NCBI GenBank assembly: GCA_026414745.1
Contig: JAOAIK010000040.1
Coordinates: forward strand, 124,001-188,000
Length of the DNA: 64,000 nucleotides
Direction: 5' to 3'
Source: Roseococcus sp.
GTDB taxonomy: Bacteria > Pseudomonadota > Alphaproteobacteria > Acetobacterales > Acetobacteraceae
A program made the position numbers and the translations under genes. Numbering within the stretch: position 1 is the stretch's first letter; each line of letters opens with the position of its first letter. Of this stretch, positions 1 to 64,000 are shown piece after piece. The notes beneath the pieces were generated by a model that had not been told where the DNA came from, searched no databases, and worked only from the letters and a program-made list of their open reading frames with translations.

Positions 1-786
1 GTGGAGGATTTCCCCTCCATGACCGAAGGCGCCCTGCCGCACGCCTTCAAGCTGGAGGCGGCGAAGCTGCGCGGCATGATCGACCGCACGCGCTTCGCCA
101 TCTCGACGGAGGAGACGCGCTACTACCTCAACGGCATCTACCTGCACGTGGCCGAGAGCGAGGGCCGCAAGGTGCTGCGCGCCGCCGCCACCGACGGCCA
201 CCGCCTCGCGCGCGTGGAGGAGGAGCTGCCCGAGGGTGCGGGCGGCATGCCCGGCGTCATCATCCCGCGCAAGACGGTGAACGAGGTCCGCAAGCTCGCC
301 GAGGAGACGCGCGACGAGATCGAAATCCGCCTCTCCGCCACCAAGATCAGCTTCCGCATCGGGCCGGTCACCCTCACCTCCAAGCTGATCGACGGCACCT
401 TCCCCGACTACGAGCGCGTGATCCCGCGCGCCAACGACAAGGTGCTCGAGGTGGCAAAGCAGCCCTTCGCCGAGGCGGTGGGGCGCGTCGCCTCCATCTC
501 GACCGAGCGGTCGCGCCCGGTGAAGCTCTCGCTCGACCGCAACCATCTGCTGCTCACCGCCTCCTCGGCCGAGACCGGCCAGGCGCAGGAGGAGCTGGAG
601 GCGGATGTGGTGAGCTATGCCGCCGCGCCCATCGAGATCGGCTTCCAGGCGCGCTACCTGGCCGACATCACCGACCAGGTGGGTGAGTTGCTGCGCTTCC
701 GCTTCTCCGACAGCAGCGCGCCCACCCTGGTGCAGGACGCGCGCGACGACGCGGCGCTCTACGTGCTGATGCCCATGCGGGTGTGA
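1..786 (+). CDS. dnaN: DNA polymerase III beta sliding clamp, 3' part
   Basis: Ring-shaped processivity clamp that tethers DNA polymerase III to DNA. The frame is open at the left edge of the window, so the true start lies outside. 261 residues are visible against a usual length of about 370, covering the end of domain 1 and domains 2 and 3. The conserved ATDGHRLA segment and the family-typical C-terminus YVLMPMRV are present. The first GTG of the window is only an internal codon. recF follows after 10 nt, and dnaN-recF-gyrB is a classic near-origin order, so dnaA probably lies just upstream. Confidence 0.95.
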   Translation: MEDFPSMTEGALPHAFKLEAAKLRGMIDRTRFAISTEETRYYLNGIYLHVAESEGRKVLRAAATDGHRLARVEEELPEGAGGMPGVIIPRKTVNEVRKLAEETRDEIEIRLSATKISFRIGPVTLTSKLIDGTFPDYERVIPRANDKVLEVAKQPFAEAVGRVASISTERSRPVKLSLDRNHLLLTASSAETGQAQEELEADVVSYAAAPIEIGFQARYLADITDQVGELLRFRFSDSSAPTLVQDARDDAALYVLMPMRV

Positions 787-796
787 CGCGGCGGGC

Positions 797-5286
<4,490 letters not shown>

Positions 5287-5299
<13 letters not shown>

Positions 5300-6411
5300 C
5301 GGCGCGCGATCACCGCCACCGGCCCGCCTCCGTCCGGCCCCTGGTGCTCGGCGCCGCCCGAGACGAAGAGATCCGTCCGCCCCGTCGCGGCCGCCGCCAC
5401 CCCGCCCACCAGCGCGCGCGCGTGGCGCGTGGCGTGGATGTCGCTGTCGTCCCACATGATGTGGCGGCGGCCGCGGATGCGGCCGGTGCTGCTCGGCTCC
5501 GCCTTGCACAGCAGCGCGACGAGGCGCGCGCCCTCGGCCTCCGGCAACTGGCCGCCGGCGGCATCGAGCCCCGCCGCCGCCAGCGCGCGCTGCACCGCGG
5601 GCAGGTCGATCGCGTCGCGCATCACGTCATGCGCGATGACGAGCGGCCCGCCCCAGGCCGCGCTGTTGCCCAGCACCACGATCTCGTTGCGCGCGAGTTC
5701 CACGCCCGCCGAGCAGCTCGCCCGGCCGGAGAAGAGCGACCAGTCCCGCCCCACCGCCGCGTCCGAGAGCGCGGCCTCCGCCACCTCGCCCAGCGCCAGC
5801 GCGACGCCGAGCGCCGAGGCCCCGCGCGAGAGGCCCATGGAGGCGTAGGTGTCCTCCGTCGCGCAGAGGGCGCCGCGGGCGCGCGCCTCGGCCAGGCGCT
5901 CGCTGGTCAGCAGCGGGCATTTGACCTGCACGTAGTGGACATCCTCGGCGCGGGCGATGGCGGCGTCGCGCATGGCGCGCCGCACCGCCTCGGCGGTGGC
6001 GCGGATCTGCGCCATGCGTCCCAGCTCCTCCGGGCGGAACTCGGGCGTGAAGGCCACGCCGAGCGCGAGCGCGGGGCCCGGCATCGCCGCCGCCGCGTGC
6101 CGCATGCCGAGCACGAGGAAATGCGGCGAGAGCCCGCCCTCCGTCCCGCCCGACATCACCATGGCCACGCGGCCCAGCACCGCCTCGGGCGTGAGGCCGA
6201 GCCGCGCGGCGAGCATGGCGGCCAGCGCCTCCACCGCATAGGCGCGGGTGAAGTCGTTGACGCAGCCATTGCCCTCGGTCTTGCCCAGGATGGCCACCAC
6301 CTCCTCCGGCCGCAGCGCGCCCTGGTCGAACAGGGCGGCCACGGCCGCCGCATCGCCCGGGTGGCGGGCGGGAACGAGGAAGGCGAGGGCCTCGCGCGGG
6401 GCTGGGGTCAT
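5287..6411 (-). CDS. Ring-opening amidohydrolase (barbiturase / cyanuric acid hydrolase family)
   Basis: A 374-residue member of the small AtzD/TrzD/barbiturase family, which opens cyclic imides such as cyanuric or barbituric acid. The family is built from three repeats, each with a Lys-Ser pair. All six residues seem present: K44 (ILGKTEG) with S87 (MSGGTEGG), K164 (VQVKCP) with S234 (RASCSAG), and a third pair in [11 protein letters not shown] and [11 protein letters not shown]. The start is ATG at 6411 with an AGGAGAG ribosome site 6 nt upstream; in-frame codons farther upstream lack one. Substrate is inferred only to family level. Confidence 0.85.
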
Positions 6412-6549
6412 GTCCTCTCTCCTGGGGTTCGGGGCCGCAGCCTGGGCGCGCGGCGGCGCGCAGGCAACGCGGCGGCGCGAGGTTTTCAAGCCTCCGGGGA
6501 TGGGCTAACCCCGAAGGCCGCCACGGGGGCCAAGGGATACAGGGTTGGC

Positions 6550-7206
6550 ATGAGTCGGGTCCGCATCGCTCCCTCGCTGCTCGCCGCCGATGTCGCGCGC
6601 CTCGGCGAGGAGGTGCGTGCGGTGGAGCGCGCCGGGGCCGACTGGCTGCACCTCGACATCATGGACGGGCATTTCGTGCCCAACATCAGCTTCGGCCCGG
6701 GGCTGGTGAAGGGGCTCAGGCGACATTGCGCGCTGCCCTTCGACGTGCACCTGATGATCGCGCCGGCCGATCCCTACCTCGCCGCCTTCGCCGAGGCGGG
6801 GGCGCGCGTCATCAGCCTGCACCCCGAGGCCGGGCCGCATCTGCACCGCAGCCTGCAGAGCATCCGCGCGCTGGGCTGCGCGGCCGGGGTGGTGCTCAAT
6901 CCGGCCACGCCCGTCACGGCTGTCGAACATGTGCTCGACCTCGTGGACCTGATCCTGGTGATGACGGTGAACCCGGGCTTCGGCGGCCAGTCCTTCCTCG
7001 CCTCGCAACTGCCCAAGATCGCCGCGCTGCGCCGCATGATCGCGGCGAGCGGCCGGGAGATCGCCCTCGAGGTGGACGGCGGCGTGACGGCCGAGACCGC
7101 GCCCGCCTGCATCGCCGCCGGGGCGGATGTGCTGGTGGCCGGCACGGCGGTCTTCGGCGCGCCGGACTACGCCGCCGCCATCGCCGCGCTGCGCGGGGGC
7201 GGCTGA
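6550..7206 (+). CDS. rpe: Ribulose-phosphate 3-epimerase
   Basis: Interconverts ribulose 5-phosphate and xylulose 5-phosphate in the pentose phosphate pathway. The 218-residue length is standard. The N-terminus RIAPSLLAAD, the metal and catalytic segments LHLDIMDGHFVPN and FDVHLMI, and VNPGFGGQSF are all diagnostic. ATG at 6550 is the start that gives the usual N-terminus; the longer frame upstream runs over the divergent hydrolase gene. The stop overlaps the next start (TGATG), so rpe and the heparinase-like gene probably form one operon running on to purH. Confidence 0.96.
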   Translation: MSRVRIAPSLLAADVARLGEEVRAVERAGADWLHLDIMDGHFVPNISFGPGLVKGLRRHCALPFDVHLMIAPADPYLAAFAEAGARVISLHPEAGPHLHRSLQSIRALGCAAGVVLNPATPVTAVEHVLDLVDLILVMTVNPGFGGQSFLASQLPKIAALRRMIAASGREIALEVDGGVTAETAPACIAAGADVLVAGTAVFGAPDYAAAIAALRGGG

Positions 7207-8843
7207 TGGCGGATCTCTTCCGCGGCGCGCGCCGCTTCCTCTCTCGCCTGCGTCCCGTGCGCGTGCCCGACGCGCCGGCCCGCGCCTTCCGCGACCTCTG
7301 GCCCGGGGATGCGCAGCGCGGCGCGCGGCTGCTGCGCGGCGAGCTCGAGGTGATGGGCAGCGCGCGCAGCCTCACCGGCTGGGGGCCGGAGGCGGGGCCG
7401 CTGCCCTGGCGCCAGGCCCTGCACGGCTTCGCCTGGCTGCGCGATCTGCGCATGCTCGGCACCGACGCCGCGCGGGTCGAGGCGCGCGACATCACCGAGG
7501 AGTGGCTGGCCGCCGGCGCGGCCGAGCCGCTGGCCAGCCTGCCCGAGGTGGCGGCAGCGCGCATCTCCGCCTGGCTCGGCCACTGGGATTTCCTCGCCGC
7601 CAGCGCCGACGAGGGCTTCCGCCGCGCGCTGATGCAGCGCCTCGTGCAGGATGGCCGGCTGGTCGCCGCGAATGTGCCCGACGAGGCGGCGCACCGCGGC
7701 GCCCTGGTGGTGCTGAAGGGCGCCGTCGCCGCCGCCATCGCGCTCGGCGAGGAGGCGTGGATGGTCCGCGCGCTCAAGTTCCTCCCGGCCGAGCTCGAGC
7801 GCCAGTTCCATCCCGATGGCGGGCATGTGGAGCGCAGCCCGGCGGTGCAGCTCCTCGCCTTCCAGGACCTCGTGGAGCTGCGGAACCTGCTCAACGGCAG
7901 CGGGGTGCTGGCGCCGCCGCAGCTCGCCACCGTGATCGAGCGCGCGGGCCAGGCGCTGCGCCTGTTCCGCCACGGCGACGGCACGCTGGCGCTGTTCAAC
8001 GGCACGCGCGAGGAGGCGGCCTCGGCGGTGGATCTCGCCCTCACCCAGGGCCAGGCCAAGGGGCGCGCGCCACTGCTGCTGCAGGAGACAGGCTTCCACC
8101 GCCTCGCCGCGAGCCGCACCCTCGTGATCGCCGATTGCGGCCCCCCGCCCCCTGGCCGCGCGCCCGATCCCGCCACCGGCGCGCCGCGCGGGGCGGATCG
8201 CTTCGCCCATGCCGGCACGCTCTCCTTCGAGATGTCGGTGGGGCGGGACCGGCTGATCGTGAACTGCGGCGCCGCCCCTGCGGGGGAAGAGGGCTGGTGC
8301 ATGGCGCTGCGCTCCACCGCGGCGCATTCCACCCTGGTGCTGGCCGAGACGAACAGCGCCGAGCTGCGCCGCGAAGGGCTGGGCCGACGCCCCGAGCGCG
8401 TCGAGGCCGAGCGCTTCGAGGCGCAGGGCGCGCAATGGCTCGAGGCGAGCCATGACGGCTATCGCCGGAGCCATGGTGCCGTGCACCGCCGGCGCCTCTA
8501 CCTCTCCGAGAACGGCGACGACCTGCGCGGCGAGGACGTGATCGAGACCGAGGGCGGCCCTGCCCCGCCCTGCGTCGTGCGCTTCCACCTCCACCCTTCG
8601 GTGGATGCGCTGCTGCAGGAGGAGGAGGGCGGGGTGCTGATGCGCCTGCCCGGCGGCCAGGGCTGGCGGCTGCGCGCGCGCGGCGCGGCGATCTCGCTCG
8701 AGGAGAGCATCCACATGGCGGGCGAGGCGCGCCGCACCAGCCAGATCGTGCTCGCCGCCGAGGCCGCGAACGAGGGCATCCAGTGGGCCATCACCCGCGT
8801 CGCGGCGGCCGAGCCGCCCGGCCCCGCGAAGCCGGCCGCCTGA
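7206..8843 (+). CDS. Heparinase II/III family protein
   Basis: A 545-residue protein resembling heparinase II/III-like polysaccharide lyases: a helical toroid N-terminal half (W- and L-rich, e.g. GHWDFLAASADEGF) and a beta-sandwich C-terminal half beginning near RDRLIVNCGA. No convincing signal peptide is seen at the start MADLFRGARRFLSRL. Such proteins are known next to purH in Rhodospirillales, but their substrate is unclear. Its start overlaps the rpe stop and a glycosyltransferase follows after 4 nt, suggesting work on a cell-surface or reserve polysaccharide. Family call is firm, function is inference. Confidence 0.8.
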   Translation: MADLFRGARRFLSRLRPVRVPDAPARAFRDLWPGDAQRGARLLRGELEVMGSARSLTGWGPEAGPLPWRQALHGFAWLRDLRMLGTDAARVEARDITEEWLAAGAAEPLASLPEVAAARISAWLGHWDFLAASADEGFRRALMQRLVQDGRLVAANVPDEAAHRGALVVLKGAVAAAIALGEEAWMVRALKFLPAELERQFHPDGGHVERSPAVQLLAFQDLVELRNLLNGSGVLAPPQLATVIERAGQALRLFRHGDGTLALFNGTREEAASAVDLALTQGQAKGRAPLLLQETGFHRLAASRTLVIADCGPPPPGRAPDPATGAPRGADRFAHAGTLSFEMSVGRDRLIVNCGAAPAGEEGWCMALRSTAAHSTLVLAETNSAELRREGLGRRPERVEAERFEAQGAQWLEASHDGYRRSHGAVHRRRLYLSENGDDLRGEDVIETEGGPAPPCVVRFHLHPSVDALLQEEEGGVLMRLPGGQGWRLRARGAAISLEESIHMAGEARRTSQIVLAAEAANEGIQWAITRVAAAEPPGPAKPAA

Positions 8844-8847
8844 GGCG

Positions 8848-9957
8848 TTGCGCGTCCTCGAGGTCACGAACGTCGATTTCTCGCTGCGGCACTTCCTCCT
8901 GCCGCTGATGCGCGCCGCCCGCGCGCGCGGGCACGAGGTGGTGGGCATGTGCGCCGAAGGCCCGCTCCTCGACCTGCCGCGCGCCGAGGGCTTCCGCATC
9001 ATCTCCGTGCCGATGGCGCGCAGCCTCTCGCCGCGCGCGAATCTCGCGGCGCTCTCGGCCATCCGGAGCGCGCTGCGCGCCGAGCGCTTCGACCTCGTGC
9101 ACGCGCACATGCCCATCTCGGGCTTCCTCGCACGGCTCGCGGCGCGGCTCGAGGGCGTGCCGCGCATCGCCTACACCTGCCACGGCTTCCTGTTCAACCA
9201 GCCGGGCCCGCTGTGGCGGCGCGCGCTCTCGCTCGGGGTGGAGTGGGCGGGCGGCCGGCTCACGCAGGATTTCCTGACGGTGAGCGAGGCGGAAGCCGCC
9301 GATGCCCGCCGCCTGTGGGTGCATCGCGGCGCGGTGGCCGTGGGCAATGGGCGCGACCCGGCGCTGTTCCGCCCCGATCCCGCGGCGCGCGCGGCGGTGC
9401 GCGCCGAGCTCGGCATCCCGCAGGCGGCGGTTGTGGTGATCGCGACCGCGCGGCTGGTGCGCCACAAGGGCTGGCCCGAGCTGCTCGAGGCGATGGCGCG
9501 CCTGCCCGATGCCCATCTGATCGCGGTGGGCGAGCGCCTGCCCTCCGACCACGGCGAGGACATGGCGCCCCATTTCGCCCGCGCCGCGGCCGCGATGGGC
9601 CCGCGCCTGCACGCGCTCGGCTACCGGCATGACGTGCCGCGGCTGCTCGCCGCCGCCGATGTGTTCTGCCTGCCCTCGCATTTCGAGGGGCTGCCGATGA
9701 GCGTGATCGAGGCGATGCTGACCGGCCTGCCCGTGGTGGCCACCGACATCCGCGGCTGCCGCGAGCAGGTGGTGCCGGGCGAGACGGGGCTTCTCGTCCC
9801 GCCCATGCGGGCCGCACCGCTCGGCGATGCGCTGGCGCGCCTATGCGCCGATGCGGCCCTGCGCGAAAGCATGGGGCGTGCCGGCCTCGCGCGCGCGCGC
9901 GCCCTCTTCACCGAGGAGCGGGTGCTCGCCCGCACCCTCGACCTGCTGGGACTGTGA
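8848..9957 (+). CDS. Glycosyltransferase family 4 (GT-B fold)
   Basis: A 369-residue GT-B enzyme transferring sugar from a nucleotide donor. The GT4 pattern is clear in the C-terminal Rossmann half: the [16 protein letters not shown] donor-binding segment, then the E-x7-E motif within [13 protein letters not shown]. It starts at a TTG 4 nt after the preceding stop, giving [16 protein letters not shown]; no better ATG exists before conserved sequence begins. It sits between the heparinase-like gene and purH, apparently in the same transcription unit. Acceptor and sugar are unknown. Confidence 0.85.
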
Positions 9958-9959
9958 CC

Positions 9960-11537
9960 ATGACCGAGACCCTGCCCGTCCGCCGCGCCCTGCTCTCCGT
10001 CTCGGACAAGACGGGGATCGTCGCCTTCGCCCGCTTCCTCGCCGAACGTGGCGCCGAGATCCTCTCCACCGGCGGCACCGCGGCGGCGATCCGCGCCGCC
10101 GGCATCCCGGTGAAGGACGTGAGCGAGCACACGGGCTTCCCCGAAATCCTGGATGGGCGGGTGAAGACGCTGCTGCCGCAGGTGCATGGCGGGCTGCTCG
10201 GCCGCCGCGACGACGCCGCGCATGCGGCGCAGATGGCCGCGCACGGCATCGCTCCGATAGACCTCGTGGCGGTGAACCTCTACCCCTTCGAGGCGACGGT
10301 GGCGAAGGGCGCCGGCTTCGAGGACTGCATCGAGAACATCGACATCGGCGGCCCCGCGATGATCCGCAGCGCGGCCAAGAACCACGCCCATGTGGTGGTG
10401 GTGACCGAGGCCGCGCAGCTCGAGGAGGTGCGCGCCGAGATCGAGGCTTCGGGCGGGACGAGCCTCGCGCTGCGCCGCCGCCTCGCGCAGCGCGCCTATG
10501 CGCGCACCGCGGCCTATGACGCGGCGATCTCGACCTGGTTCGCGGGGCAGCTTGGCGAGGAGTTCCCCCCGCGCCTCGCCCTCTCCGGGGAGATCGCGCA
10601 GACGCTGCGCTACGGCGAGAACCCGCACCAGCGCGCCGCCTTCTACCGCGACGGCTCGGTCCGCTTCGGCATCGCCACCGCGCGCCAGGTGCAGGGCAAG
10701 GAGCTGAGCTACAACAACCTCAACGACACGGACGCGGCCTTCGAGTGCGTGGCGGAGTTCGACCGCCCGGCCATCGTCATCGTCAAGCACGCCAACCCCT
10801 GCGGCGTGGCCGAGGGCGAGAGCCTCGCCGCCGCCTTCGAGGCGGCGCTGCGCTGCGACCCCGTCTCGGCCTTCGGCGGCATCGTCGCGGCCAACCGCAG
10901 GCTCGACGCCGCGGCCGCGGCGCGCATCACGGAAATCTTCACCGAGGTGGTCATCGCCCCCGACGCGGAGGAGGCGGCGCTCGCCATCTTCGCGCGCAAG
11001 AAGAACCTCCGCCTGCTGCTGACCGGCGGGCTGCCCGATCCGGCGGCGCCGGGCATGGTGGTGCGCAGCGTCGCCGGCGGCTTCCTCGCGCAGTCGCGCG
11101 ATGCGGGGCGCATCGATCCGGCCGCGCTGAGGGTGGTGACGCGCCGCGCCCCCACGGCGGCGGAGATGGCCGATCTGCTCTTCGCCTTCCGCGTCTGCAA
11201 GCATGTGAAGTCCAACGCCATCGTCTATGCGAAGGGCGGGGCGACGGTGGGCATCGGCGCGGGGCAGATGAGCCGGGTGGATTCCGCGCGCATCGCCGCC
11301 TGGAAATCGGGGGAGGCGGCGCGTGCGTCCGGTTCGGACGTGCCGCTCGCGCAGGGTTCCGTCGTCGCCTCCGACGCCTTCTTTCCCTTCGCCGACGGGC
11401 TGCAGGCCGCCGCGGCGGCGGGGGCGACGGCGGTGATCCAGCCCGGCGGGTCGGTGCGCGACGCGGAGGTGATCGCGGCCGCCGATGCGGCGGGGCTGGC
11501 CATGGTGTTCACCGGGATGCGGCATTTCCGTCATTGA
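9960..11537 (+). CDS. purH: Bifunctional AICAR formyltransferase / IMP cyclohydrolase
   Basis: Catalyses the last two steps of IMP synthesis. The 525-residue product has the N-terminal MGS-like cyclohydrolase domain ([25 protein letters not shown]) and the C-terminal formyltransferase domain ([25 protein letters not shown]), and ends in the family-typical GMRHFRH. ATG at 9960 follows the glycosyltransferase stop by 2 nt. A long imperfect stem-loop lies just after the stop. Confidence 0.96.
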
Positions 11538-11540
11538 TCG

Positions 11541-11584
11541 CCGCGACGCCGTGGCGGCCGAGGGGCGCCGGCACAGCGTCGCGG
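11541..11584 (+). terminator. Stem-loop after purH, possible terminator
   Basis: A perfect 9-bp inverted repeat, CCGCGACGC at 11541-11549 and GCGTCGCGG at 11576-11584, with further partial pairing inside the 26-nt loop. It lies 4 nt after the purH stop. There is no T-tract, so intrinsic termination is uncertain; it could instead protect the mRNA 3' end. Confidence 0.35.
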
Positions 11585-11663
11585 GGGGCGATGATGGGCG
11601 CGTCATCCCGGTGGATCGGCTCATCCTCGCATGGCAAAGCCACGCGAGGGCAACGGGGGGCGG

Positions 11664-13082
11664 ATGATGGCGCTGGATGGCGTGCTGCTGATCGCGGTTC
11701 TGGTCCTGCTGCTGGCGGTGCTGTTCGTGCTGATCGCCCGCAAGCCGGGCGCTGATCCGACCATCCCCCTGCTGCAGGCGGCGCAGGAGCGGCAGGGCGA
11801 GCGGCTCGCGGCGCTGGGCGGCGAGGTGAAGGCCGCGCTCTCGGCCACCCAGACGGTGCTGGCGCGCGAGATGTCGGCGCTGACCAGCCAGACGATGCAG
11901 GTGCAGGCCGCCGCCGCCCAGGCGCAGAAGGAGGACGCCGCGGCGCTGCGCGCGGAGGTGGCCGAGAAGCTCGCGCGGATGAACCTGGTGGTCGAGCAGC
12001 TGCGCGCCGCCCTCGCCGAGGCGCAATCGGCGATGAAGGCCGCCATCGCCGCCGAGATGGCCGCCGCGCGCGACCTGATCGACCGCAAGGCCACCGAAAG
12101 CCGCCTCGAGGTGGAGGCGAAGCTGAGGGAGATGCGCGAGGCGAACGACAAGCGCCTGGCCGACATCCAGGCGAGCGTGAACGAGCAGCTGGGTGCGGCC
12201 GTCGAGAAGCAGATGAGCGAGAGCTTCACCCGCGTCATCGACCAGTTCAACGCCATCCAGGCGATGATGGGCAATGTGCAGTCCGTCGCCGCGCAGGTCG
12301 GGGACCTCAAGCGCCTCTTCTCCAACGTCAAGACGCGCGGCGGCTGGGGCGAGGCGCAGGTGAAGGCGCTGCTCGACGATTTCCTGCCCGAGGGCAGCTA
12401 CGAGACCAATGCCCGGCTGCGCGAGGGCAGCGCCGAGGCGGTGGAGTTCGCGATCCGCATGCCCGCGCCCGGCGGGGCCGAGGTGCGCCTGCCGGTGGAT
12501 GCGAAGTTCCCGGTGGAGGACTACGAGCGCCTGCTCGCCGCGCACGAGGCCGGTGACGCGGAGGGCGAGGCGCAGGCCCGGCGCGCGCTCGAGAACCGCA
12601 TCCGCGCCGAGGCGCAGAAGATCCGCGAGAAATACATCCACCCCCCGGCCACGACCGAGTTCGCCGTGATGTATCTCCCCACCGAGGGGCTCTATGCCGA
12701 GGTGGCGCGCATCCCCGGGCTGCTCGACGAGTTGGGCAAGAAGGCGCGCGTGTTCATCGCCGGCCCCTCCCTGCTGCCGGCGATGCTGCGGACCATCCAG
12801 CTCGGGCATGTCACGCTCGCCCTGTCGAAGAACGCCGAGGCGGTGCGCGAGCTGCTGGCCGCCACCAAGGCGGAGATGGCGAAGATGGACGATGTGCTGG
12901 CGCGGGTGGTGCGGCAGGTGGGGACGGTGGGCAACACGCTCGGCGAGGCGCAGCGGCGAACCCGGGCCATCGCCCGCCGGCTGAAAAGCGTCGAGGCGCT
13001 GCCTGCCGAGCGGTCGGCGGCGCTGCTCGGCGTCGAGGCGCCGTCGCCCGAGGAGGTGGAGGAGGAGGAGGAGGGCGGGTGA
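11664..13082 (+). CDS. rmuC: DNA recombination protein RmuC family
   Basis: A 472-residue RmuC-type protein: one N-terminal transmembrane segment (about residues 6-26), a long Ala/Glu-rich coiled coil to about residue 200, then the nuclease-like RmuC core with TRGGWGEAQVKALL and VDAKFPVEDYERL. In E. coli RmuC limits inversions at short inverted repeats. Start choice is uncertain: ATG 11664 follows a G-rich stretch, while an ATG 33 nt upstream (11631) would add 11 residues without a ribosome site. The acidic C-terminal tail overlaps the next gene by 4 nt. Confidence 0.88.
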   Translation: MMALDGVLLIAVLVLLLAVLFVLIARKPGADPTIPLLQAAQERQGERLAALGGEVKAALSATQTVLAREMSALTSQTMQVQAAAAQAQKEDAAALRAEVAEKLARMNLVVEQLRAALAEAQSAMKAAIAAEMAAARDLIDRKATESRLEVEAKLREMREANDKRLADIQASVNEQLGAAVEKQMSESFTRVIDQFNAIQAMMGNVQSVAAQVGDLKRLFSNVKTRGGWGEAQVKALLDDFLPEGSYETNARLREGSAEAVEFAIRMPAPGGAEVRLPVDAKFPVEDYERLLAAHEAGDAEGEAQARRALENRIRAEAQKIREKYIHPPATTEFAVMYLPTEGLYAEVARIPGLLDELGKKARVFIAGPSLLPAMLRTIQLGHVTLALSKNAEAVRELLAATKAEMAKMDDVLARVVRQVGTVGNTLGEAQRRTRAIARRLKSVEALPAERSAALLGVEAPSPEEVEEEEEGG

Positions 13083-14317
13083 GCGCGCTGCAGCTCCAGT
13101 CGCTGGCCGGGCTGTGCGGGCTCTGCCTGATCGCCTGGGGGGCGGGCGGCTTCCGCCCCGGCGTCCGGCCGCGGGTGGTGCTGGGCGGCCTGCTCGGCAT
13201 GCTCGGGCTGGCGGCGCTGCTCCTGAACCTCCCGCCGCTGCGCGCGGGGCTCGCGGTCCTCGGCCAGGCGGTGGAGGCGCTGGCGCGTGCGACCCGGGCG
13301 GGGACGGCGCTGGTCTTCGGCTATCTGGGCGGCGGGCCGCTGCCCTTCGCCGAGACGGCGCCCGGCACCTCCTTCATCCTGTTCTTCCAGGCGCTGCCGC
13401 TCGTGCTCGTCATCGGCGCGCTCTCGGCCGTGCTGTATCACTGGCGCGTGCTGCCGCTGGTGGTGCGCGGCCTCGCCGCACTGCTGCGGCGCGGCCTCGG
13501 CCTCGGGGGGGCGGCGGGCTTCGCGGTCGCGGCCAACGTCTTCGTCGGCATGGTGGAGGCGCCGCTGCTCATCCGCCACTGGCTCTCGCGCCTCACGGAA
13601 AGCGAGCTCTTCGTGGTGATGGTCGCGGGGCTCGCCACCATCTCCGGCAACACGCTGGTGGTCTATGCGCTGATCATCGCGCCGGTGGTGCCGGATGCGG
13701 CGGGGCAGCTGCTCACCGCCTCGCTGATCGCCGCCCCCGCGGCGGTGCTGGCCGCGCTGCTCATGCGCCCCGGCGAGGCGGGAACCGAAGGCGGGGGCGA
13801 GGCGCCGCCGCGCTATGCGAGCACCATGGAGGCGCTGGTGCAGGGCACGGGCGAGGGGCTGCAGCTTCTGCTCGGCATCATGGCGGCGCTGATCGTCTTC
13901 GTCGCGCTGGTGGCGCTGGCCAACGAGGCGCTGCAGCCCCTGTTCGGCGTCTCCTTGCAGCATCTGGCGGGGGTGGTGTTCCGCCCGCTGGCCTGGCTGA
14001 TGGGCGTGCCCGGGGAGCAGGCGGGCGCCGTCGCCGCCTCGCTCGGGGTGAAGCTGGTGGTGAACGAGTTCGTGGCCTATCTCGACCTCGCCCGCGGCGG
14101 GGCGGAGGGGCTGGACCCGCGCAGCCGGCTGATCCTGACCTACGCGCTGTGCGGCTTCGCCAATCTGGGCTCGGTCGGCATCCTGATGGGCGCGCTCTCC
14201 TCCCTCTGCCCCGAGCGGCGGGCGGAGGTGGTGCGCCTCGGCCTGCCGGCGCTGGGCTGCGCCACCCTCGCCTCCTGCATGGTGGGGGCGGCGGTGGGCG
14301 TGCTGACGCCGCCCTGA
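13079..14317 (+). CDS. Concentrative nucleoside transporter (NupC/CNT family)
   Basis: A 412-residue inner-membrane protein with about ten hydrophobic segments. CNT hallmarks are FVGMVEAPLLI, ISGNTLVVYA and KLVVNEFVAY, which line the nucleoside and cation site. It should import nucleosides with H+ or Na+. The start is a GTG whose sequence overlaps the rmuC stop (GTGA), so translation is probably coupled. Nucleoside specificity cannot be read from sequence. Confidence 0.9.
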   Translation: MSALQLQSLAGLCGLCLIAWGAGGFRPGVRPRVVLGGLLGMLGLAALLLNLPPLRAGLAVLGQAVEALARATRAGTALVFGYLGGGPLPFAETAPGTSFILFFQALPLVLVIGALSAVLYHWRVLPLVVRGLAALLRRGLGLGGAAGFAVAANVFVGMVEAPLLIRHWLSRLTESELFVVMVAGLATISGNTLVVYALIIAPVVPDAAGQLLTASLIAAPAAVLAALLMRPGEAGTEGGGEAPPRYASTMEALVQGTGEGLQLLLGIMAALIVFVALVALANEALQPLFGVSLQHLAGVVFRPLAWLMGVPGEQAGAVAASLGVKLVVNEFVAYLDLARGGAEGLDPRSRLILTYALCGFANLGSVGILMGALSSLCPERRAEVVRLGLPALGCATLASCMVGAAVGVLTPP

Positions 14318-14338
14318 GCCGGTGCTAAGCGCACGGCG

Positions 14339-15316
14339 ATGAGCGAGGTCGAACCCGGTCTGTCGCGCGAGGAGGTGGTGCTCGGCTACCGCCTCATGCT
14401 CGGCCGCCTGCCCGAGAGCGAGCAGGTGATCGAAGCCCACCGCAGCGCCCATGCGAGCCTGGAGGCCTTCGGCCTCGCCATCCGTGCAAGCGAGGAGTTC
14501 CGCGAGCGCCTCGCCGGGGGGGAGCCGCACCGGCTGCCTCCGCTCGACGCGCCGCCGCTGGAGGCGGAGACGGCGGCCGATGCGCAGACCCTGGCCCGGC
14601 TGCTCGGCCATGTGGCGGGCTACTGGTCGCAGGTGGGGCGGAGTGCGCCGCACTGGTCGGTGCTGACCGAGGAGCGCTTCCTGCCCGAGCGTTTCGCCGA
14701 GCATCGCGCCGCCTTCTTCGCCTCCGGCGAGTGGGACGCGCAGGTGCTGGACGCGACGCTGGCCCGTGCCGGACGGATGCGCGAGGAGTTCGTCCACTGC
14801 GTCGAGTACGGCTGCGGCGTGGGGCGCGCCACCGTCGCCCTGGCCGTTCGCTTCGCCCGTGTCACGGGGCTCGACGTGTCGCGCCCGCACCTCGACCTCG
14901 CGCGGCAGGAGTTGGCGGGGCGCGGCATCGCGAATGTGCGCCTCGCCGAGGTGACTCCCGCGGCGCTCATGCCGGCCGAGGACTACGACCTCTGGTACTC
15001 GCACATCGTGCTGCAGCACAATCCGCCGCCGGTGGTCATGGCCATCCTGCGCCGCGCCTTTCTGCGTCTGCGCCCGGGCGGCATGGCGGTGTTCCAGGTG
15101 CCGACCTGGATCGAGGGCTACCGCTTCCGCACCGCCGAGTATCTCGCGGCGACGCCGGGGGCGGAGATGGAGATGCATGCCGTGCCGCAGGCGGCCATCC
15201 TGGAGCTTGCCGCCGCGCATGGCCTCGTGCTGCGGGACCTGCGCGAGGACAACGACCTCGCCGGCCGTCCGGGAAAGGCGATCTCCAACCGGTTCGCCTT
15301 CGAGAAGCGCGGCTGA
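14339..15316 (+). CDS. Class I SAM-dependent methyltransferase with DUF4214-like N-terminus
   Basis: A 325-residue protein with two parts. Residues 1-60 (LSREEVVLGYRLMLGRLPES ... SEEFRERL) resemble the DUF4214-type helical module often attached to sugar-modifying enzymes. Residues from about 155 form a Rossmann methyltransferase: motif I YGCGVGRATVAL, then VTGLDVS, and a late FLRLRPGGMAVFQ. Substrate unknown. A decayed paralogue of this gene (16675-17280) lies on the far side of the neighbouring aminotransferase gene. There is no clear ribosome site; CTAAGC ends 8 nt before the ATG, so a leaderless mRNA is possible. Confidence 0.8.
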   Translation: MSEVEPGLSREEVVLGYRLMLGRLPESEQVIEAHRSAHASLEAFGLAIRASEEFRERLAGGEPHRLPPLDAPPLEAETAADAQTLARLLGHVAGYWSQVGRSAPHWSVLTEERFLPERFAEHRAAFFASGEWDAQVLDATLARAGRMREEFVHCVEYGCGVGRATVALAVRFARVTGLDVSRPHLDLARQELAGRGIANVRLAEVTPAALMPAEDYDLWYSHIVLQHNPPPVVMAILRRAFLRLRPGGMAVFQVPTWIEGYRFRTAEYLAATPGAEMEMHAVPQAAILELAAAHGLVLRDLREDNDLAGRPGKAISNRFAFEKRG

Positions 15317-15347
15317 CGCGCAGCCCGGCCTGCTCTAGGCTTCGCCC

Positions 15348-16676
15348 ATGTCGCATCTCGTCCACCGCAGCCTGCGCGCCGATCCGCCCATCGCCGTCTC
15401 CGGCCGGGGCATCTGGCTGCAGGAGAAGAACGGCCACGCCGTCATCGACGGGTCGGGCGGCGCCGCCGTGGCCTGCCTCGGCCATGCCCACCCGCGCGTG
15501 CTGGCGGCCATGCGCGCGCAGATGGAGCGCCTGACCTACGCGCACACCAGCCTCTTTTCCTGCGAGAGCGCGGAGCGCCTGGCCGAGAAGCTGGTCGGCC
15601 ACGCCCCGGGCGGGCTGACCCGCGCCTATTTCGTCTCCTCCGGCAGCGAGGGCATGGAGGCGGCGCTGAAGATGGCCCGCCAATACCATGTCGAGCGGGG
15701 CGAGCCGCAGCGCGTCCATGTCATCGCGCGGCGGCAGAGCTACCACGGCAACACGCTGGGCGCGCTGGCCGCCGGCGGCAACATGATGCGCCGCGCGCTC
15801 TACGAGCCCATCCTTTCGCCAGCCTTCCACCATGTCTCGCCCTGCTACGCCTACCGCGACCGCGCGGCGGAGGAGAGCGAGGCCGACTACGTGCGGCGCC
15901 TGGGCGAGGAGCTGGAGGCGGAGTTCCGGCGCCTCGGCCCCGAGACGGTCATCGCCTTCTGCGCCGAGACGGTGGTGGGCGCCACGCTCGGCTGCGTGCC
16001 CGCGCTGCCCGGCTATTTCGAGACGGTGCGCGCCATCTGCGACCGGCACGGCGCGCTGCTCATCCTCGACGAGGTGATGTGCGGCATGGGCCGCACCGGC
16101 ACGCTGCACGCCTGGGAGCAGGAGGGCATCACGCCCGACATCCAGGTGATCGCCAAGGGGCTCGGCGGCGGCTACCAGCCGATCGGCGGGATCCTCGTGC
16201 ATGGGCGCGTCATCGCGGCGCTGGAGGCGGGCTCGGGCGCCTTCATGCACGGCCACACCTACCAGGCGCACCCGATGGCCTGCGCCGCCGCCCTGGCCGT
16301 GCAGGAGGCGATCGAGGAGGAAGGGCTGCTCGCCCGGGTGCGCGAGATGGGCGCGCGGCTCGAGCAGGGGCTGATCGAGCGGCTGGGCAACCACGCCCAT
16401 GTGGGCGACATCCGCGGCCGCGGCCTGTTCTGGGCGGTGGAGCTGGTCGAGGACCGCGCGAGCAAGCGCCCCTTCGACCCCGCGCGCCGCATGAACGAGC
16501 GGGTGAAGCAGGCGGCCTATGCGCGCGGCCTCGCCTGCTATCCGATGGGGGGCACCATCGACGGTCGGCGCGGCGACCATGTGATCCTCGCCCCCCCCTA
16601 TACCGTCACGGAGGCGGAGCTCGAGATGATCCTCGACCGCTTCGCCGCCGCCATCCAGGACGCCCATTCCGGATGA
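15348..16676 (+). CDS. Class III PLP-dependent aminotransferase
   Basis: A 442-residue omega-type aminotransferase. It shows the phosphate-binding SSGSEGMEAALKMARQY, the catalytic aspartate in LILDEVMCGMGRTG and the Schiff-base lysine in VIAKGLGGGYQPI. Length is normal and all key residues are present. Substrate is unknown; relatives use omega-amino acids, polyamines or beta-alanine with pyruvate or 2-oxoglutarate. It is flanked by an intact methyltransferase gene and a broken copy of it, so the trio may once have formed a small modification cassette. TAGGCT lies 6 nt before the ATG and no ribosome site is seen. Confidence 0.88.
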   Translation: MSHLVHRSLRADPPIAVSGRGIWLQEKNGHAVIDGSGGAAVACLGHAHPRVLAAMRAQMERLTYAHTSLFSCESAERLAEKLVGHAPGGLTRAYFVSSGSEGMEAALKMARQYHVERGEPQRVHVIARRQSYHGNTLGALAAGGNMMRRALYEPILSPAFHHVSPCYAYRDRAAEESEADYVRRLGEELEAEFRRLGPETVIAFCAETVVGATLGCVPALPGYFETVRAICDRHGALLILDEVMCGMGRTGTLHAWEQEGITPDIQVIAKGLGGGYQPIGGILVHGRVIAALEAGSGAFMHGHTYQAHPMACAAALAVQEAIEEEGLLARVREMGARLEQGLIERLGNHAHVGDIRGRGLFWAVELVEDRASKRPFDPARRMNERVKQAAYARGLACYPMGGTIDGRRGDHVILAPPYTVTEAELEMILDRFAAAIQDAHSG

Positions 16677-17280
16677 GGCCTTCGGCCTGACCCGCGAGGA
16701 GGGCATCCTCGCCTGTCGCCTGATCCTGCTGCGCGACCCGGAGAGCGGGGAGGTGATCCGCGCGCACCGGCACAACTGGGCGGATGTGCGGGCCTGCGGC
16801 GAGGCCCTGGCCGGGCGCGAGGAGTTCCGCCGCCGCTTCCTGCCGCCCGAGCCGGAGGCGCTGCCGCTCGACCTGCCGGCCGATGCGGCGCGGGCGGAGG
16901 CCCATGCGGCGGCGATCGCGGAGATGCTCGCCGCCCAGCGCGGCCACTGGGAGCGGATCGGCGAGGCGGCGCTCGCCGCCGCGGGTGCTGTGGCCGCGGC
17001 GCGCGGCGCTGCGCGCGCTGGCGCCCGGGGGCGCTCGCGGCGGTCCGGCTCCTCACCTGGACCGCGGGCTAGGCCTTCGAGACGGCGCCCCATCTCGCTG
17101 CGTCGCGGGGCCGGGAGATGGAGCTGCACGCGCTGCCCCAGCCCGCCCTGTTCGCGCTGCTGGCCGAGACGGGTTGCCGGCGGCGCGGGCTGCGCGAGGC
17201 GCCGCGCGCGGGCGACCGGCCGGAGCGGCTGCTCTCGCCTCGGGGCGGCGGAGCGGGTGGGGTAGGGCGCGTCTTCCGCC
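16675..17280 (+). pseudogene. Decayed paralogue of the upstream methyltransferase gene
   Basis: The start reads LTREEGILACRLILLRDPES and continues to QRGHWERIGEAAL, matching the N-terminal module of the 14339-15316 gene (SREEVVLGYRLMLGRLPES ... YWSQVGRSAP). Near 16980 the homology jumps to that gene's late part, RRAALRALAPGG against RRAFLRLRPGG, so roughly 130 codons with the whole SAM-binding core are missing. A frame change lies at the G5 run (17027-17031). Then LTWTAG-stop-AFETAPHLA matches PTWIEGYRFRTAEYLA with an in-frame TAG at 17070-17072. The tail MELHALPQPALFALLAE matches MEMHAVPQAAILELAA. No functional product is expected. Confidence 0.82.
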
Positions 17281-17874
17281 TCACGCCTCGCGGCGGGCGC
17301 GCAGGGCGGTGGCGAGCGTCCCCTCGTCCAGCGCATCGAGCGTTCCGCCCACCGGCACCCCCTGGGCGGGGCGGCTGAGCGCCACGCCGAGCGGCCGCAG
17401 CCGGTCGGCCAGGTAATGGGCCGTGCTCTGCCCCTCCACCGTGGCGGGCAGGGCGAGGATCACCTCGCGCACCCCGCCCTCGGCGACGCGCGCGAGGAGC
17501 GGCGCGATGCGCAGCTCCTCCGGCCCCACCCCGGCCAGCGCCGAGAGGCTGCCGCCCAGCACGTGATAGGCCCCGTGATGGGCGTGGGCGCGCTCCAGCG
17601 CCCAGAGATCGGCCACCCCCTCGACGACGCAGAGCAGCCCCTGGTCGCGCTCGGGATCGGTGCAGAGGCGGCAGGGGTCGCTGCTGTCGAGGTTGCCGCA
17701 GCGTGCGCAGGGGCGCACCGCCTCGGCGGCCGCGCGCAGCGCCTCGGCCAGCGGGCGCAGCCGCTGCTCGGGCTCCATGAGCAGCCGCAGCGCGGCCCGC
17801 CGCGCGCTGCGCCGGCCCATGCCGGGCAGACGCGCCAGCAGCGCGACGAGACGATCGACCGGATCGGGCGGCAT
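17281..17874 (-). CDS. recR: Recombination mediator protein RecR
   Basis: Partner of RecF and RecO that helps load RecA onto SSB-coated DNA. At 197 residues it is of normal size. It carries the helix-hairpin-helix PGMGRRSARRAALRL, the C4 zinc finger (CARCGNLDSSDPCRLC) and a TOPRIM domain with VVEGVADLWALE. ATG at 17874 is used; a GTG directly before it would add one residue. It is the last gene of dnaX-ybaB-recR, a widely conserved operon. Its 3' end abuts the methyltransferase pseudogene. Confidence 0.95.
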   Translation of the reverse strand: MPPDPVDRLVALLARLPGMGRRSARRAALRLLMEPEQRLRPLAEALRAAAEAVRPCARCGNLDSSDPCRLCTDPERDQGLLCVVEGVADLWALERAHAHHGAYHVLGGSLSALAGVGPEELRIAPLLARVAEGGVREVILALPATVEGQSTAHYLADRLRPLGVALSRPAQGVPVGGTLDALDEGTLATALRARREA

Positions 17875-17923
17875 CACGCGCGCGCGGGGCTCCGGGCGAC
17901 GCCGCCCGGCATGGCGGGCGGCA

Positions 17924-18247
17924 TCAGAAGGGCAGCTTGAGGCCCGCGGGCAGGCTCATGCCGGCGGTGGCCTTCTGCATCTCCTCGGCCATTGCCGCCT
18001 CCACCTTCTGCTTCGCGTCGGCATGGGCGGCGACGATCAGGTCCTCGAGCATCTCGCGGTCCTCGGGCGTGATCAGCGAGGGGTCGAGGCGCACCCGGCG
18101 CAGATCGCCCTTGCCGGTCAGCGTCACCGTCACCATGCCGCCGCCGGCCTGGCCCTGCACCTCCATGGCCTCGAGCCGCGCCTGCATCTCCTGCATGCGC
18201 GCCTGCATCTGCTGGGCCTGCTTGAGCATGTTGCCGAGGTTCTTCAC
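17924..18247 (-). CDS. YbaB/EbfC nucleoid-associated protein
   Basis: A 107-residue DNA-binding protein with the Met/Gln-rich N-terminal helix ([19 protein letters not shown]) and central [15 protein letters not shown] typical of the YbaB/EbfC family. It forms dimers that bind DNA with little specificity. The GTG start directly abuts the dnaX stop (TGA then GTG), so translation is coupled to dnaX. recR follows after about 50 nt. Confidence 0.94.
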
Positions 18248-20134
18248 TCAATCCTCCTCCGGGAGTTCGTCGTCATAGCCGGGCTCCGTGTCCGGGGGCG
18301 CGACCTCCGGCGGGGCGGAGGCGGCCGGGCCGAGGCCGTAGTCGTCGAGCGTCGCGTCGCGGACCGCCTCGAGCCGCGCGCCGGGGAAGGCGGCGAGGAT
18401 CGCCTGCACCATCGGGTGCTGCGCGGCCGCGGCGCGGCGCTCCTGTTCGGCGGCGGCGGCCTGCTCGGCAAGGGTGGGCTCGCCCGGCGCGTTGGAGAGC
18501 GCGATGGTCCAGCGCCTGCCGGTGCGTGCCTCGAGCAGCGCGGCGAGCTGCGCGGCGAGGTCGCGCGGGGCCTCGGGACGGACGCGGATCTCGATGCGCG
18601 GCGGGTCCAGGCGCACCGGGTGGACGTCGTGCAGCAGATGGGCGTGCAGCAGCGGCTCGCCGCCGCTGGCCAGCGCCACCACCTCCCGCCAGCTGGCCGG
18701 TTGCGGCAGGGGGGTGGGCGCGGGGGCGGCCGCGGCCGCCGCGCCGCCCGCGGAGACGGCGCGCAGGCCGCTGCCCGGCGGGGCGGGGGCAGGCGCGGGG
18801 GCGCGCGCGCCGCCGGCCGCCGCCCCGGCCCCCGCGTCGAGCCGCTTCAGGATGTCCCCCGGGGTGGGCATCTCCGCCACATGGGCGAGGCGGATCAGGA
18901 TCATCTCCGCCGCCGCCCGGGGGTCCGGCGCCTCGCGCAGCTCCTCGAGGCCCTTGAGCAGCATCTGCCAGGCGCGGGTGAGCACCGGCACCGAGAGGCG
19001 CGCGGCGAGCGCCGCGCCGCGCACCCGCTCCTGCTCCGGCAGGCCAGGCTCCGCGCGCAGCGCCGGGATGGCGGCGAAGCGCGTGAGCATGTGGACCTGC
19101 TCGAGCATGTCGGTCAGCACCGAGTGCGGGTCCGCCCCGCGCTCATGCGCCTCGCCGAAGCGGGCGAGTGCCGTGGGCAGATCGGCCGCCATCACCGCCT
19201 CGAGCATGTCGAAGACGAGGCTGCGGTCGGCGAGGCCCAGCATCTCGCGCACGCTTTCGGCGCGCAGCCGCCCGCCCTCGCCGGCCAGCGCGATGGCCTG
19301 ATCGAGCAGCGAGAGCCCGTCGCGCACCGAGCCGTCGGCGGCGCGGGCGAGCATGGCCAGCGCATCCTCCTCCGCCGTGAAGCCCTCGAGCGCGGCGACC
19401 CTGCCGAAATGCGCGCGCAGCCGCGCCTCCGGCACGCGCTTCAGCGCGAAGGTCTGGCAGCGGCTGCGGATGGTGACGGGCACCTTGCGCAGCTCGGTCG
19501 TCGCCAGGACGAAGGTGATGGCGGGCGGCGGCTCCTCCAGCGACTTGAGCAGGGCGTTGAAGGCCTGCTCCGTCAGCATGTGGACCTCGTCGAGGATGAA
19601 CACCTTCTGCCGGCCCTGGGCGGGGCGGAAGCGCAGCGCCTCGCGCAGCTCGCGCACATCGTCGATGCCGCGGTTGGAGGCGGCGTCCATCTCGATCACG
19701 TCCGGGTGGCGGTCGGCGAGGATGGCCTGGCATTCGGGGCAGGCGCCGCAGGGGTCCGCGGTGGGCCCGCCCGTGCCGTCCGGGCCCACGCAGTTCAGCG
19801 CGCGGGCGATGATGCGCGCGGTGGTGGTCTTGCCCACGCCGCGCACCCCCGTGAGCAGGAAGGCGTGATGCACCCGCCCGCGCGCGAAGGCGTTGCGCAG
19901 GGTGCGCACCATCGCCTCCTGCCCGATCAGGTCGTCGAAGCTCTGGGGCCGGTACTTGCGCGCCAGCACGCGATAGGGCGCGGGCCTGGCGGCGGGGGGC
20001 GCGGCGGGCGGGGGCGGGGCGGGGGCGGCCGCCGGCGCCGCGGCGAAGTCGAACAGGCCCGGGCCCTCGGGCGCGGGCGGGTCGGGGAGGCCCTCCTCCT
20101 CGGGGCCCGCGTCGCGGTCGCGCTCGCTCGTCAT
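18248..20134 (-). CDS. dnaX: DNA polymerase III subunit gamma/tau
   Basis: Clamp-loader ATPase. The 628-residue product has a 55-residue Pro/Ala-rich extension, then the conserved YRVLARKYRPQSFDDLIGQ start of the AAA+ domain, Walker A GVRGVGKTTTARI, a zinc module (CVGPD ... CGACPEC), Walker B ILDEVHMLT and the arginine finger SRC in IRSRCQTF. The C-terminal region is a Pro/Ala-rich linker and tau-like domain. ATG 20134 has AGGA upstream; in-frame codons farther upstream would run into the SRP RNA gene. No A-rich slippery heptamer was noticed, so a programmed frameshift making gamma is not supported. Confidence 0.94.
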   Translation of the reverse strand: MTSERDRDAGPEEEGLPDPPAPEGPGLFDFAAAPAAAPAPPPPAAPPAARPAPYRVLARKYRPQSFDDLIGQEAMVRTLRNAFARGRVHHAFLLTGVRGVGKTTTARIIARALNCVGPDGTGGPTADPCGACPECQAILADRHPDVIEMDAASNRGIDDVRELREALRFRPAQGRQKVFILDEVHMLTEQAFNALLKSLEEPPPAITFVLATTELRKVPVTIRSRCQTFALKRVPEARLRAHFGRVAALEGFTAEEDALAMLARAADGSVRDGLSLLDQAIALAGEGGRLRAESVREMLGLADRSLVFDMLEAVMAADLPTALARFGEAHERGADPHSVLTDMLEQVHMLTRFAAIPALRAEPGLPEQERVRGAALAARLSVPVLTRAWQMLLKGLEELREAPDPRAAAEMILIRLAHVAEMPTPGDILKRLDAGAGAAAGGARAPAPAPAPPGSGLRAVSAGGAAAAAAPAPTPLPQPASWREVVALASGGEPLLHAHLLHDVHPVRLDPPRIEIRVRPEAPRDLAAQLAALLEARTGRRWTIALSNAPGEPTLAEQAAAAEQERRAAAAQHPMVQAILAAFPGARLEAVRDATLDDYGLGPAASAPPEVAPPDTEPGYDDELPEED

Positions 20135-20162
20135 GCGTCCTGGTGGCTCGGGGCGGAGGGGT

Positions 20163-20257
20163 GGAAGGCCGGTGAGCGACCCGAGCGAGAACCCGTTACG
20201 GCTGCTTCCTTCCGGACCTGACCGGGTTGGCGGGGAGCCCGTCCGCGCCGACCTTCC
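20163..20257 (-). ncRNA. ffs: Small signal recognition particle RNA (4.5S type)
   Basis: Read on the minus strand, the universally conserved apical element GGTCAGGTCCGGAAGGAAGC is intact (about 20223-20203). It is enclosed by AACCCG and CGGGTT. The ends pair over 10 bp: GGAAGGTCGG at 20257-20248 with CCGGCCTTCC at 20172-20163 (one G-U). This gives a 95-nt hairpin of the right size. The RNA binds Ffh for co-translational membrane targeting. A position just upstream of dnaX is common in alphaproteobacteria. Exact ends are inferred from the pairing and a -10 box 7 nt upstream. Confidence 0.93.
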
Positions 20258-20264
20258 GCGAGAG

Positions 20265-20293
20265 CATATAGCACGCCCGCGCCATCCTGGCAT
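20265..20293 (-). promoter_or_regulatory. Promoter of the SRP RNA gene
   Basis: On the minus strand ATGCCA (20293-20288, 4 of 6 match to TTGACA) is separated by 17 nt from TATATG (20270-20265). The -10 box ends 7 nt before the base inferred as the RNA 5' end from the terminal helix. The two lines of evidence agree. It probably also contributes to dnaX transcription. Confidence 0.6.
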
Positions 20294-20307
20294 GGGGGGC
20301 GGCCAGA

Positions 20308-20336
20308 TTGGCGCGCCTGGCCGCCCGGCGTAGGGT
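20308..20336 (+). promoter_or_regulatory. nudC promoter, apparently leaderless
   Basis: TTGGCG (20308-20313), a 17-nt spacer and TAGGGT (20331-20336) form a credible sigma-70 promoter. The -10 box ends only 7 nt before the nudC ATG at 20344, so transcription should begin at or beside the start codon. No Shine-Dalgarno sequence is present, in line with a leaderless mRNA. Confidence 0.55.
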
Positions 20337-20343
20337 GCGCGCC

Positions 20344-21267
20344 ATGCGTCCCATCCCCGCCCGCCGTGCCAATGTGTATACCGGCAGCCCGCTCGACCGT
20401 GCGGCCAAGCGGCGCGAGGATGCGGAGTGGATCGCCGCCGCCCTTGCCGCCGAGGAAGCGCTTTTCGTTCCCGTCTGGCGCGCGCGCAGCCTCATGCGCG
20501 GCGTGGAGGAGGGCCGCCCCGAGGCGGTGCTGCTGACGCGCGAGGCCGCCGCGGCGGTGCGCATGGCGGGCGGGCCCTGGGCCTTCCTCGGCCTCTGGGA
20601 CGAGCGGCCGGTCTTCGCCGTGGACTGCTCGGCCGCCGATGACCCGCTGCCGCTGCTTCCCGCCGGCATGGGGGCTTTCACCGATCTGCGCGCCGTGGCC
20701 GGGCTGCTGCCCGCGGGCGAGGCCAGCGTCCTCGCGCATGCCCGCGGGCTGATGCACTGGCGGATGCGGCACCGCTTCTGCGGCGTCTGCGGGGCCGTGT
20801 GCGAGCCGCGCAGCGCCGGCCATGCCATGCGCTGCACGGCCTGCGGGGCGGAGCATTTCCCGCGCACCGACCCGGCCGTGATCATGCTGGTGGTGCGCGG
20901 CGATCGCTGCCTGCTCGGCCACTCGCACCGCTTTCCCAACACGACCATGTACTCGACGCTCGCGGGCTTCGTGGAGCCGGGCGAGAGCTTCGAGGAGGCG
21001 GTGCGCCGCGAAGTGCTGGAGGAAACGGGCGTGCGGGTGGGTGCGGTGGCCTATCACTCCTCCCAGCCCTGGCCCTTTCCCTCCTCGATCATGATCGGCT
21101 TCCACGCCGAGGGGCTCACCGAGGAGATCGAGATCGACCGCGAGGAGCTGCGCGACGCGCGTTGGTTCACCCGCGCCGAGCTGGGCGACCCCGCCGCCCA
21201 TGGCTTCCACCTGCCGCGCCCGGACTCCATCGCGCGCCGGCTGATCGAGGACTGGCTCGCCGCATGA
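20344..21267 (+). CDS. nudC: NAD(+) diphosphatase (NADH pyrophosphatase / RNA deNADding)
   Basis: Nudix hydrolase that splits NAD(H) and removes NAD caps from RNA. The 307-residue product has the NudC arrangement: variable N-terminal domain, a zinc ribbon (FCGVCGAVC then RCTACGAEHFPR), and the Nudix box beginning GFVEPGESFEEAV and ending REVLEETG. It is followed by the NudC-specific SQPWPFPSS motif that sets NAD specificity. ATG at 20344 fits the promoter described just upstream. The stop overlaps the next start (ATGA). Confidence 0.93.
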   Translation: MRPIPARRANVYTGSPLDRAAKRREDAEWIAAALAAEEALFVPVWRARSLMRGVEEGRPEAVLLTREAAAAVRMAGGPWAFLGLWDERPVFAVDCSAADDPLPLLPAGMGAFTDLRAVAGLLPAGEASVLAHARGLMHWRMRHRFCGVCGAVCEPRSAGHAMRCTACGAEHFPRTDPAVIMLVVRGDRCLLGHSHRFPNTTMYSTLAGFVEPGESFEEAVRREVLEETGVRVGAVAYHSSQPWPFPSSIMIGFHAEGLTEEIEIDREELRDARWFTRAELGDPAAHGFHLPRPDSIARRLIEDWLAA

Positions 21268-21551
21268 CGCGCTTCGCCCTGCCGCTCGCCCTGCTGCTCG
21301 CCGCTTGCGCCGCATCGCAGCCGCGCGAGCCCGCCATGCCCGCGATGGACCATGCCGAATGCCGCACCGAGGCGCTGGCCGCGGCGGATGTGCGCGAGAT
21401 CGGCCGCCGCGCCAACCCGGACAACCCGGAACTCATGGCGCGCCTGCGCGAGGAGCTGCGGGATGCGCAATGGAACGCCTATCGGCGCTGCCTGCGCGCC
21501 CGCGGCCTGCCCAGCCCGGGCGGGGTGGAGCGCGTGCGCGCCCCCTCCTGA
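21264..21551 (+). CDS. Small predicted lipoprotein, function unknown
   Basis: A 95-residue protein. The first 17 residues form a signal peptide with a lipobox, LLLAAC, so Cys16 or so is the likely lipidation site. The mature part is charged and helical, with two further cysteines (AECRTEA and YRRCLRA) that could pair. The start overlaps the nudC stop by 4 nt, so it is translated with nudC. I recognise no family; the layout of a signal peptide plus two Cys resembles small periplasmic helical proteins. Confidence 0.7.
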   Translation: MTRFALPLALLLAACAASQPREPAMPAMDHAECRTEALAAADVREIGRRANPDNPELMARLREELRDAQWNAYRRCLRARGLPSPGGVERVRAPS

Positions 21552-21577
21552 AGGGCGCGGCCTGCGTCATCCTTTTG

Positions 21578-21605
21578 TTGACCGCAAAGGCGCGGCGCCC
21601 ATGAT
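21578..21605 (+). promoter_or_regulatory. Possible promoter for the secreted protein gene
   Basis: TTGACC (21578-21583), a 16-nt spacer and CATGAT (21600-21605). The -35 is good and the -10 matches 4 of 6. If used, transcription would start near 21612, favouring ATG 21630 over GTG 21612 as the start of the next gene. Confidence 0.35.
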
Positions 21606-21629
21606 GGGGCGGTGCTCCGTCCCCGCCTC

Positions 21630-22499
21630 ATGGCCGCTCTTCTCGCCCTGGCGCTGGCCGGGGGGAGCGCTGCCCGCGCCCAGTCGGCCGAGCCGCCCGA
21701 GGTGGAGCTGCTTCGGCGCGAGCTCATCCAGGGCTGCCTCGCCCGGTCGGGCCAGGCGCCCAGCTTCGGGCCGGATTTCCTGCGCCGTGCCAATCTCTCC
21801 CCCGATGGCGTGCCGGATCTGGTGGTGGATGTGGCGGCGATGAGCTGCCCCGGGGCGGCCGGCGCCTTCTGCCGCGGCGCCGCCTGCCCGGTGCAGGTCT
21901 TCGTCAGCGTGCCGGGCGGATACCGACGGGTTTTCGACGGCTTCGTGGAGGGTGTGGCCCTCCGCCCCGGCGCGGATCGGGACGTGGTGGTGCTCGGCCA
22001 TCGCGCCATGACCTGGGACGGCGACCGCTTCGTGCCGGTGGCCATGGCCGCGCCGCCCGCCGCCCCGCCGTCGCCGCCACCCGTGGCGGCGCGCGCCGTC
22101 CCGCCGGTCCCTGGCGCCTGGCGCCTGGAGTCGCGGGCGCGCGCGACAGCGATCGGCGAAGGCGTCGGACAGCTCCGGCAGCTCTCCTTCTTCTGCGAGG
22201 GACCGTTCACCCCCGTGGTGGAGGCGGAGTTCCGCACCCCCATGCCGGCGCGGGTGGAGATCGCCCTCGAGGCGGGCGGGCAGCGCCTCGCCGCCCCCCT
22301 GCTGCGGCAGAATCCGCTGGAGCCCGTCTGGCGGGCCGACGCGCATGGCGCGCCGGAGATCGCCCGGCTGCTGGCGGGCGCGGCGGGGGCGGTGGAGGTG
22401 GCGCTCGACGGCTTCCCGCAGGGGGCGATGGGGCTGGAGGGGGCGGCGGCCGCGATCCGCTCCGCCCTCGCGCGCTGCCTGCGCCTGCCGGCGCGCTGA
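21630..22499 (+). CDS. Predicted periplasmic protein, function unknown
   Basis: A 289-residue protein with a clear signal peptide (MAALLALALAGGSAARAQS, cleavage after ARA). The mature protein has two parts joined by a Pro/Ala-rich linker near residues 145-170. The first contains four Cys in a short span (AMSCPGAAGAFCRGAACPVQ). The second is beta-rich (EGPFTPVVEAEFRT). GTG at 21612 would add six residues. The gene converges with the methyltransferase operon on the minus strand, 21 nt away. No family recognised. Confidence 0.65.
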   Translation: MAALLALALAGGSAARAQSAEPPEVELLRRELIQGCLARSGQAPSFGPDFLRRANLSPDGVPDLVVDVAAMSCPGAAGAFCRGAACPVQVFVSVPGGYRRVFDGFVEGVALRPGADRDVVVLGHRAMTWDGDRFVPVAMAAPPAAPPSPPPVAARAVPPVPGAWRLESRARATAIGEGVGQLRQLSFFCEGPFTPVVEAEFRTPMPARVEIALEAGGQRLAAPLLRQNPLEPVWRADAHGAPEIARLLAGAAGAVEVALDGFPQGAMGLEGAAAAIRSALARCLRLPAR

Positions 22500-22520
22500 G
22501 CGCGCGCCGCTCCGTGCCGC

Positions 22521-23126
22521 TCAGGGCCGGCGCCAGACGCCCCGCACCACCTCCGCAAGCCCCTGGTGGCGGGGGCCCTCGTCGAGACGCACCGCGCCCT
22601 CGGTCACCTCGAGCACCTCGAGCGGCGCGAAGAGGGACTCGGCGATGGCGCGCGTCCAGAGCAGCTCGGGCTGCTTCGGCCCGCCGCTGCGCCGGCCCTC
22701 CTGCGCGGGCGAGAAGCATTCCAGCACCAGCAGCCCGCCCGGGCGCAGGGCGCTGACGCAGCCGGCGGCGGCGGCGGCGCGCTCGGCCGGAGGCAGGTGC
22801 AGATAGATCCAGGCGATGAGGTCGAAGGCCGCGGCGGGGTAGTCCCAGCGCGCGGCGTCCGCCACCCGGGCATCCAGCGCCACGCCGCGGCGTGCGGCGA
22901 GGGCCCGCGCCTTCTCGACGCCGACCGGCGACCAGTCGATGGTCGTCACCGCAAGCCCGAGCCCGGCGAGGAAGACGCCGTTGCGCCCCTCGCCATCGCC
23001 CACGGAGAGGGCGCGCTGCCCGGGGCGGAACCGCCAGGCCTGGGCGCGAAGATATTCGTTCGGCGCTTCGCCGAACTGGAACTCCGCGCTTGCGTAGCGC
23101 TCGTCCCAGGCGAGGCTGGTGCTCAT
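22521..23126 (-). CDS. Class I SAM-dependent methyltransferase (TehB-like size)
   Basis: A 201-residue Rossmann methyltransferase. It has the SAM motif ALSVGDGEGRNGVFLA, the acidic residue after the second strand in TTIDWSPVG, and DLIAWIYLHLPPAER. It resembles small TehB-like or thiopurine-type enzymes, but the substrate is not evident. ATG 23126 overlaps the stop of the cupin gene (ATGA), so it is the last gene of gloB-gst-cupin-methyltransferase. The context suggests handling of reactive or sulfur-containing small molecules; this is inference. Confidence 0.82.
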   Translation of the reverse strand: MSTSLAWDERYASAEFQFGEAPNEYLRAQAWRFRPGQRALSVGDGEGRNGVFLAGLGLAVTTIDWSPVGVEKARALAARRGVALDARVADAARWDYPAAAFDLIAWIYLHLPPAERAAAAAGCVSALRPGGLLVLECFSPAQEGRRSGGPKQPELLWTRAIAESLFAPLEVLEVTEGAVRLDEGPRHQGLAEVVRGVWRRP

Positions 23127-23572
23127 GCCATCCCCTCCGGCGCCCAGCCCGGCGGCGCCATCTCGAAGCCGGCGAACTCGAAGGCGGGGCTGACGGTGCA
23201 GCCGAGCAGCGCCCAGTGGCCGAGCGGCTCGGCCGCCTGCCACCAGCCCTTCGGCACGAGGCGGAAGGGCGCCTGCCCCGCGCCGAGATCGGGGCCGAGC
23301 AGCCGCCGCTCCGCCCCGCGCCCGTCGGGCGAGAGGAAGAGCGCGAGCGGCGCGCCCGCATACCAGTGCCAGGCCTCGGCCGCGTCCACCCGGTGCCAGT
23401 GGCTGCGCTCGCCGGCGGCGAGAAGGTAGTAGATCGCCGTCCCCGCCCCGCGCCCGCCGCCCTCGGGCGCGTCGCGCCAGATCTCGCGGAAATGCCCGCC
23501 CTCGGGGTGCGGCCGGAGGCCGAGCGCGGCGATCACCGCCGCCGCCTCCAGCCCCGGGTCGGCGAGGTTCAT
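23123..23572 (-). CDS. Cupin domain protein (DUF985 family)
   Basis: A 149-residue beta-barrel protein. The N-terminal LGLRPHPEGGHFREIW and the central TAIYYLLAAGERSHWHRVDAAE are characteristic of DUF985 cupins, which are structurally known but mostly unassigned in function. Two or three His and a Glu could bind metal. It starts 7 nt after the gst stop and overlaps the next gene by 4 nt, placing it inside the gloB operon. Confidence 0.85.
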   Translation of the reverse strand: MNLADPGLEAAAVIAALGLRPHPEGGHFREIWRDAPEGGGRGAGTAIYYLLAAGERSHWHRVDAAEAWHWYAGAPLALFLSPDGRGAERRLLGPDLGAGQAPFRLVPKGWWQAAEPLGHWALLGCTVSPAFEFAGFEMAPPGWAPEGMA

Positions 23573-23579
23573 CGCCCCC

Positions 23580-24170
23580 TCATCCCTGCGGCACCGTCTC
23601 CGCGAAGATCGGGTTCTTCATCTGCGCCTCGTAGAAGGCGGCGAGGCGGGGGCGGCCGGGCCGCCAGTCCTCGTGGCCGAAGCGGAAGTCGAGGTAGCCG
23701 AGCGCGCACACCACGCCGAGCCGGCCGATGTCGAGCGGGCCTGCGAGCTCGCCCGCCTCCAGCGCGTCGAGGGCGCGGGTGATGGCGGCCTTCTGCCGGG
23801 CGTCGTATGTCTGCCGCCCCTCGTCCTGCGGCAGCTGCGAGGACATGCGCCGGCCCACCGCCGCGTCGAGGATGCCATCGGCCAGCGCGGCCATGGCCAG
23901 CGCCTTCCAGCGTGCCGGGCCGGGGGCGGGGAAGAGCTTGGGCCCCGTGCCGATGTGGTCGAGATACTCGCAGATGATCGGGCTGTCGTTCAGCGCCAGC
24001 CCCTCGTCGGTCACCAGCGAGGGCACCTTGGAGAGCGGGTTGTCGGCCAGCAGGTGGTCGGGGCTGAGATGCGGGTTGGAGGCCACGCGCTCGAGCGCCA
24101 GCCCGTGGTGCAGCGCCACCGCGACGCATTTGCGCACGAAGGGGCTGGCGGGGGAATAGTGGATTCGCAT
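23580..24170 (-). CDS. Glutathione S-transferase family protein
   Basis: A 196-residue GST. The thioredoxin-fold half carries the active-site-like SPASPFVRKC, the cis-proline in NPLSKVPSL and the glutathione-binding NDSPIICEYLD; the helical C-terminal half follows. It is similar in type to bacterial GSTs with Ser/Cys near the N-terminus. The start has GAGGAA upstream. It lies 11 nt after gloB, so both glutathione-linked enzymes are probably expressed together. Confidence 0.9.
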   Translation of the reverse strand: MRIHYSPASPFVRKCVAVALHHGLALERVASNPHLSPDHLLADNPLSKVPSLVTDEGLALNDSPIICEYLDHIGTGPKLFPAPGPARWKALAMAALADGILDAAVGRRMSSQLPQDEGRQTYDARQKAAITRALDALEAGELAGPLDIGRLGVVCALGYLDFRFGHEDWRPGRPRLAAFYEAQMKNPIFAETVPQG

Positions 24171-24181
24171 GGCGTTCCTCC

Positions 24182-24910
24182 TCAGCGGAAACTGTCCTTT
24201 GCGGCGCGGCGGGCGGCAAGCTCCGCCACGTCCTTCGCGCGCAGGAAGGGGTTGATGGCGTGCTCCTGCGCGATGGTGGTGGGCACGGTGGGAAGGCCCT
24301 GGGCGCGGCGCGCCTCGGCCTCGGCGGCGAAGGCCGCGATGGCGGCGTTCCCGGGCTCCACATGGCGCGCGAAGCGCAGGTTGGAGAGGGTGTATTCGTG
24401 CCCGCAGCAGACCCGCGTCTCCGGCGGCAGCGCGCCGAGCGCGCGCAGCGAGGCGAACATCTCCTCCGCCGTGCCCTCGAGCAGCCGCCCGCAGCCGGCG
24501 GCGAACATCGTGTCGCCGCACAGCACCGCGGGGCCGTCGGGGAAGTGCCAGGCGATGTGCCCGCGCGTGTGGCCGGGGGTGTCGAGGATCGCCGCCTCGC
24601 TCTCGCCCAGGCGGAAGCGGTCGCCGGGGCGCAGGGCGAGATCGAGCTTGGGCAGGCGGTGCGCGTCCGCCGCCGCGCCGGCGACCTTCGCCCCGTAGCG
24701 CGCCGCGAGCTCGGGAATGCCCGCGATGTGGTCGCCGTGGTGGTGCGTGATCAGCAGCCAGTCCAGCCGCCCGCCGCGGGCCTCGAGGAAGGCGGCCACG
24801 GGGGCGGCCTCGGCGGCGTCGGCCACCGCCACCGCTCCGGTCGCCGCGTCGCGCAGGAACCAGGCGTAGTTGTCCGTGAGGATGGGGATGGGCTCGATCG
24901 TGAGCGGCAT
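24182..24910 (-). CDS. gloB: Hydroxyacylglutathione hydrolase (glyoxalase II)
   Basis: Hydrolyses S-lactoylglutathione, completing methylglyoxal detoxification. The 242-residue metallo-beta-lactamase fold protein has the binuclear site THHHGDHIAG, GHTRGHIAWH and CGDTMFAAGCGR, and the substrate-binding CGHEYTLSNLRF, with a C-terminal helical domain. ATG 24910 gives the canonical start PLTIEPIPILTDNYAW. First gene of the minus-strand operon with gst, cupin and methyltransferase. It is divergent from another methyltransferase gene across 42 bp. Confidence 0.94.
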   Translation of the reverse strand: MPLTIEPIPILTDNYAWFLRDAATGAVAVADAAEAAPVAAFLEARGGRLDWLLITHHHGDHIAGIPELAARYGAKVAGAAADAHRLPKLDLALRPGDRFRLGESEAAILDTPGHTRGHIAWHFPDGPAVLCGDTMFAAGCGRLLEGTAEEMFASLRALGALPPETRVCCGHEYTLSNLRFARHVEPGNAAIAAFAAEAEARRAQGLPTVPTTIAQEHAINPFLRAKDVAELAARRAAKDSFR

Positions 24911-24952
24911 GGCGGCCTCCCTCGGCGGCGTGGCGCCGCCTATATCCCCCGC

Positions 24953-25690
24953 ATGAGCGGAGAGGTCCACGGCCTGGCCCAGTTCTACGCCAGCCCGGCC
25001 GGCCGGGCGGCGGCGCGGCTGATCGGCCAGCGCATCGCGGCGCTGTGGCCGGACTGCACGGGGCTCGACCTGCTCGGCCTCGGCTGGGCCGCGCCCTACA
25101 TGGGGCTCTGGGCCGGGCAGCGGGGGCGGCGCATCGCCCTGGTGCCCGCGAGCTTCGGCCCCGCCCCCGGCTGCGCCCTGACCGACGACCACGAACTGCC
25201 CCTGCCCGACCGCAGCCTGGACCGCATCCTTCTGGTGCATGGGCTGGAGGCGAGCGAGCGCGCCCGTCCCCTGCTGCGCGAATGCTGGCGCGTGCTGCGC
25301 GACGACGGGCGGATGCTGGTGGTGGCCCCCAACCGGCTGGGCTGCTGGGCGCTGTTCGACCACACCCCCTTCGGCCAGGGCCGGCCCTATTCGCGCGGGC
25401 AGTTGCAGCGGCTGCTGGAGGCGCAGCTCTTCCACGTGCTGCGGCGCGAGGCGGCCCTCTTCGTGCCGCCTTTTCCCTGGGGCTTCGCGCTGCGCGGCGC
25501 GGGGCTGTGGGAGCGCTGCGGCCGGCGGCTCGCGCGGCGCCTCGCGGGGGTGACGCTGATCGAGGCGGAGAAGGACATGTTCGCCGCCCTGCCCGCGGGG
25601 GCGGCGGCGATCGGCCGGCGCGTGGTGCAGGCCCTGCCCGCGCGCTACGCGGCGCTGGGCGAGGTCAGAGGAAACGCCCCGGATCGGTGA
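24953..25690 (+). CDS. SAM-dependent methyltransferase, divergent from gloB
   Basis: A 245-residue protein of methyltransferase-11 type: the SAM loop region LDLLGLGWAAPYMGLW, then ELPLPDRSLDRILLVHGLE and RECWRVLRDDGRMLVVAPN. The SAM motif lacks a full GxGxG, so activity is not certain. A methyltransferase next to gloB is a recurring arrangement in alphaproteobacteria. TATATC (24941-24946) ends 6 nt before the ATG and there is no ribosome site, suggesting a leaderless transcript. The 3' end overlaps the convergent membrane-protein gene by 26 bp. Confidence 0.82.
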   Translation: MSGEVHGLAQFYASPAGRAAARLIGQRIAALWPDCTGLDLLGLGWAAPYMGLWAGQRGRRIALVPASFGPAPGCALTDDHELPLPDRSLDRILLVHGLEASERARPLLRECWRVLRDDGRMLVVAPNRLGCWALFDHTPFGQGRPYSRGQLQRLLEAQLFHVLRREAALFVPPFPWGFALRGAGLWERCGRRLARRLAGVTLIEAEKDMFAALPAGAAAIGRRVVQALPARYAALGEVRGNAPDR

Positions 25691-25988
25691 TCCACTCCTC
25701 GCGCTCCCAGGCGAGCAAGGCGCGCGTCACCCTCGCCGCGCCATAGAGCCAGACGAGGAGGAGCAGCGGCTCCGTCGCCCCCACCGGCATGGCGGCCAGC
25801 GCGGCCAGCGCGCCGAGCAGCACCATCCAGAAGCTGCGCACCGCATAGGCGTGGTGCGTGGCCCAGAGCGTGCCGCGCGCCGGCCCCCAGCGATGCGCGA
25901 GCACCCCGCCCGCGAGCCAGGGCAGGCCGAGCGCGAGCCCCGCGCCGAAGAGGATGTTCACCCACAGGATGCGCCGGCGCGGCGTCAT
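25665..25988 (-). CDS. Small membrane protein, function unknown
   Basis: A 107-residue protein with about three hydrophobic segments (NILFGAGLALGLPWLAGGV, then MVLLGALAALAAMPVG, then EPLLLLVWLYGAA). The N-terminus MTPRRRILW is basic, as expected for a cytoplasmic end. Its start overlaps the rsmI stop by 4 nt, so it is translated with rsmI, and its 3' end overlaps the convergent methyltransferase gene. No named family recognised. Confidence 0.7.
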   Translation of the reverse strand: MTPRRRILWVNILFGAGLALGLPWLAGGVLAHRWGPARGTLWATHHAYAVRSFWMVLLGALAALAAMPVGATEPLLLLVWLYGAARVTRALLAWEREEWITDPGRFL

Positions 25989-26875
25989 CCCCCCGCCAGC
26001 TCCAGCGCCCGGGCATAGACGCGCTTGCGCGGCAGGCCGGTGGCGGCGGCCACGCTCGCCGCCGCGTCGCGCAGCGAGAGGCTTTCCATCGCCCGGCGCA
26101 GCAGCGCATCCAGCGCCTCGCCCTCCGCCGCGGGCGGGGGCGGGGCGGGGCCGATGCAGACCACCAGTTCGCCGCGCGCCTCATGCGCCGCGTAATGCGC
26201 GGCGAGGTCGCCCAATGGGCCGCGCCGTACCTCCTCGAAGCGCTTGGTCAGCTCCCGTGCCACCGCGGCGGGGCGCTCGGCGCCGAGCCCCTGGGCGAGC
26301 GCGGCGAGGCTGGCCGCCAGCCGGTGCGGCGCCTCGTAGAGCACGAGGGTGGCCGAGAGCCCCGCCCGCTCGAGGCCGGAGAGGCGCGCGATCTCGGCCG
26401 CCCGCGCCCCCTCCTTCGCCGGCAGGAAACCCAGGAACAGGAAGGGGTGCGGCGGCAGGCCCGAGAGGGTGAGGGCGGCGAGCGCGGCGCTCGGCCCCGG
26501 AACTGCCGTCACCGGCAGCCCGGCGGCGATGGCCGCGCGCACCAGCCGGAAGCCGGGGTCGGAGAGCAGCGGCGTGCCGGCATCGCTGACCAGGGCGAGC
26601 CGCGCCCCCTGCCGCATCCGCTCCACGAGGCGCGGGGCGAGCTCCGCCTCGTTGTGGTCGTGCAGGGCGATCATCGTCACCGAGATGCCCTGCCGCGCGA
26701 GCAGCTTCCCGGTTACCCTGCTGTCCTCGCACAGCACCGCCTCCGCCGATCGCAGGGCGGCGGCGGCGCGGGGCGAGAGATCGCCCATGTTGCCGATGGG
26801 CGTGGCGACGAGCGTGAGCCCGCCCCCGGGGAAGGGGGTGGGGGAAGGGAGGTCGGATGCGGTGTCGTTTTCCAT
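25985..26875 (-). CDS. rsmI: 16S rRNA (cytidine(1402)-2'-O)-methyltransferase
   Basis: 2'-O-methylates C1402 in the decoding centre of 16S rRNA. The 296-residue tetrapyrrole-methylase-fold protein shows LVATPIGNMGDLSPRA, CEDSRVTGKLL, LVSDAGTPLLSDPGF and VPGPSAALAALTLSG, all diagnostic. ATG 26875 is used though its ribosome site is weak. Its 5' end overlaps the 5' end of the divergent LpoA-like gene by 19 bp, so the two promoters must lie inside each other's coding sequence. The same divergent rsmI-lpoA pairing exists in E. coli. Confidence 0.94.
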   Translation of the reverse strand: MENDTASDLPSPTPFPGGGLTLVATPIGNMGDLSPRAAAALRSAEAVLCEDSRVTGKLLARQGISVTMIALHDHNEAELAPRLVERMRQGARLALVSDAGTPLLSDPGFRLVRAAIAAGLPVTAVPGPSAALAALTLSGLPPHPFLFLGFLPAKEGARAAEIARLSGLERAGLSATLVLYEAPHRLAASLAALAQGLGAERPAAVARELTKRFEEVRRGPLGDLAAHYAAHEARGELVVCIGPAPPPPAAEGEALDALLRRAMESLSLRDAAASVAAATGLPRKRVYARALELAGG

Positions 26876-27990
26876 CCTGGGGCGTGCTCGCGGCCCTGTT
26901 CCTTCCGCTGATCGGCTGCGCCCCGCAAGAGCCGCGCCGGCCCTTCCCGGCGCCGACGCGCCCCGGGCTGAGCCTCGCACCGCCGCCCGCCGCCGCGCCC
27001 GCCACGCCGGTCACCGCGCGGGTGGGGCTGCTGCTGCCGCTTTCGGGGGGCAATGCGCCGCTCGGGCAGGCCATGCTGCAGGCGGCGGAGCTTGCCCTCT
27101 ACGACCAGGGCGACCGCGGCATCGCCTTCCTGCCCCGCGACACGCGCGGCACCCCCGCCGGGGCCGAGGCGGCGGCGCGGGCGGCGGCGGCGGAAGGGGC
27201 GCGGGCCCTGGCCGGCCCCCTCACGCTCGGCGAGACGGCGGCGGTGGCGCGCGCCACGGGGCTTCCGGTCTTCGCCTTCACCTCCGACGACACCCAGGCC
27301 TCGGCCCAGGTCTGGGTGCTGGGGGTGACCCCTGCCCAGATGGTGCGGCGGGTGATGCAGGCGATGGGCGAGCAGGGGGTGCGGCGCTTCGGCCTGGTCG
27401 CGGCCGATGACGCCTTCGGCCAGCGCCTCGCCGCCGCCATGCGCGCCACCGCCGCGCTGGCGGGCTGGCCCGCCCCGGTGATCCACCTCGCGGGCCGGGG
27501 CGGGGATGTGGCCGCCGCCGCCGAGGCCATGCGCGCGGGCGGGGCGCAGGCGGTGCTGATCGGCCATGCCGGCGAGGCGGCGCGCAGCCTCGCGCAGGCG
27601 CTGGCCGCGCTGCCCGCCCCGCCGCGCCTGCTCGGCACCACGCTCTGGGCCGCCGAGCCCGGGCTCGGCAGCGAGCCCGCCCTGGCCGGCGCCCTGTTCC
27701 CCGGCCCCGATCCGACGGGGCGCGAGCGCTTCGACAGCCGCTATGCGGCCGCCTTCGAGGGCCGCCCGCCGCGCCTCGCCGGCACCGCCTATGACGCGGC
27801 CGCCCTGGCCGCGCGGACGGCACGGGAGGGAAGGCCGCCCGTCGGCATGGCCTTCCTCGGCGCCGATGGGCCGCTGCGCCTGCTGGAGGGCGGGCAGGTG
27901 CAGCGCGGCCTCGCCCTGTTCGCGCTGCGGCCGGAAGGGGAGCCCATGCTCGTGCAGCCCGCCCCGCTGCCCGGCCTGGCGGGGAGCTGA
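26857..27990 (+). CDS. Penicillin-binding protein activator, LpoA-like
   Basis: A 377-residue lipoprotein with a signal peptide and lipobox LIGC (Cys about residue 21), a Pro-rich linker, then a type I periplasmic-binding fold beginning VGLLLPLSGGNAPLGQ. E. coli LpoA spans the periplasm to stimulate PBP1A; this one lacks the long N-terminal TPR part, as is usual in alphaproteobacteria. ATG 26857 has a strong GGGAGG site 5 nt upstream. Divergent pairing with rsmI supports the assignment. A PhoR-like kinase follows after 9 nt instead of the usual yraN. Confidence 0.85.
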   Translation: MRCRFPSWGVLAALFLPLIGCAPQEPRRPFPAPTRPGLSLAPPPAAAPATPVTARVGLLLPLSGGNAPLGQAMLQAAELALYDQGDRGIAFLPRDTRGTPAGAEAAARAAAAEGARALAGPLTLGETAAVARATGLPVFAFTSDDTQASAQVWVLGVTPAQMVRRVMQAMGEQGVRRFGLVAADDAFGQRLAAAMRATAALAGWPAPVIHLAGRGGDVAAAAEAMRAGGAQAVLIGHAGEAARSLAQALAALPAPPRLLGTTLWAAEPGLGSEPALAGALFPGPDPTGRERFDSRYAAAFEGRPPRLAGTAYDAAALAARTAREGRPPVGMAFLGADGPLRLLEGGQVQRGLALFALRPEGEPMLVQPAPLPGLAGS

Positions 27991-27999
27991 CCCGGCGCG

Positions 28000-29361
28000 A
28001 TGCCCTCCCTGGCGCGTCTGCTCGCGGTCGCCGCGCTGCTCGCCGGCGCGCCGGCGGCGGCGCTGCTGCTGCTGGTGGCGACGGGCGAGCTCGCGCCGCT
28101 GCCCGGGCTGCTCGCGTTGCTGGGCTGCGCGGCGGCGGCCGGGGTGGTCGGCTGGCTGTGGCTCTCCGGCCTCGCGCGGCTGTCGGATTCGCTGCGCCGC
28201 GCCGCCACCGAGCAGGGGCCCTTCAGCGCACCGCTGCCCGTTCCCCGCCTGCCCGGCCTCGGCGAGATCGAGGAGGGGCTCGCGCGCCTCGCGCGGTCGC
28301 TGCAGGCGCGCGCCGCCCTGGTCGGACAGCTCCGCGCCGCCGACGAGGCGATCGTCGAGGCGCTGCCGGACCCGCTGCTGGTGCTCGGCCCGGACCGCGC
28401 CCTGCTGCGCGCCAACCGGGCGGCGCGGCGGCTGTTCGGCGTGGGCACGGGGCAGAGCATGGTGCTGGCGCTGCTGCGCCACCCGCTGATGGCCGCGGCG
28501 CTCGACCGCGCCCTGGCCGAGGGCGCGCCGCAGGAGCTGGACCTCACCCTGCCCGCCGCGGTGACGCGGGAGCTGACGGCGCAGGTGCTCCCCATGCACC
28601 CGCCGCTGGCCGATGGCGGGCGCATCGTGGTGGTGCTGACCGACCGCACCGCCGCCCGCGCGGTGGAGCGCATGCGCGTGGATTTCGTCGCCAACGCCTC
28701 GCACGAGCTGCGCACGCCGCTCGCCTCCATCATCGGGCTGATCGAGACGCTGCGCGGCCCCGCCGCCGACGACCCGGCGGCGCAGCAGCGCTTCCTCGCC
28801 ATCATGGCCGAGCAGTCCGAGCGCATGCGCCGGCTGGTGGACGACCTGCTCGGCCTCTCGCGCGTGGAGGCGAGCGAGCACCTGCCGCCTTCGGGCACGG
28901 CCGATGTGGCGGCGCTGCTGCGCGCCGAGGCGGCGGCGATGGAGCCGCTCTTCGCCCGGCGCGGGGTGGCGCTGCGCCTCGCCCTCTCCGAGGCGTTGCC
29001 CCCGGCCGCCCCGGCCGATGCCGACCAGATCGCCCAGGTGGCGCGCAACCTGCTGGACAATGCGCTGCGCCACGCGCGTGCCGAGGTGGCGCTCTCGGCC
29101 GCCCCGCAGGACCAGGGCGGGCGTCCGGGCCTCGTCTTCGCGGTGCGCGACGACGGGCCGGGCATCGCGCCCGAGCACATCCCCCGCCTGACCGAGCGCT
29201 TCTACCGGGTGGACCGCGGCCGCGCCCGCAGCGAGGGCAACACGGGGCTCGGCCTCGCCATCGTCAAGCACATCGTCAACCGCCATCGCGGGCAGCTTCT
29301 CATCGAGAGCGCGCCGGGCGAGGGCGCCTGCTTCCGCGTCTGGCTGCCGGCGGGGCGCTAG
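28000..29361 (+). CDS. PhoR-like sensor histidine kinase
   Basis: A 453-residue membrane kinase: two N-terminal transmembrane helices (about 5-57) with almost no periplasmic loop, a PAS-like domain around ALPDPLLVLGPDRALLRAN, HisKA with H235 in ASHELRTPLASIIGLIETL, and HATPase with NLLDNALRHA, DDGPGIAPEHI and NTGLGLAIVKHI. The layout and the GLIETLRGPAADDP segment match alphaproteobacterial PhoR, which senses phosphate through the Pst system. No phoB, phoU or pst gene follows, so it is an orphan here. It starts 9 nt after the LpoA-like gene. Confidence 0.86.
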   Translation: MPSLARLLAVAALLAGAPAAALLLLVATGELAPLPGLLALLGCAAAAGVVGWLWLSGLARLSDSLRRAATEQGPFSAPLPVPRLPGLGEIEEGLARLARSLQARAALVGQLRAADEAIVEALPDPLLVLGPDRALLRANRAARRLFGVGTGQSMVLALLRHPLMAAALDRALAEGAPQELDLTLPAAVTRELTAQVLPMHPPLADGGRIVVVLTDRTAARAVERMRVDFVANASHELRTPLASIIGLIETLRGPAADDPAAQQRFLAIMAEQSERMRRLVDDLLGLSRVEASEHLPPSGTADVAALLRAEAAAMEPLFARRGVALRLALSEALPPAAPADADQIAQVARNLLDNALRHARAEVALSAAPQDQGGRPGLVFAVRDDGPGIAPEHIPRLTERFYRVDRGRARSEGNTGLGLAIVKHIVNRHRGQLLIESAPGEGACFRVWLPAGR

Positions 29362-29389
29362 GGCGACCCGGGCAAAGCGGTTCAGGTGC

Positions 29390-29655
29390 GGCGGCGCCCT
29401 GCGGCGGCGATGCGGAGAGGGCGGCTGTGCCGGCCCAACAGGTGCTGTTCCGGCACAGGCCCGCAGGCGGGCAGGCCCGGCCCGGGCGGCGGTCCGGCGC
29501 TGTGTCCATGCCTTCGCTCCCTCGAGCCGCCGGGCTTGCGGGACGGCGTCGGCGATCCCCGTCCTCGGCGCGTGGCGGTTGGGCCCGGTCCATGCTCGGC
29601 CCCGGACGCGATCGAGACCTGGTTCCGCCTTCCGCCGCCTCCGCGCCTGCTTGCT
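29390..29655 (-). mobile_element. Relic of an IS701-like transposase C-terminus
   Basis: On the minus strand the frame reads AEPGLDRVRGRAWTGPNRHA, then PRTGIADAVPQARRLE (about 29628-29521). This closely follows the C-terminal signature I know from IS701-type transposases, EELGLDHFEGRSWTGLHRHA followed by an LMTMIAYAFLQHRRL-like segment. A basic, Pro-rich tail follows as in those proteins. The catalytic N-terminal two thirds are absent and key residues are changed, so it is a dead fragment. No terminal inverted repeats or target duplication could be identified. The family name is from memory, not a search. Confidence 0.55.
29425..29458. repeat. 9-bp inverted repeat inside the transposase relic
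   Basis: CTGTGCCGG (29425-29433) and CCGGCACAG (29450-29458) are perfect inverted copies around a 16-nt loop, followed by a second small GC hairpin. There is no T-tract. It may be a remnant IS end or a folded 3' end of the kinase mRNA; neither can be proven here. Confidence 0.4.
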
Positions 29656-29772
29656 GATCCAGCGCGCCTGCATCGGGGGTAAGCGTGCGCGCGGCGAGGT
29701 GCCGGCGGGACAGGCGGCGAAATGACGCTTCCTCTCGGTGGTCGCGCGCCGGTCGCCGATGCGGCCTGGGGA

Positions 29773-29796
29773 GCCCGCCATCGGCGGGCCTTTCTC
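29773..29796 (+). terminator. Intrinsic terminator, plus strand
   Basis: GCCCGCC (29773-29779), loop ATC and GGCGGGC (29783-29789), followed by CTTTCT. The 7-bp GC stem with a T-rich tail points to the plus strand. The nearest plus-strand gene is the PhoR-like kinase ending at 29361, with the transposase relic in between. On the minus strand the same hairpin lies 26 nt after the hybrid kinase stop but has no T-tail. Confidence 0.6.
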
Positions 29797-29814
29797 GCGC
29801 CCCCCTCGAGGGGC

Positions 29815-32433
29815 CTACCCCGCCGCGGCCTTGGCCGGCGCGCGCTCCAGCCGCTCGATCAGGGCGGGGCGCTGCACGGGCTTGCCGAGATAGTCGTCCA
29901 TCCCGGCCTCTCGGCACATCGTCTCGAAGCTTGGCCCCACTGCGGCGGTCAGTCCGATGATGAGCGCCCGCCGGTTGGGCCCCTGCCCGGCGCGGATGCG
30001 GCGCGTGGCCTCAAGCCCGTCCATCCCGGGCATCTGCAGGTCCATCAGGATGAGGTCGAAGGGCTGGCGCTCGGCCTCGGCCACCGCCGCCGCACCGTCG
30101 CCGGCCACCACCACCTCGCAGTTCAGCTTGCCGAGCAGCGTCGTCATCACGAGCTGGTTGGTCGCATTGTCTTCCGCCAACAGCAGGCGGCGGCGCGGCA
30201 TGGGCGGCAGGGCCGCGGCGGCGCCCGCAGTCGGGGCGGCCTCGTCCCCGCGGGCGGCCGGCTGCCGCGCGCCCAGCAGCGCGTCCTTCAGCCGCTGCGG
30301 CAGCACGGGCTTGAGCAGGGTGGCGTCCACCAGGGCGGCATCGGGCTGTTCGCGCGCCAGCTCCGCGCCCGAGCTGCACAGCACGATGGCCAGGCGCGGC
30401 ATGGGCTGGGCCGCGCGCAGCCGCCGCGCGAGGTCGAGGCCGCTCGCCTCGCCGAGCCGCCCGTCCAGCACCACGGCCTGCACGGGCGCCCCCGCCTGGG
30501 CGGCGCGGGCGAGTTCGGCCAGGGCCTCGCGCGCATCGGCGGCGACGCGCACCTCCGCCCCCATGGCGGCGAGCTGGCGGGCGAGGATGTCGCGGTTCAC
30601 CGGCAGGTCATCCACCGCCAGCACGCGCAGCCCCGAGAGATCGGCCCCGCGCGGCGGCGCGCCGGCCGCCACACCGGCGCGCAGCGTGAAGGTGAAGCGG
30701 CTGCCGCCGCCGCGCGGCAGCTTCGGATCGCGCGGGCCGGCCTCGATGCCGCCACCCATCTCCTCGGCCAGCCGCTTGCAGATGGCGAGGCCGAGGCCGG
30801 TGCCCCCGTATTTGCGGCTGATGGAGGCATCGGCCTGGGTGAAGCGCTCGAACAGCCGGGGAATCTGCGCGGGATCGAGGCCGATGCCCGTGTCGGTCAC
30901 ATGACAGGTCAGGCGCCATTCGCGCTTCCCGGCGAGACGCTCGGCCGCCACCTCGAGGGCGATCCAACCGGCCTCGGTGAACTTCACCGCATTGCCCACG
31001 AGGTTGAACAGCACCTGCCGGAAGCGCCCGGGATCGCCCACCACCTGCTGCGGCAGGGCGGGATCGAGCGCCACCACCAGCTCCACCCCCTTCTCCGCCG
31101 CGCGCGGGGCGAACAGCTCCACGATGGTGCCGATCTCGCGTTCCAGGGAGAAGGGCAGGCGCTCCAGCTCCACCGCCCCCGCCTCCAGCTTCGAGAGGTC
31201 GAGGATGTCGTTCAGCACCATCAGCAGGTGCTCGGCCGAGTTCTGGATGGTCTCGGCGTAGCGGCGCTGGATGGGGTCGAGCCGCGTGTCGAGCAGCAGC
31301 CCGGTCATGCCGATCACGCCGTTCATCGGGGTGCGGATCTCGTGGCTCATGGAGGCGAGGAAGTCCTCCTTGGCACGGAAGGCGGCGCGCGCCTCGCGCT
31401 CGCTCTCCGCCAGCCGCCGCCCCTGCGCCTCCAGCGCCTGCGCCTGGCGGATGACGAGGCCGAGCGCGCCCATGATCGCCACCGCCGCCAGTGCGATGCC
31501 GCCGAGCAGGAGCCAGCCCAGCGCGCGCAGCGGGCCGAAGGCGTCGCGCCGGGCGCGCACCACCTCGACCACGAAGAGCCCCTGGCGTGTGACGGCGAAG
31601 CTGCCGATCACCTCCACCCCATCCTGGTCGGAGCCGACATAGGTGCCGCTCTCGCGCCGCGGCAGGAAAGTGCGGAAGGGCCAGGCCGCCGGATGGATCA
31701 TCCCGATGCCCTCGCGCCCGCCGTCCGAACGCGCGAGCAGCGCGCCGTTCAGGCCGTGCAGCCGGACGGTGACGCCGAAGGCCGCCGCGTACTGCTGCAG
31801 CACCGAGACGAGATAGTCGGGGTTCAACAGCGCGATCACCGCCCCCTCGAAGCCCCCCCCGGGGGCACGGATGGCGCGGGCGAGCGGGATGGACCACAGC
31901 CCTGTCTCGGCGATGGCGCGCGGGCTCGGCCCGGCGAGGTAGCGGCCCGCCTCGGGCTGGCCCAGCCGCAGCGACTGGCCGCCGAAGCGCAGCACCCGGA
32001 ACCAGTCCCGGTTCTCGATGGAGAGGCCGACCAACCCCTCCGTCGTCGCGTTCACCACCACGCCCCCGGCATCGGCGACAGCGACGGCGCGGATCTGCGT
32101 CAGGTCGCGCAGCAGGCCCGAACGGTCACCGGCGAAGGCGGAGCCGACGCGCTCGCGCGGGCGCTCGGCGAGGTCGAGCAGCACGAGGTCCACGGTCTGG
32201 ATGGCGCGGGTGAGCTGGTCGGCCAGCGCCGCCGCCACCGCCTCGGTGAGCTGTTCCGCCTCGCGCTGCGCCTCGCGCTCGCCGCGGTGCATCACCACCG
32301 CCCAGACGCCGAGCAGGCAGGCGATCACCACCCCCGCCACCAGGGGATAAAGCCGCGCCGAGCGCACGGGCGCCACCGCGGAAGGCCGGGTGCGCGGCGC
32401 GCGGGACCGAAATGAGGGAAGGCGGAGGGCCAT
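29815..32433 (-). CDS. Hybrid sensor histidine kinase with two receiver domains
   Basis: An 872-residue protein. Two transmembrane helices (about 23-45 and 310-335) bracket a periplasmic Cache-like sensor ([20 protein letters not shown]). Then HisKA with H364 in [17 protein letters not shown], HATPase ([30 protein letters not shown]), and two receivers with phosphoacceptors D657 (VVLDGRLG) and D798 ([13 protein letters not shown]). No Hpt domain or separate regulator lies nearby. ATG 32433 was chosen because upstream in-frame sequence is low-complexity. A terminator-like hairpin follows the stop. Signal and output are unknown. Confidence 0.9.
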
Positions 32434-32646
32434 CGGCCGCCACTCTGCCAGGAAAACCTTGGCGCCGGGAGGCGCGCGCCGCCCCCTGCCGTGCCGTTGC
32501 GTCGGCCATCGGGCCGCCGTGGTCTCCCCGCCCGGGTCCGGAGCTTCCATCCCGGCGTCTCGCGCGCGCGGCGTGCAAGGGCCGGCGCCCCCCACGCCAC
32601 GGGCCATCCGGCGGCTGCCGGCCACGCCAGCCCGGCAGGCGACGGG

Positions 32647-33459
32647 TCAAGCCCGCCCCTTCCAGGGCACGAGACGCCGCTCCGCGAGGCGCATCAGCAG
32701 GTCGAAGAGATAGGCGAAGGCGCCGATCACCACGATGCCCATCACCACGAGGTCGGTGCGCAGGAAGTTCGAGGCGTTCAGCACCATCTGCCCCACGCCG
32801 ACATTGGCCGCGACCATCTCGGCGGCGACGAGCGTCGTCCAGCCGAAGCCGAGCGCGATGCGCATGCCGGTGAGGATCTCGGGCATCGCGGCCGGCAGCA
32901 CGACGTGGCGGATCAGCTGCCAGCGCGAGGCGCCGAGCGAGAGCGCCGCGTTCACCTGCTCCGGCGCCACCGAGCGCACCCCGGCCCGCGCCGCGAGCGC
33001 GAGCGGCGCGAAGCAGGCGAGGTAGATGAGGACGACTTTCGACGCCTCCTCGATGCCGAACCAGATGACGACGAGCGGCAGATAGGCGAGCGGCGGCAGC
33101 GGCCGGTAGAACTCGATGGGCGGGTCGAAGACGCCGCGCGCCAGGCGCGAGACGCCCATCGCGATGCCGATCGGGATCGCGGTGAGGCAGGCGAGGCCGA
33201 AGGCCGAGAGCACGCGGAACAGGCTGAGCGCGATGTGGCCGTCGAGCGTCGCATCCCCGATCGGCGTGTGGAAACCGTCCCACAGACGCTCGGCCACGAC
33301 GAAGGGGTGCGGCAGGAAGAGCGGCGGCAGCCAGCGCCGCTCGGTGGCGAGCCACCACAGCAGCAGCAGCGCCGCGATGGTGGCGAGGCTGATCAGCGTG
33401 GCCGAGCGCGGATCGGGCAGGGTGACGCGCGGGCGCGCCGGGCGGGGCGCGTCGCTCAC
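32647..33459 (-). CDS. ABC transporter permease (SsuC/TauC type)
   Basis: A 270-residue permease with about six transmembrane segments and the EAA-type cytoplasmic loop GASRWQLIRHVVLPAAMP that contacts the ATPase. It belongs to the taurine, sulfonate, nitrate and pyrimidine-precursor importer group. It is the last gene of an aminotransferase, binding protein, ATPase, permease row read on the minus strand, separated from the ATPase gene by 64 nt containing inverted repeats. Substrate is not determined. Confidence 0.88.
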   Translation of the reverse strand: MSDAPRPARPRVTLPDPRSATLISLATIAALLLLWWLATERRWLPPLFLPHPFVVAERLWDGFHTPIGDATLDGHIALSLFRVLSAFGLACLTAIPIGIAMGVSRLARGVFDPPIEFYRPLPPLAYLPLVVIWFGIEEASKVVLIYLACFAPLALAARAGVRSVAPEQVNAALSLGASRWQLIRHVVLPAAMPEILTGMRIALGFGWTTLVAAEMVAANVGVGQMVLNASNFLRTDLVVMGIVVIGAFAYLFDLLMRLAERRLVPWKGRA

Positions 33460-33512
33460 GCCGCCTCCGATCGCCGGAGGGCGCGGCGTCGCCGCCGGCG
33501 GAGGCGTGAATC

Positions 33513-33533
33513 GGCGGCGCCGATCACGCCGCC
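33513..33533 (-). other. Stem-loop spanning the ABC ATPase stop codon
   Basis: GGCGGCG (33513-33519) and CGCCGCC (33527-33533) pair around a 7-nt loop that contains the ATPase gene stop. Together with a smaller repeat toward the permease start it could stabilise or process the mRNA between the two cistrons. No T-tract. Confidence 0.3.
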
Positions 33534-34303
33534 GTCTCCCGCACCCAGGCGAGCGCCTGCTCGCGCAGCGCGATGAAGCGCGCGTCGCTCTTCACGCGGC
33601 GTGCGTCGCGGCAGGCGATGAACTCCCGCCCGAAGCCGACTTCCATGCGGTGGGTGATCCGGCCCGGGCGGGGGCTCATGACGATGAGCTCGGTGGCGAG
33701 GAAGAGCGCCTCCTCCACGCCATGGGTGATGAAGAAGATCGTCTTGCCCGAGGCGGCCCAGACCTCGAGGAGCAGCTCCTGCAGGCTCTCGCGCGTCAGC
33801 GCATCGAGCGCGCCGAGGGGTTCGTCCATCAGCAGCACCTCGGGGTCGGCGGCGAGCGCGCGGGCGATGCCCACACGCTGCTGCTGCCCGCCCGAGAGGG
33901 CCCAGACCGGCCGGTCGGCGGCGTCGGCGAGGCCGACGAGCGCGAGCGTCTCGCGCGCGAGCTCGCGCCGGCGCGCGCGCGGCATGCCCTTGAGCATGGG
34001 CCCGAAGGCGACGTTCTCCCACACCGGCAGCCAGGGCATCAGCGCGTGCTTCTGGAACACCACGCCGCGGTCGGCGCCGGGTGCGGTCACACGGCGGCCG
34101 GCCACCAGCACCTCGCCCGTCGAGGGCTCGATGAAGCCCGCAATGGCGTTGAGCAGCGTCGTCTTGCCGCAGCCCGAGGCCCCGAGGGCGACGGTGAAGC
34201 CGCCTTCGGGGATCTCGAGGTCCACATCCTTCAGCGCGTGCAGCACGCCGCCGCCTGCCAGCGGGAAGGCGACGGACAGGCCGCGGACGGAAACGGCGCC
34301 CAC
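33524..34303 (-). CDS. ABC transporter ATP-binding protein (TauB/SsuB type)
   Basis: A 259-residue ATPase with Walker [11 protein letters not shown]-loop [12 protein letters not shown], signature [15 protein letters not shown], Walker [13 protein letters not shown] and H-loop FITHGVEEA, all intact. It energises the neighbouring permease. Its ATG immediately follows the stop of the binding-protein gene with no gap. The Q-loop and helical-domain style is that of nitrate/sulfonate/taurine importers. Confidence 0.92.
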
Positions 34304-35320
34304 TCAGGCGTTCGCGGCGAAGCTTGCGAAGCGCGGCGTCACATGCGCGGCGATGTTCGCCGGCACCGCCTGGATGCGGCCCTGCGCGGCGAGGAACTCG
34401 GCCGTGTGGCGGATGGCGCGCACGCAGCCGCCCTCCGCGCCGCCGCCGAGCCAGGCGGCGGAGGCCTGCTGCGCCGCCGGGACGAAGCGGTAGAGCTTCA
34501 TCATCTCGGGCACGTCCTCGACGCGCGCGCCGGTGATGCGCGCCGTCGCGGCTGCGTTCGGCGTGCCGGGGCCCCAGAGCGCCGGGTTGGCGGCATAGGC
34601 GGCATCCGCGCGCGCCATGGCGCGGGTGTAGGCCTGCATGAAGGCCTCGTTGGCGCGTGCCCAGGGCCGGTCCACGATGACGCCGTCGAAGGTCGGCCGC
34701 CCCCAGGAGGCGAGCAGGCCCGAGGTGAGCAGCACGCGGCCGTTGCGCAGCACCGCCGTGCGCGTCGGCTCCCAGACGAAGGTCGCGTCGATGTCGCCGC
34801 GCTCCCAGGCGGCGGCGATCTCGGCGGGGCGCATGTTGAGGATGCGCAGGCTGTTCGCGGGGATGCCGAACTGCTCGAGGGCGAAGAGCAGGTGGAAATG
34901 CGTGGTCGAGACGAAGGGCACGCCCACGCGCTTGCCGCGCAAATCCTGCGGCGCATTGATGCCGGAGCCGTGGCGCACGATCAGCGCCTCGGCGTCGGCG
35001 ATGTCGGTCAGGATCCAGAACAGCTCGACGTCGAGGCCCTGGGCGATGGCGGCCGTGGTCGGCGAGGAGCCGACCTCGCCGATCTTCACGTCGCCCGAGG
35101 CCATGGCGCGGATCACGTCGGCCCCGGCCTGGAACATGCGCCAGTTGATCCGGTAGCCGGTCTCGCGCTCCACCTCCTGCGCCGCCATCGCCACGCGGAA
35201 GGGCACGACCATGTACTGGTGCGCGATCGTCACCTCACGTGCCTGGGCGAGCGCCGGGGCGGCGAGGACGGCGACGCCGGCGGCGAGCGCGGCGCGGCGG
35301 GAGGGCATCGGGTGGGACAT
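34304..35320 (-). CDS. ABC transporter substrate-binding protein (TauA/SsuA type)
   Basis: A 338-residue periplasmic protein. The N-terminus MPSRRAALAAGVAVLAAPALAQA is a twin-arginine-like signal peptide. The mature part has the class II binding fold, with VGSSPTTAAIAQGLDVELFW and GKRVGVPFVSTTHFHLLFAL as in TauA. ATG 35320 has a strong GAGGAG site. Its gene heads the importer and directly follows the aminotransferase gene (58 nt). Taurine is the nearest named analogue, but the ligand residues were not checked. Confidence 0.87.
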   Translation of the reverse strand: MSHPMPSRRAALAAGVAVLAAPALAQAREVTIAHQYMVVPFRVAMAAQEVERETGYRINWRMFQAGADVIRAMASGDVKIGEVGSSPTTAAIAQGLDVELFWILTDIADAEALIVRHGSGINAPQDLRGKRVGVPFVSTTHFHLLFALEQFGIPANSLRILNMRPAEIAAAWERGDIDATFVWEPTRTAVLRNGRVLLTSGLLASWGRPTFDGVIVDRPWARANEAFMQAYTRAMARADAAYAANPALWGPGTPNAAATARITGARVEDVPEMMKLYRFVPAAQQASAAWLGGGAEGGCVRAIRHTAEFLAAQGRIQAVPANIAAHVTPRFASFAANA

Positions 35321-35378
35321 GCGGCTCCGCTCCTCTGGACCTTGCGGCCCCAGACGAAGCAAGAAGCTTGCCAGCCGA

Positions 35379-36767
35379 TCACTCCGCCGCCGCGCGCGTT
35401 CCGCCGCCAAGCTCCGCCCAGGCCGCGTCCAGCCCCTGCCCGAAGCGGCGGCACATCTCGGCCACCTCCGCCTCGGTGATGACCAGCGGCGGGGTGAAGG
35501 CGATGCGGTCGCCGATGGCGCGCACGATCAGCCCGGCCTCGTGGCACTTCTGCTGCACGAGCAGCCCGACCTTGCGCGCGGGCGGGAAGGGCGCGCGCGT
35601 CCCCTTGTCCTCGACGAGCTCGACGCCCGCGATGAGGCCCACGCCGCGCACGTCGCCGACCAGCGGATGGTCGCGGAAGGCGCCGAGCCCGGCAAGGAAG
35701 GCGGGGGAGACGCGCCGCACATGCCCGACGATGTCGCGCTCGGCGTAGATGGCGAGGGTCTCGAGCGCCACCGCGCAGGCCACCGGGTGCCCGCCATAGG
35801 TGAAGCCATGGCCGAAGGTGCCGTGTTTCCTCGATCCCTCGACCAGCGCCTCCTGGATCGGGCGCGAGATCAGCGTGGCCGAGAGCGGCTGGTAGGCGGC
35901 GGTGAGCTGCTTCGCGCAGGTCAGGATGTCGGGCCGGATGCCGTAGGTCTCGCAGCCCCACATGTTGCCGGTGCGCCCGAAGCCGCAGATCACCTCGTCG
36001 GCGACGAAGAGGATGTCGTGCTTCCTCAGGATGGGCTGGATGAGCTCGAAATAGCCCTCGGGCGGCGTGATGGCGCCGCCGCCGCCCTGCACCGGCTCGG
36101 CGAAGAAGGCGGCGATGGTCTCCGGCCCCTCGCGCTCGATCAGCGCCTCGAGTTCGGCGGCCATGCGCGCCGAGAAGGCGCGCTCGCTCTCGCCCGGTTC
36201 GGCGAAGCGATAGACGTTGGGATTGCTCACATGCAGGAAGCGGTCGCCATAGGGCAGGTCGAAATCGGCCTGCATGTGCGGCTGGCCCGAGAGCGACGCC
36301 GTGGCCACCGTGTTGCCGTGATAGCCGCGGATGCGGCCGATGATCTTCTTCTTCGCCGGGCGGCCGCGCAGGTTGTTGTAGTACCAGATCAGCTTGATCG
36401 CGGCGTCGTTCGCCTCCGACCCCGAGCACTGGAACAGCGCATAGGGCAGATCGCCCGGCGCCAGCTCCGCGAGCTTCTCGGCGAGCCGCACCGCGGGCTC
36501 ATGCCCCTTCTGGAAGAAGGTGTGGTAGTAGGGAAGGGTGAGGAGCTGGCGGTAGGCCGCCTCCGCCAGCCGCCGCTCCGAGAAGCCGAGCGAGGCGCAC
36601 CACAGCCCGGCCATCGCCTCGATGTAGTCCCGCCCCTCCGTGTCCCACACGCGCACGCCCTCGCCGCGCGCGATGAGCACCGCGCCCTCGCGCTGATGGG
36701 CCGCGATGTCGGTCTGCTGATGGACCATGTGGGCGATGTCCGCCACATGCAGGTTGTTCGCGCGCAT
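35379..36767 (-). CDS. Class III aminotransferase linked to a TauABC-like importer
   Basis: A 462-residue omega-aminotransferase. Key residues are visible: FQCSGSEANDAAIKLIWYY (phosphate binding), the aspartate in LFVADEVICGFGRTG and the PLP lysine in ILTCAKQLTAAYQPL. It resembles taurine-pyruvate and beta-alanine or putrescine aminotransferases. Position directly upstream of a TauABC-type importer suggests that it deaminates the imported amine, but no sulfoacetaldehyde acetyltransferase or tauD is present, so taurine use is unproven. A GGGAGG site precedes the ATG, with TCTAAC as a possible -10 box farther upstream. Confidence 0.85.
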   Translation of the reverse strand: MRANNLHVADIAHMVHQQTDIAAHQREGAVLIARGEGVRVWDTEGRDYIEAMAGLWCASLGFSERRLAEAAYRQLLTLPYYHTFFQKGHEPAVRLAEKLAELAPGDLPYALFQCSGSEANDAAIKLIWYYNNLRGRPAKKKIIGRIRGYHGNTVATASLSGQPHMQADFDLPYGDRFLHVSNPNVYRFAEPGESERAFSARMAAELEALIEREGPETIAAFFAEPVQGGGGAITPPEGYFELIQPILRKHDILFVADEVICGFGRTGNMWGCETYGIRPDILTCAKQLTAAYQPLSATLISRPIQEALVEGSRKHGTFGHGFTYGGHPVACAVALETLAIYAERDIVGHVRRVSPAFLAGLGAFRDHPLVGDVRGVGLIAGVELVEDKGTRAPFPPARKVGLLVQQKCHEAGLIVRAIGDRIAFTPPLVITEAEVAEMCRRFGQGLDAAWAELGGGTRAAAE

Positions 36768-36836
36768 CCTCTGGCCTCCCGCCGGAAAGCGGAAGGTTAG
36801 ACCCGCGGCAGCGGCGATGTCAGCGCCCGGCCGGCG

Positions 36837-37304
36837 TCAGGCCGGATCGCCCGTGTCGGCCACGAGGCCCGCAGCCTCGATGCCGGCCACCGCCGCCTCC
36901 TCGTCCTTCGCCGAGAGGTCGCCCGAGACGCCGACGGCGCCGAGCAGGGTCATGGCCGCGTCGCGCACCAGCACCCCGCCCTGGGCGGGCACGGCCCTGC
37001 CGCCGGTGAGGTCGGAGAGCGCATTGGTGAAGCCCGGCATGGACTGGGCGCGGCGCGCCAGCTCGCGCGTGCCGAAGCCCATGGCCAGCGCGCCATAGGC
37101 CTTCCCCGTCGCGATCTCGGGGCGCAGCAGGCTCGCCCCGTCCTCGCGCTTGGCCAGCTTGAGATGCCCGCCCGCGTCCAGCACCACCACGCAGAGCGGC
37201 AGCAGGCCGAGCGCACGGCCCCTGGCCAGCGCCGCATCGGCGATGGTCTCGGCCTGCGCGAGGGTCAGGCCGTTCACGGCGGCGGGATGGGCGGGCTGGG
37301 GCAT
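36837..37304 (-). CDS. GlcG/HbpS-like (heme-degrading-fold) protein
   Basis: A 155-residue protein of the GlcG/HbpS family, recognised by LTLAQAETIADAALARG, VVVLDAGGHLKLAKREDGA and the C-terminal GAVGVSGDLSAKDEEAA. Members bind heme or cobalamin, act beside sensor systems, or are encoded with dehydrogenases; no single role can be assigned. It lies 69 nt upstream of the aminotransferase gene on the same strand and may belong to that unit. Confidence 0.85.
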   Translation of the reverse strand: MPQPAHPAAVNGLTLAQAETIADAALARGRALGLLPLCVVVLDAGGHLKLAKREDGASLLRPEIATGKAYGALAMGFGTRELARRAQSMPGFTNALSDLTGGRAVPAQGGVLVRDAAMTLLGAVGVSGDLSAKDEEAAVAGIEAAGLVADTGDPA

Positions 37305-37356
37305 GGCGGGGCTCCGGGTTGGTCGGGGCGGCGGATAGCGCCGATTCGCCGCCCCG

Positions 37357-38490
37357 TCACATCCGCAGCAGCGGGCGGGGGTCCACCGGCTCGCCGCCGC
37401 GCCGCCACTCGACATAGAGGGTGGGGCGCGGGCCCTGGCCCAGCACGCCCAGCGGCTCGCCCGCGCGCAGGCGCTGGCCGGCCTCCACGTCCAGCCGCTC
37501 GAGTCCGCCCAGCACGAGGTGCTGGCCGGGCGCGCATTCGAGGATCACGAGCCGCCCATAGCTGCGGAAGGGCGCGGCGAAGGCGACCAGGCCCGCGCAG
37601 GGGGCGACGACGCGCGCCCCCGGCGCGGCGACCAGCGTCACGCCGCGCGCCGGCCCGCCCTCGCCGGGGCTCATGAAGCCGCGCACCACCTCGCCCACCA
37701 CGGGTGGCGGGCCGGCGGCGAGGACCGCGGGGGTGGGGGCGGGGCCTGTCTCCGGCGCCGGCGGGGCGCGGCCGCGGGCGGGGCGGCGGGCGGTGCGGGC
37801 GCGCGCCTCCTCCTGCTCGAGGCGGGCCAGCGCCTCCTCCAGGCTGCGGGCGCGGGCCATCGCCTCCTCGGCGCGGGCGGCGGCGGCGCGCTCGGCCGCG
37901 CCATACTGGGCGGCGCGGCCACGGGCGGCCTCGAGCTGGGCGTCGAGGGCGGCCGCCGCCTCCCGCGCCGCCGCCTCGGCCAGGCGCAGCCGCGCCCGCT
38001 CGCGCAGCGCCTCGGCCGCCTCGCGCACGGCGCGGGCCTCCGCCTCGCGCAGCGCCTCGGCCAGGGTTTGCGCCTCGCGCACCATGGCGCGCATGGCGGC
38101 GAGGCCGAGCGCCACCTCCTCCGGCGGCAGGGGCGCGGCCAGCAGCAGCGGGGCGGGCTGGGTGGCCACCCGCGCCAGCACGGGCAGCAGGGGGGCGATG
38201 CGGCGCGTCAGCGCCTCGGCCTCGGCGCGGGCGGCGGCCTCGGCGGCGCGGGCCGCCTCGGCGCGGCGGGCGGTGGCGAGCAGCTCGCGCTCCGTCGCCT
38301 GCACGCGGGCGGCGCCGGCCACCCGCGCCTCGGCCAGGCGCTCGGCCTCGGCCTCGGCGGCGGCGCGGCGCTCCCGCGCCTCGGCGGCCTGGCGCTCGGC
38401 CTCGGCGGCGCGGGTGCGCGCCTCGCGCGGCGTCTCGGCGGCCGCGGGCAGGGCGAGCAGGCAGAACAGGGCCAGGAGAAGGCGGGCCAT
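37357..38490 (-). CDS. EnvC-like murein hydrolase activator with degenerate LytM domain
   Basis: A 377-residue protein: signal peptide (ALFCLLALPAAAE), a very Ala/Glu/Arg-rich coiled coil (about 20-240), a Pro-rich linker, then an M23/LytM-type domain. The zinc ligands expected in active M23 peptidases (HxxxD and HxH) are absent: the corresponding places read GVTLVA and LYVEWRR. This is the EnvC pattern, where the domain activates amidases in septum splitting rather than cutting itself. The coiled coil is so Ala-rich that exact homology there is meaningless. Confidence 0.8.
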   Translation of the reverse strand: MARLLLALFCLLALPAAAETPREARTRAAEAERQAAEARERRAAAEAEAERLAEARVAGAARVQATERELLATARRAEAARAAEAAARAEAEALTRRIAPLLPVLARVATQPAPLLLAAPLPPEEVALGLAAMRAMVREAQTLAEALREAEARAVREAAEALRERARLRLAEAAAREAAAALDAQLEAARGRAAQYGAAERAAAARAEEAMARARSLEEALARLEQEEARARTARRPARGRAPPAPETGPAPTPAVLAAGPPPVVGEVVRGFMSPGEGGPARGVTLVAAPGARVVAPCAGLVAFAAPFRSYGRLVILECAPGQHLVLGGLERLDVEAGQRLRAGEPLGVLGQGPRPTLYVEWRRGGEPVDPRPLLRM

Positions 38491-38557
38491 GCGGCCAGCC
38501 TACCACCTGTTCCGCCCCGGCGCGCGCCATGCCAGAACCGGCGCGAAGGAGACCGCC

Positions 38558-39214
38558 ATGCCCGAAGGCCGCCTGTTCCTCGGCACTCGCCGCTATTCCT
38601 CCTGGTCGCTGCGCGGCTGGCTCGCGGTGCGCCTCGCCGGGCTCGATGTCGAGGAGGTGGTGATCCCGCTGGCCGAGGGCCCCACCCCCGCCATCAAGGG
38701 CGCCATGCCCGCGGGCCTCGTGCCCGTGCTGGAGCATCGCGGGCTGCGCATCTGGGACAGCCTCGCCATCGCCGAATACTGCGCCGAGCTCGCCCCCGGG
38801 CTCTGGCCGGCCGAGCGCGCGGCGCGCGCCCATGCGCGCAGCATCGCGGCCGAGATGCACGCCGGCTTCCGCGAGCTGCGCCTCGCCATGCCCATGAATC
38901 TCGGCCGCAGCTTCCCCGGGCGCGGCCGCACCCCGGGCGCGGCCGCCGACATCGCGCGCATCGAGGCGCTCTGGGCGGAGTGCCTCGCCGCACGGGGCGG
39001 GCCCTTCCTGTTCGGCGCGGCCTTCACGCTCGCCGACGCCTTCTACGCCCCGGTGGTGACGCGCTTCCTCACCTGGCAGCCGGACCTCTCGGAAACCAGC
39101 CGCGCCTACATGGCGGCGGTGCGCGCGCATCCCCTGATGGAGGCCTGGTACGCGGCGGCGCTGGCCGAGCCCGCGGCCTGGCTGCTCGACAAATACGAGA
39201 ACCCGCGCGCATGA
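38558..39214 (+). CDS. Glutathione S-transferase family protein
   Basis: A 218-residue GST. The N-terminal LFLGTRRYSSWSLRGWLAVR has the serine motif of a GST subgroup in which YSSWS-type residues contact glutathione. GLVPVLEHRG supplies the cis-proline and WDSLAIAEYCAELAP the glutamyl-binding part. AAGGAG precedes the ATG at a good distance. Its stop overlaps the VOC gene start (ATGA), which in turn overlaps the FkbM gene, giving a tightly coupled three-gene operon. Confidence 0.9.
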   Translation: MPEGRLFLGTRRYSSWSLRGWLAVRLAGLDVEEVVIPLAEGPTPAIKGAMPAGLVPVLEHRGLRIWDSLAIAEYCAELAPGLWPAERAARAHARSIAAEMHAGFRELRLAMPMNLGRSFPGRGRTPGAAADIARIEALWAECLAARGGPFLFGAAFTLADAFYAPVVTRFLTWQPDLSETSRAYMAAVRAHPLMEAWYAAALAEPAAWLLDKYENPRA

Positions 39215-40104
39215 GCGCGACCGCCCTCGCGCTCGACCATGTCGGCGTGTGCAACCGCGACCTCGCGCCCATGGCCGCGGCCTACGAGACGCTGGGCTTC
39301 ACCCTCACCCCCATCGCCCAGCAATCGGGCCGCCGCACGCCCGAGGGGCCGCTGGAGCGCTTCGCCACCGGCAACCGCTGCGCCTTCCTGCGCCACGGCT
39401 ACATCGAGCTGCTCGCGATCCTGGAGCCCGGGCTGTTCGACAACCGGCTGGGCGCCTTCCTGGCGCGCTACGAGGGGCTGCACATCCTCGCCCTCGCCAT
39501 GGACGACGCCGAGGCGAATCTCGCGCGGCTGCGGCGCGGCGGGCTCGACATCCCCGGCATCTCCCCGCTCGAGCGGCCGGTGGAGGGGCCCGAGGGGCCG
39601 CGCGCCCGCTTCTCCCGCCTGCCCTTCCCCGATGCGCCGGAGGGGCGCATCCAGCTCGTGCAGCACCACACGCCCGAGCTGGTCTGGCAGCCGCGCTGGA
39701 TGACCCACGCCAACGCCGCCGAGGCGCTGGAGGAGGTGATGCTGGCCAGCGCCGCCCCGGCGGAGAGCGCGGCGCGCCTCTCGCGCCTCGCCGGGCTGCC
39801 GCTGGAGCCCGACCCGGCCGGGGGCTATCTGCTGCGCCTGCCCGGGGCCGCGCGCGCCGCCGGCCCCGAGGCCCCGGCCATGGAGACGCGGGTGCGCATC
39901 CTCCCGCCCGAGGCGCTGGGGGCGCTGCTGCCGGGCCTCGCCATCCCCTGCCTGCCCTTCCTGGCGGGCTTCGTGCTGCGCACCGGCGACGGCAATGCCG
40001 CCGCGGCGCGGATCCTGGCCGGGCGGGGCGTGGCGCTGCCGGGCGGGCGGCTGATGGCGCCGCCCGCGCTGGCCGCCGGCGCCGCGGTGGTCTTCGCGCC
40101 ATGA
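39211..40104 (+). CDS. VOC superfamily (glyoxalase-like) protein
   Basis: A 297-residue protein beginning with the VOC pattern LDHVGVCNRDLAPMAAAYETLG and continuing with LRHGYIELLAILEPG. A second, weaker half follows (residues 160-297), typical of glyoxalase-like proteins with one metal site. No substrate can be named; the GST next door makes a role in modifying an electrophile plausible. Both ends overlap the neighbouring genes by 4 nt. Confidence 0.85.
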   Translation: MSATALALDHVGVCNRDLAPMAAAYETLGFTLTPIAQQSGRRTPEGPLERFATGNRCAFLRHGYIELLAILEPGLFDNRLGAFLARYEGLHILALAMDDAEANLARLRRGGLDIPGISPLERPVEGPEGPRARFSRLPFPDAPEGRIQLVQHHTPELVWQPRWMTHANAAEALEEVMLASAAPAESAARLSRLAGLPLEPDPAGGYLLRLPGAARAAGPEAPAMETRVRILPPEALGALLPGLAIPCLPFLAGFVLRTGDGNAAAARILAGRGVALPGGRLMAPPALAAGAAVVFAP

Positions 40105-40850
40105 CCGGCGTCGCGGCCTTCCGACGCTCGCTGCGCCTCTACCACGCGCCGGAGCGGCGGGCACTGCTCGATGGCTTCTACGCGCGCTTCCTCGGGCCCG
40201 GGGACCTCGCCTTCGACGTGGGCGCCCATGTGGGCGACCGCACGGCGAGCTTCCTGCGCCTCGGCGCGCGGGTGGTGGCGGTGGAGCCGCAGCCGCGCCT
40301 CGCCCGCGCGCTGCGGCTCATGTTCCGCGCCGAGCCCTGTTTCGCGCTGGAGGAGGCGCTGCTCGGCAGCGCACCGGGCGAGGCGCTGCTGCGGCTCAAC
40401 ACCGCCAACCCCACCGTCGCCACCGCCAGCGAGGCCTTCATCCGCGCCGCCCAGGGCGCGCCCGGCTGGGAGGGGCAGGTCTGGGACGCGGCTCTGCCCC
40501 GCCCGCGCACCACCCTCGATGCGCTGATCGCCCGGCACGGCGCGCCGCGCTTCGCCAAGCTCGACGTGGAGGGCTTCGAGGCGGAGGTGCTGCGCGGCCT
40601 CTCGCGCCCGCTGCCGGCGCTGAGCTTCGAGTTCACCACCATCCAGCGCGAGGTGGCGCGGGAGTGCCTCGCGCGCCTTTCCGCCCTCGGGCTGCGGCAC
40701 TTCAACGCCTGCCTGGGCGAGAGCATGGCCTTCGCCTTCCCGCGCGCGGTGGACGAGGCCGGGATGGCCGGCTGGATCGCCGCCCTGCCGGCCGAGGCGA
40801 ACAGCGGCGATGTCTATGCCGCGCTCGATCCGGGGCCGGTCGGGGGCTGA
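40101..40850 (+). CDS. FkbM family SAM-dependent methyltransferase
   Basis: A 249-residue methyltransferase with the FkbM features LAFDVGAHVGDRTASFLRLG, VVAVEPQPRLARAL and KLDVEGFEAEVLRGL. FkbM enzymes methylate hydroxyls of sugars or polyketides. The ATG overlaps the VOC gene stop. The 3' end overlaps the convergent opgH gene by 37 bp. Substrate unknown; opgH next door may be coincidental. Confidence 0.87.
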   Translation: MTGVAAFRRSLRLYHAPERRALLDGFYARFLGPGDLAFDVGAHVGDRTASFLRLGARVVAVEPQPRLARALRLMFRAEPCFALEEALLGSAPGEALLRLNTANPTVATASEAFIRAAQGAPGWEGQVWDAALPRPRTTLDALIARHGAPRFAKLDVEGFEAEVLRGLSRPLPALSFEFTTIQREVARECLARLSALGLRHFNACLGESMAFAFPRAVDEAGMAGWIAALPAEANSGDVYAALDPGPVGG

Positions 40851-42487
40851 CGCTCCTCGGGCGTCGCGCAGAGGCCGCGCGCGACGAGCCAGCGGCCGAA
40901 GCCCGGGGCGGTGGTGAGCACGCAGAAGGGGATGGCGCAGAGCAGCCCCCCGGCCCAGAGCAGGGCGAGGGGCAGCGCCCAGGCCGCCGTGGCGGCCACC
41001 GCCGCCATCGCCAGGGCGCCGAGCAGCGTGTGCGGCCAGAGCAGCCGCGCCGCATCGCCCCAGGCCACGCCGCGATCCGCCCGGTTCTGCGGCTTCCAGC
41101 CCATCCGCACCCCGAAGGGCAGGGCCAGCAGGAAGCCCGACTGGTGCACCACGCGGATGGGCTGCAGCACCGCGCTGAAGGCGAGCTCGGCCAGCGCGCC
41201 GCGCAGGAAGGCGCCGCGCCCGCCATAGGCCGCCGCGCGCTCGGGCCGCAGCAGCATCTCGGCATAGCCGGCGAGCTTGGGCGCATGCACCAGCGCCCAG
41301 ACCAGCAGGAACACGCCGAGCAGCGCGGCGCCCGAGGCATGCTCGAAGCCGCCCGTGGCGGCGACCAGCGCGGCCGCGGCGAAGGCGAGCGCCCAGAGCG
41401 GCGCGCAGGCGAAGAGCAGCACCGCCTGCAGCAGCTGCCAGCGCGCCGCGAGATCGAGTCCCGGCGCACGCAGCAGCGCGAGGTATTGCATGTTGCCCTC
41501 GGCCCAGCGCAGGTCGCGCGCCAGGAACTCGGGCAGGGCGGGCGGGTTGCCTTCCAGGCTGCCCTCCTCCTCCGGCACCACCCAGACGCCCCAGCCCGCG
41601 CGCTGCAGCCGCACCGCCTCCACCTGGTCGTGGCTCAGGATGGCCGAGCCGTCGGGCAGCGCCTCGAGCCGGCCATGCTCGCGGAAGGGAGCGATGCGGA
41701 TCAGCGCATTGTGCCCCCAGTAGGGGCCGCGCGCCTGCTGCCACCAGGCCTGCCCCGTGGCCCAGGCGCGCATGCCCGCGCGCATGCCGAACTGGAACAG
41801 GCGCGGGAAGGGGGTGGCCACCGGCCGGCCGACGATGAGCTGCTGCAGGATGGCGATGCGCGGGTTCGCCTCCATGGTGGCGATCAGCCGCGCCACGGCG
41901 CGCGGCGTCATCTGCGAATCCGCGTCGAGGCAGAGCAGGAAATCGTAGGCGGCGCCCTCGTTCTCCAGGAACTCCATCACATTGCCGGCCTTGAAGCCGG
42001 TGTTGCGGGCGCGCCGGCGCAGGTGGATGCGCGCGGCGTGCTCGGGCAGCCGGGCGCGCAGCGCGGCGATGGCCGCATCCTCGGCCGAGCGGTGCGGCTC
42101 CTCCGCGGTGTCGGAGAGGAACCACAGATCCACCTGCGCCCCCGGCAGCCCGGCGAGCAGCGGCTCGAGCGGCGGGATCACCGCCGCCATCTCCTCGTTG
42201 CGCAGACAGACGCCGATGGCGGTGCGGCTGGCCAGCGGGCCCGGATCGCGCCGGAAGCCGGGCAGCACGGCCGCGACCGGATCGCGCGCGAGAAGGCGGA
42301 GAGAAAGACCGATCAGGGCATTGGCTGCCGAGAGCCCGATCCAGGGCGCGATGAGCGCGACCGCGAGCCAGAGGAGCGCATCGGGCAGCGAAAGGCCGTC
42401 GGCGGCGAGCAGCGTGGCGAGCGCGGCCAGCGCGGCGGCGGCGGCGGCGAAGGCGAGCACAAGAAAGGCGGCATGCCGGGGGGACAT
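40814..42487 (-). CDS. opgH: Glucans biosynthesis glucosyltransferase H
   Basis: A 557-residue inner-membrane GT2 enzyme for osmoregulated periplasmic glucans (OpgH/MdoH). Helices flank a cytoplasmic domain with CLRNEEMAAVIPPLEPLL, the metal-binding LCLDADSQMTPRAVARL and the QxxRW-like ARDLRWAEGNMQYL; more helices follow. It is shorter than E. coli OpgH, lacking much of the N-terminal tail. opgG, the usual partner, is not in the window. TAGGTT ends 8 nt before ATG 42487 with no ribosome site, suggesting a leaderless mRNA. Confidence 0.88.
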   Translation of the reverse strand: MSPRHAAFLVLAFAAAAAALAALATLLAADGLSLPDALLWLAVALIAPWIGLSAANALIGLSLRLLARDPVAAVLPGFRRDPGPLASRTAIGVCLRNEEMAAVIPPLEPLLAGLPGAQVDLWFLSDTAEEPHRSAEDAAIAALRARLPEHAARIHLRRRARNTGFKAGNVMEFLENEGAAYDFLLCLDADSQMTPRAVARLIATMEANPRIAILQQLIVGRPVATPFPRLFQFGMRAGMRAWATGQAWWQQARGPYWGHNALIRIAPFREHGRLEALPDGSAILSHDQVEAVRLQRAGWGVWVVPEEEGSLEGNPPALPEFLARDLRWAEGNMQYLALLRAPGLDLAARWQLLQAVLLFACAPLWALAFAAAALVAATGGFEHASGAALLGVFLLVWALVHAPKLAGYAEMLLRPERAAAYGGRGAFLRGALAELAFSAVLQPIRVVHQSGFLLALPFGVRMGWKPQNRADRGVAWGDAARLLWPHTLLGALAMAAVAATAAWALPLALLWAGGLLCAIPFCVLTTAPGFGRWLVARGLCATPEERQPPTGPGSSAA

Positions 42488-42599
42488 GCCGCCGAACCTA
42501 GACCGGTTGCCGGGGGCGGGCAGCCGCCCCGCCGAGACCTCGAAGAGAAGGGAAGGAACGGGCCATCCTCGGGACGCCGCGCGGGCGCCCCCGATCGTT

Positions 42600-42728
42600 T
42601 CATGTCGAGGCGATCTTCCAGAACACATGCCCCAGCACGCCGATCAGGCTGGCGGCGCAGGCGATGACGGCGAAACGAAGCGCGAACAGGGCGATCTCGC
42701 CTCGCCGGGCAACGGGATGGTCGGGCAT
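42600..42728 (-). CDS. 42-residue single-pass membrane protein
   Basis: A short ORF encoding MPDHPVARRGEIALF... with a basic N-terminus and one transmembrane helix (about residues 14-36, ending LGHVFWKIAST). A GGAG ribosome site lies 6 nt before the ATG. The codons are G+C rich, unlike the AT-richer leader upstream. A longer in-frame reading through that leader is possible but lacks a good start. I recognise no family. It sits downstream of ccrM on the same strand, separated by about 630 bp. Confidence 0.5.
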   Translation of the reverse strand: MPDHPVARRGEIALFALRFAVIACAASLIGVLGHVFWKIAST

Positions 42729-42872
42729 CTGTGACTCCACACACGGAGGTTGTCCACGAGCTTGAAGATACTCCAGGAAACGAAGCCTCACAACATGAGA
42801 ATCGTCTTTTGGCGCACCTTTTGTCCTTTCAATGCGCGAATATAGCAAGATTGTCACACCCGAAGACCCACG
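42729..42872 (-). promoter_or_regulatory. AT-rich leader with candidate promoter and GANTC sites
   Basis: This 140-bp stretch is strikingly poorer in G+C than all surrounding DNA. On the minus strand it contains a TATATT -10-like box (near 42853) and an AAAGGA followed by GTGCGCCAAAAGACG, which opens a 9-codon reading frame ending TTG TGA. Two GANTC sites occur: GAATC at 42799-42803 and GACTC at 42733-42737, the latter just before the small gene start. It is best read as the promoter and 5' leader of the 42-residue protein gene. Confidence 0.4.
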
Positions 42873-43358
42873 CCCCGTGCCTGCCGTCGCGCCTCCCGCA
42901 CCGAGATCGCCGCCCCAGGCGTGAGACGGCCCCGCGCCAGCCTTCGCCCGGCCGAGGGCGAGGGGCGCCGCGCCGCCCCGCGGCCCGGCCCCAGGGTGGG
43001 CCCGCAGTGGGATGACCGCGGGCGCCATCCCGCCTTCCGGATCCCTGGCCGAGCGCGGGACAGTCCGCTGTTGCGGAGCCACCGGGCGAGCCGCGCCGCG
43101 CGGGGCGCGAGAGGCCCGTACGCGCGCCGCCGCGCGCGACAGCCCCGCGCGCGAGGGGCGACGCCGGCGGGCAGGCGCCCGGCTGCGACCTCCTCGATCG
43201 TTCCGACCCCGCGGAGGGTCCTGCCGCAGGCGCGAGCCACGCCGGCGCTCTTCGCCCGGTTCGACCCGCGCGTCGGCGCAGAGGCCCGGGCTCTCCCGCC
43301 GGGGCAGGATCCTCGGATGTGACATCGACCAGGGACGGGGGAGCGGCGAGGCCGCGCT
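42873..43358. other. 486 bp without a recognisable gene
   Basis: Very G+C rich DNA between ccrM and the AT-rich leader. Reading frames are open on both strands only because stop codons are rare at this composition; none shows a known motif or a ribosome site. No tRNA, SRP, RNase P or tmRNA signature was found. It could be the ccrM 3' untranslated region, an unrecognised RNA or a decayed gene. Confidence 0.5.
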
Positions 43359-44492
<1,134 letters not shown>

Positions 44493-45119
44493 TCAACCGC
44501 CCCGCGCGGCGCGCGCCTCTTCCACCGGGCCGAAGCCCGGGCGATGGTGCGGGCAGGGCCCGTGCCGGGCCAGCGCCGCGCGGTGCGCCGCGGTGGGATA
44601 GCCCTGGTGCGCCGCGAAGCCGTATTGCGGCCAGCGCCGCGCGAGCTTCGCCATGCCGCCGTCGCGCACCGTCTTGGCGAGGATGGAGGCGCCGGCGATG
44701 GAGAGCGACAGCCCATCGCCGCCCACCACGCAGCGCACCGGGCAGGGCAGGGGGGGCGCGCGGTTGCCGTCCACCAGCGCCAGGGCGGGCCTCACGGGCA
44801 GCCGCGCCAGCGCGCGGGCCATGGCGAGGTGGGTGGCGGCGAGGATGTTGAGCCGTCCGATCTCGGCCGCCGAGGCGGCGCCGAGGGCGAAGGCCAGCAC
44901 CCCCTCGGCCGCGGCCGCGCGCAGGGCCGCCGCTGCTCTCTCCCGCACGGCGGGCGGCAGGCGCTTGCTGTCGTCGAGCAGCGCGGCGAGAGCGGGGGCG
45001 GGCGGGCGGAGGAACACCAGCGCCGCCGCGACCACGGGCCCCGCGAGCGGCCCGCGCCCGGCTTCGTCGAGGCCCGCGACGGGGCCTTCGGTCTCGGCTT
45101 CGAGGGAGAGGTCGGGCAT
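44493..45119 (-). CDS. rnhB: Ribonuclease HII
   Basis: Removes ribonucleotides from RNA-DNA hybrids. 208 residues, normal length. Catalytic residues sit in [18 protein letters not shown] (D18, E19), and later in [12 protein letters not shown] and [16 protein letters not shown] 45119 lies 11 nt after the radical SAM gene stop. Gene order radical SAM, rnhB, ccrM is typical of alphaproteobacteria. Confidence 0.95.
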
Positions 45120-45130
45120 GCGGGGCGCGG

Positions 45131-46219
45131 TCAGAACAGCCGCCCCTGCGGATCGGCGGCCCGCCCGTCGAAGGCCGCGGTGGAGAGCCTCTCCCTCTCC
45201 TCGCTGCGCCGCTCGAGGCCGCACCGGCGCATCGCCACCTCGAAGCGCCGCGCCAGCATCTCCGCATAGGCGCCCTCGCCGCGCTGGCGCCGCTCGAAAT
45301 CCGCATCATAGAGCTTCCCGCCGCGCGTCTGCCGCACCAGCGCCAGCACCCGCGCCGCGCGGTCGGGGTAGTGGCGGTGCAGCCACTCCTCGAAGAGCTG
45401 GCGCAGCTCGTGCGGCAGGCGCAGCAGCACATAGCCGGCGCTGGAGGCGCCCGCCTCGGCCGCCGCGGCGAGGATGCGCTCCAGCTCCGCGTCGTTGATG
45501 CCCGGGATCATCGGCGCGGCCAGCACCGCCACCGGGATCCCCTGCCCGGCCAGCTCCCGGATGGCGGCGAGCCGCCGCGCCGGGCTCGCCGCGCGCGGCT
45601 CCATGATGCGCGCGAGGCGGGGATCGAGCGTGGTGACCGAGATGCACACGCGCACCAGCTTCCGCGCCGCCATGCGCGCCAGGATGTCGGCGTCGCGCAG
45701 CACGCCCGCCCCCTTGGTGACGATGCTGACCGGGTGGCCGAAGCGCTCGAGCACCTCCAGCGTGCGGCGCGTCAGCCCGGTGCTGCGCTCGACCGGCTGG
45801 TAGGGGTCCGTGTTCGCGCCCAGCGTGACGGTGCGCGGCACATAGCCGGGGCGCGAGAGCTCCTTCTCCAGCAGCGCCGGCAGATCGGGCTTGAACAGCA
45901 GCTTCGTCTCGAAATCGAGCCCGGGCGAGAGGCCGACATAGGCGTGCGAGGGGCGGGCGAAGCAGTAGACGCAGCCGTGCTCGCAGCCGCGATAGGGGTT
46001 GAGCGAGCGGTCGAAGGTCAGGTCGGGGCTGTCGTTGTAGGTCAGCGCCGATTTCGCCGCCTCGCGCGTCAGGGTGGTGGCGAGCGGCGGCATCTCCTCG
46101 GTCAGCGTGCCCCAGCCGTCGTCGAAGGGCTCGAGCGCCGTGCGCTCGAAGCGCACCGCGGGGTTGGAGGCCGCGCCGCGGCCTTTCGGCGCGGGCGGGA
46201 AGCGGCGATCATCGGGCAT
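45131..46219 (-). CDS. PA0069 family radical SAM protein
   Basis: A 362-residue radical SAM enzyme with the cluster-binding CEHGCVYC (C79, C83, C86), NPYRGCEHG before it and [19 protein letters not shown] after, which mark the PA0069/SPL-like family. Function is not established in relatives. ATG 46219 is 8 nt after an AAGGGAG site; ATG 46225 (two residues longer) is also possible, and 46258 would overlap the divergent gene. First gene of the rnhB-ccrM unit. Confidence 0.9.
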
Positions 46220-46256
46220 GCCCATCGCTCCCTTCTGACCCTCGCAGCGTCCTGGC

Positions 46257-46982
46257 ATGGCCGACCGCTCCGACAGGGCAGACCCTGGACAAAGCCCGCC
46301 GGCGGGTCAATGCGCGCGCGGCGCGCTCGCGTCGGTTTCGGTCGTGATCCCGACCCTGAACGCCGCCGCCCGGCTGCCGCCCCTGCTGGCGCAGCTCCGC
46401 GCCGCGGGGGTGGGGGAGGTGATCCTGGCCGATGGCGGCTCCACCGACGGCACGACGGCCCTGGCCGGGGCGCGCGTCATCGCCGCGCCGCGCGGGCGGG
46501 GGGCGCAGCTGCGCGCCGGCACCGCGGCCGCGCGGGGGCCATGGCTTCTCGTGCTGCATGCCGATACGCGGCTCGGCCCGGGCTGGGAGGAGGCGGTGGC
46601 CGCCGCGCTCGCCGAGCCCGGCCGCGCGCGCCACTTCGCCTTCGCCCTCGACGACCCCTCGCCCCAGGCGCGGCGGCTGGAGCGCGCGGTGGCCTGGCGC
46701 TGCCGCGCCCTCGCCCTGCCCTATGGCGACCAGGGGCTGCTGATCCACCACGGGCTGCTGGCGGCGGTGGGGGGCTACGCGCCCATCCCGCTGATGGAGG
46801 ATGTGGACCTGGTGCGGCGCCTGGGCCGCCGCCGCCTCGCGCCCCTCCCCGCCCAGGCCATCACCTCGGCGGAACGCTGGCGACGCGAGGGGTGGCGCCG
46901 CCGCTCGGCGCGCAACCTCGCGCTGCTCGCCCTGTGGTTCCTCGGCGCACCGCCCCGCCTCCTCGCCAGGCTCTACGGCTGA
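46257..46982 (+). CDS. GT2 glycosyltransferase, TIGR04283 type
   Basis: A 241-residue GT-A enzyme: VSVVIPTLNAAARLPPLL, the donor motif ILADGGSTDGT, APRGRGAQLRAG, LPYGDQGLLIHH and LMEDVDLVRRLGRR. This set fits the TIGR04283 group, some of whose members lie in arsenosugar clusters, though no arsenic genes are here. The first ~25 residues are poorly conserved, so the start could be later. It diverges from the radical SAM gene across about 37 nt and converges on the WD40-cytochrome gene. Confidence 0.82.
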   Translation: MADRSDRADPGQSPPAGQCARGALASVSVVIPTLNAAARLPPLLAQLRAAGVGEVILADGGSTDGTTALAGARVIAAPRGRGAQLRAGTAAARGPWLLVLHADTRLGPGWEEAVAAALAEPGRARHFAFALDDPSPQARRLERAVAWRCRALALPYGDQGLLIHHGLLAAVGGYAPIPLMEDVDLVRRLGRRRLAPLPAQAITSAERWRREGWRRRSARNLALLALWFLGAPPRLLARLYG

Positions 46983-47031
46983 GGGGCGGGCGCGGCGGGG
47001 AAGGGCAGGGCCCCTCTCCAGCGCGCCTCCC

Positions 47032-48288
47032 TCAGCGCGTGGCCTGTTCGAGGAAGCGGATCAGGGCGGCCATGTCCTCGCTGTTGCCCACGGTCTGGAC
47101 GGGCATGCGGGTGCCTGGGGTCACCACGTCGGGGCCGCGGGTGAAGAGGTCGGCGACGGTTTCGGGCGTCCAGGTGATGTCTCCGCGCGCCAGGCGTTCG
47201 GAGTAGGCGTAGCCCGGCACGCTGCCCATCCGCCGGCCGAAGAGGCGATAGAGGTGCGGCCCGGCCATGGGCGGCGCGTCCGGCCGCAGGGCGTGGCAGG
47301 CCTGGCAGGCGCGCCACACCTCCGCCCCGTGCGGGTCGAGCGCGGCGAGGGCGGGCTCGGCCGCCTCGGCGGCCAGCGGGCCCAGCGGCTGGGCATTGGC
47401 CGCGTTCCAGCGCCGCACCCGCCGGTCCTGCCCGCCGGTCCAGAGCGTCTGTCCGTCCGCGGCGAAGGCCACCGACCAGACCGGCAGCCCCGGCCCGTCG
47501 AGGCTGTGGCGCAACCGCCCCTCGGGCAGGGCGTAGAGGCCGACGCTGCCGCCGATGGTGCCCACCGCGAGGGTCCGCCCATCGGGGCTGGCGGCGAGGG
47601 CGATGACAGGCCGCGGCCCGCTGCGCAGCTCGCGCAGGGTTCCGTCGGGCGCGACGAGCCGCACCGTGCCGTCCACCCCCGCGCTGGCCAGGGTGCCGTC
47701 GGGCAGGGCGAGCAGCGCGTTCTGCGGCATGCCGAACTCGGCCAGGGTGCGCGGCGTGCCGTCGGCCTCCCAGCGGCGCAGCGTGCCGTCCTGCCCGGTC
47801 GAGTGCAGCACGCCCCCGGCGAAGGCCACGGCGTTCACATTGCCCTGGTGGCCGCGCAGCACCCGCGCCTCGCGCGTCGCCAGATCCCACAGCCGCACCG
47901 TGCCGTCCCAGGCGGCGGAGGCGAGCAGCCCGGGTGCGGCGGCGAGGCCCGCCACCGGCTCGCTGTGGCCCTCGAGCACCGCCTCCGGCGCCTCGCCGGG
48001 GCCCCAGAGGGCGATGCGCGCATCCTCGCCCGCCGAGGCGAGCCGCCCATCGGGCAGCACGGCCAGCGCGTTCACCGCCCCCTGGTGCCAGCGGATCACG
48101 CGCAGCGCCCGGCCCGCGGCGGGGTCCCAGAGGATCACCGCCTGGTCGAAGCCGGCGGAGGCGAGCCGCCCCTCCAGCACTGCCAGCGCCCGCACCGGGC
48201 CGCCATGGCCGGAGAGGTCCTGCGCCGGCGCGCGCAGCGGATGGGCGAGGAGCAGCCCCAGGAACACCGCCAGGAATCGAAGGATCAT
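47032..48288 (-). CDS. Periplasmic WD40 propeller fused to a c-type cytochrome domain
   Basis: A 418-residue protein. A signal peptide (MILRFLAVFLGLLLAHPLRAPAQ) leads into seven WD40-like repeats, e.g. GHSEPVAGLAA ... DGTVRLWD and HQGNVNAVAFAG ... DGTLRRWE, enough for one seven-bladed propeller to about residue 310. A class I cytochrome c domain follows: the heme site CQACH, and the distal methionine probably in GTRMPVQTVGNSEDMAALI. The heme domain places it in the periplasm. Redox partner and role are unknown. It stands alone, convergent with the GT2 gene. Confidence 0.85.
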   Translation of the reverse strand: MILRFLAVFLGLLLAHPLRAPAQDLSGHGGPVRALAVLEGRLASAGFDQAVILWDPAAGRALRVIRWHQGAVNALAVLPDGRLASAGEDARIALWGPGEAPEAVLEGHSEPVAGLAAAPGLLASAAWDGTVRLWDLATREARVLRGHQGNVNAVAFAGGVLHSTGQDGTLRRWEADGTPRTLAEFGMPQNALLALPDGTLASAGVDGTVRLVAPDGTLRELRSGPRPVIALAASPDGRTLAVGTIGGSVGLYALPEGRLRHSLDGPGLPVWSVAFAADGQTLWTGGQDRRVRRWNAANAQPLGPLAAEAAEPALAALDPHGAEVWRACQACHALRPDAPPMAGPHLYRLFGRRMGSVPGYAYSERLARGDITWTPETVADLFTRGPDVVTPGTRMPVQTVGNSEDMAALIRFLEQATR

Positions 48289-48419
48289 GGGCGGATGATG
48301 CCGGCCCCTACCCGGCCTGCCCAGCCTGGGTTGCACTTTCCACATGGCTGCCCTCTTGTTCACGAATGGTCCACACATTACCTCGCAGCCACTCCTCGGA
48401 AAGACAGGGAGGGAGGTCC

Positions 48420-48914
48420 ATGGGAGCGAAGGAACGGGTTGACGGGCTGGGGATGGCGCTGCTCGTCCTCGGCGTGGTGCTGGCGGTGGCGGCCAGCCTC
48501 CTGCCGGCGATCCAGGTGAACGGCCGCAACGGGGTGGTGGCGCTGACCGCGTGGCAGGTGCTGCCGGTGTTCACGGCCATGAAGATGGCCGCGCTGGCGG
48601 CGCTGCTGGCCGCCGCCGTGCTGCCCGCGCTGCGGCCCTGGCGGACGGCGATCGCGGCGGGGGCGATCATCATGCTGTTCGTCCCGGCCCTCTCCACCTT
48701 CCTCTCGGCGCTCTACGCCTGGGGCACGGTGCGGGCCGATCTCGTGCGCCTCTCGGGCGAGCGGCAGCCCTTCGTGCATCCCGGCCCCGGCAACGCTCTG
48801 CTGGTGGCGGCGGCCTGCCTGCTGACCTATGCCGCCTGGCGGATCGAGCGGCTGGCCGGGCCCGCGCCCACCGCCGCCTCCGCCACGCCGGCCGGGGCCG
48901 AGGCGGCCGCCTGA
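48420..48914 (+). CDS. Four-helix membrane protein, function unknown
   Basis: A 164-residue protein with four predicted transmembrane segments (about 10-30, 48-70, 75-100 and 130-145) and an Ala-rich C-terminal tail. A strong GGGAGGGAGG ribosome site precedes ATG 48420. The 130 bp upstream are somewhat AT-richer and include TTGTTC and ACATTA, a weak promoter candidate. No named family recognised. The MaoC gene follows after 70 nt. Confidence 0.7.
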   Translation: MGAKERVDGLGMALLVLGVVLAVAASLLPAIQVNGRNGVVALTAWQVLPVFTAMKMAALAALLAAAVLPALRPWRTAIAAGAIIMLFVPALSTFLSALYAWGTVRADLVRLSGERQPFVHPGPGNALLVAAACLLTYAAWRIERLAGPAPTAASATPAGAEAAA

Positions 48915-48984
48915 GAGCCCCCGCGGCGATTCCGCCCCGCCCCGTCCTGCGCTAGATGATGCGACGCAGCGAAAGGGGCAGCCC

Positions 48985-49404
48985 ATGGACGGAGTCGCGT
49001 TCGAGGATCTCGCCGTCGGCCAGACGGCGAGCTTCTCCAAGACCATCACGGAGGCGGACATCCTGATGTTCGCCGCCGTCTCGGGCGACACCAACCCGTT
49101 GCACATCGACGCGGAGGCCGCCGCGGCCTCCATGTTCAAGGAGCGCATCGCGCACGGGATGCTCTCGGCGAGCCTCATCTCGACCGTGCTCGGCACGCGC
49201 CTGCCCGGGCCCGGCGCCGTCTATCTCGGCCAGAGCCTCAGGTTCCGCGCCCCGGTCCGGATCGGCGAGACGGTGACGGCGCGCGTCACCGTCACCGCCC
49301 TCGACCCCGAGAAGCGCCGCGCCACGCTCGAGACGGTCTGCACCGTGAAGGGCAAGCCGGTGGTGGAGGGCGAGGCGCAGGTCATGGTGCAGCCCCGTGC
49401 CTGA
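48985..49404 (+). CDS. MaoC family (R)-specific enoyl-CoA hydratase-like protein
   Basis: A 139-residue hot-dog-fold protein with the hydratase-2 motif SGDTNPLHIDAEAAAAS, whose Asp and His are catalytic, followed by RIAHGMLSASLIS. It probably hydrates trans-2-enoyl-CoA to (R)-3-hydroxyacyl-CoA, as in polyhydroxyalkanoate supply (PhaJ). AAAGGGG precedes the ATG. The LOG gene starts inside its last codons (8-bp overlap). Confidence 0.9.
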   Translation: MDGVAFEDLAVGQTASFSKTITEADILMFAAVSGDTNPLHIDAEAAAASMFKERIAHGMLSASLISTVLGTRLPGPGAVYLGQSLRFRAPVRIGETVTARVTVTALDPEKRRATLETVCTVKGKPVVEGEAQVMVQPRA

Positions 49405-50011
49405 CGACACCGGGGGCCGCGGCGCGGGGCTGCGGCGCGTCTGCGTCTTCTGCGGCGCGCAGCCGGGGCGCGACCCGCGCCACGCCGCGCTCGCCGCGGC
49501 GCTGGGGCGGGCGATCGCGGCGCGCGGCCTCGGCCTCGTCTATGGCGGGGGCAAGGTGGGGCTGATGGGCATCGTCGCCGATGCGGCGCTGACCGCCGGT
49601 GCCGAGGTGATCGGCGTGATCCCCGAGGCGCTGATGGCGCGCGAGCTCGGCCATGGCGGGGTCACCACCCTGCATGTCGTGCCCTCCATGCACGTGCGCA
49701 AGCAGATGATGAACGACCTCTCCGACGGCTTCGTGGTGCTGCCCGGCGGCATCGGCACGCTGGAGGAGAGCGTGGAGATCCAGTCCTGGGCGCAGCTCGG
49801 CATCCACGGCAAGGGCCTCGTCTATCTCGACCGGGACGGCTACTGGGATCCCTTCTTCGCGCTGCTGGCGCGCATGACCGAGGCGGGCTTCGTGCGCGCC
49901 GAGCACGCCGGCCTCGCGCTGCGCGCCGACAGCCCCGAGGCCGCGCTGGACGCGCTGGCCGCCTGGCGCGCCCCCGGGCTCACGCGCTGGATGAGCGGGA
50001 AGGAGACGTGA
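49397..50011 (+). CDS. LOG family protein (nucleotide 5'-monophosphate nucleosidase)
   Basis: A 204-residue Rossmann-fold protein of the TIGR00730/LOG group. The signatures are GLVYGGGKVGLMGIVADAAL, MHVRKQMMNDLSDGFVVLPG and PGGIGTLEE. Such enzymes release adenine-type bases from nucleoside monophosphates, including cytokinin precursors. GTG 49397 overlaps the MaoC gene; the end overlaps the ribF start by 4 nt. Confidence 0.9.
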   Translation: MPDDTGGRGAGLRRVCVFCGAQPGRDPRHAALAAALGRAIAARGLGLVYGGGKVGLMGIVADAALTAGAEVIGVIPEALMARELGHGGVTTLHVVPSMHVRKQMMNDLSDGFVVLPGGIGTLEESVEIQSWAQLGIHGKGLVYLDRDGYWDPFFALLARMTEAGFVRAEHAGLALRADSPEAALDALAAWRAPGLTRWMSGKET

Positions 50012-50928
50012 TCCACCAGGGCTGGCGCGGCCTGCCGCCCGAGGTGCGGGGCGGGGCGGTGGCGCTCGGCAACTTCGACGGCGTGCATCTCGGCCATGCC
50101 GAGGTGCTGCGCGCCGCCCACCAGGCGCGGCCGGACCTGCCGCTCGTGGCGCTCACCTTCGAGCCCCACCCGCGCGAGCATTTCCGCCCCGACGACCCGC
50201 CCTTCCGCCTCACCCTGCTGCCGGCCAAGGCGGCGGCGCTCGCGGCCCTCGGCGCGCGCGCGGTCATCGCCATCCCCTTCGATGCGGGCTTCGCCGCCCT
50301 CTCCGCCGAGGCCTTCGTGGAGGAGGTGCTGCACCAGGGCCTGGGCGCGAAGCACCTCGCCTGCGGGCCGGATTTCGCCTTCGGCCACCGGCGCGGCGGC
50401 GATGTGGCCTTCCTGCTGAGGGCGGCCGAGGCGCGCGGCATCGGCCTTTCGGTGGTGCCCAAGCTCGCGGATGCCGAAGGGCCGGTCAGCTCCTCGCGCA
50501 TCCGCCGCGCCCTGCAGGACGGCTATCCGGAGCGCGCGGCGGCGCTGCTCGGCCGGCCCTGGGCCATCCGCGGGCCGGTGACGCAGGGCGACGCGCGCGG
50601 CCGGACCATCGGCTTTCCCACCGCCAATATCCCCCTCGGCCGGCATCTGGAGCCGGCGCGCGGCGTCTATGCCGTGCGCGCGCGGCTGCCCGAGGGGCGG
50701 CTGGTGCCCGGAGTGGCCAATATCGGTCGCCGGCCGACGCTCGGGGGCGATCCCGTCTCGCGCGTGGAGGCGCATCTTTTCGACTTCAGCGGCGACCTCT
50801 ACGGCCAGGAGCTGGAGGTGAGACTGCTGCACTTCCTGCGCGAGGAACGCCGCTTCGGGGATGTCGCGGCGCTGTCGGCGCAGATCGCCGCCGATGCGGC
50901 GGCGGCGCGTGCGCTGCTCGGGGCCTGA
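50008..50928 (+). CDS. ribF: Bifunctional riboflavin kinase / FAD synthetase
   Basis: Makes FMN and FAD. 306 residues: N-terminal nucleotidylyltransferase domain with VALGNFDGVHLGHAEVL and SSSRIRRALQDG, C-terminal kinase domain with GRTIGFPTANIPL and GVYAVRARL. GTG start overlapping the LOG gene stop. A GC-rich hairpin (about 50932-50950) without a T-tract follows the stop. ribF upstream of ileS-lspA is a conserved order. Confidence 0.95.
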   Translation: MIHQGWRGLPPEVRGGAVALGNFDGVHLGHAEVLRAAHQARPDLPLVALTFEPHPREHFRPDDPPFRLTLLPAKAAALAALGARAVIAIPFDAGFAALSAEAFVEEVLHQGLGAKHLACGPDFAFGHRRGGDVAFLLRAAEARGIGLSVVPKLADAEGPVSSSRIRRALQDGYPERAAALLGRPWAIRGPVTQGDARGRTIGFPTANIPLGRHLEPARGVYAVRARLPEGRLVPGVANIGRRPTLGGDPVSRVEAHLFDFSGDLYGQELEVRLLHFLREERRFGDVAALSAQIAADAAAARALLGA

Positions 50929-50954
50929 GAGGGCGCGGCCGGGCCGCGCCCGGC

Positions 50955-50983
50955 TTGACCGCCCGCCCGGCGCGTCCGCATAT
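50955..50983 (+). promoter_or_regulatory. Candidate ileS promoter
   Basis: TTGACC (50955-50960), 17-nt spacer and GCATAT (50978-50983; CATATC one base on). It lies in the 175-bp gap between ribF and ileS and would give a leader of about 110 nt. No T-box-like structure was recognised in that leader. Confidence 0.45.
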
Positions 50984-51103
50984 CGCGCCATGGCATGTCC
51001 GCATGGCTGCCGGCGAAGGCCCGGCCCGGCCCTCGACTGACGGCCGGGACCTCATGCGCCTGCCCACCCCATCGCCCCGCGCCCGGCGGGGGACGAGAGC
51101 CCG

Positions 51104-53902
51104 ATGAACGACGCCCCCGACAGCCCGGCCACACCCCCCGCGCGCGACTACCGCGCCACGGTCTTCCTGCCGCAGACCAGCTTTCCCATGCGCGGCGAAC
51201 TGCCCAGGCGCGAGCCGGCGCTGCTCGCGCGCTGGCGCGTGCAGGATCTCTGGGGGCAGCTGCGCGCGCGCGGCGCCGGCCGGCCGAAGTTCGTGCTGCA
51301 CGACGGGCCGCCCTACGCGAACGGCCCGCTGCACATCGGCCACGCGCTGAACAAGATCCTCAAGGACGTGATCAACCGCGCGGCGCAGATGGCGGGCTAC
51401 GACGCCGACTACGTGCCGGGCTGGGACTGCCACGGCCTGCCCATCGAGTGGAAGGTGGAGGAGGAGTACCGCGCGAAGAAGAGGAACAAGGACGAGGTCC
51501 CCGTCCTCGAGTTCCGCGCCGAGTGCCGCGCCTATGCCCGGCACTGGCTCGAGGTGCAGCGCGAGGAGTTCATCCGCCTCGGCGTCGCGGGCGACTGGGC
51601 GCGGCCCTACGCGACCATGGACTTCGAGAGCGAGGCGGCGATCGCCGAGGAGATCGGCCGCTTCCTGATGAACGGCGCCCTCTACCGCGGCCTCCGGCCG
51701 GTGATGTGGAGCCCGGTGGAGAAGACCGCGCTCGCCGAGGCCGAGATCGAATACCACGACCATGTGAGCCCGACTCTCTGGGCGCGCTTCCCGATCCTGC
51801 GCGGCCCCGAGGCCGGCGCGAACGTCGTGATCTGGACCACCACGCCCTGGACCATCCCGGGCAACCGCGCCGTGGCCTATGGCCCCGAGATCGACTACGC
51901 CATCCTCCATGTGGAGGGGGTGCGGGAGGGCAGCCATCTGCGCCTCGGCGAGACGCTGCTCGTGGCGCTGCCGCTGCTGCCGAAGTTCGAGGAGGAGGCG
52001 GGCCTCGGCGCGCACAGCATCCGGCGCGTGATCAAGGGCGCGGCGCTGGCCGGGGCGGTGGCCGCGCATCCGCTGCGCGGGGCGGGCTACGAGTTCGAGG
52101 TGCCGCTGCTGCCCGGCGATTTCGTCACCACCGAGGCTGGCACCGGCTTCGTGCACATCGCGCCCGGCCATGGCGAGGACGACTTCGCGCTGGGCCGCGC
52201 GCATGGCCTGCCGGTGCCCGAGACGGTGAACGACGACGGCACCTTCACCCGCCACGCCCCGGGCTTCGAGGGGCTGCACGTCTTCAAGGCGCATGAGGCG
52301 GTCTATGCCGCCTGCGAGAAGGCGGGCACGCTGGTCGCCAAGGGGAGGCTCACGCACAGCTACCCCCATTCCTGGCGGTCGAAGAAGCCGGTGATCTTCC
52401 GCGCCACGCCGCAATGGTTCATCGCGATGGACGACGCCAACGCGATCCGCGACAAGGCGATGGCGGCCATCGCGGCGACGCGCTTCATCCCCGATTCCGG
52501 GCGCAACCGCATCGGCGGCATGGTCGCCGCCCGCCCCGACTGGTGCATCAGCCGCCAGCGCGCCTGGGGCGTGCCCATCCCCGTCTTCGTCGACCGCCGC
52601 AGCGGCGAGCCGCTGCGCGATGCCGCCGTCATGGCGCGCATCGTGGAGGCCTTCCGCGCCGAGGGGGCGGATGCCTGGTACAAGCCCGGCGCCGCCGCCC
52701 GCTTCCTCGGTGAGGGGCGCAACCCGGCCGACTACGAACAGGTGATGGACATCGTGGACGTGTGGTTCGAGTCCGGCTCCACCCACGCCTTCGTCCTCGG
52801 CCCGCGCGGCCTGCCCTTCCCGGCCGATCTCTACCTCGAGGGCAGCGACCAGCACCGCGGCTGGTTCCAGTCCTCGCTGCTCGAGAGCGTGGGCACGCGC
52901 GGCGTGGCGCCCTTCAAGGCGGTGCTGACGCACGGCTTCGTGCTCGACGAGCAGGGCCGGAAGATGTCGAAGTCGCTCGGCAACGTCACCGCGCCGCAGG
53001 AGGTGGTGGAGCGCTACGGCGCCGACATCCTGCGGCTCTGGGTGATGAACAGCGACACCGCCGAGGATCTGCGCATCGGCAAGAACATCCTCGAGCAGCA
53101 GGCGGAGCTTTACCGGCGCATCCGCAACACGCTGCGCTGGCTGCTCGGCTCGCTGCACGGCTTCGATGCGGCGCGGGAGACGCTGCCCTATGCCGAGCTG
53201 CCAGAGCTGGAGCGCTGGGTGCTGCACCGGCTTTCGGAGCTCGACCAGCGCCTCCGCGGCGCGGTGGCGAGCCATGACTGGACGGGCGTGATGCCCGAGA
53301 TCCACGGCTTCTGCGCCACCGACCTCAGCGCCTTCTACTTCGACATCCGCAAGGACAGCGTCTATTGCGACGCGGTGGCGAGCCCGCGCCGCCGCGCCTG
53401 CCGCACCGTGCTGGACCGGCTGCACCGCTGCCTCTGCGCCTGGCTCGCGCCCATGCTGCCCTTCACGGCGGAGGAGGCCTGGCTCGCCCGCTTCGGCGAG
53501 CAGGCCGAGAGCGTCCACCTGCAGCTCTTCCCCGAGATTCCCGCCGAATGGCGCGATCCGGCGCTCGCGGCGGCATGGGCGCGCATCCGCGAGGCGCGGC
53601 GCGCGGTGACGGTCGAGCTCGAGCGCGCCCGCGCCGCCGGCGAGATGGGATCGAGCCTGCAGGCCGCCCCGGTGCTGGCCCTGCCCGAGGGCGATCTCGG
53701 CCTGCTGGACGCGGCGGGCTGGGCGGAGGTCTGCCTCACCTCGGGCTTCGCGCTGGAGCAGGGGCCCGCCGCCGCGGCCCGCTTCCTCCCCGCGCCCGGC
53801 CGCAAATGCGAGCGCTGCTGGAAGGTGCTGCCCGAGGTCGGCGCCTCCTCCCGCCACCCCGCGCTCTGCCGCCGCTGCGAGGCGGTGGTGGAGGGGGAAT
53901 GA
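51104..53902 (+). CDS. ileS: Isoleucine--tRNA ligase
   Basis: Charges tRNA-Ile. 932 residues, the usual bacterial size. Class I motifs HIGH (77-80, in HIGHALNKILKD) and KMSKS (620-624) are intact. The editing domain contains TTPWTIPGN and GTGFVHIAPGHGEDD. The C-terminal zinc finger CERCWKVLP ... LCRRCEAV completes the protein. ATG 51104 was chosen by the fit to FLPQTSFPMRGELPRREP. The stop overlaps lspA by 4 nt, a widespread ileS-lspA pairing. Confidence 0.97.
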   Translation: MNDAPDSPATPPARDYRATVFLPQTSFPMRGELPRREPALLARWRVQDLWGQLRARGAGRPKFVLHDGPPYANGPLHIGHALNKILKDVINRAAQMAGYDADYVPGWDCHGLPIEWKVEEEYRAKKRNKDEVPVLEFRAECRAYARHWLEVQREEFIRLGVAGDWARPYATMDFESEAAIAEEIGRFLMNGALYRGLRPVMWSPVEKTALAEAEIEYHDHVSPTLWARFPILRGPEAGANVVIWTTTPWTIPGNRAVAYGPEIDYAILHVEGVREGSHLRLGETLLVALPLLPKFEEEAGLGAHSIRRVIKGAALAGAVAAHPLRGAGYEFEVPLLPGDFVTTEAGTGFVHIAPGHGEDDFALGRAHGLPVPETVNDDGTFTRHAPGFEGLHVFKAHEAVYAACEKAGTLVAKGRLTHSYPHSWRSKKPVIFRATPQWFIAMDDANAIRDKAMAAIAATRFIPDSGRNRIGGMVAARPDWCISRQRAWGVPIPVFVDRRSGEPLRDAAVMARIVEAFRAEGADAWYKPGAAARFLGEGRNPADYEQVMDIVDVWFESGSTHAFVLGPRGLPFPADLYLEGSDQHRGWFQSSLLESVGTRGVAPFKAVLTHGFVLDEQGRKMSKSLGNVTAPQEVVERYGADILRLWVMNSDTAEDLRIGKNILEQQAELYRRIRNTLRWLLGSLHGFDAARETLPYAELPELERWVLHRLSELDQRLRGAVASHDWTGVMPEIHGFCATDLSAFYFDIRKDSVYCDAVASPRRRACRTVLDRLHRCLCAWLAPMLPFTAEEAWLARFGEQAESVHLQLFPEIPAEWRDPALAAAWARIREARRAVTVELERARAAGEMGSSLQAAPVLALPEGDLGLLDAAGWAEVCLTSGFALEQGPAAAARFLPAPGRKCERCWKVLPEVGASSRHPALCRRCEAVVEGE

Positions 53903-54414
53903 GCGGGCCGCTGCGCCTCGGCCTCGCCTTCGCCCTGCTGCTGCTCCTGCTCGATCAGGCCAGCAAGTGGTGGATCCTGGAGGTGGTGGAGCTGCCCTTC
54001 CGGCGGAACATCCCCCTGCTCGCGCTGGGGCCCGTGGGGCTCGACCTCACCATGGTGTGGAACCGCGGCGTCACCTTCGGGCTGCTCTCGGGCGAGGGCG
54101 CCTGGAACCAGGCGGCGCTGGGGGGCGTCGCGCTCGCGGTCGCAGCCTTCCTCGTCCACTGGCTGCGCCGGGCGGAGACGCGCCTCGTCGCCCTGGCGCT
54201 CGGCGCCGTCATCGGGGGGGCGGTGGGCAACGTGATCGACCGGCTGCGCTTCGGCGCGGTGGTGGATTTCGTGGATGTGCACGCCTGGGGCTGGCACTGG
54301 TATGTGTTCAACCTGGCCGATGCGGCCATCGTCTGCGGCGTGCTCGCGCTGGTGGGCGATGCGCTGCTGCGGCCGCAGGGCGGCAAGCCCGGCTCGAAGA
54401 AGGAGGCCGCTTGA
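53899..54414 (+). CDS. lspA: Lipoprotein signal peptidase (signal peptidase II)
   Basis: Aspartic protease in the inner membrane that removes signal peptides from diacylglyceryl-prolipoproteins. 171 residues, four transmembrane helices. The catalytic pair is D114 (GNVIDRL) and D141 (FNLADAAI), with LDQASKWW at the N-terminus. It overlaps ileS at the start and the next lipoprotein gene at the end, so its likely substrates are encoded directly downstream. Confidence 0.95.
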   Translation: MSGPLRLGLAFALLLLLLDQASKWWILEVVELPFRRNIPLLALGPVGLDLTMVWNRGVTFGLLSGEGAWNQAALGGVALAVAAFLVHWLRRAETRLVALALGAVIGGAVGNVIDRLRFGAVVDFVDVHAWGWHWYVFNLADAAIVCGVLALVGDALLRPQGGKPGSKKEAA

Positions 54415-54692
54415 TGGCCCGCATCGTCCTCGCCGTGCTGGCCGGGCTGCCGCTCGCCTGCGCCGCCCCGGCCCCGCCGCCGCCCGCCGCCCCGGCCGCC
54501 GCGCCGGGCAGCGTCACGCGCAGCGCCACCCCGGCCCCGGTGCCCGGCGTGGCGGCCCGGCACCTGAGCCCCGTCGAGGGGCCCGGCGTCACCCACCGCG
54601 AGAGCCTGCTGCCCGATGCGGGCGCGCTGGGCAATGCGGGGCTGGACGGTACGCTGCCCGATCTCGCCCGGCCCATGCTGCCGCGCCGATGA
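54414..54692 (+). CDS. Small Pro/Ala-rich predicted lipoprotein
   Basis: A 92-residue protein with a short signal peptide (MARIVLAVLAGLPLACAAP) whose Cys16 is a plausible lipobox cysteine. The mature chain is Pro/Ala-rich and probably disordered, ending NAGLDGTLPDLARPMLPRR. It overlaps the lspA stop (TGATG). I recognise no family. Confidence 0.6.
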   Translation: MARIVLAVLAGLPLACAAPAPPPPAAPAAAPGSVTRSATPAPVPGVAARHLSPVEGPGVTHRESLLPDAGALGNAGLDGTLPDLARPMLPRR

Positions 54693-54747
54693 GGGGCCTC
54701 CGCGCGCCCGCCTTGATCCGGCCGGAAAGGCGGCGCAAGGAGGGATC

Positions 54748-55320
54748 ATGAAGCCCGTCCGCGCCGCCCCCTGTCTGCTCCTGCTCGCCGCCCTCGGCCC
54801 GCTCGCCGCCTGCGGGCCGGAGACCGCGCGCACCATCGGCCTGACGCGCGATGCCCCGGACGAGTTCCAGGTGACGACGCGCGCCCCCCTCTCCATGCCG
54901 CCCATGCTGGGCCAGCTCCCTCCGCCGCGGCCCGGCGCCCCCCGCCCGCAGGAGCTCGCCGCGCGCGACCAAGCCGAGGCCGCCCTCGCCCCCGGCGCCC
55001 TGCTCGGAAACCCGGGCCGCCCCGCCGCCCCCACGGCGGGCGAGCAGGCCCTGCTGGCGCAGACCGGCCGCCCCGCGCCCGCCGACATCCGCGCCACGGT
55101 GGACTCCGAGTCCACCCGCCTGGACCGGCCGAGCCGCAGCCTGGTGGACCGGGTGCTGTTCTGGCAGCCGCCGCCCGAGCCCGGCATCCCCGTGGATCCG
55201 GCGCGCGAGGCGCAGCGCCTGCGCGAGAACGCCGCGCTGGGCCGCGACCCCGGCGACGGGCAGACGCCCATCATCCAGCCGCAGCGCCGCACCCTCTTCA
55301 CCGGCTGGCGCCTCTGGTGA
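54748..55320 (+). CDS. DUF3035 family lipoprotein
   Basis: A 190-residue predicted lipoprotein (LLLAALGPLAACGPE, lipobox Cys about 22). The conserved TRDAPDEFQVTTRAPLSMPP is the DUF3035 signature, typical downstream of lspA in alphaproteobacteria. AAGGAGGG gives a strong ribosome site. Role unknown; the context suggests envelope biogenesis. Confidence 0.88.
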   Translation: MKPVRAAPCLLLLAALGPLAACGPETARTIGLTRDAPDEFQVTTRAPLSMPPMLGQLPPPRPGAPRPQELAARDQAEAALAPGALLGNPGRPAAPTAGEQALLAQTGRPAPADIRATVDSESTRLDRPSRSLVDRVLFWQPPPEPGIPVDPAREAQRLRENAALGRDPGDGQTPIIQPQRRTLFTGWRLW

Positions 55321-55372
55321 GAGGCCGGCCGCCGGCCCTCCCGCCCGCCCCGCCCCGCGCTATATCGGGAGC

Positions 55373-56758
55373 ATGAGGCCCATCCCCCGTCGCACCGCGC
55401 TGAAGGGCGCCGCCGCCACCCTGGCCCTGCCCGCCCTGCCCGCGGCGGGCGCCACGCCGGAGGCCCCGCGCCCCGCGCCCCGCCGGCCCGACGCCCCGCT
55501 CTTCGGTGCCGTCACCTGGACGCTGGCCAACGGGCTGCGCGTGGTGCTGGCCGAGAATCGCCGCGCCCCGGTGGCCGCGCACTACCTCTATGTCGCCGCC
55601 GGCGCGGGCGAGGATCCGGCCGGCCGCTCCGGCCTCGCGCATTTTCTCGAGCACATGATGTTCAAGGGCAGCCCGGCCATCCCCTCGGGCGCCTTCAGCC
55701 GCACCGTGGCGCGCGAGGGCGGGCAGGACAACGCCTTCACCAGCCGCGACGTGACCGGGTATTTCCAGACCGTCGAGGCCTCGCGCCTGCCGCTGATGAT
55801 GCGCATGGAGGCCGACCGCCTCGCCGCTCCCCTGCTGCCGGAGGCGGAGCTGGAGCCCGAGCGCGGCGTGGTGCTGGAGGAGCGCCGCCAGCGCACCGAC
55901 GCCAACCCCCGCGCCCGCTTCCGCGAGGCCTTCGACGCCGCCATGTGGGGCGCCCAGCACTGGCGCGGCCGCCCGCTGATCGGCTGGGAGGAGGACATCC
56001 GCGCCATCACCCGGCAGGACATGGTGGCCTTCCACGCCGCGCACTACGCCCCCGGCAACTGCGTGCTGGTGGTGGCCGGCGATGTGCGCGAGGCCGATCT
56101 GCGCCGCTGGGCCGATGAGTTCTACGGCCCCATCCCCGCCCGGCCCTTCGCCGGCCGCCGCCGCGCCCCGCCGCCTGCCGCCGCCCCGCAGCCTCGCCTC
56201 GAGCGGCGCGACCCCGCGGTGCGCGAGGCGAGCTTCCTCGCCGCCTTCGCCGCCCCCTCGGCGACCTGGGGCGAGACGGCGCTCGCCGACCCGCTGGAGC
56301 TCCTCGCGCATCTCCTCGGCGGCGGGCCGGGGTCGCGCCTGCACCGCGCGCTGGTGGAGGGCGGCCTCGCGGTCACCGCCGGCGCCGCCTATGACGGCGA
56401 CGTGGCGGGGGTGGGCAGCTTCCATCTCTTCGCCACCCCGCGCCCTGGCGTGACGCCCGAACGTCTCGAACAGGCCATCCGCGACGAGGTGGCCCGGCTG
56501 CTCGATCAGGGCGCAAGCGAGGCCGAGCGCGCCCGCAGCCTGCGCCAGCAGACGGCCGGGGCCCTGCTCGCGCTGGACGGGCTGGGCGCGGCGCCGCGCA
56601 TGCTGGGCGGCGCGCTCGCCATCGGCCTGCCGCTCGAGGCGGTCGAGCATTGGCCGCAGCGCCTCGCCGCCGTCACGCTCGACCAGGTGAACCGCGCGGC
56701 GCGGCAGGTGCTGGGCGCGCCCGCGCTCGCCGCCTCCGGCTGGCTGCTGCCCGCATGA
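55373..56758 (+). CDS. M16 family metallopeptidase, catalytic subunit
   Basis: A 461-residue exported zinc peptidase. The N-terminus RRTALKGAAATLALPA looks like a Tat signal. The inverted zinc motif HFLEH is at H90, E93 and H94, with the distal glutamate in the following helix region (PERGVVLEERRQRTDAN). The second half carries the GGGPGSRLHRALVE region of the M16 C-terminal lobe. It pairs with the next gene. TATATC ends 6 nt before the ATG, though GGGAG is also nearby. Confidence 0.92.
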   Translation: MRPIPRRTALKGAAATLALPALPAAGATPEAPRPAPRRPDAPLFGAVTWTLANGLRVVLAENRRAPVAAHYLYVAAGAGEDPAGRSGLAHFLEHMMFKGSPAIPSGAFSRTVAREGGQDNAFTSRDVTGYFQTVEASRLPLMMRMEADRLAAPLLPEAELEPERGVVLEERRQRTDANPRARFREAFDAAMWGAQHWRGRPLIGWEEDIRAITRQDMVAFHAAHYAPGNCVLVVAGDVREADLRRWADEFYGPIPARPFAGRRRAPPPAAAPQPRLERRDPAVREASFLAAFAAPSATWGETALADPLELLAHLLGGGPGSRLHRALVEGGLAVTAGAAYDGDVAGVGSFHLFATPRPGVTPERLEQAIRDEVARLLDQGASEAERARSLRQQTAGALLALDGLGAAPRMLGGALAIGLPLEAVEHWPQRLAAVTLDQVNRAARQVLGAPALAASGWLLPA

Positions 56759-56791
56759 GCCCCGCCCCCTTCGCGCGAAAGCCCCGCTGAC

Positions 56792-58072
56792 ATGTCCGAG
56801 ACGGTGTTCGGGGTGGCGCTGCCGCCCCGCCGCGGCTTCTCCGTGCCCATCCAGATCGTCGAGGCCGCCGGCGTCACCGCCTGGCTGGTGGAGGAGCATT
56901 CCGTCCCCGTGGTCTCGCTCGCCTGGTCCTGGCCGGGCGGGCAGGCCATGGACCCGCCGGGGCGCGAGGGGCTCTCCGGCCTCGCCGCGGGGATGCTGAC
57001 CGAGGGGGCGGGAGAGCTTCCCTCCCTCGCCTTCCAGGACGCGCTGCGCGATGCGGGCATCGGCCTCTCCTTCTCGGCGGGGCGGGACGCCTTCGAGGGC
57101 GGCTTCCGCGCCCTCACCGAGGCGCTGCCCGAGGCGGTGCGCCTCGCGCGGCTCGCCATGTCCGCGCCCCGGCTCGATGCGGAGGCGCTCGCGCGGCTGC
57201 GCGCGCGGGCGGTGCTGGCCGCGCGCCAGCAGCTCGAGACCCCGGGCGGGCTGGCGCGCCGCGCCTTCTGGGAGGCGGGCTTCCCCGGCGCTTCCGCCGG
57301 GCGGCTCAGCACGCCCGAGAGTCTCGCTGCCGTCACCGCCGAGGAGATCCGCGCCGCGCTCGCCGCCCAGCTCCGGCGCGAGGGGGTGCTGGTGGTGGCC
57401 GCCGGCGCGCTGGACGCGGGGGCGCTGCGCGCGCTGCTGGAGGCGCTCTTCGCGCCGCTGCCGGCCGGGGCCCCGCCCGCCCCCGCGCCCCTGCCGCCGC
57501 TCGCGCCCTTCGGCGTGGCCCGCCGGCCCATCGCGGCGCCCCAGTCGAGCCTCGTCTTCGGGCAGGAGGCGCTGCCCCCCGCCGATCCGGACTGGGAGGC
57601 GCAGCAGGTGATGCTGCGCATCCTGGCCGGCGGCGGCTTCACCTCCCGCCTGATGCGCAAGGTGCGCGAGGAGCGCGGGCTGACCTACGGCATCGGCGCG
57701 GGGCTCGAGGTGCTGCTCGGCCGGGCGCTGATCATCGGCGCGGTGGCGACCGAGAACGCCCAGGTGGGCGAGGTGTGGCGGCTGATCCGCGCCGCCTGGG
57801 CGGAGATGGCCGAGGCCGGCCCGACGGAGGAGGAGGTGGCGGAGGCCGTGGCCTTCCTCGCCGGCTCGCTGCCCCTGCAGTTCACCGACAGCCGCCGCAC
57901 CGCCTCGCTGCTCCTCGGGCTGCGCCAGGCGGGCCGCGCGCCGGAGTGGCTGGCCGGGCGGCCGGCGCGCCTCGCCGCGCTCAACCGGGCCGATGTCGCC
58001 CGTGCCGCCGCCCGCGCCCTGCGGCCAGGCGCGCTGGCCCTCGCGGTGGCCGGGGAGCCGCAGGGGCTGTAG
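56792..58072 (+). CDS. M16 family protein, non-catalytic partner subunit
   Basis: A 426-residue M16-fold protein without the HxxEH motif; the matching place reads REGLSGLAAGMLTEG. The C-terminal lobe is well kept (GGGFTSRLMRKVREERGLTYG), which is the substrate-holding part. Such inactive subunits dimerise with the active one encoded directly upstream (33 nt). No signal peptide was seen, which is odd for a partner of an exported enzyme; the true start could lie elsewhere. Confidence 0.9.
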   Translation: MSETVFGVALPPRRGFSVPIQIVEAAGVTAWLVEEHSVPVVSLAWSWPGGQAMDPPGREGLSGLAAGMLTEGAGELPSLAFQDALRDAGIGLSFSAGRDAFEGGFRALTEALPEAVRLARLAMSAPRLDAEALARLRARAVLAARQQLETPGGLARRAFWEAGFPGASAGRLSTPESLAAVTAEEIRAALAAQLRREGVLVVAAGALDAGALRALLEALFAPLPAGAPPAPAPLPPLAPFGVARRPIAAPQSSLVFGQEALPPADPDWEAQQVMLRILAGGGFTSRLMRKVREERGLTYGIGAGLEVLLGRALIIGAVATENAQVGEVWRLIRAAWAEMAEAGPTEEEVAEAVAFLAGSLPLQFTDSRRTASLLLGLRQAGRAPEWLAGRPARLAALNRADVARAAARALRPGALALAVAGEPQGL

Positions 58073-58112
58073 CTTTCCTGCGGTGGACGACGGCGGCCGG
58101 GGGGAGCGGAGC

Positions 58113-59729
58113 ATGACCGAACCGGAGCGGGCCTGGGCGGAGCTGGCGGCGCTGGCCGCCGCGCCGGGGGCCGCGGCCATCCGCCCGCTCTTCGCCGCCG
58201 ATCCGGCGCGCTTCGCCCGCTTCCACCGCGAGGCGGCGGGCCTGCTGCTCGACATCTCCAAGACCGCGATCAGCGAGGCGGTGCTGCAGGCGCTGCTGGC
58301 GCTGGCCCGCGCCGCGGGGGGGGAGGCGGCGCGCGACGCCATGGCGCGGGGCGAGGTGGTGAACGTCACCGAACGCCGCGCCGCCCTGCACATGGCCCTG
58401 CGCGGCCCCCTGCCGGGCGCGGGCGCCGCCGCCCATGACGAGGCGATGGCGGTGCTGGCGCGCATGCGCGCCTTCACCGAGGAGGTGCAGGCCGGCCGCA
58501 TCGGCGGCGCGGGCGGGCGTTTCACCGATGTGCTGAACATCGGCATCGGCGGCTCCGACCTCGGGCCGGCGATGGTGGCGCGGGCCCTGGCGCGGCCGGG
58601 CGACCCGCTGCGTGCGCACTACCTCGCCAATGTGGACGCGCATGCCTGGGAAGCGATCCGCCCCGGGCTGAACCCCGCCACGACGCTGGTGCTGGTCGCG
58701 TCCAAGACCTTCACCACCCAGGAGACGATGGCGAACGCGCGTCTGGTGCGCGGCTGGATGGAGGCGGCGCTGGGGGCCGAGGCGGCGGCGGCGCAGTTCG
58801 CCGCGCTCTCCACCAACCTCGCCGCCACTGCCGCCTTCGGCATCGCCGAGGACCGGGTCTTCCCCTTCCGCGACTGGGTGGGCGGGCGCTTCTCGCTGTG
58901 GTCCGCGATCGGCCTCTCGCTCGCGCTGTCGCTGGGCTGGGACCGTTTCGCGGCGCTGCTCGAGGGGGCGCGGGCGATGGACGCGCATTTCCTCGCCGCG
59001 CCGCCGGCCGACAACCTGCCCATCCTGCTCGCCCTGACGGAGGTCTGGCACGTCAACGGCCTCGGGCTCGATCGCCGCGCCGTGCTGCCTTACGACGAGC
59101 GCCTGGCGCGCCTGCCCGCGCATCTCCAGCAGCTCGAGATGGAAAGCCTGGGCAAGGGCGTGACGCTGGCCGGCGCGCCCGTGGCCCGGGCCACCGGCCC
59201 CGTGGTGTTCGGCGAGCCGGGCACCAACGCGCAGCACAGCTTCATGCAGCTCGTCCACCAGGGGCCGCGCCCGGTGCCGGTGGACTTCATCCTGGTCGCG
59301 CGCCCCGACCATGGCCATGCCGGGAACCACCGCATCCTGCTCGCCCACGGCCTCGCCCAGGCCGAGGCGCTGCTGATGGGGCGCGAGGCGGCGGCGGTGG
59401 AGGCCGAGATGCGCGCCGCCGGCCTGCCCGAGGCCGAGATCGCGCGCCTTCTGCCGCACCGCGTCTTCCCCGGCGACCGGCCTTCCGTGACCATCCTGCT
59501 GCCCAGGCTCGATGCCCGGCATCTCGGCGCGCTGATCGCCCTCTACGAGCACAAGGTGGCGGTGCTCGGCGCGCTGTGGGGCATCAACCCCTTCGACCAG
59601 TGGGGGGTGGAGCTGGGCAAGGTGATGGCCGGCCCCCTGCTGCGCGCGCTGGAGGGCGGGCATGTGGGCGCGCATGATTCCAGCACGGCGGGGCTGATGG
59701 AGGCGCTGCTGAGGCTGCAGACCGAATGA
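58113..59729 (+). CDS. pgi: Glucose-6-phosphate isomerase
   Basis: Interconverts glucose 6-phosphate and fructose 6-phosphate. 538 residues. Diagnostic segments are NIGIGGSDLGPAMVARAL, VASKTFTTQETM, FRDWVGGRFSLWSAIGLSLA and GEPGTNAQHSFMQLVHQG. GGAG precedes ATG 58113. The stop overlaps mutL by 4 nt. Confidence 0.96.
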   Translation: MTEPERAWAELAALAAAPGAAAIRPLFAADPARFARFHREAAGLLLDISKTAISEAVLQALLALARAAGGEAARDAMARGEVVNVTERRAALHMALRGPLPGAGAAAHDEAMAVLARMRAFTEEVQAGRIGGAGGRFTDVLNIGIGGSDLGPAMVARALARPGDPLRAHYLANVDAHAWEAIRPGLNPATTLVLVASKTFTTQETMANARLVRGWMEAALGAEAAAAQFAALSTNLAATAAFGIAEDRVFPFRDWVGGRFSLWSAIGLSLALSLGWDRFAALLEGARAMDAHFLAAPPADNLPILLALTEVWHVNGLGLDRRAVLPYDERLARLPAHLQQLEMESLGKGVTLAGAPVARATGPVVFGEPGTNAQHSFMQLVHQGPRPVPVDFILVARPDHGHAGNHRILLAHGLAQAEALLMGREAAAVEAEMRAAGLPEAEIARLLPHRVFPGDRPSVTILLPRLDARHLGALIALYEHKVAVLGALWGINPFDQWGVELGKVMAGPLLRALEGGHVGAHDSSTAGLMEALLRLQTE

Positions 59730-61456
59730 GCCGCATCCGCCTGCTCCCCCCCGCCACCGCCGACCGCATCGCCGCCGGCGAGGTGGTGGAGCGCCCGGCG
59801 GCGGTGGTGAAGGAGCTGGTGGAGAACGCGCTCGACGCCGGGGCGCGCCACATCCGCGTGGAGATCGAGGAGGGCGGCGCGGGCCGCATCCTGGTCGAGG
59901 ACGACGGCCATGGCATGTCGCCCGAGGACCTGGCGCTGAGCGTGGAACGGCACGCCACCTCCAAGCTGCCCGAGGAGGCGATGCTCTTCGCCATCGGCAC
60001 GCTGGGCTTCCGCGGCGAGGCGCTGCCCTCCATCGGCGCGGTGGCCCGCCTCGCCCTCACCTCCCGCACCAAGGCGGGCGCGGCGCACCGCATCGCCGTG
60101 GAGGCCGGGCGCAAGGGACCGGTGACGCCCGCCGCCGGCCCGCCCGGCACGCGCGTCGAGGTGCGCGATCTGTTCTTCGCCACCCCCGCCCGCCGCAAAT
60201 TCCTGCGCAGCCCCCGCGCGGAGGGCGAGGCGGCGCTGGAGGCGCTGCGCCGCCTGGCGCTGGCCTGGCCGCAGGTGGGCTTCGAGGCGCTGCTGGAGGG
60301 GCGGCCCGTGCTGCGCCTCGCCCCAGAGGGACGGGAGTCGCGCATCGCCGCCCTCCTCGGCGCCGACTTCGCCGCCGCCGCCCGCCCGGTGGAGCGGCAG
60401 GGCGAGACGCTCTCGCTCTGGGGCCTCGCCGGCGGCCCGGCGCAGGGCCGGCCCAGCACGGCCGGGCAGCATCTCGTGGTCAACGGCCGCCCGGTGAAGG
60501 ACCCGCTGCTGCGCATGGCGCTGCGCGCCGCCTACCGCGACGTGATGGCCCCCGGCCGCCACCCCGCCGCCGCCCTCTTCCTCGATCTGCCGCCCGCGCT
60601 GGTGGACGTGAACGTGCACCCGATGAAGACCGAGCTGCGCTTCCGCGAGCCGGAGGCGGTGCGCGGGGCGGTGATCGCGGCGCTGCGCCGCGCGCTCGGC
60701 CTGCCGCTGGGCGAGGCCGGGGCGCGGCTCGGCTATGCCGGGCCGGCGGCGCTGCGCCTCGCCCCGCCCCCACCCCTCCCCGCGCCCCCGCCGGCCGGCT
60801 TCGCCGAGGCGCGGCTGCCGCTCGGCTTCGCGCCCCCGCCGCTTGCCGCCGCCGATCCCGCGCCCCCGCCCCCGGCCGAGCACCCGCTGGGCCGGGCGCT
60901 GGCGCAGGTGATGGACACCTACATCCTGGCCGAGGCGCCCGATGGCGCGCTGATCCTGGTGGACCAGCACGCCGCGCATGAGCGCCTCACCCACGAGCGG
61001 CTGCGTGCTGAGCTGCTGGCGGGCGGGGTGCGCGCCCAGCCCCTGCTGCTGCCCGCCGTGGTGGAGCTGCCCGGCGCGGCGCGGCTGCTCGAGGCCGCGC
61101 CCGATCTCGCGCGGCTCGGGCTGGAGATCGAGGGGTTCGGCCCCGGCGCGGTGCTGGTGCGCGCCCTGCCCGCCCTGCTCGGCGCCCCCGACCCCGCGCC
61201 CCTGCTGCGCGACCTCGCGGAGGAACTCGCCGAGGAGGGCGAGGGCGCGGCCCTGGCCCAGCGGCTCGACGCGGCCATCGCCCGGCTGGCCTGCCACGGC
61301 TCGGTGCGCGCCGGCCGCCGACTCGCGCCGGCCGAGATGGACGCGCTGCTGCGCGCCATGGAGCGCACGCCCCGCGCCGCCACCTGCTCGCACGGGCGGC
61401 CCACCTTCCTGCGCCTCGGTCCCGCCGAGATGGCCCGGCTGTTCGGGCGCGGGTGA
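59726..61456 (+). CDS. mutL: DNA mismatch repair protein MutL
   Basis: GHKL ATPase linking mismatch recognition to strand removal. 576 residues. N-terminal motifs are KELVENALDAGA, DDGHGM and GFRGEALPSIGA, and VNVHPMKTELRF closes the ATPase part. After a Pro/Ala-rich linker the C-terminal domain has DQHAAHERLTHE (413-424), a full DQHA(x)2E(x)4E endonuclease motif, plus ACHGSVRAGRRL and CSHGRPTF. It should therefore nick DNA itself, as expected in bacteria without MutH. Overlaps pgi by 4 nt. Confidence 0.96.
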   Translation: MSRIRLLPPATADRIAAGEVVERPAAVVKELVENALDAGARHIRVEIEEGGAGRILVEDDGHGMSPEDLALSVERHATSKLPEEAMLFAIGTLGFRGEALPSIGAVARLALTSRTKAGAAHRIAVEAGRKGPVTPAAGPPGTRVEVRDLFFATPARRKFLRSPRAEGEAALEALRRLALAWPQVGFEALLEGRPVLRLAPEGRESRIAALLGADFAAAARPVERQGETLSLWGLAGGPAQGRPSTAGQHLVVNGRPVKDPLLRMALRAAYRDVMAPGRHPAAALFLDLPPALVDVNVHPMKTELRFREPEAVRGAVIAALRRALGLPLGEAGARLGYAGPAALRLAPPPPLPAPPPAGFAEARLPLGFAPPPLAAADPAPPPPAEHPLGRALAQVMDTYILAEAPDGALILVDQHAAHERLTHERLRAELLAGGVRAQPLLLPAVVELPGAARLLEAAPDLARLGLEIEGFGPGAVLVRALPALLGAPDPAPLLRDLAEELAEEGEGAALAQRLDAAIARLACHGSVRAGRRLAPAEMDALLRAMERTPRAATCSHGRPTFLRLGPAEMARLFGRG

Positions 61457-61470
61457 AGATGGACTTCGCG

Positions 61471-61498
61471 TAAGATTCGCGGCATGGGGCGCGCATGA
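61471..61498 (+). promoter_or_regulatory. TAAGAT box and 4-codon mini-ORF before the phosphatase gene
   Basis: TAAGAT (61471-61476) is followed after 7 nt by ATG GGG CGC GCA TGA (61484-61498), a complete MGRA mini-ORF. Its stop overlaps the phosphatase start (ATGA at 61495). If transcription starts at the first ATG, ribosomes would terminate at and re-enter at the phosphatase start. Speculative but exactly aligned. Confidence 0.35.
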
Positions 61499-62112
61499 CG
61501 CACCGCCGCAGCCTGCTCGCCCTGTCCTTCCTCGCACCCGGCCTTGCCGCCGCCCGCGCCGCCTTCCTGCCCGAGGCCGAGGGGGTGGCGCTGCTGCGCG
61601 CCGGCGGGCTGAACCTCTACATCCGCCACGCCATCACCGACCGCACGCAGCTGGACACCGGCCGGCGCGGCGACCGCGCGGGGCAGCGCAACCTCAGCGA
61701 GGCGGGCCGCCGCCAGGCCATCCGGCTGGGCGAGGCCTTCCGCGCGCTTCGCATCCCCGTGGCGGAAGTGCTGACGAGCGAGGTGTTCCGCGCCCTCGAC
61801 ACGGCCGAGCTCGCCTTCGGCGCGGCGCGGGTGCGGGTGGAGCGCGACCTGATCGCCGACGACTACACCCCCGGCGATGCGCGGGAGGATGCGCGGGCCG
61901 TCTCCCGCCGCCTGGGCGAGCCGGTGGCGGGCGGCAACCGGGTGATGGTGGGGCACATCGTCCCGCTGGGCATGATCCTGGGCCGGAGCCTCGCGCAGGA
62001 GGAGTTCCCGGAGGGCGGGCTCGCCCTGTTCCGCCCGCTGGGCGGGCGCTGGGAGCATCCGGGCATGGTCTCGGCCGAGCAGCTGTTCCGCGCCGCCGGG
62101 CTGCCGGGCTGA
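61495..62112 (+). CDS. Exported histidine phosphatase family protein
   Basis: A 205-residue protein with a signal peptide (MTHRRSLLALSFLAPGLAAARA, perhaps Tat) and a histidine-phosphatase core: LNLYIRHAITDRTQ carries the nucleophile His in an RHA rather than RHG motif, then NLSEAGRRQAIRLGEAF, LTSEVFRALDTAELAFG and the late catalytic His in NRVMVGHIVPLGM. Substrate unknown. It follows mutL by 38 nt. Confidence 0.85.
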   Translation: MTHRRSLLALSFLAPGLAAARAAFLPEAEGVALLRAGGLNLYIRHAITDRTQLDTGRRGDRAGQRNLSEAGRRQAIRLGEAFRALRIPVAEVLTSEVFRALDTAELAFGAARVRVERDLIADDYTPGDAREDARAVSRRLGEPVAGGNRVMVGHIVPLGMILGRSLAQEEFPEGGLALFRPLGGRWEHPGMVSAEQLFRAAGLPG

Positions 62113-62438
62113 GACGGGCGGCATGCCGCGCCCCCCCCCTTTGACGCGCAGGGGCGGCGAGGCGGCGGCGCGCTGGAACGCAGGCGCGCCGAAAAGGGTT
62201 GAACCGCGCCGCGCGCTGGGGCATCTGCGCGGTGGTTGCCGGCTTCGGCCGGCGTCAGGAACGGAACCGAATGGACTGCCACCAACGCCGTGGCGCCCTC
62301 CGCCCGAGGCGGCCGGGGGCGCCCCGGCCCACAGCACAGGGTCTGCCGGCGCTGCGGCGCCGGGCGTTCCGGTCGGGGCCCCTGCCCGCCTGACCACGCC
62401 CGCCTCCGCAAGGCCGACCCGGCCCGAGGAGGTGCACG
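62113..62438. other. 326 bp upstream of the mgtE leader, no gene recognised
   Basis: A G+C rich stretch with a C8 run (62131-62138), then TTGAAC (62199-62204) as a weak -35 candidate and two GGAAC motifs. No known riboswitch pattern was recognised, including the M-box. It probably contains the mgtE promoter. A long plus-strand open frame crosses it, but its residues are low-complexity and it has no ribosome site. Confidence 0.4.
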
Positions 62439-62579
62439 ATGCGTCTCTTTGCCGCCCTTCGGCGCCGCTGGCTTCCTGCCGCCGCGCCGCGAACCCGCCC
62501 CGGCCCGGAGCTGGTCTGGGCCGGCGTGGTGCGCCTGCGCCTCTCCCGCGCGCGCGCCTTGAGCCCCATCCCCCAGTGA
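62439..62579 (+). CDS. Leader ORF A upstream of mgtE (46 residues)
   Basis: Begins MRLFAALRRRWLPAAAPRT and ends LSPIPQ. A GAGGAGGT ribosome site, the closest match to the anti-Shine-Dalgarno sequence I saw in this window, stands 5 nt before the ATG. The product is Arg- and Pro-rich with no signal peptide and no known family. Its stop lies 11 nt before leader ORF B. The strong ribosome site argues for real translation; a regulatory leader peptide is more likely than a functional protein. Confidence 0.5.
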   Translation: MRLFAALRRRWLPAAAPRTRPGPELVWAGVVRLRLSRARALSPIPQ

Positions 62580-62590
62580 CGGAGGCCGCC

Positions 62591-62713
62591 ATGGACGAAG
62601 GCAGTAGTCCGGCGGCCGTGCCGCCGGCACGCGGCGCGGCCCGCCCCTCCCCGCCATCCCTTTCCCTGATCCGCGCCCGCCCGGGGCGCGGCCGCGCCAC
62701 CCCCATGCGGTGA
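62591..62713 (+). CDS. Leader ORF B upstream of mgtE (40 residues)
   Basis: Starts MDEGSSPAAVPPARG and ends RGRATPMR. CGGAGG lies 5 nt before the ATG. Acidic residues at positions 2-3 followed by spaced prolines recall sequences known to destabilise translating ribosomes, as in the enterobacterial mgtA leader peptide. The stop codon is 6 nt before a hairpin that covers the mgtE ribosome site. Could also be chance open reading in G+C rich DNA. Confidence 0.5.
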   Translation: MDEGSSPAAVPPARGAARPSPPSLSLIRARPGRGRATPMR

Positions 62714-62718
62714 GCGGC

Positions 62719-62746
62719 CGTCTCCGGCCGGGCCCGACCGGAGACG
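62719..62746 (+). promoter_or_regulatory. Hairpin sequestering the mgtE Shine-Dalgarno sequence
   Basis: CGTCTCCGG (62719-62727) and CCGGAGACG (62738-62746) form a perfect 9-bp stem with a 10-nt loop. The mgtE ribosome site GGAG (62740-62743) is inside the 3' arm. A folded hairpin would block mgtE translation. Ribosomes finishing leader ORF B at 62713 would reach the foot of the stem. Confidence 0.6.
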
Positions 62747-62750
62747 ACCC

Positions 62751-64000
62751 ATGACCCTGCGCGCCGAAGCCGCCGCCATCGCGGCCTTCCTCGCCCGCGA
62801 CGACGCGGGCTCCGCCGCCGCCGCCCTGGAGGGGCTGCACCCGAGCCTCGTCGCCCATCTCCTCGGCGACCTCACCGCCGCCGAGGCGGTGCGCGCCCTC
62901 TCCCTGCTGCCGGTTCGCCGCCGCGCCCAGGTCTTCGGCTATCTGGAGCCGCCCGAGCAGCTCCGCCTCGCCGCCGTGATGCCGCGCGAGGCGCTCGGCG
63001 CGCTCTTCGCCGCCATGGACCCCGACGAGCGCGCCGACCTCTACAAGCGCCTGCCCGAGCCCGTGCGCGAGGCGATCATGCCCGGCCTTGCCGCGGCCGA
63101 GCGCGAGGACATCCGCAAGCTCGCCGCCTATCCCGAGACGCAGGTGGGGGCGGTGATGACCTCCGCCTACGCCGCGCTGCGCGCCGAGCAGACGGCCGCC
63201 GAGGCCATCGAGACGCTGCGCCGCGAGGCGCCGGACCGCGAGACCATCTACGACGCCTATGTGATCGACGAGGGGCGGGCGCTGCTCGGCGTCGTCTCGC
63301 TGCGCGACCTGCTGCTCGCGCCGCCCGAGGCGCGGGTCGGGCGCTTCATGCGCAGCGAGGTGATCAAGGTCGCGGCCGACGCCCCGCGCGCCGAGGCGGT
63401 GCGGCTCATCCGCGAATACGACCTGCTGGCCCTGCCGGTGGTGAACGGGGGCGGCAAGCTGGTCGGCATCGTCACGGCCGATGACGCCATGGACGTGGCC
63501 GAGCGCGAGGAGCTGCGCCGCATCCAGGCCTTCGGCGGCGCGGCCGCGCTGGGCGGGCCCGACCTCGACCTGCTGAACTCGCCGCAGCGGCGCATCTTCT
63601 CCGCGCGCTTCCTCTGGCTCGCCATCCTCACCGTCTTCGGCCTCGGCACCAGCCACATCGTGGCCGGGCAGCAGGAGATCCTGGAGAAGGCCATCGTGCT
63701 CGCCGCCTTCATCGCCCCCATCGTGGACATGGGCGGCAACACCGGCAGCCAGACCGCGACCATGGTGATCCGCGCCATGGCGCTCGGCCAGGTCGCGCTG
63801 CGCTTCGCCGATTTCTGGCGCGTCCTCAAGCGCGACCTGCCGGTGGCGCTGGCGCTCGGCGTCTGCGTGGCGCTGCTCGAGGCGGTGCTGGCCGTCGCCA
63901 CCAAGTCCATCGGCTGGGAGGTGGTGGCGGTGGTGGGCCTCTCCATGCTGGCCTGCACCACGGGCGGCAGCCTGGTCGGCCTCGCGCTCCCCTTCGCGGC
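62751..64000 (+). CDS. mgtE: Magnesium transporter MgtE, 5' part
   Basis: Mg2+ channel whose cytoplasmic domain senses magnesium. The frame is open to the window edge (416 codons visible of about 450). The MgtE N domain (about 1-125) is followed by two CBS domains (VGAVMTSAYAALRAEQTA; VGRFMRSEVIKVAAD, ALPVVNGGGKLVGIVTADDA), then the membrane domain from about residue 285 with the signature PIVDMGGNTGSQTATMVIRA lining the pore. ATG 62751 follows GGAG by 7 nt. Expression is probably controlled by the leader described above. Confidence 0.95.
   Translation, partial: MTLRAEAAAIAAFLARDDAGSAAAALEGLHPSLVAHLLGDLTAAEAVRALSLLPVRRRAQVFGYLEPPEQLRLAAVMPREALGALFAAMDPDERADLYKRLPEPVREAIMPGLAAAEREDIRKLAAYPETQVGAVMTSAYAALRAEQTAAEAIETLRREAPDRETIYDAYVIDEGRALLGVVSLRDLLLAPPEARVGRFMRSEVIKVAADAPRAEAVRLIREYDLLALPVVNGGGKLVGIVTADDAMDVAEREELRRIQAFGGAAALGGPDLDLLNSPQRRIFSARFLWLAILTVFGLGTSHIVAGQQEILEKAIVLAAFIAPIVDMGGNTGSQTATMVIRAMALGQVALRFADFWRVLKRDLPVALALGVCVALLEAVLAVATKSIGWEVVAVVGLSMLACTTGGSLVGLALPFA

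Follow-up and report, generated by a model that had tools for sequence, protein, structure and literature searches.

How do short open reading frames (ORFs) in the leader of an mgtE gene bear on its translation? The question is raised by a 64,000-nt stretch of DNA from Roseococcus sp. (assembly GCA_026414745.1, contig JAOAIK010000040.1, positions 124,001–188,000 of the forward strand), referred to here as the window. Among known Mg2+ leaders, those of the enterobacterial mgtA, the mgtCB operon (in which mgtB encodes a P-type ATPase), and corA are controlled by upstream ORFs (uORFs), and the M-box riboswitch is an RNA leader of Mg2+ transporter genes, including Bacillus mgtE. In the window, model matches assign the gene downstream of the leader to a Mg2+ transporter family, as in leaders of the MgtQ/MgtL type. 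The features of the locus are as follows.

62199–62227, forward strand: weak candidate promoter (TTGAAC-17-CATCTG), 43 nt 5′ of uORF1
62237–62254, forward strand: small 5′ hairpin with a UUCG loop, predicted by folding (z −0.37, no better than shuffles)
62271–62393, forward strand: uORF1, 40 aa, MDCHQRRGALRPRRPGAPRPTAQGLPALRRRAFRSGPLPA, of equal length in Rubritepida flocculans
62401–62434, forward strand: hairpin predicted by folding over the uORF2 Shine-Dalgarno (SD) sequence, CGCCTCC (62401–62407) with GGAGGTG (62428–62434)
62439–62579, forward strand: uORF2 (ORF A), 46 aa, MRLFAALRRRWLPAAAPRTRPGPELVWAGVVRLRLSRARALSPIPQ, kept in R. flocculans
62591–62713, forward strand: uORF3 (ORF B), 40 aa, MDEGSSPAAVPPARGAARPSPPSLSLIRARPGRGRATPMR, with a start, MDEGSS (AGT AGT), common to relatives
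62681–62727, forward strand: predicted competing fold, uORF3 tail (62681–62695) with 62714–62727, occupying the 5′ arm of the SD hairpin
62719–62746, forward strand: SD-sequestering hairpin predicted by folding, 9 bp, with the SD GGAG (62740–62743) within its 3′ arm
62751–64000, forward strand: mgtE, running past the window end; TIGR00400 above cut-off, with MgtE_N, CBS, and MgtE domains

A sequence-only reading of the window had described two leader ORFs followed by a hairpin that hides the mgtE ribosome site. Its coordinates were right for ORF A (ATG 62439 to TGA 62579, 46 aa, GAGGAGGT in front), ORF B (ATG 62591 to TGA 62713, 40 aa, CGGAGG in front), and the mgtE ATG at 62751, and the stem that it named, CGTCTCCGG at 62719–62727 with CCGGAGACG at 62738–62746, is a perfect one of 9 bp. 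Both ORFs are present, and the true count is three, uORF1 (62271–62393) having been overlooked. Leader ORFs so placed that they could control a hairpin at the mgtE ribosome site, as in the enterobacterial Mg2+ leaders, find support in the comparisons below, with a difference in detail: to judge from the sequence, the leader looks like two tandem copies of one device, consisting of a Met-Asp uORF, its stop, an SD hairpin, and the next start. The first copy appears to stand before uORF2 and the second before mgtE, with stop-to-next-start distances of 45 nt (uORF1 to ORF A) and 37 nt (ORF B to mgtE).

The candidate promoter at 62199–62227 has 6 of 12 matches at a spacing of 17 and is not distinguished from an equal-scoring site at 62449, within ORF A; a consensus promoter scan of 62000–62800 listed no site. 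Among 47 leaders of the kind described below, window and R. flocculans included, the best promoter-like site upstream of the uORF exceeded the mean of its own shuffles in 43, which is consistent with transcripts containing the uORF. A small hairpin ahead of the uORF is also found in seven aligned Halomonadaceae leaders.

The nearest named relative of the mgtE gene is that of R. flocculans (88% over residues 1–416). Its leader (L031) holds three ORFs of the same lengths as those of the window (123, 141, and 123 nt), spaced by 45, 11, and 41 nt vs 45, 11, and 37 nt in the window, and the device appears to be stacked in series in both. The ORF starts, whose conservation the sequence-only reading had proposed as a check, recur there, as do the lengths and the stem; the bases of the SD stem are identical in R. 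flocculans, so that two species alone provide no covariation. In the uORF2 SD hairpin, one G–U pair of the window is A–U in R. flocculans. In uORF1, 11 of 123 bases differ, with 5 synonymous and 6 nonsynonymous codon changes; the corresponding codon changes are 7 and 7 in uORF2, and 1 and 17 in uORF3, mostly past residue 18. No synonymous excess was found in the leader ORFs of this pair. That the leader is an ordinary run of small genes, with uORF2 and possibly the other uORFs encoding functional small proteins, is the most remote of the readings weighed here: uORF2 is kept in both species and an ORF stands at the same place in Geminicoccaceae and Chelatococcus/Stappia, but four uORF peptides gave no match in Pfam or NCBIfam, and the C-terminus of uORF3 drifts, yet its stop position is held within 4 nt.

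To place the leader in a wider setting, an MgtE subfamily of 123 genes was defined by tblastn scores of at least 250 bits to P0001 or P0002. The uORF pattern required M[DE] at the start, S after no more than seven residues, and R or C after no more than two further residues drawn from SGRQP, the stop lying 15–110 nt before mgtE. A fitting uORF precedes 42 of the 123 genes (41 loci), against a mean of 2.5 and a maximum of 8 in 30 rounds of shuffling, a count that is partly circular because the pattern was drawn from reading the first loci and widened after L143 and L155 had been seen as misses. The same widened pattern fits 1 of 73 generic mgtE genes and 3 of 210 ORFs from the same loci that served as controls (open frames of at least 200 aa on either strand, as distinct from annotated genes). 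Limiting the stop to 40–70 nt ahead of mgtE leaves 40 of 123 subfamily genes vs 1 of 210 control ORFs; the first, narrower pattern fits 38 of 123 subfamily and 0 of 73 generic genes. Forty-six genes, 33 of them also among the 123, were fetched after the first pattern had been set. Four fit the first pattern (345-nt shuffles: mean 1.3, maximum 6). The widened pattern fits six (shuffles: mean 1.2, maximum 4), among them L143 and L155, already seen before the widening; the later-fetched genes therefore give little independent support for the pattern. The remaining 81 of the 123 genes lack the strict pattern; some have variants, many have nothing similar, and those without the device include several paralogues in the family of G497, so the device belongs to part of the MgtE subfamily. 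A search for the most common words in the leaders returned mostly GC-rich words.

The named carriers belong to the Alpha- and Gammaproteobacteria; examples of their uORF starts, with that of one further locus (L220), are as follows.

MDLPSRC: Pseudomonas sp. (L055)
MEPPSR: Halomonas and Billgrantia
MDVPSSR: Hyphomicrobiaceae bins
MDPSSRP: Alcanivorax
MDLPSSRP: Alishewanella
MDEASGSSR: several Acetobacteraceae
MEDGSSR: Stappia sp. and Chelatococcus
MEPDPSRR: L220

The window itself carries variants: uORF3 begins MDEGSSP and, having no Arg, is missed by the strict pattern, and uORF1 has no AGT Ser. In two Aeromonas loci (L040 and L041), a uORF encoding MDPDPGACTGD lies 5′ of mgtE and is followed by a CCCGA..TCGGG hairpin, which looks like a DPDP variant.

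The peptide start is more regular than the pattern demands. With related species included, as in all peptide and AGT counts here, residue 2 is Asp or Glu in 47 of 96 subfamily uORFs that begin with ATG and end 36–70 nt before the gene, although this was not required of them; the controls gave 0 of 44 for uORFs of generic mgtE genes and 9 of 64 for control genes. Asp, Glu, or Pro occurs at residues 3–5, again outside the demand of the pattern, in each of the 41 different strict-set peptides vs 37 of 82 comparison windows, which are later stretches of the same peptides. Such residues also occupy the first codons in the window, where MDEGSS of uORF3 has two acidic ones. Furthermore, 36 of the 42 uORFs use AGT for the first Ser of the motif, a codon that accounts for 73 of the 938 Ser positions in their mgtE genes; usage so far above that of mgtE implies conservation of the codon, or of the underlying RNA letters, in addition to the residue. 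Codon speed, an RNA element, or another cause are candidate reasons for this AGT retention in the family; the AGT Ser pair of the window lies at 62603–62608.

The second recurring part is the hairpin over the SD. In the window, the spacer (62714–62753) has a folding energy of −22.3 kcal/mol (z −3.45), unmatched by any of 200 shuffles, and none of 200 spacer shuffles pairs equally well with the SD arm; more strictly, when the energy needed to open the SD is compared, 3.5–4% of shuffled spacers match it. The hairpin over the uORF2 SD behaves likewise (z −3.26, 1 of 200 shuffles as good), with an opening cost of 13.7 vs 6.9 kcal/mol in shuffled spacers (p 0.010). For the family, structures were computed for 47 members, namely the 42 strict ones and five variants added by hand (L001, L002, L034, L191, and L193), a set that includes the window and R. 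flocculans and in which the mgtE starts were set by a simple SD rule, some surely wrongly. The SD arm pairs with the post-stop stretch better than with shuffles in 27 of the 47 (p ≤ 0.05; mean z −1.89), and mean SD pairing is 0.75, vs 0.58 in 59 generic mgtE genes. In the spacer alone, the SD costs on average 8.4 kcal/mol to open vs 4.1 kcal/mol when shuffled, with 28 of 46 members at p ≤ 0.05; this and the other 46-member tests exclude L049, whose assigned stop lies 108 nt upstream. For the first-device spacer, before uORF2, p ≤ 0.05 was reached in 6 of 8 loci. The SD stems differ in sequence among the 47 members. RNAalifold on the seven Halomonadaceae leaders gave no support from covariation (term +0.6); both partners had changed in 3 of 44 pairs, all three outside the SD stem. 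In a plain MAFFT alignment of the diverged hairpins, the stems did not come into register.

The position of this hairpin bears on the main rival to the reading preferred below, namely plain translational coupling, whereby a ribosome ending uORF3 would melt the foot of the hairpin, mgtE expression would follow uORF translation, and any fold of the uORF tail would be incidental. The best-pairing 5′ arm starts 0–13 nt past the uORF stop in 41 of the 47 members (4 nt in the window) when the region downstream of the stop is examined, and this distance is within reach of the footprint of a terminating ribosome. We nevertheless consider coupling unlikely on two grounds: combined with destabilization at low Mg2+, it would give the wrong sign for an uptake channel, and the uORF tails hold a competing fold beyond that expected from composition.

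The competing fold emerges when the end of the uORF is included. If the window spacer is extended by 34 nt into the end of uORF3 (62680–62753), the minimum free energy structure is a rival fold, not the SD hairpin; a 4-bp stem in it keeps two of the four SD bases, the first two, paired. The opening cost falls from 8.9 to 4.2 kcal/mol with the native tail, an effect that appears marginal for the window by itself, being equaled by 4–5% of shuffled tails (0.04–0.05) and by 19% of tails swapped in from other members (0.19). Across the 46 members, 60 nt of uORF tail lower the mean SD opening cost to 4.3 kcal/mol, compared with 7.1 kcal/mol for shuffled tails, and the native tail is better than shuffled ones at ≤ 0.05 in 24. 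The strict set includes related species; by shared 11-mers, the 46 members form 21 clusters, between which tails were swapped. Averaged over clusters, the cost was 7.2 kcal/mol with swapped and 4.8 kcal/mol with own tails, the own tail being lower in 18 of 21 clusters (Wilcoxon p 4e-5) and 20 of 46 members reaching ≤ 0.05. At the first device (uORF1 to uORF2), the own tail lowers the cost relative to shuffled ones at ≤ 0.05 in 7 of 8 loci, for example, from 10.9 to 1.3 kcal/mol in L035 and from 14.4 to 2.2 kcal/mol in L034. The mutually exclusive computed folds are significant family-wide and marginal in the window, and in R. flocculans neither device reaches significance (0.15 and 0.74). This whole-ensemble test was not blind, having been adopted after the alternative fold of the window had been seen and after a direct duplex test between the uORF interior and the 5′ arm had proved weak (mean z −0.52, 11 of 47 below −1.64). 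At equilibrium the SD hairpin is still ahead, on average by 4.3 kcal/mol, so that a switch must be kinetic or partial.

Sequence and computed folds show the ORFs, the recurrence of their placement, a hairpin that sequesters the SD, and, across the family, a competing fold. We put at just short of an even chance the reading in which these parts form a ribosome-read translational attenuator that turns mgtE on at low Mg2+. The mRNA would begin upstream of uORF1, and a ribosome starting on a uORF would read Met, an acidic residue, and then acidic, Pro, or Gly residues and Ser decoded from AGU (MDEGSS in uORF3). With ample Mg2+, it would go through, cover the uORF tail, and meet the stop a few nucleotides before the hairpin; the covered tail could not pair with the 5′ arm, the SD hairpin would shut, and mgtE expression would be low. 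With scarce Mg2+, the ribosome would be destabilized on the first codons and drop off, and the bare tail would capture the 5′ arm on its exit from RNA polymerase, leaving the SD free and mgtE translated. The kinetic basis would lie in the order of synthesis, as the tail and the 5′ arm are made ahead of the SD arm. In the window, two such devices would act in series, one before uORF2 and one before mgtE. We infer translation of the uORFs, early ribosome drop-off, Mg2+ as the signal, and the sign of the response; drop-off at low Mg2+ is the likeliest reading because the parts match the logic of Salmonella mgtQ as set out in the available excerpt of PMC8092293.

In that system, experiments have shown a short uORF with acidic residues, a stem over the SD, and a second stem that competes with it when the ribosome leaves the uORF unfinished (PMC8092293, excerpt). 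The likeness extends to a short uORF (with Asp2 and Glu5 in mgtQ) and a transporter SD held in a stem and, as predicted for the leaders described here, to a competing stem involving sequence at the uORF and to translational control. In contrast, mgtQ has 8 aa and lies between mgtC and mgtB in the operon, ahead of mgtB (PMC8092293), whereas the leaders described here have uORFs of 16–41 aa, precede a channel gene, occur outside enterobacteria, carry the AGT Ser codon, and are arranged as tandem devices in the window.

The mgtL leader of mgtA offers a different output for a similar start. According to the excerpt of PMC11282234, the EPDP motif of MgtL is destabilizing and ribosomes drop off it at low Mg2+; a Met-acidic-Pro start is shared with the uORFs found here, and EPDP itself recurs in L220. 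That report has mgtL acting via Rho and transcription, whereas the recurring output here is the SD hairpin. A Rho-dependent attenuator, in which uORF translation governs Rho loading in a C-rich leader and the SD hairpin is secondary, has a precedent in mgtL/corL (PMC11552253, excerpt), and a C-rich, G-poor stretch inside uORF3 (~62640–62672) could load Rho. We regard it as quite improbable, because recurrence of both the SD hairpin and the rival fold across the family speaks for control at the level of translation.

A metal-binding riboswitch, of the M-box kind or like the mgtE motif of Thioalkalivibrio, with the ORFs incidental, has a slender chance of being the right account. The SRC-65-1 mgtE motif of Thioalkalivibrio is presented in the excerpt of PMC11109978 as a strong riboswitch candidate and resembles the present case in being an mgtE leader with the SD and AUG in a stem; compared by its description, it is reported in one genus only, and a uORF goes unmentioned in that excerpt. 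It may perhaps be a local view of the same mgtE leader. Rfam searches at gathering and permissive thresholds matched nothing relevant in the leader or in 14 relative loci, and the M-box model went unmatched, setting the present leader apart from the M-box, with which it shares the role of an RNA leader of Mg2+ transporter genes. Moreover, what the leaders have in common is a start codon, acidic residues at the N-terminus, and a stop codon in a recurring position, which argues against incidental ORFs. In Mycobacterium, a uORF under an M-box is reported (PMC12810186). The sequence-only reading knew of no described leader of this form for mgtE in alphaproteobacteria, and within the open-licence literature searched, much of it by title and abstract, no uORF leader of mgtE was recognized in Proteobacteria, the one near miss being the Thioalkalivibrio mgtE motif (PMC11109978).

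More tentatively, and with the balance of probability against it, the attenuator might be a portable module shared by Alpha- and Gammaproteobacteria, a Mg2+ gauge based on the ribosome in which a start of acidic or Pro residues and AGU-Ser fails at low Mg2+ and a bistable RNA converts the failure into mgtE translation. Should the attenuator reading hold, the principle of uORF-controlled Mg2+ leaders would be broader and would cover the channel-type transporter MgtE as well. The AGT codon would then give a clean handle on whether the threshold depends on the codon besides the peptide, and the rules could be read from sequence in some forty natural variants that differ in their stems and tails.

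Several smaller observations accompany these leaders. In many predicted folds, such as those of L092, L097, L080, and L048, the uORF stop codon lies inside a small hairpin, and the pairing of 62688–62695 with 62714–62721 in the window resembles these stop-enclosing hairpins. In L032 and L039, as well as in G396:C240, G781:C27, and G482:C36, mgtE occurs as two or more adjacent genes; in L032 and L039 each tandem mgtE has its own uORF device, that of the upstream copy in L039 being a variant (MDDGSGSFRT). ORFs of 29 to ~98 aa occupy the uORF2 position after a first device in Geminicoccaceae bins (L033, L035, and L038) and in Chelatococcus/Stappia (L034, L036, and L037), where the preceding first uORF is of the M[DG] type. 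Several of these ORFs have FLP or FVLP near the start, which uORF2 of the window does not, and a uORF2-type ORF is possibly a small regulated protein. Elsewhere in the window, a bacterial small SRP RNA lies at 20160–20257 on the reverse strand (Rfam RF00169, 58.7 bits).
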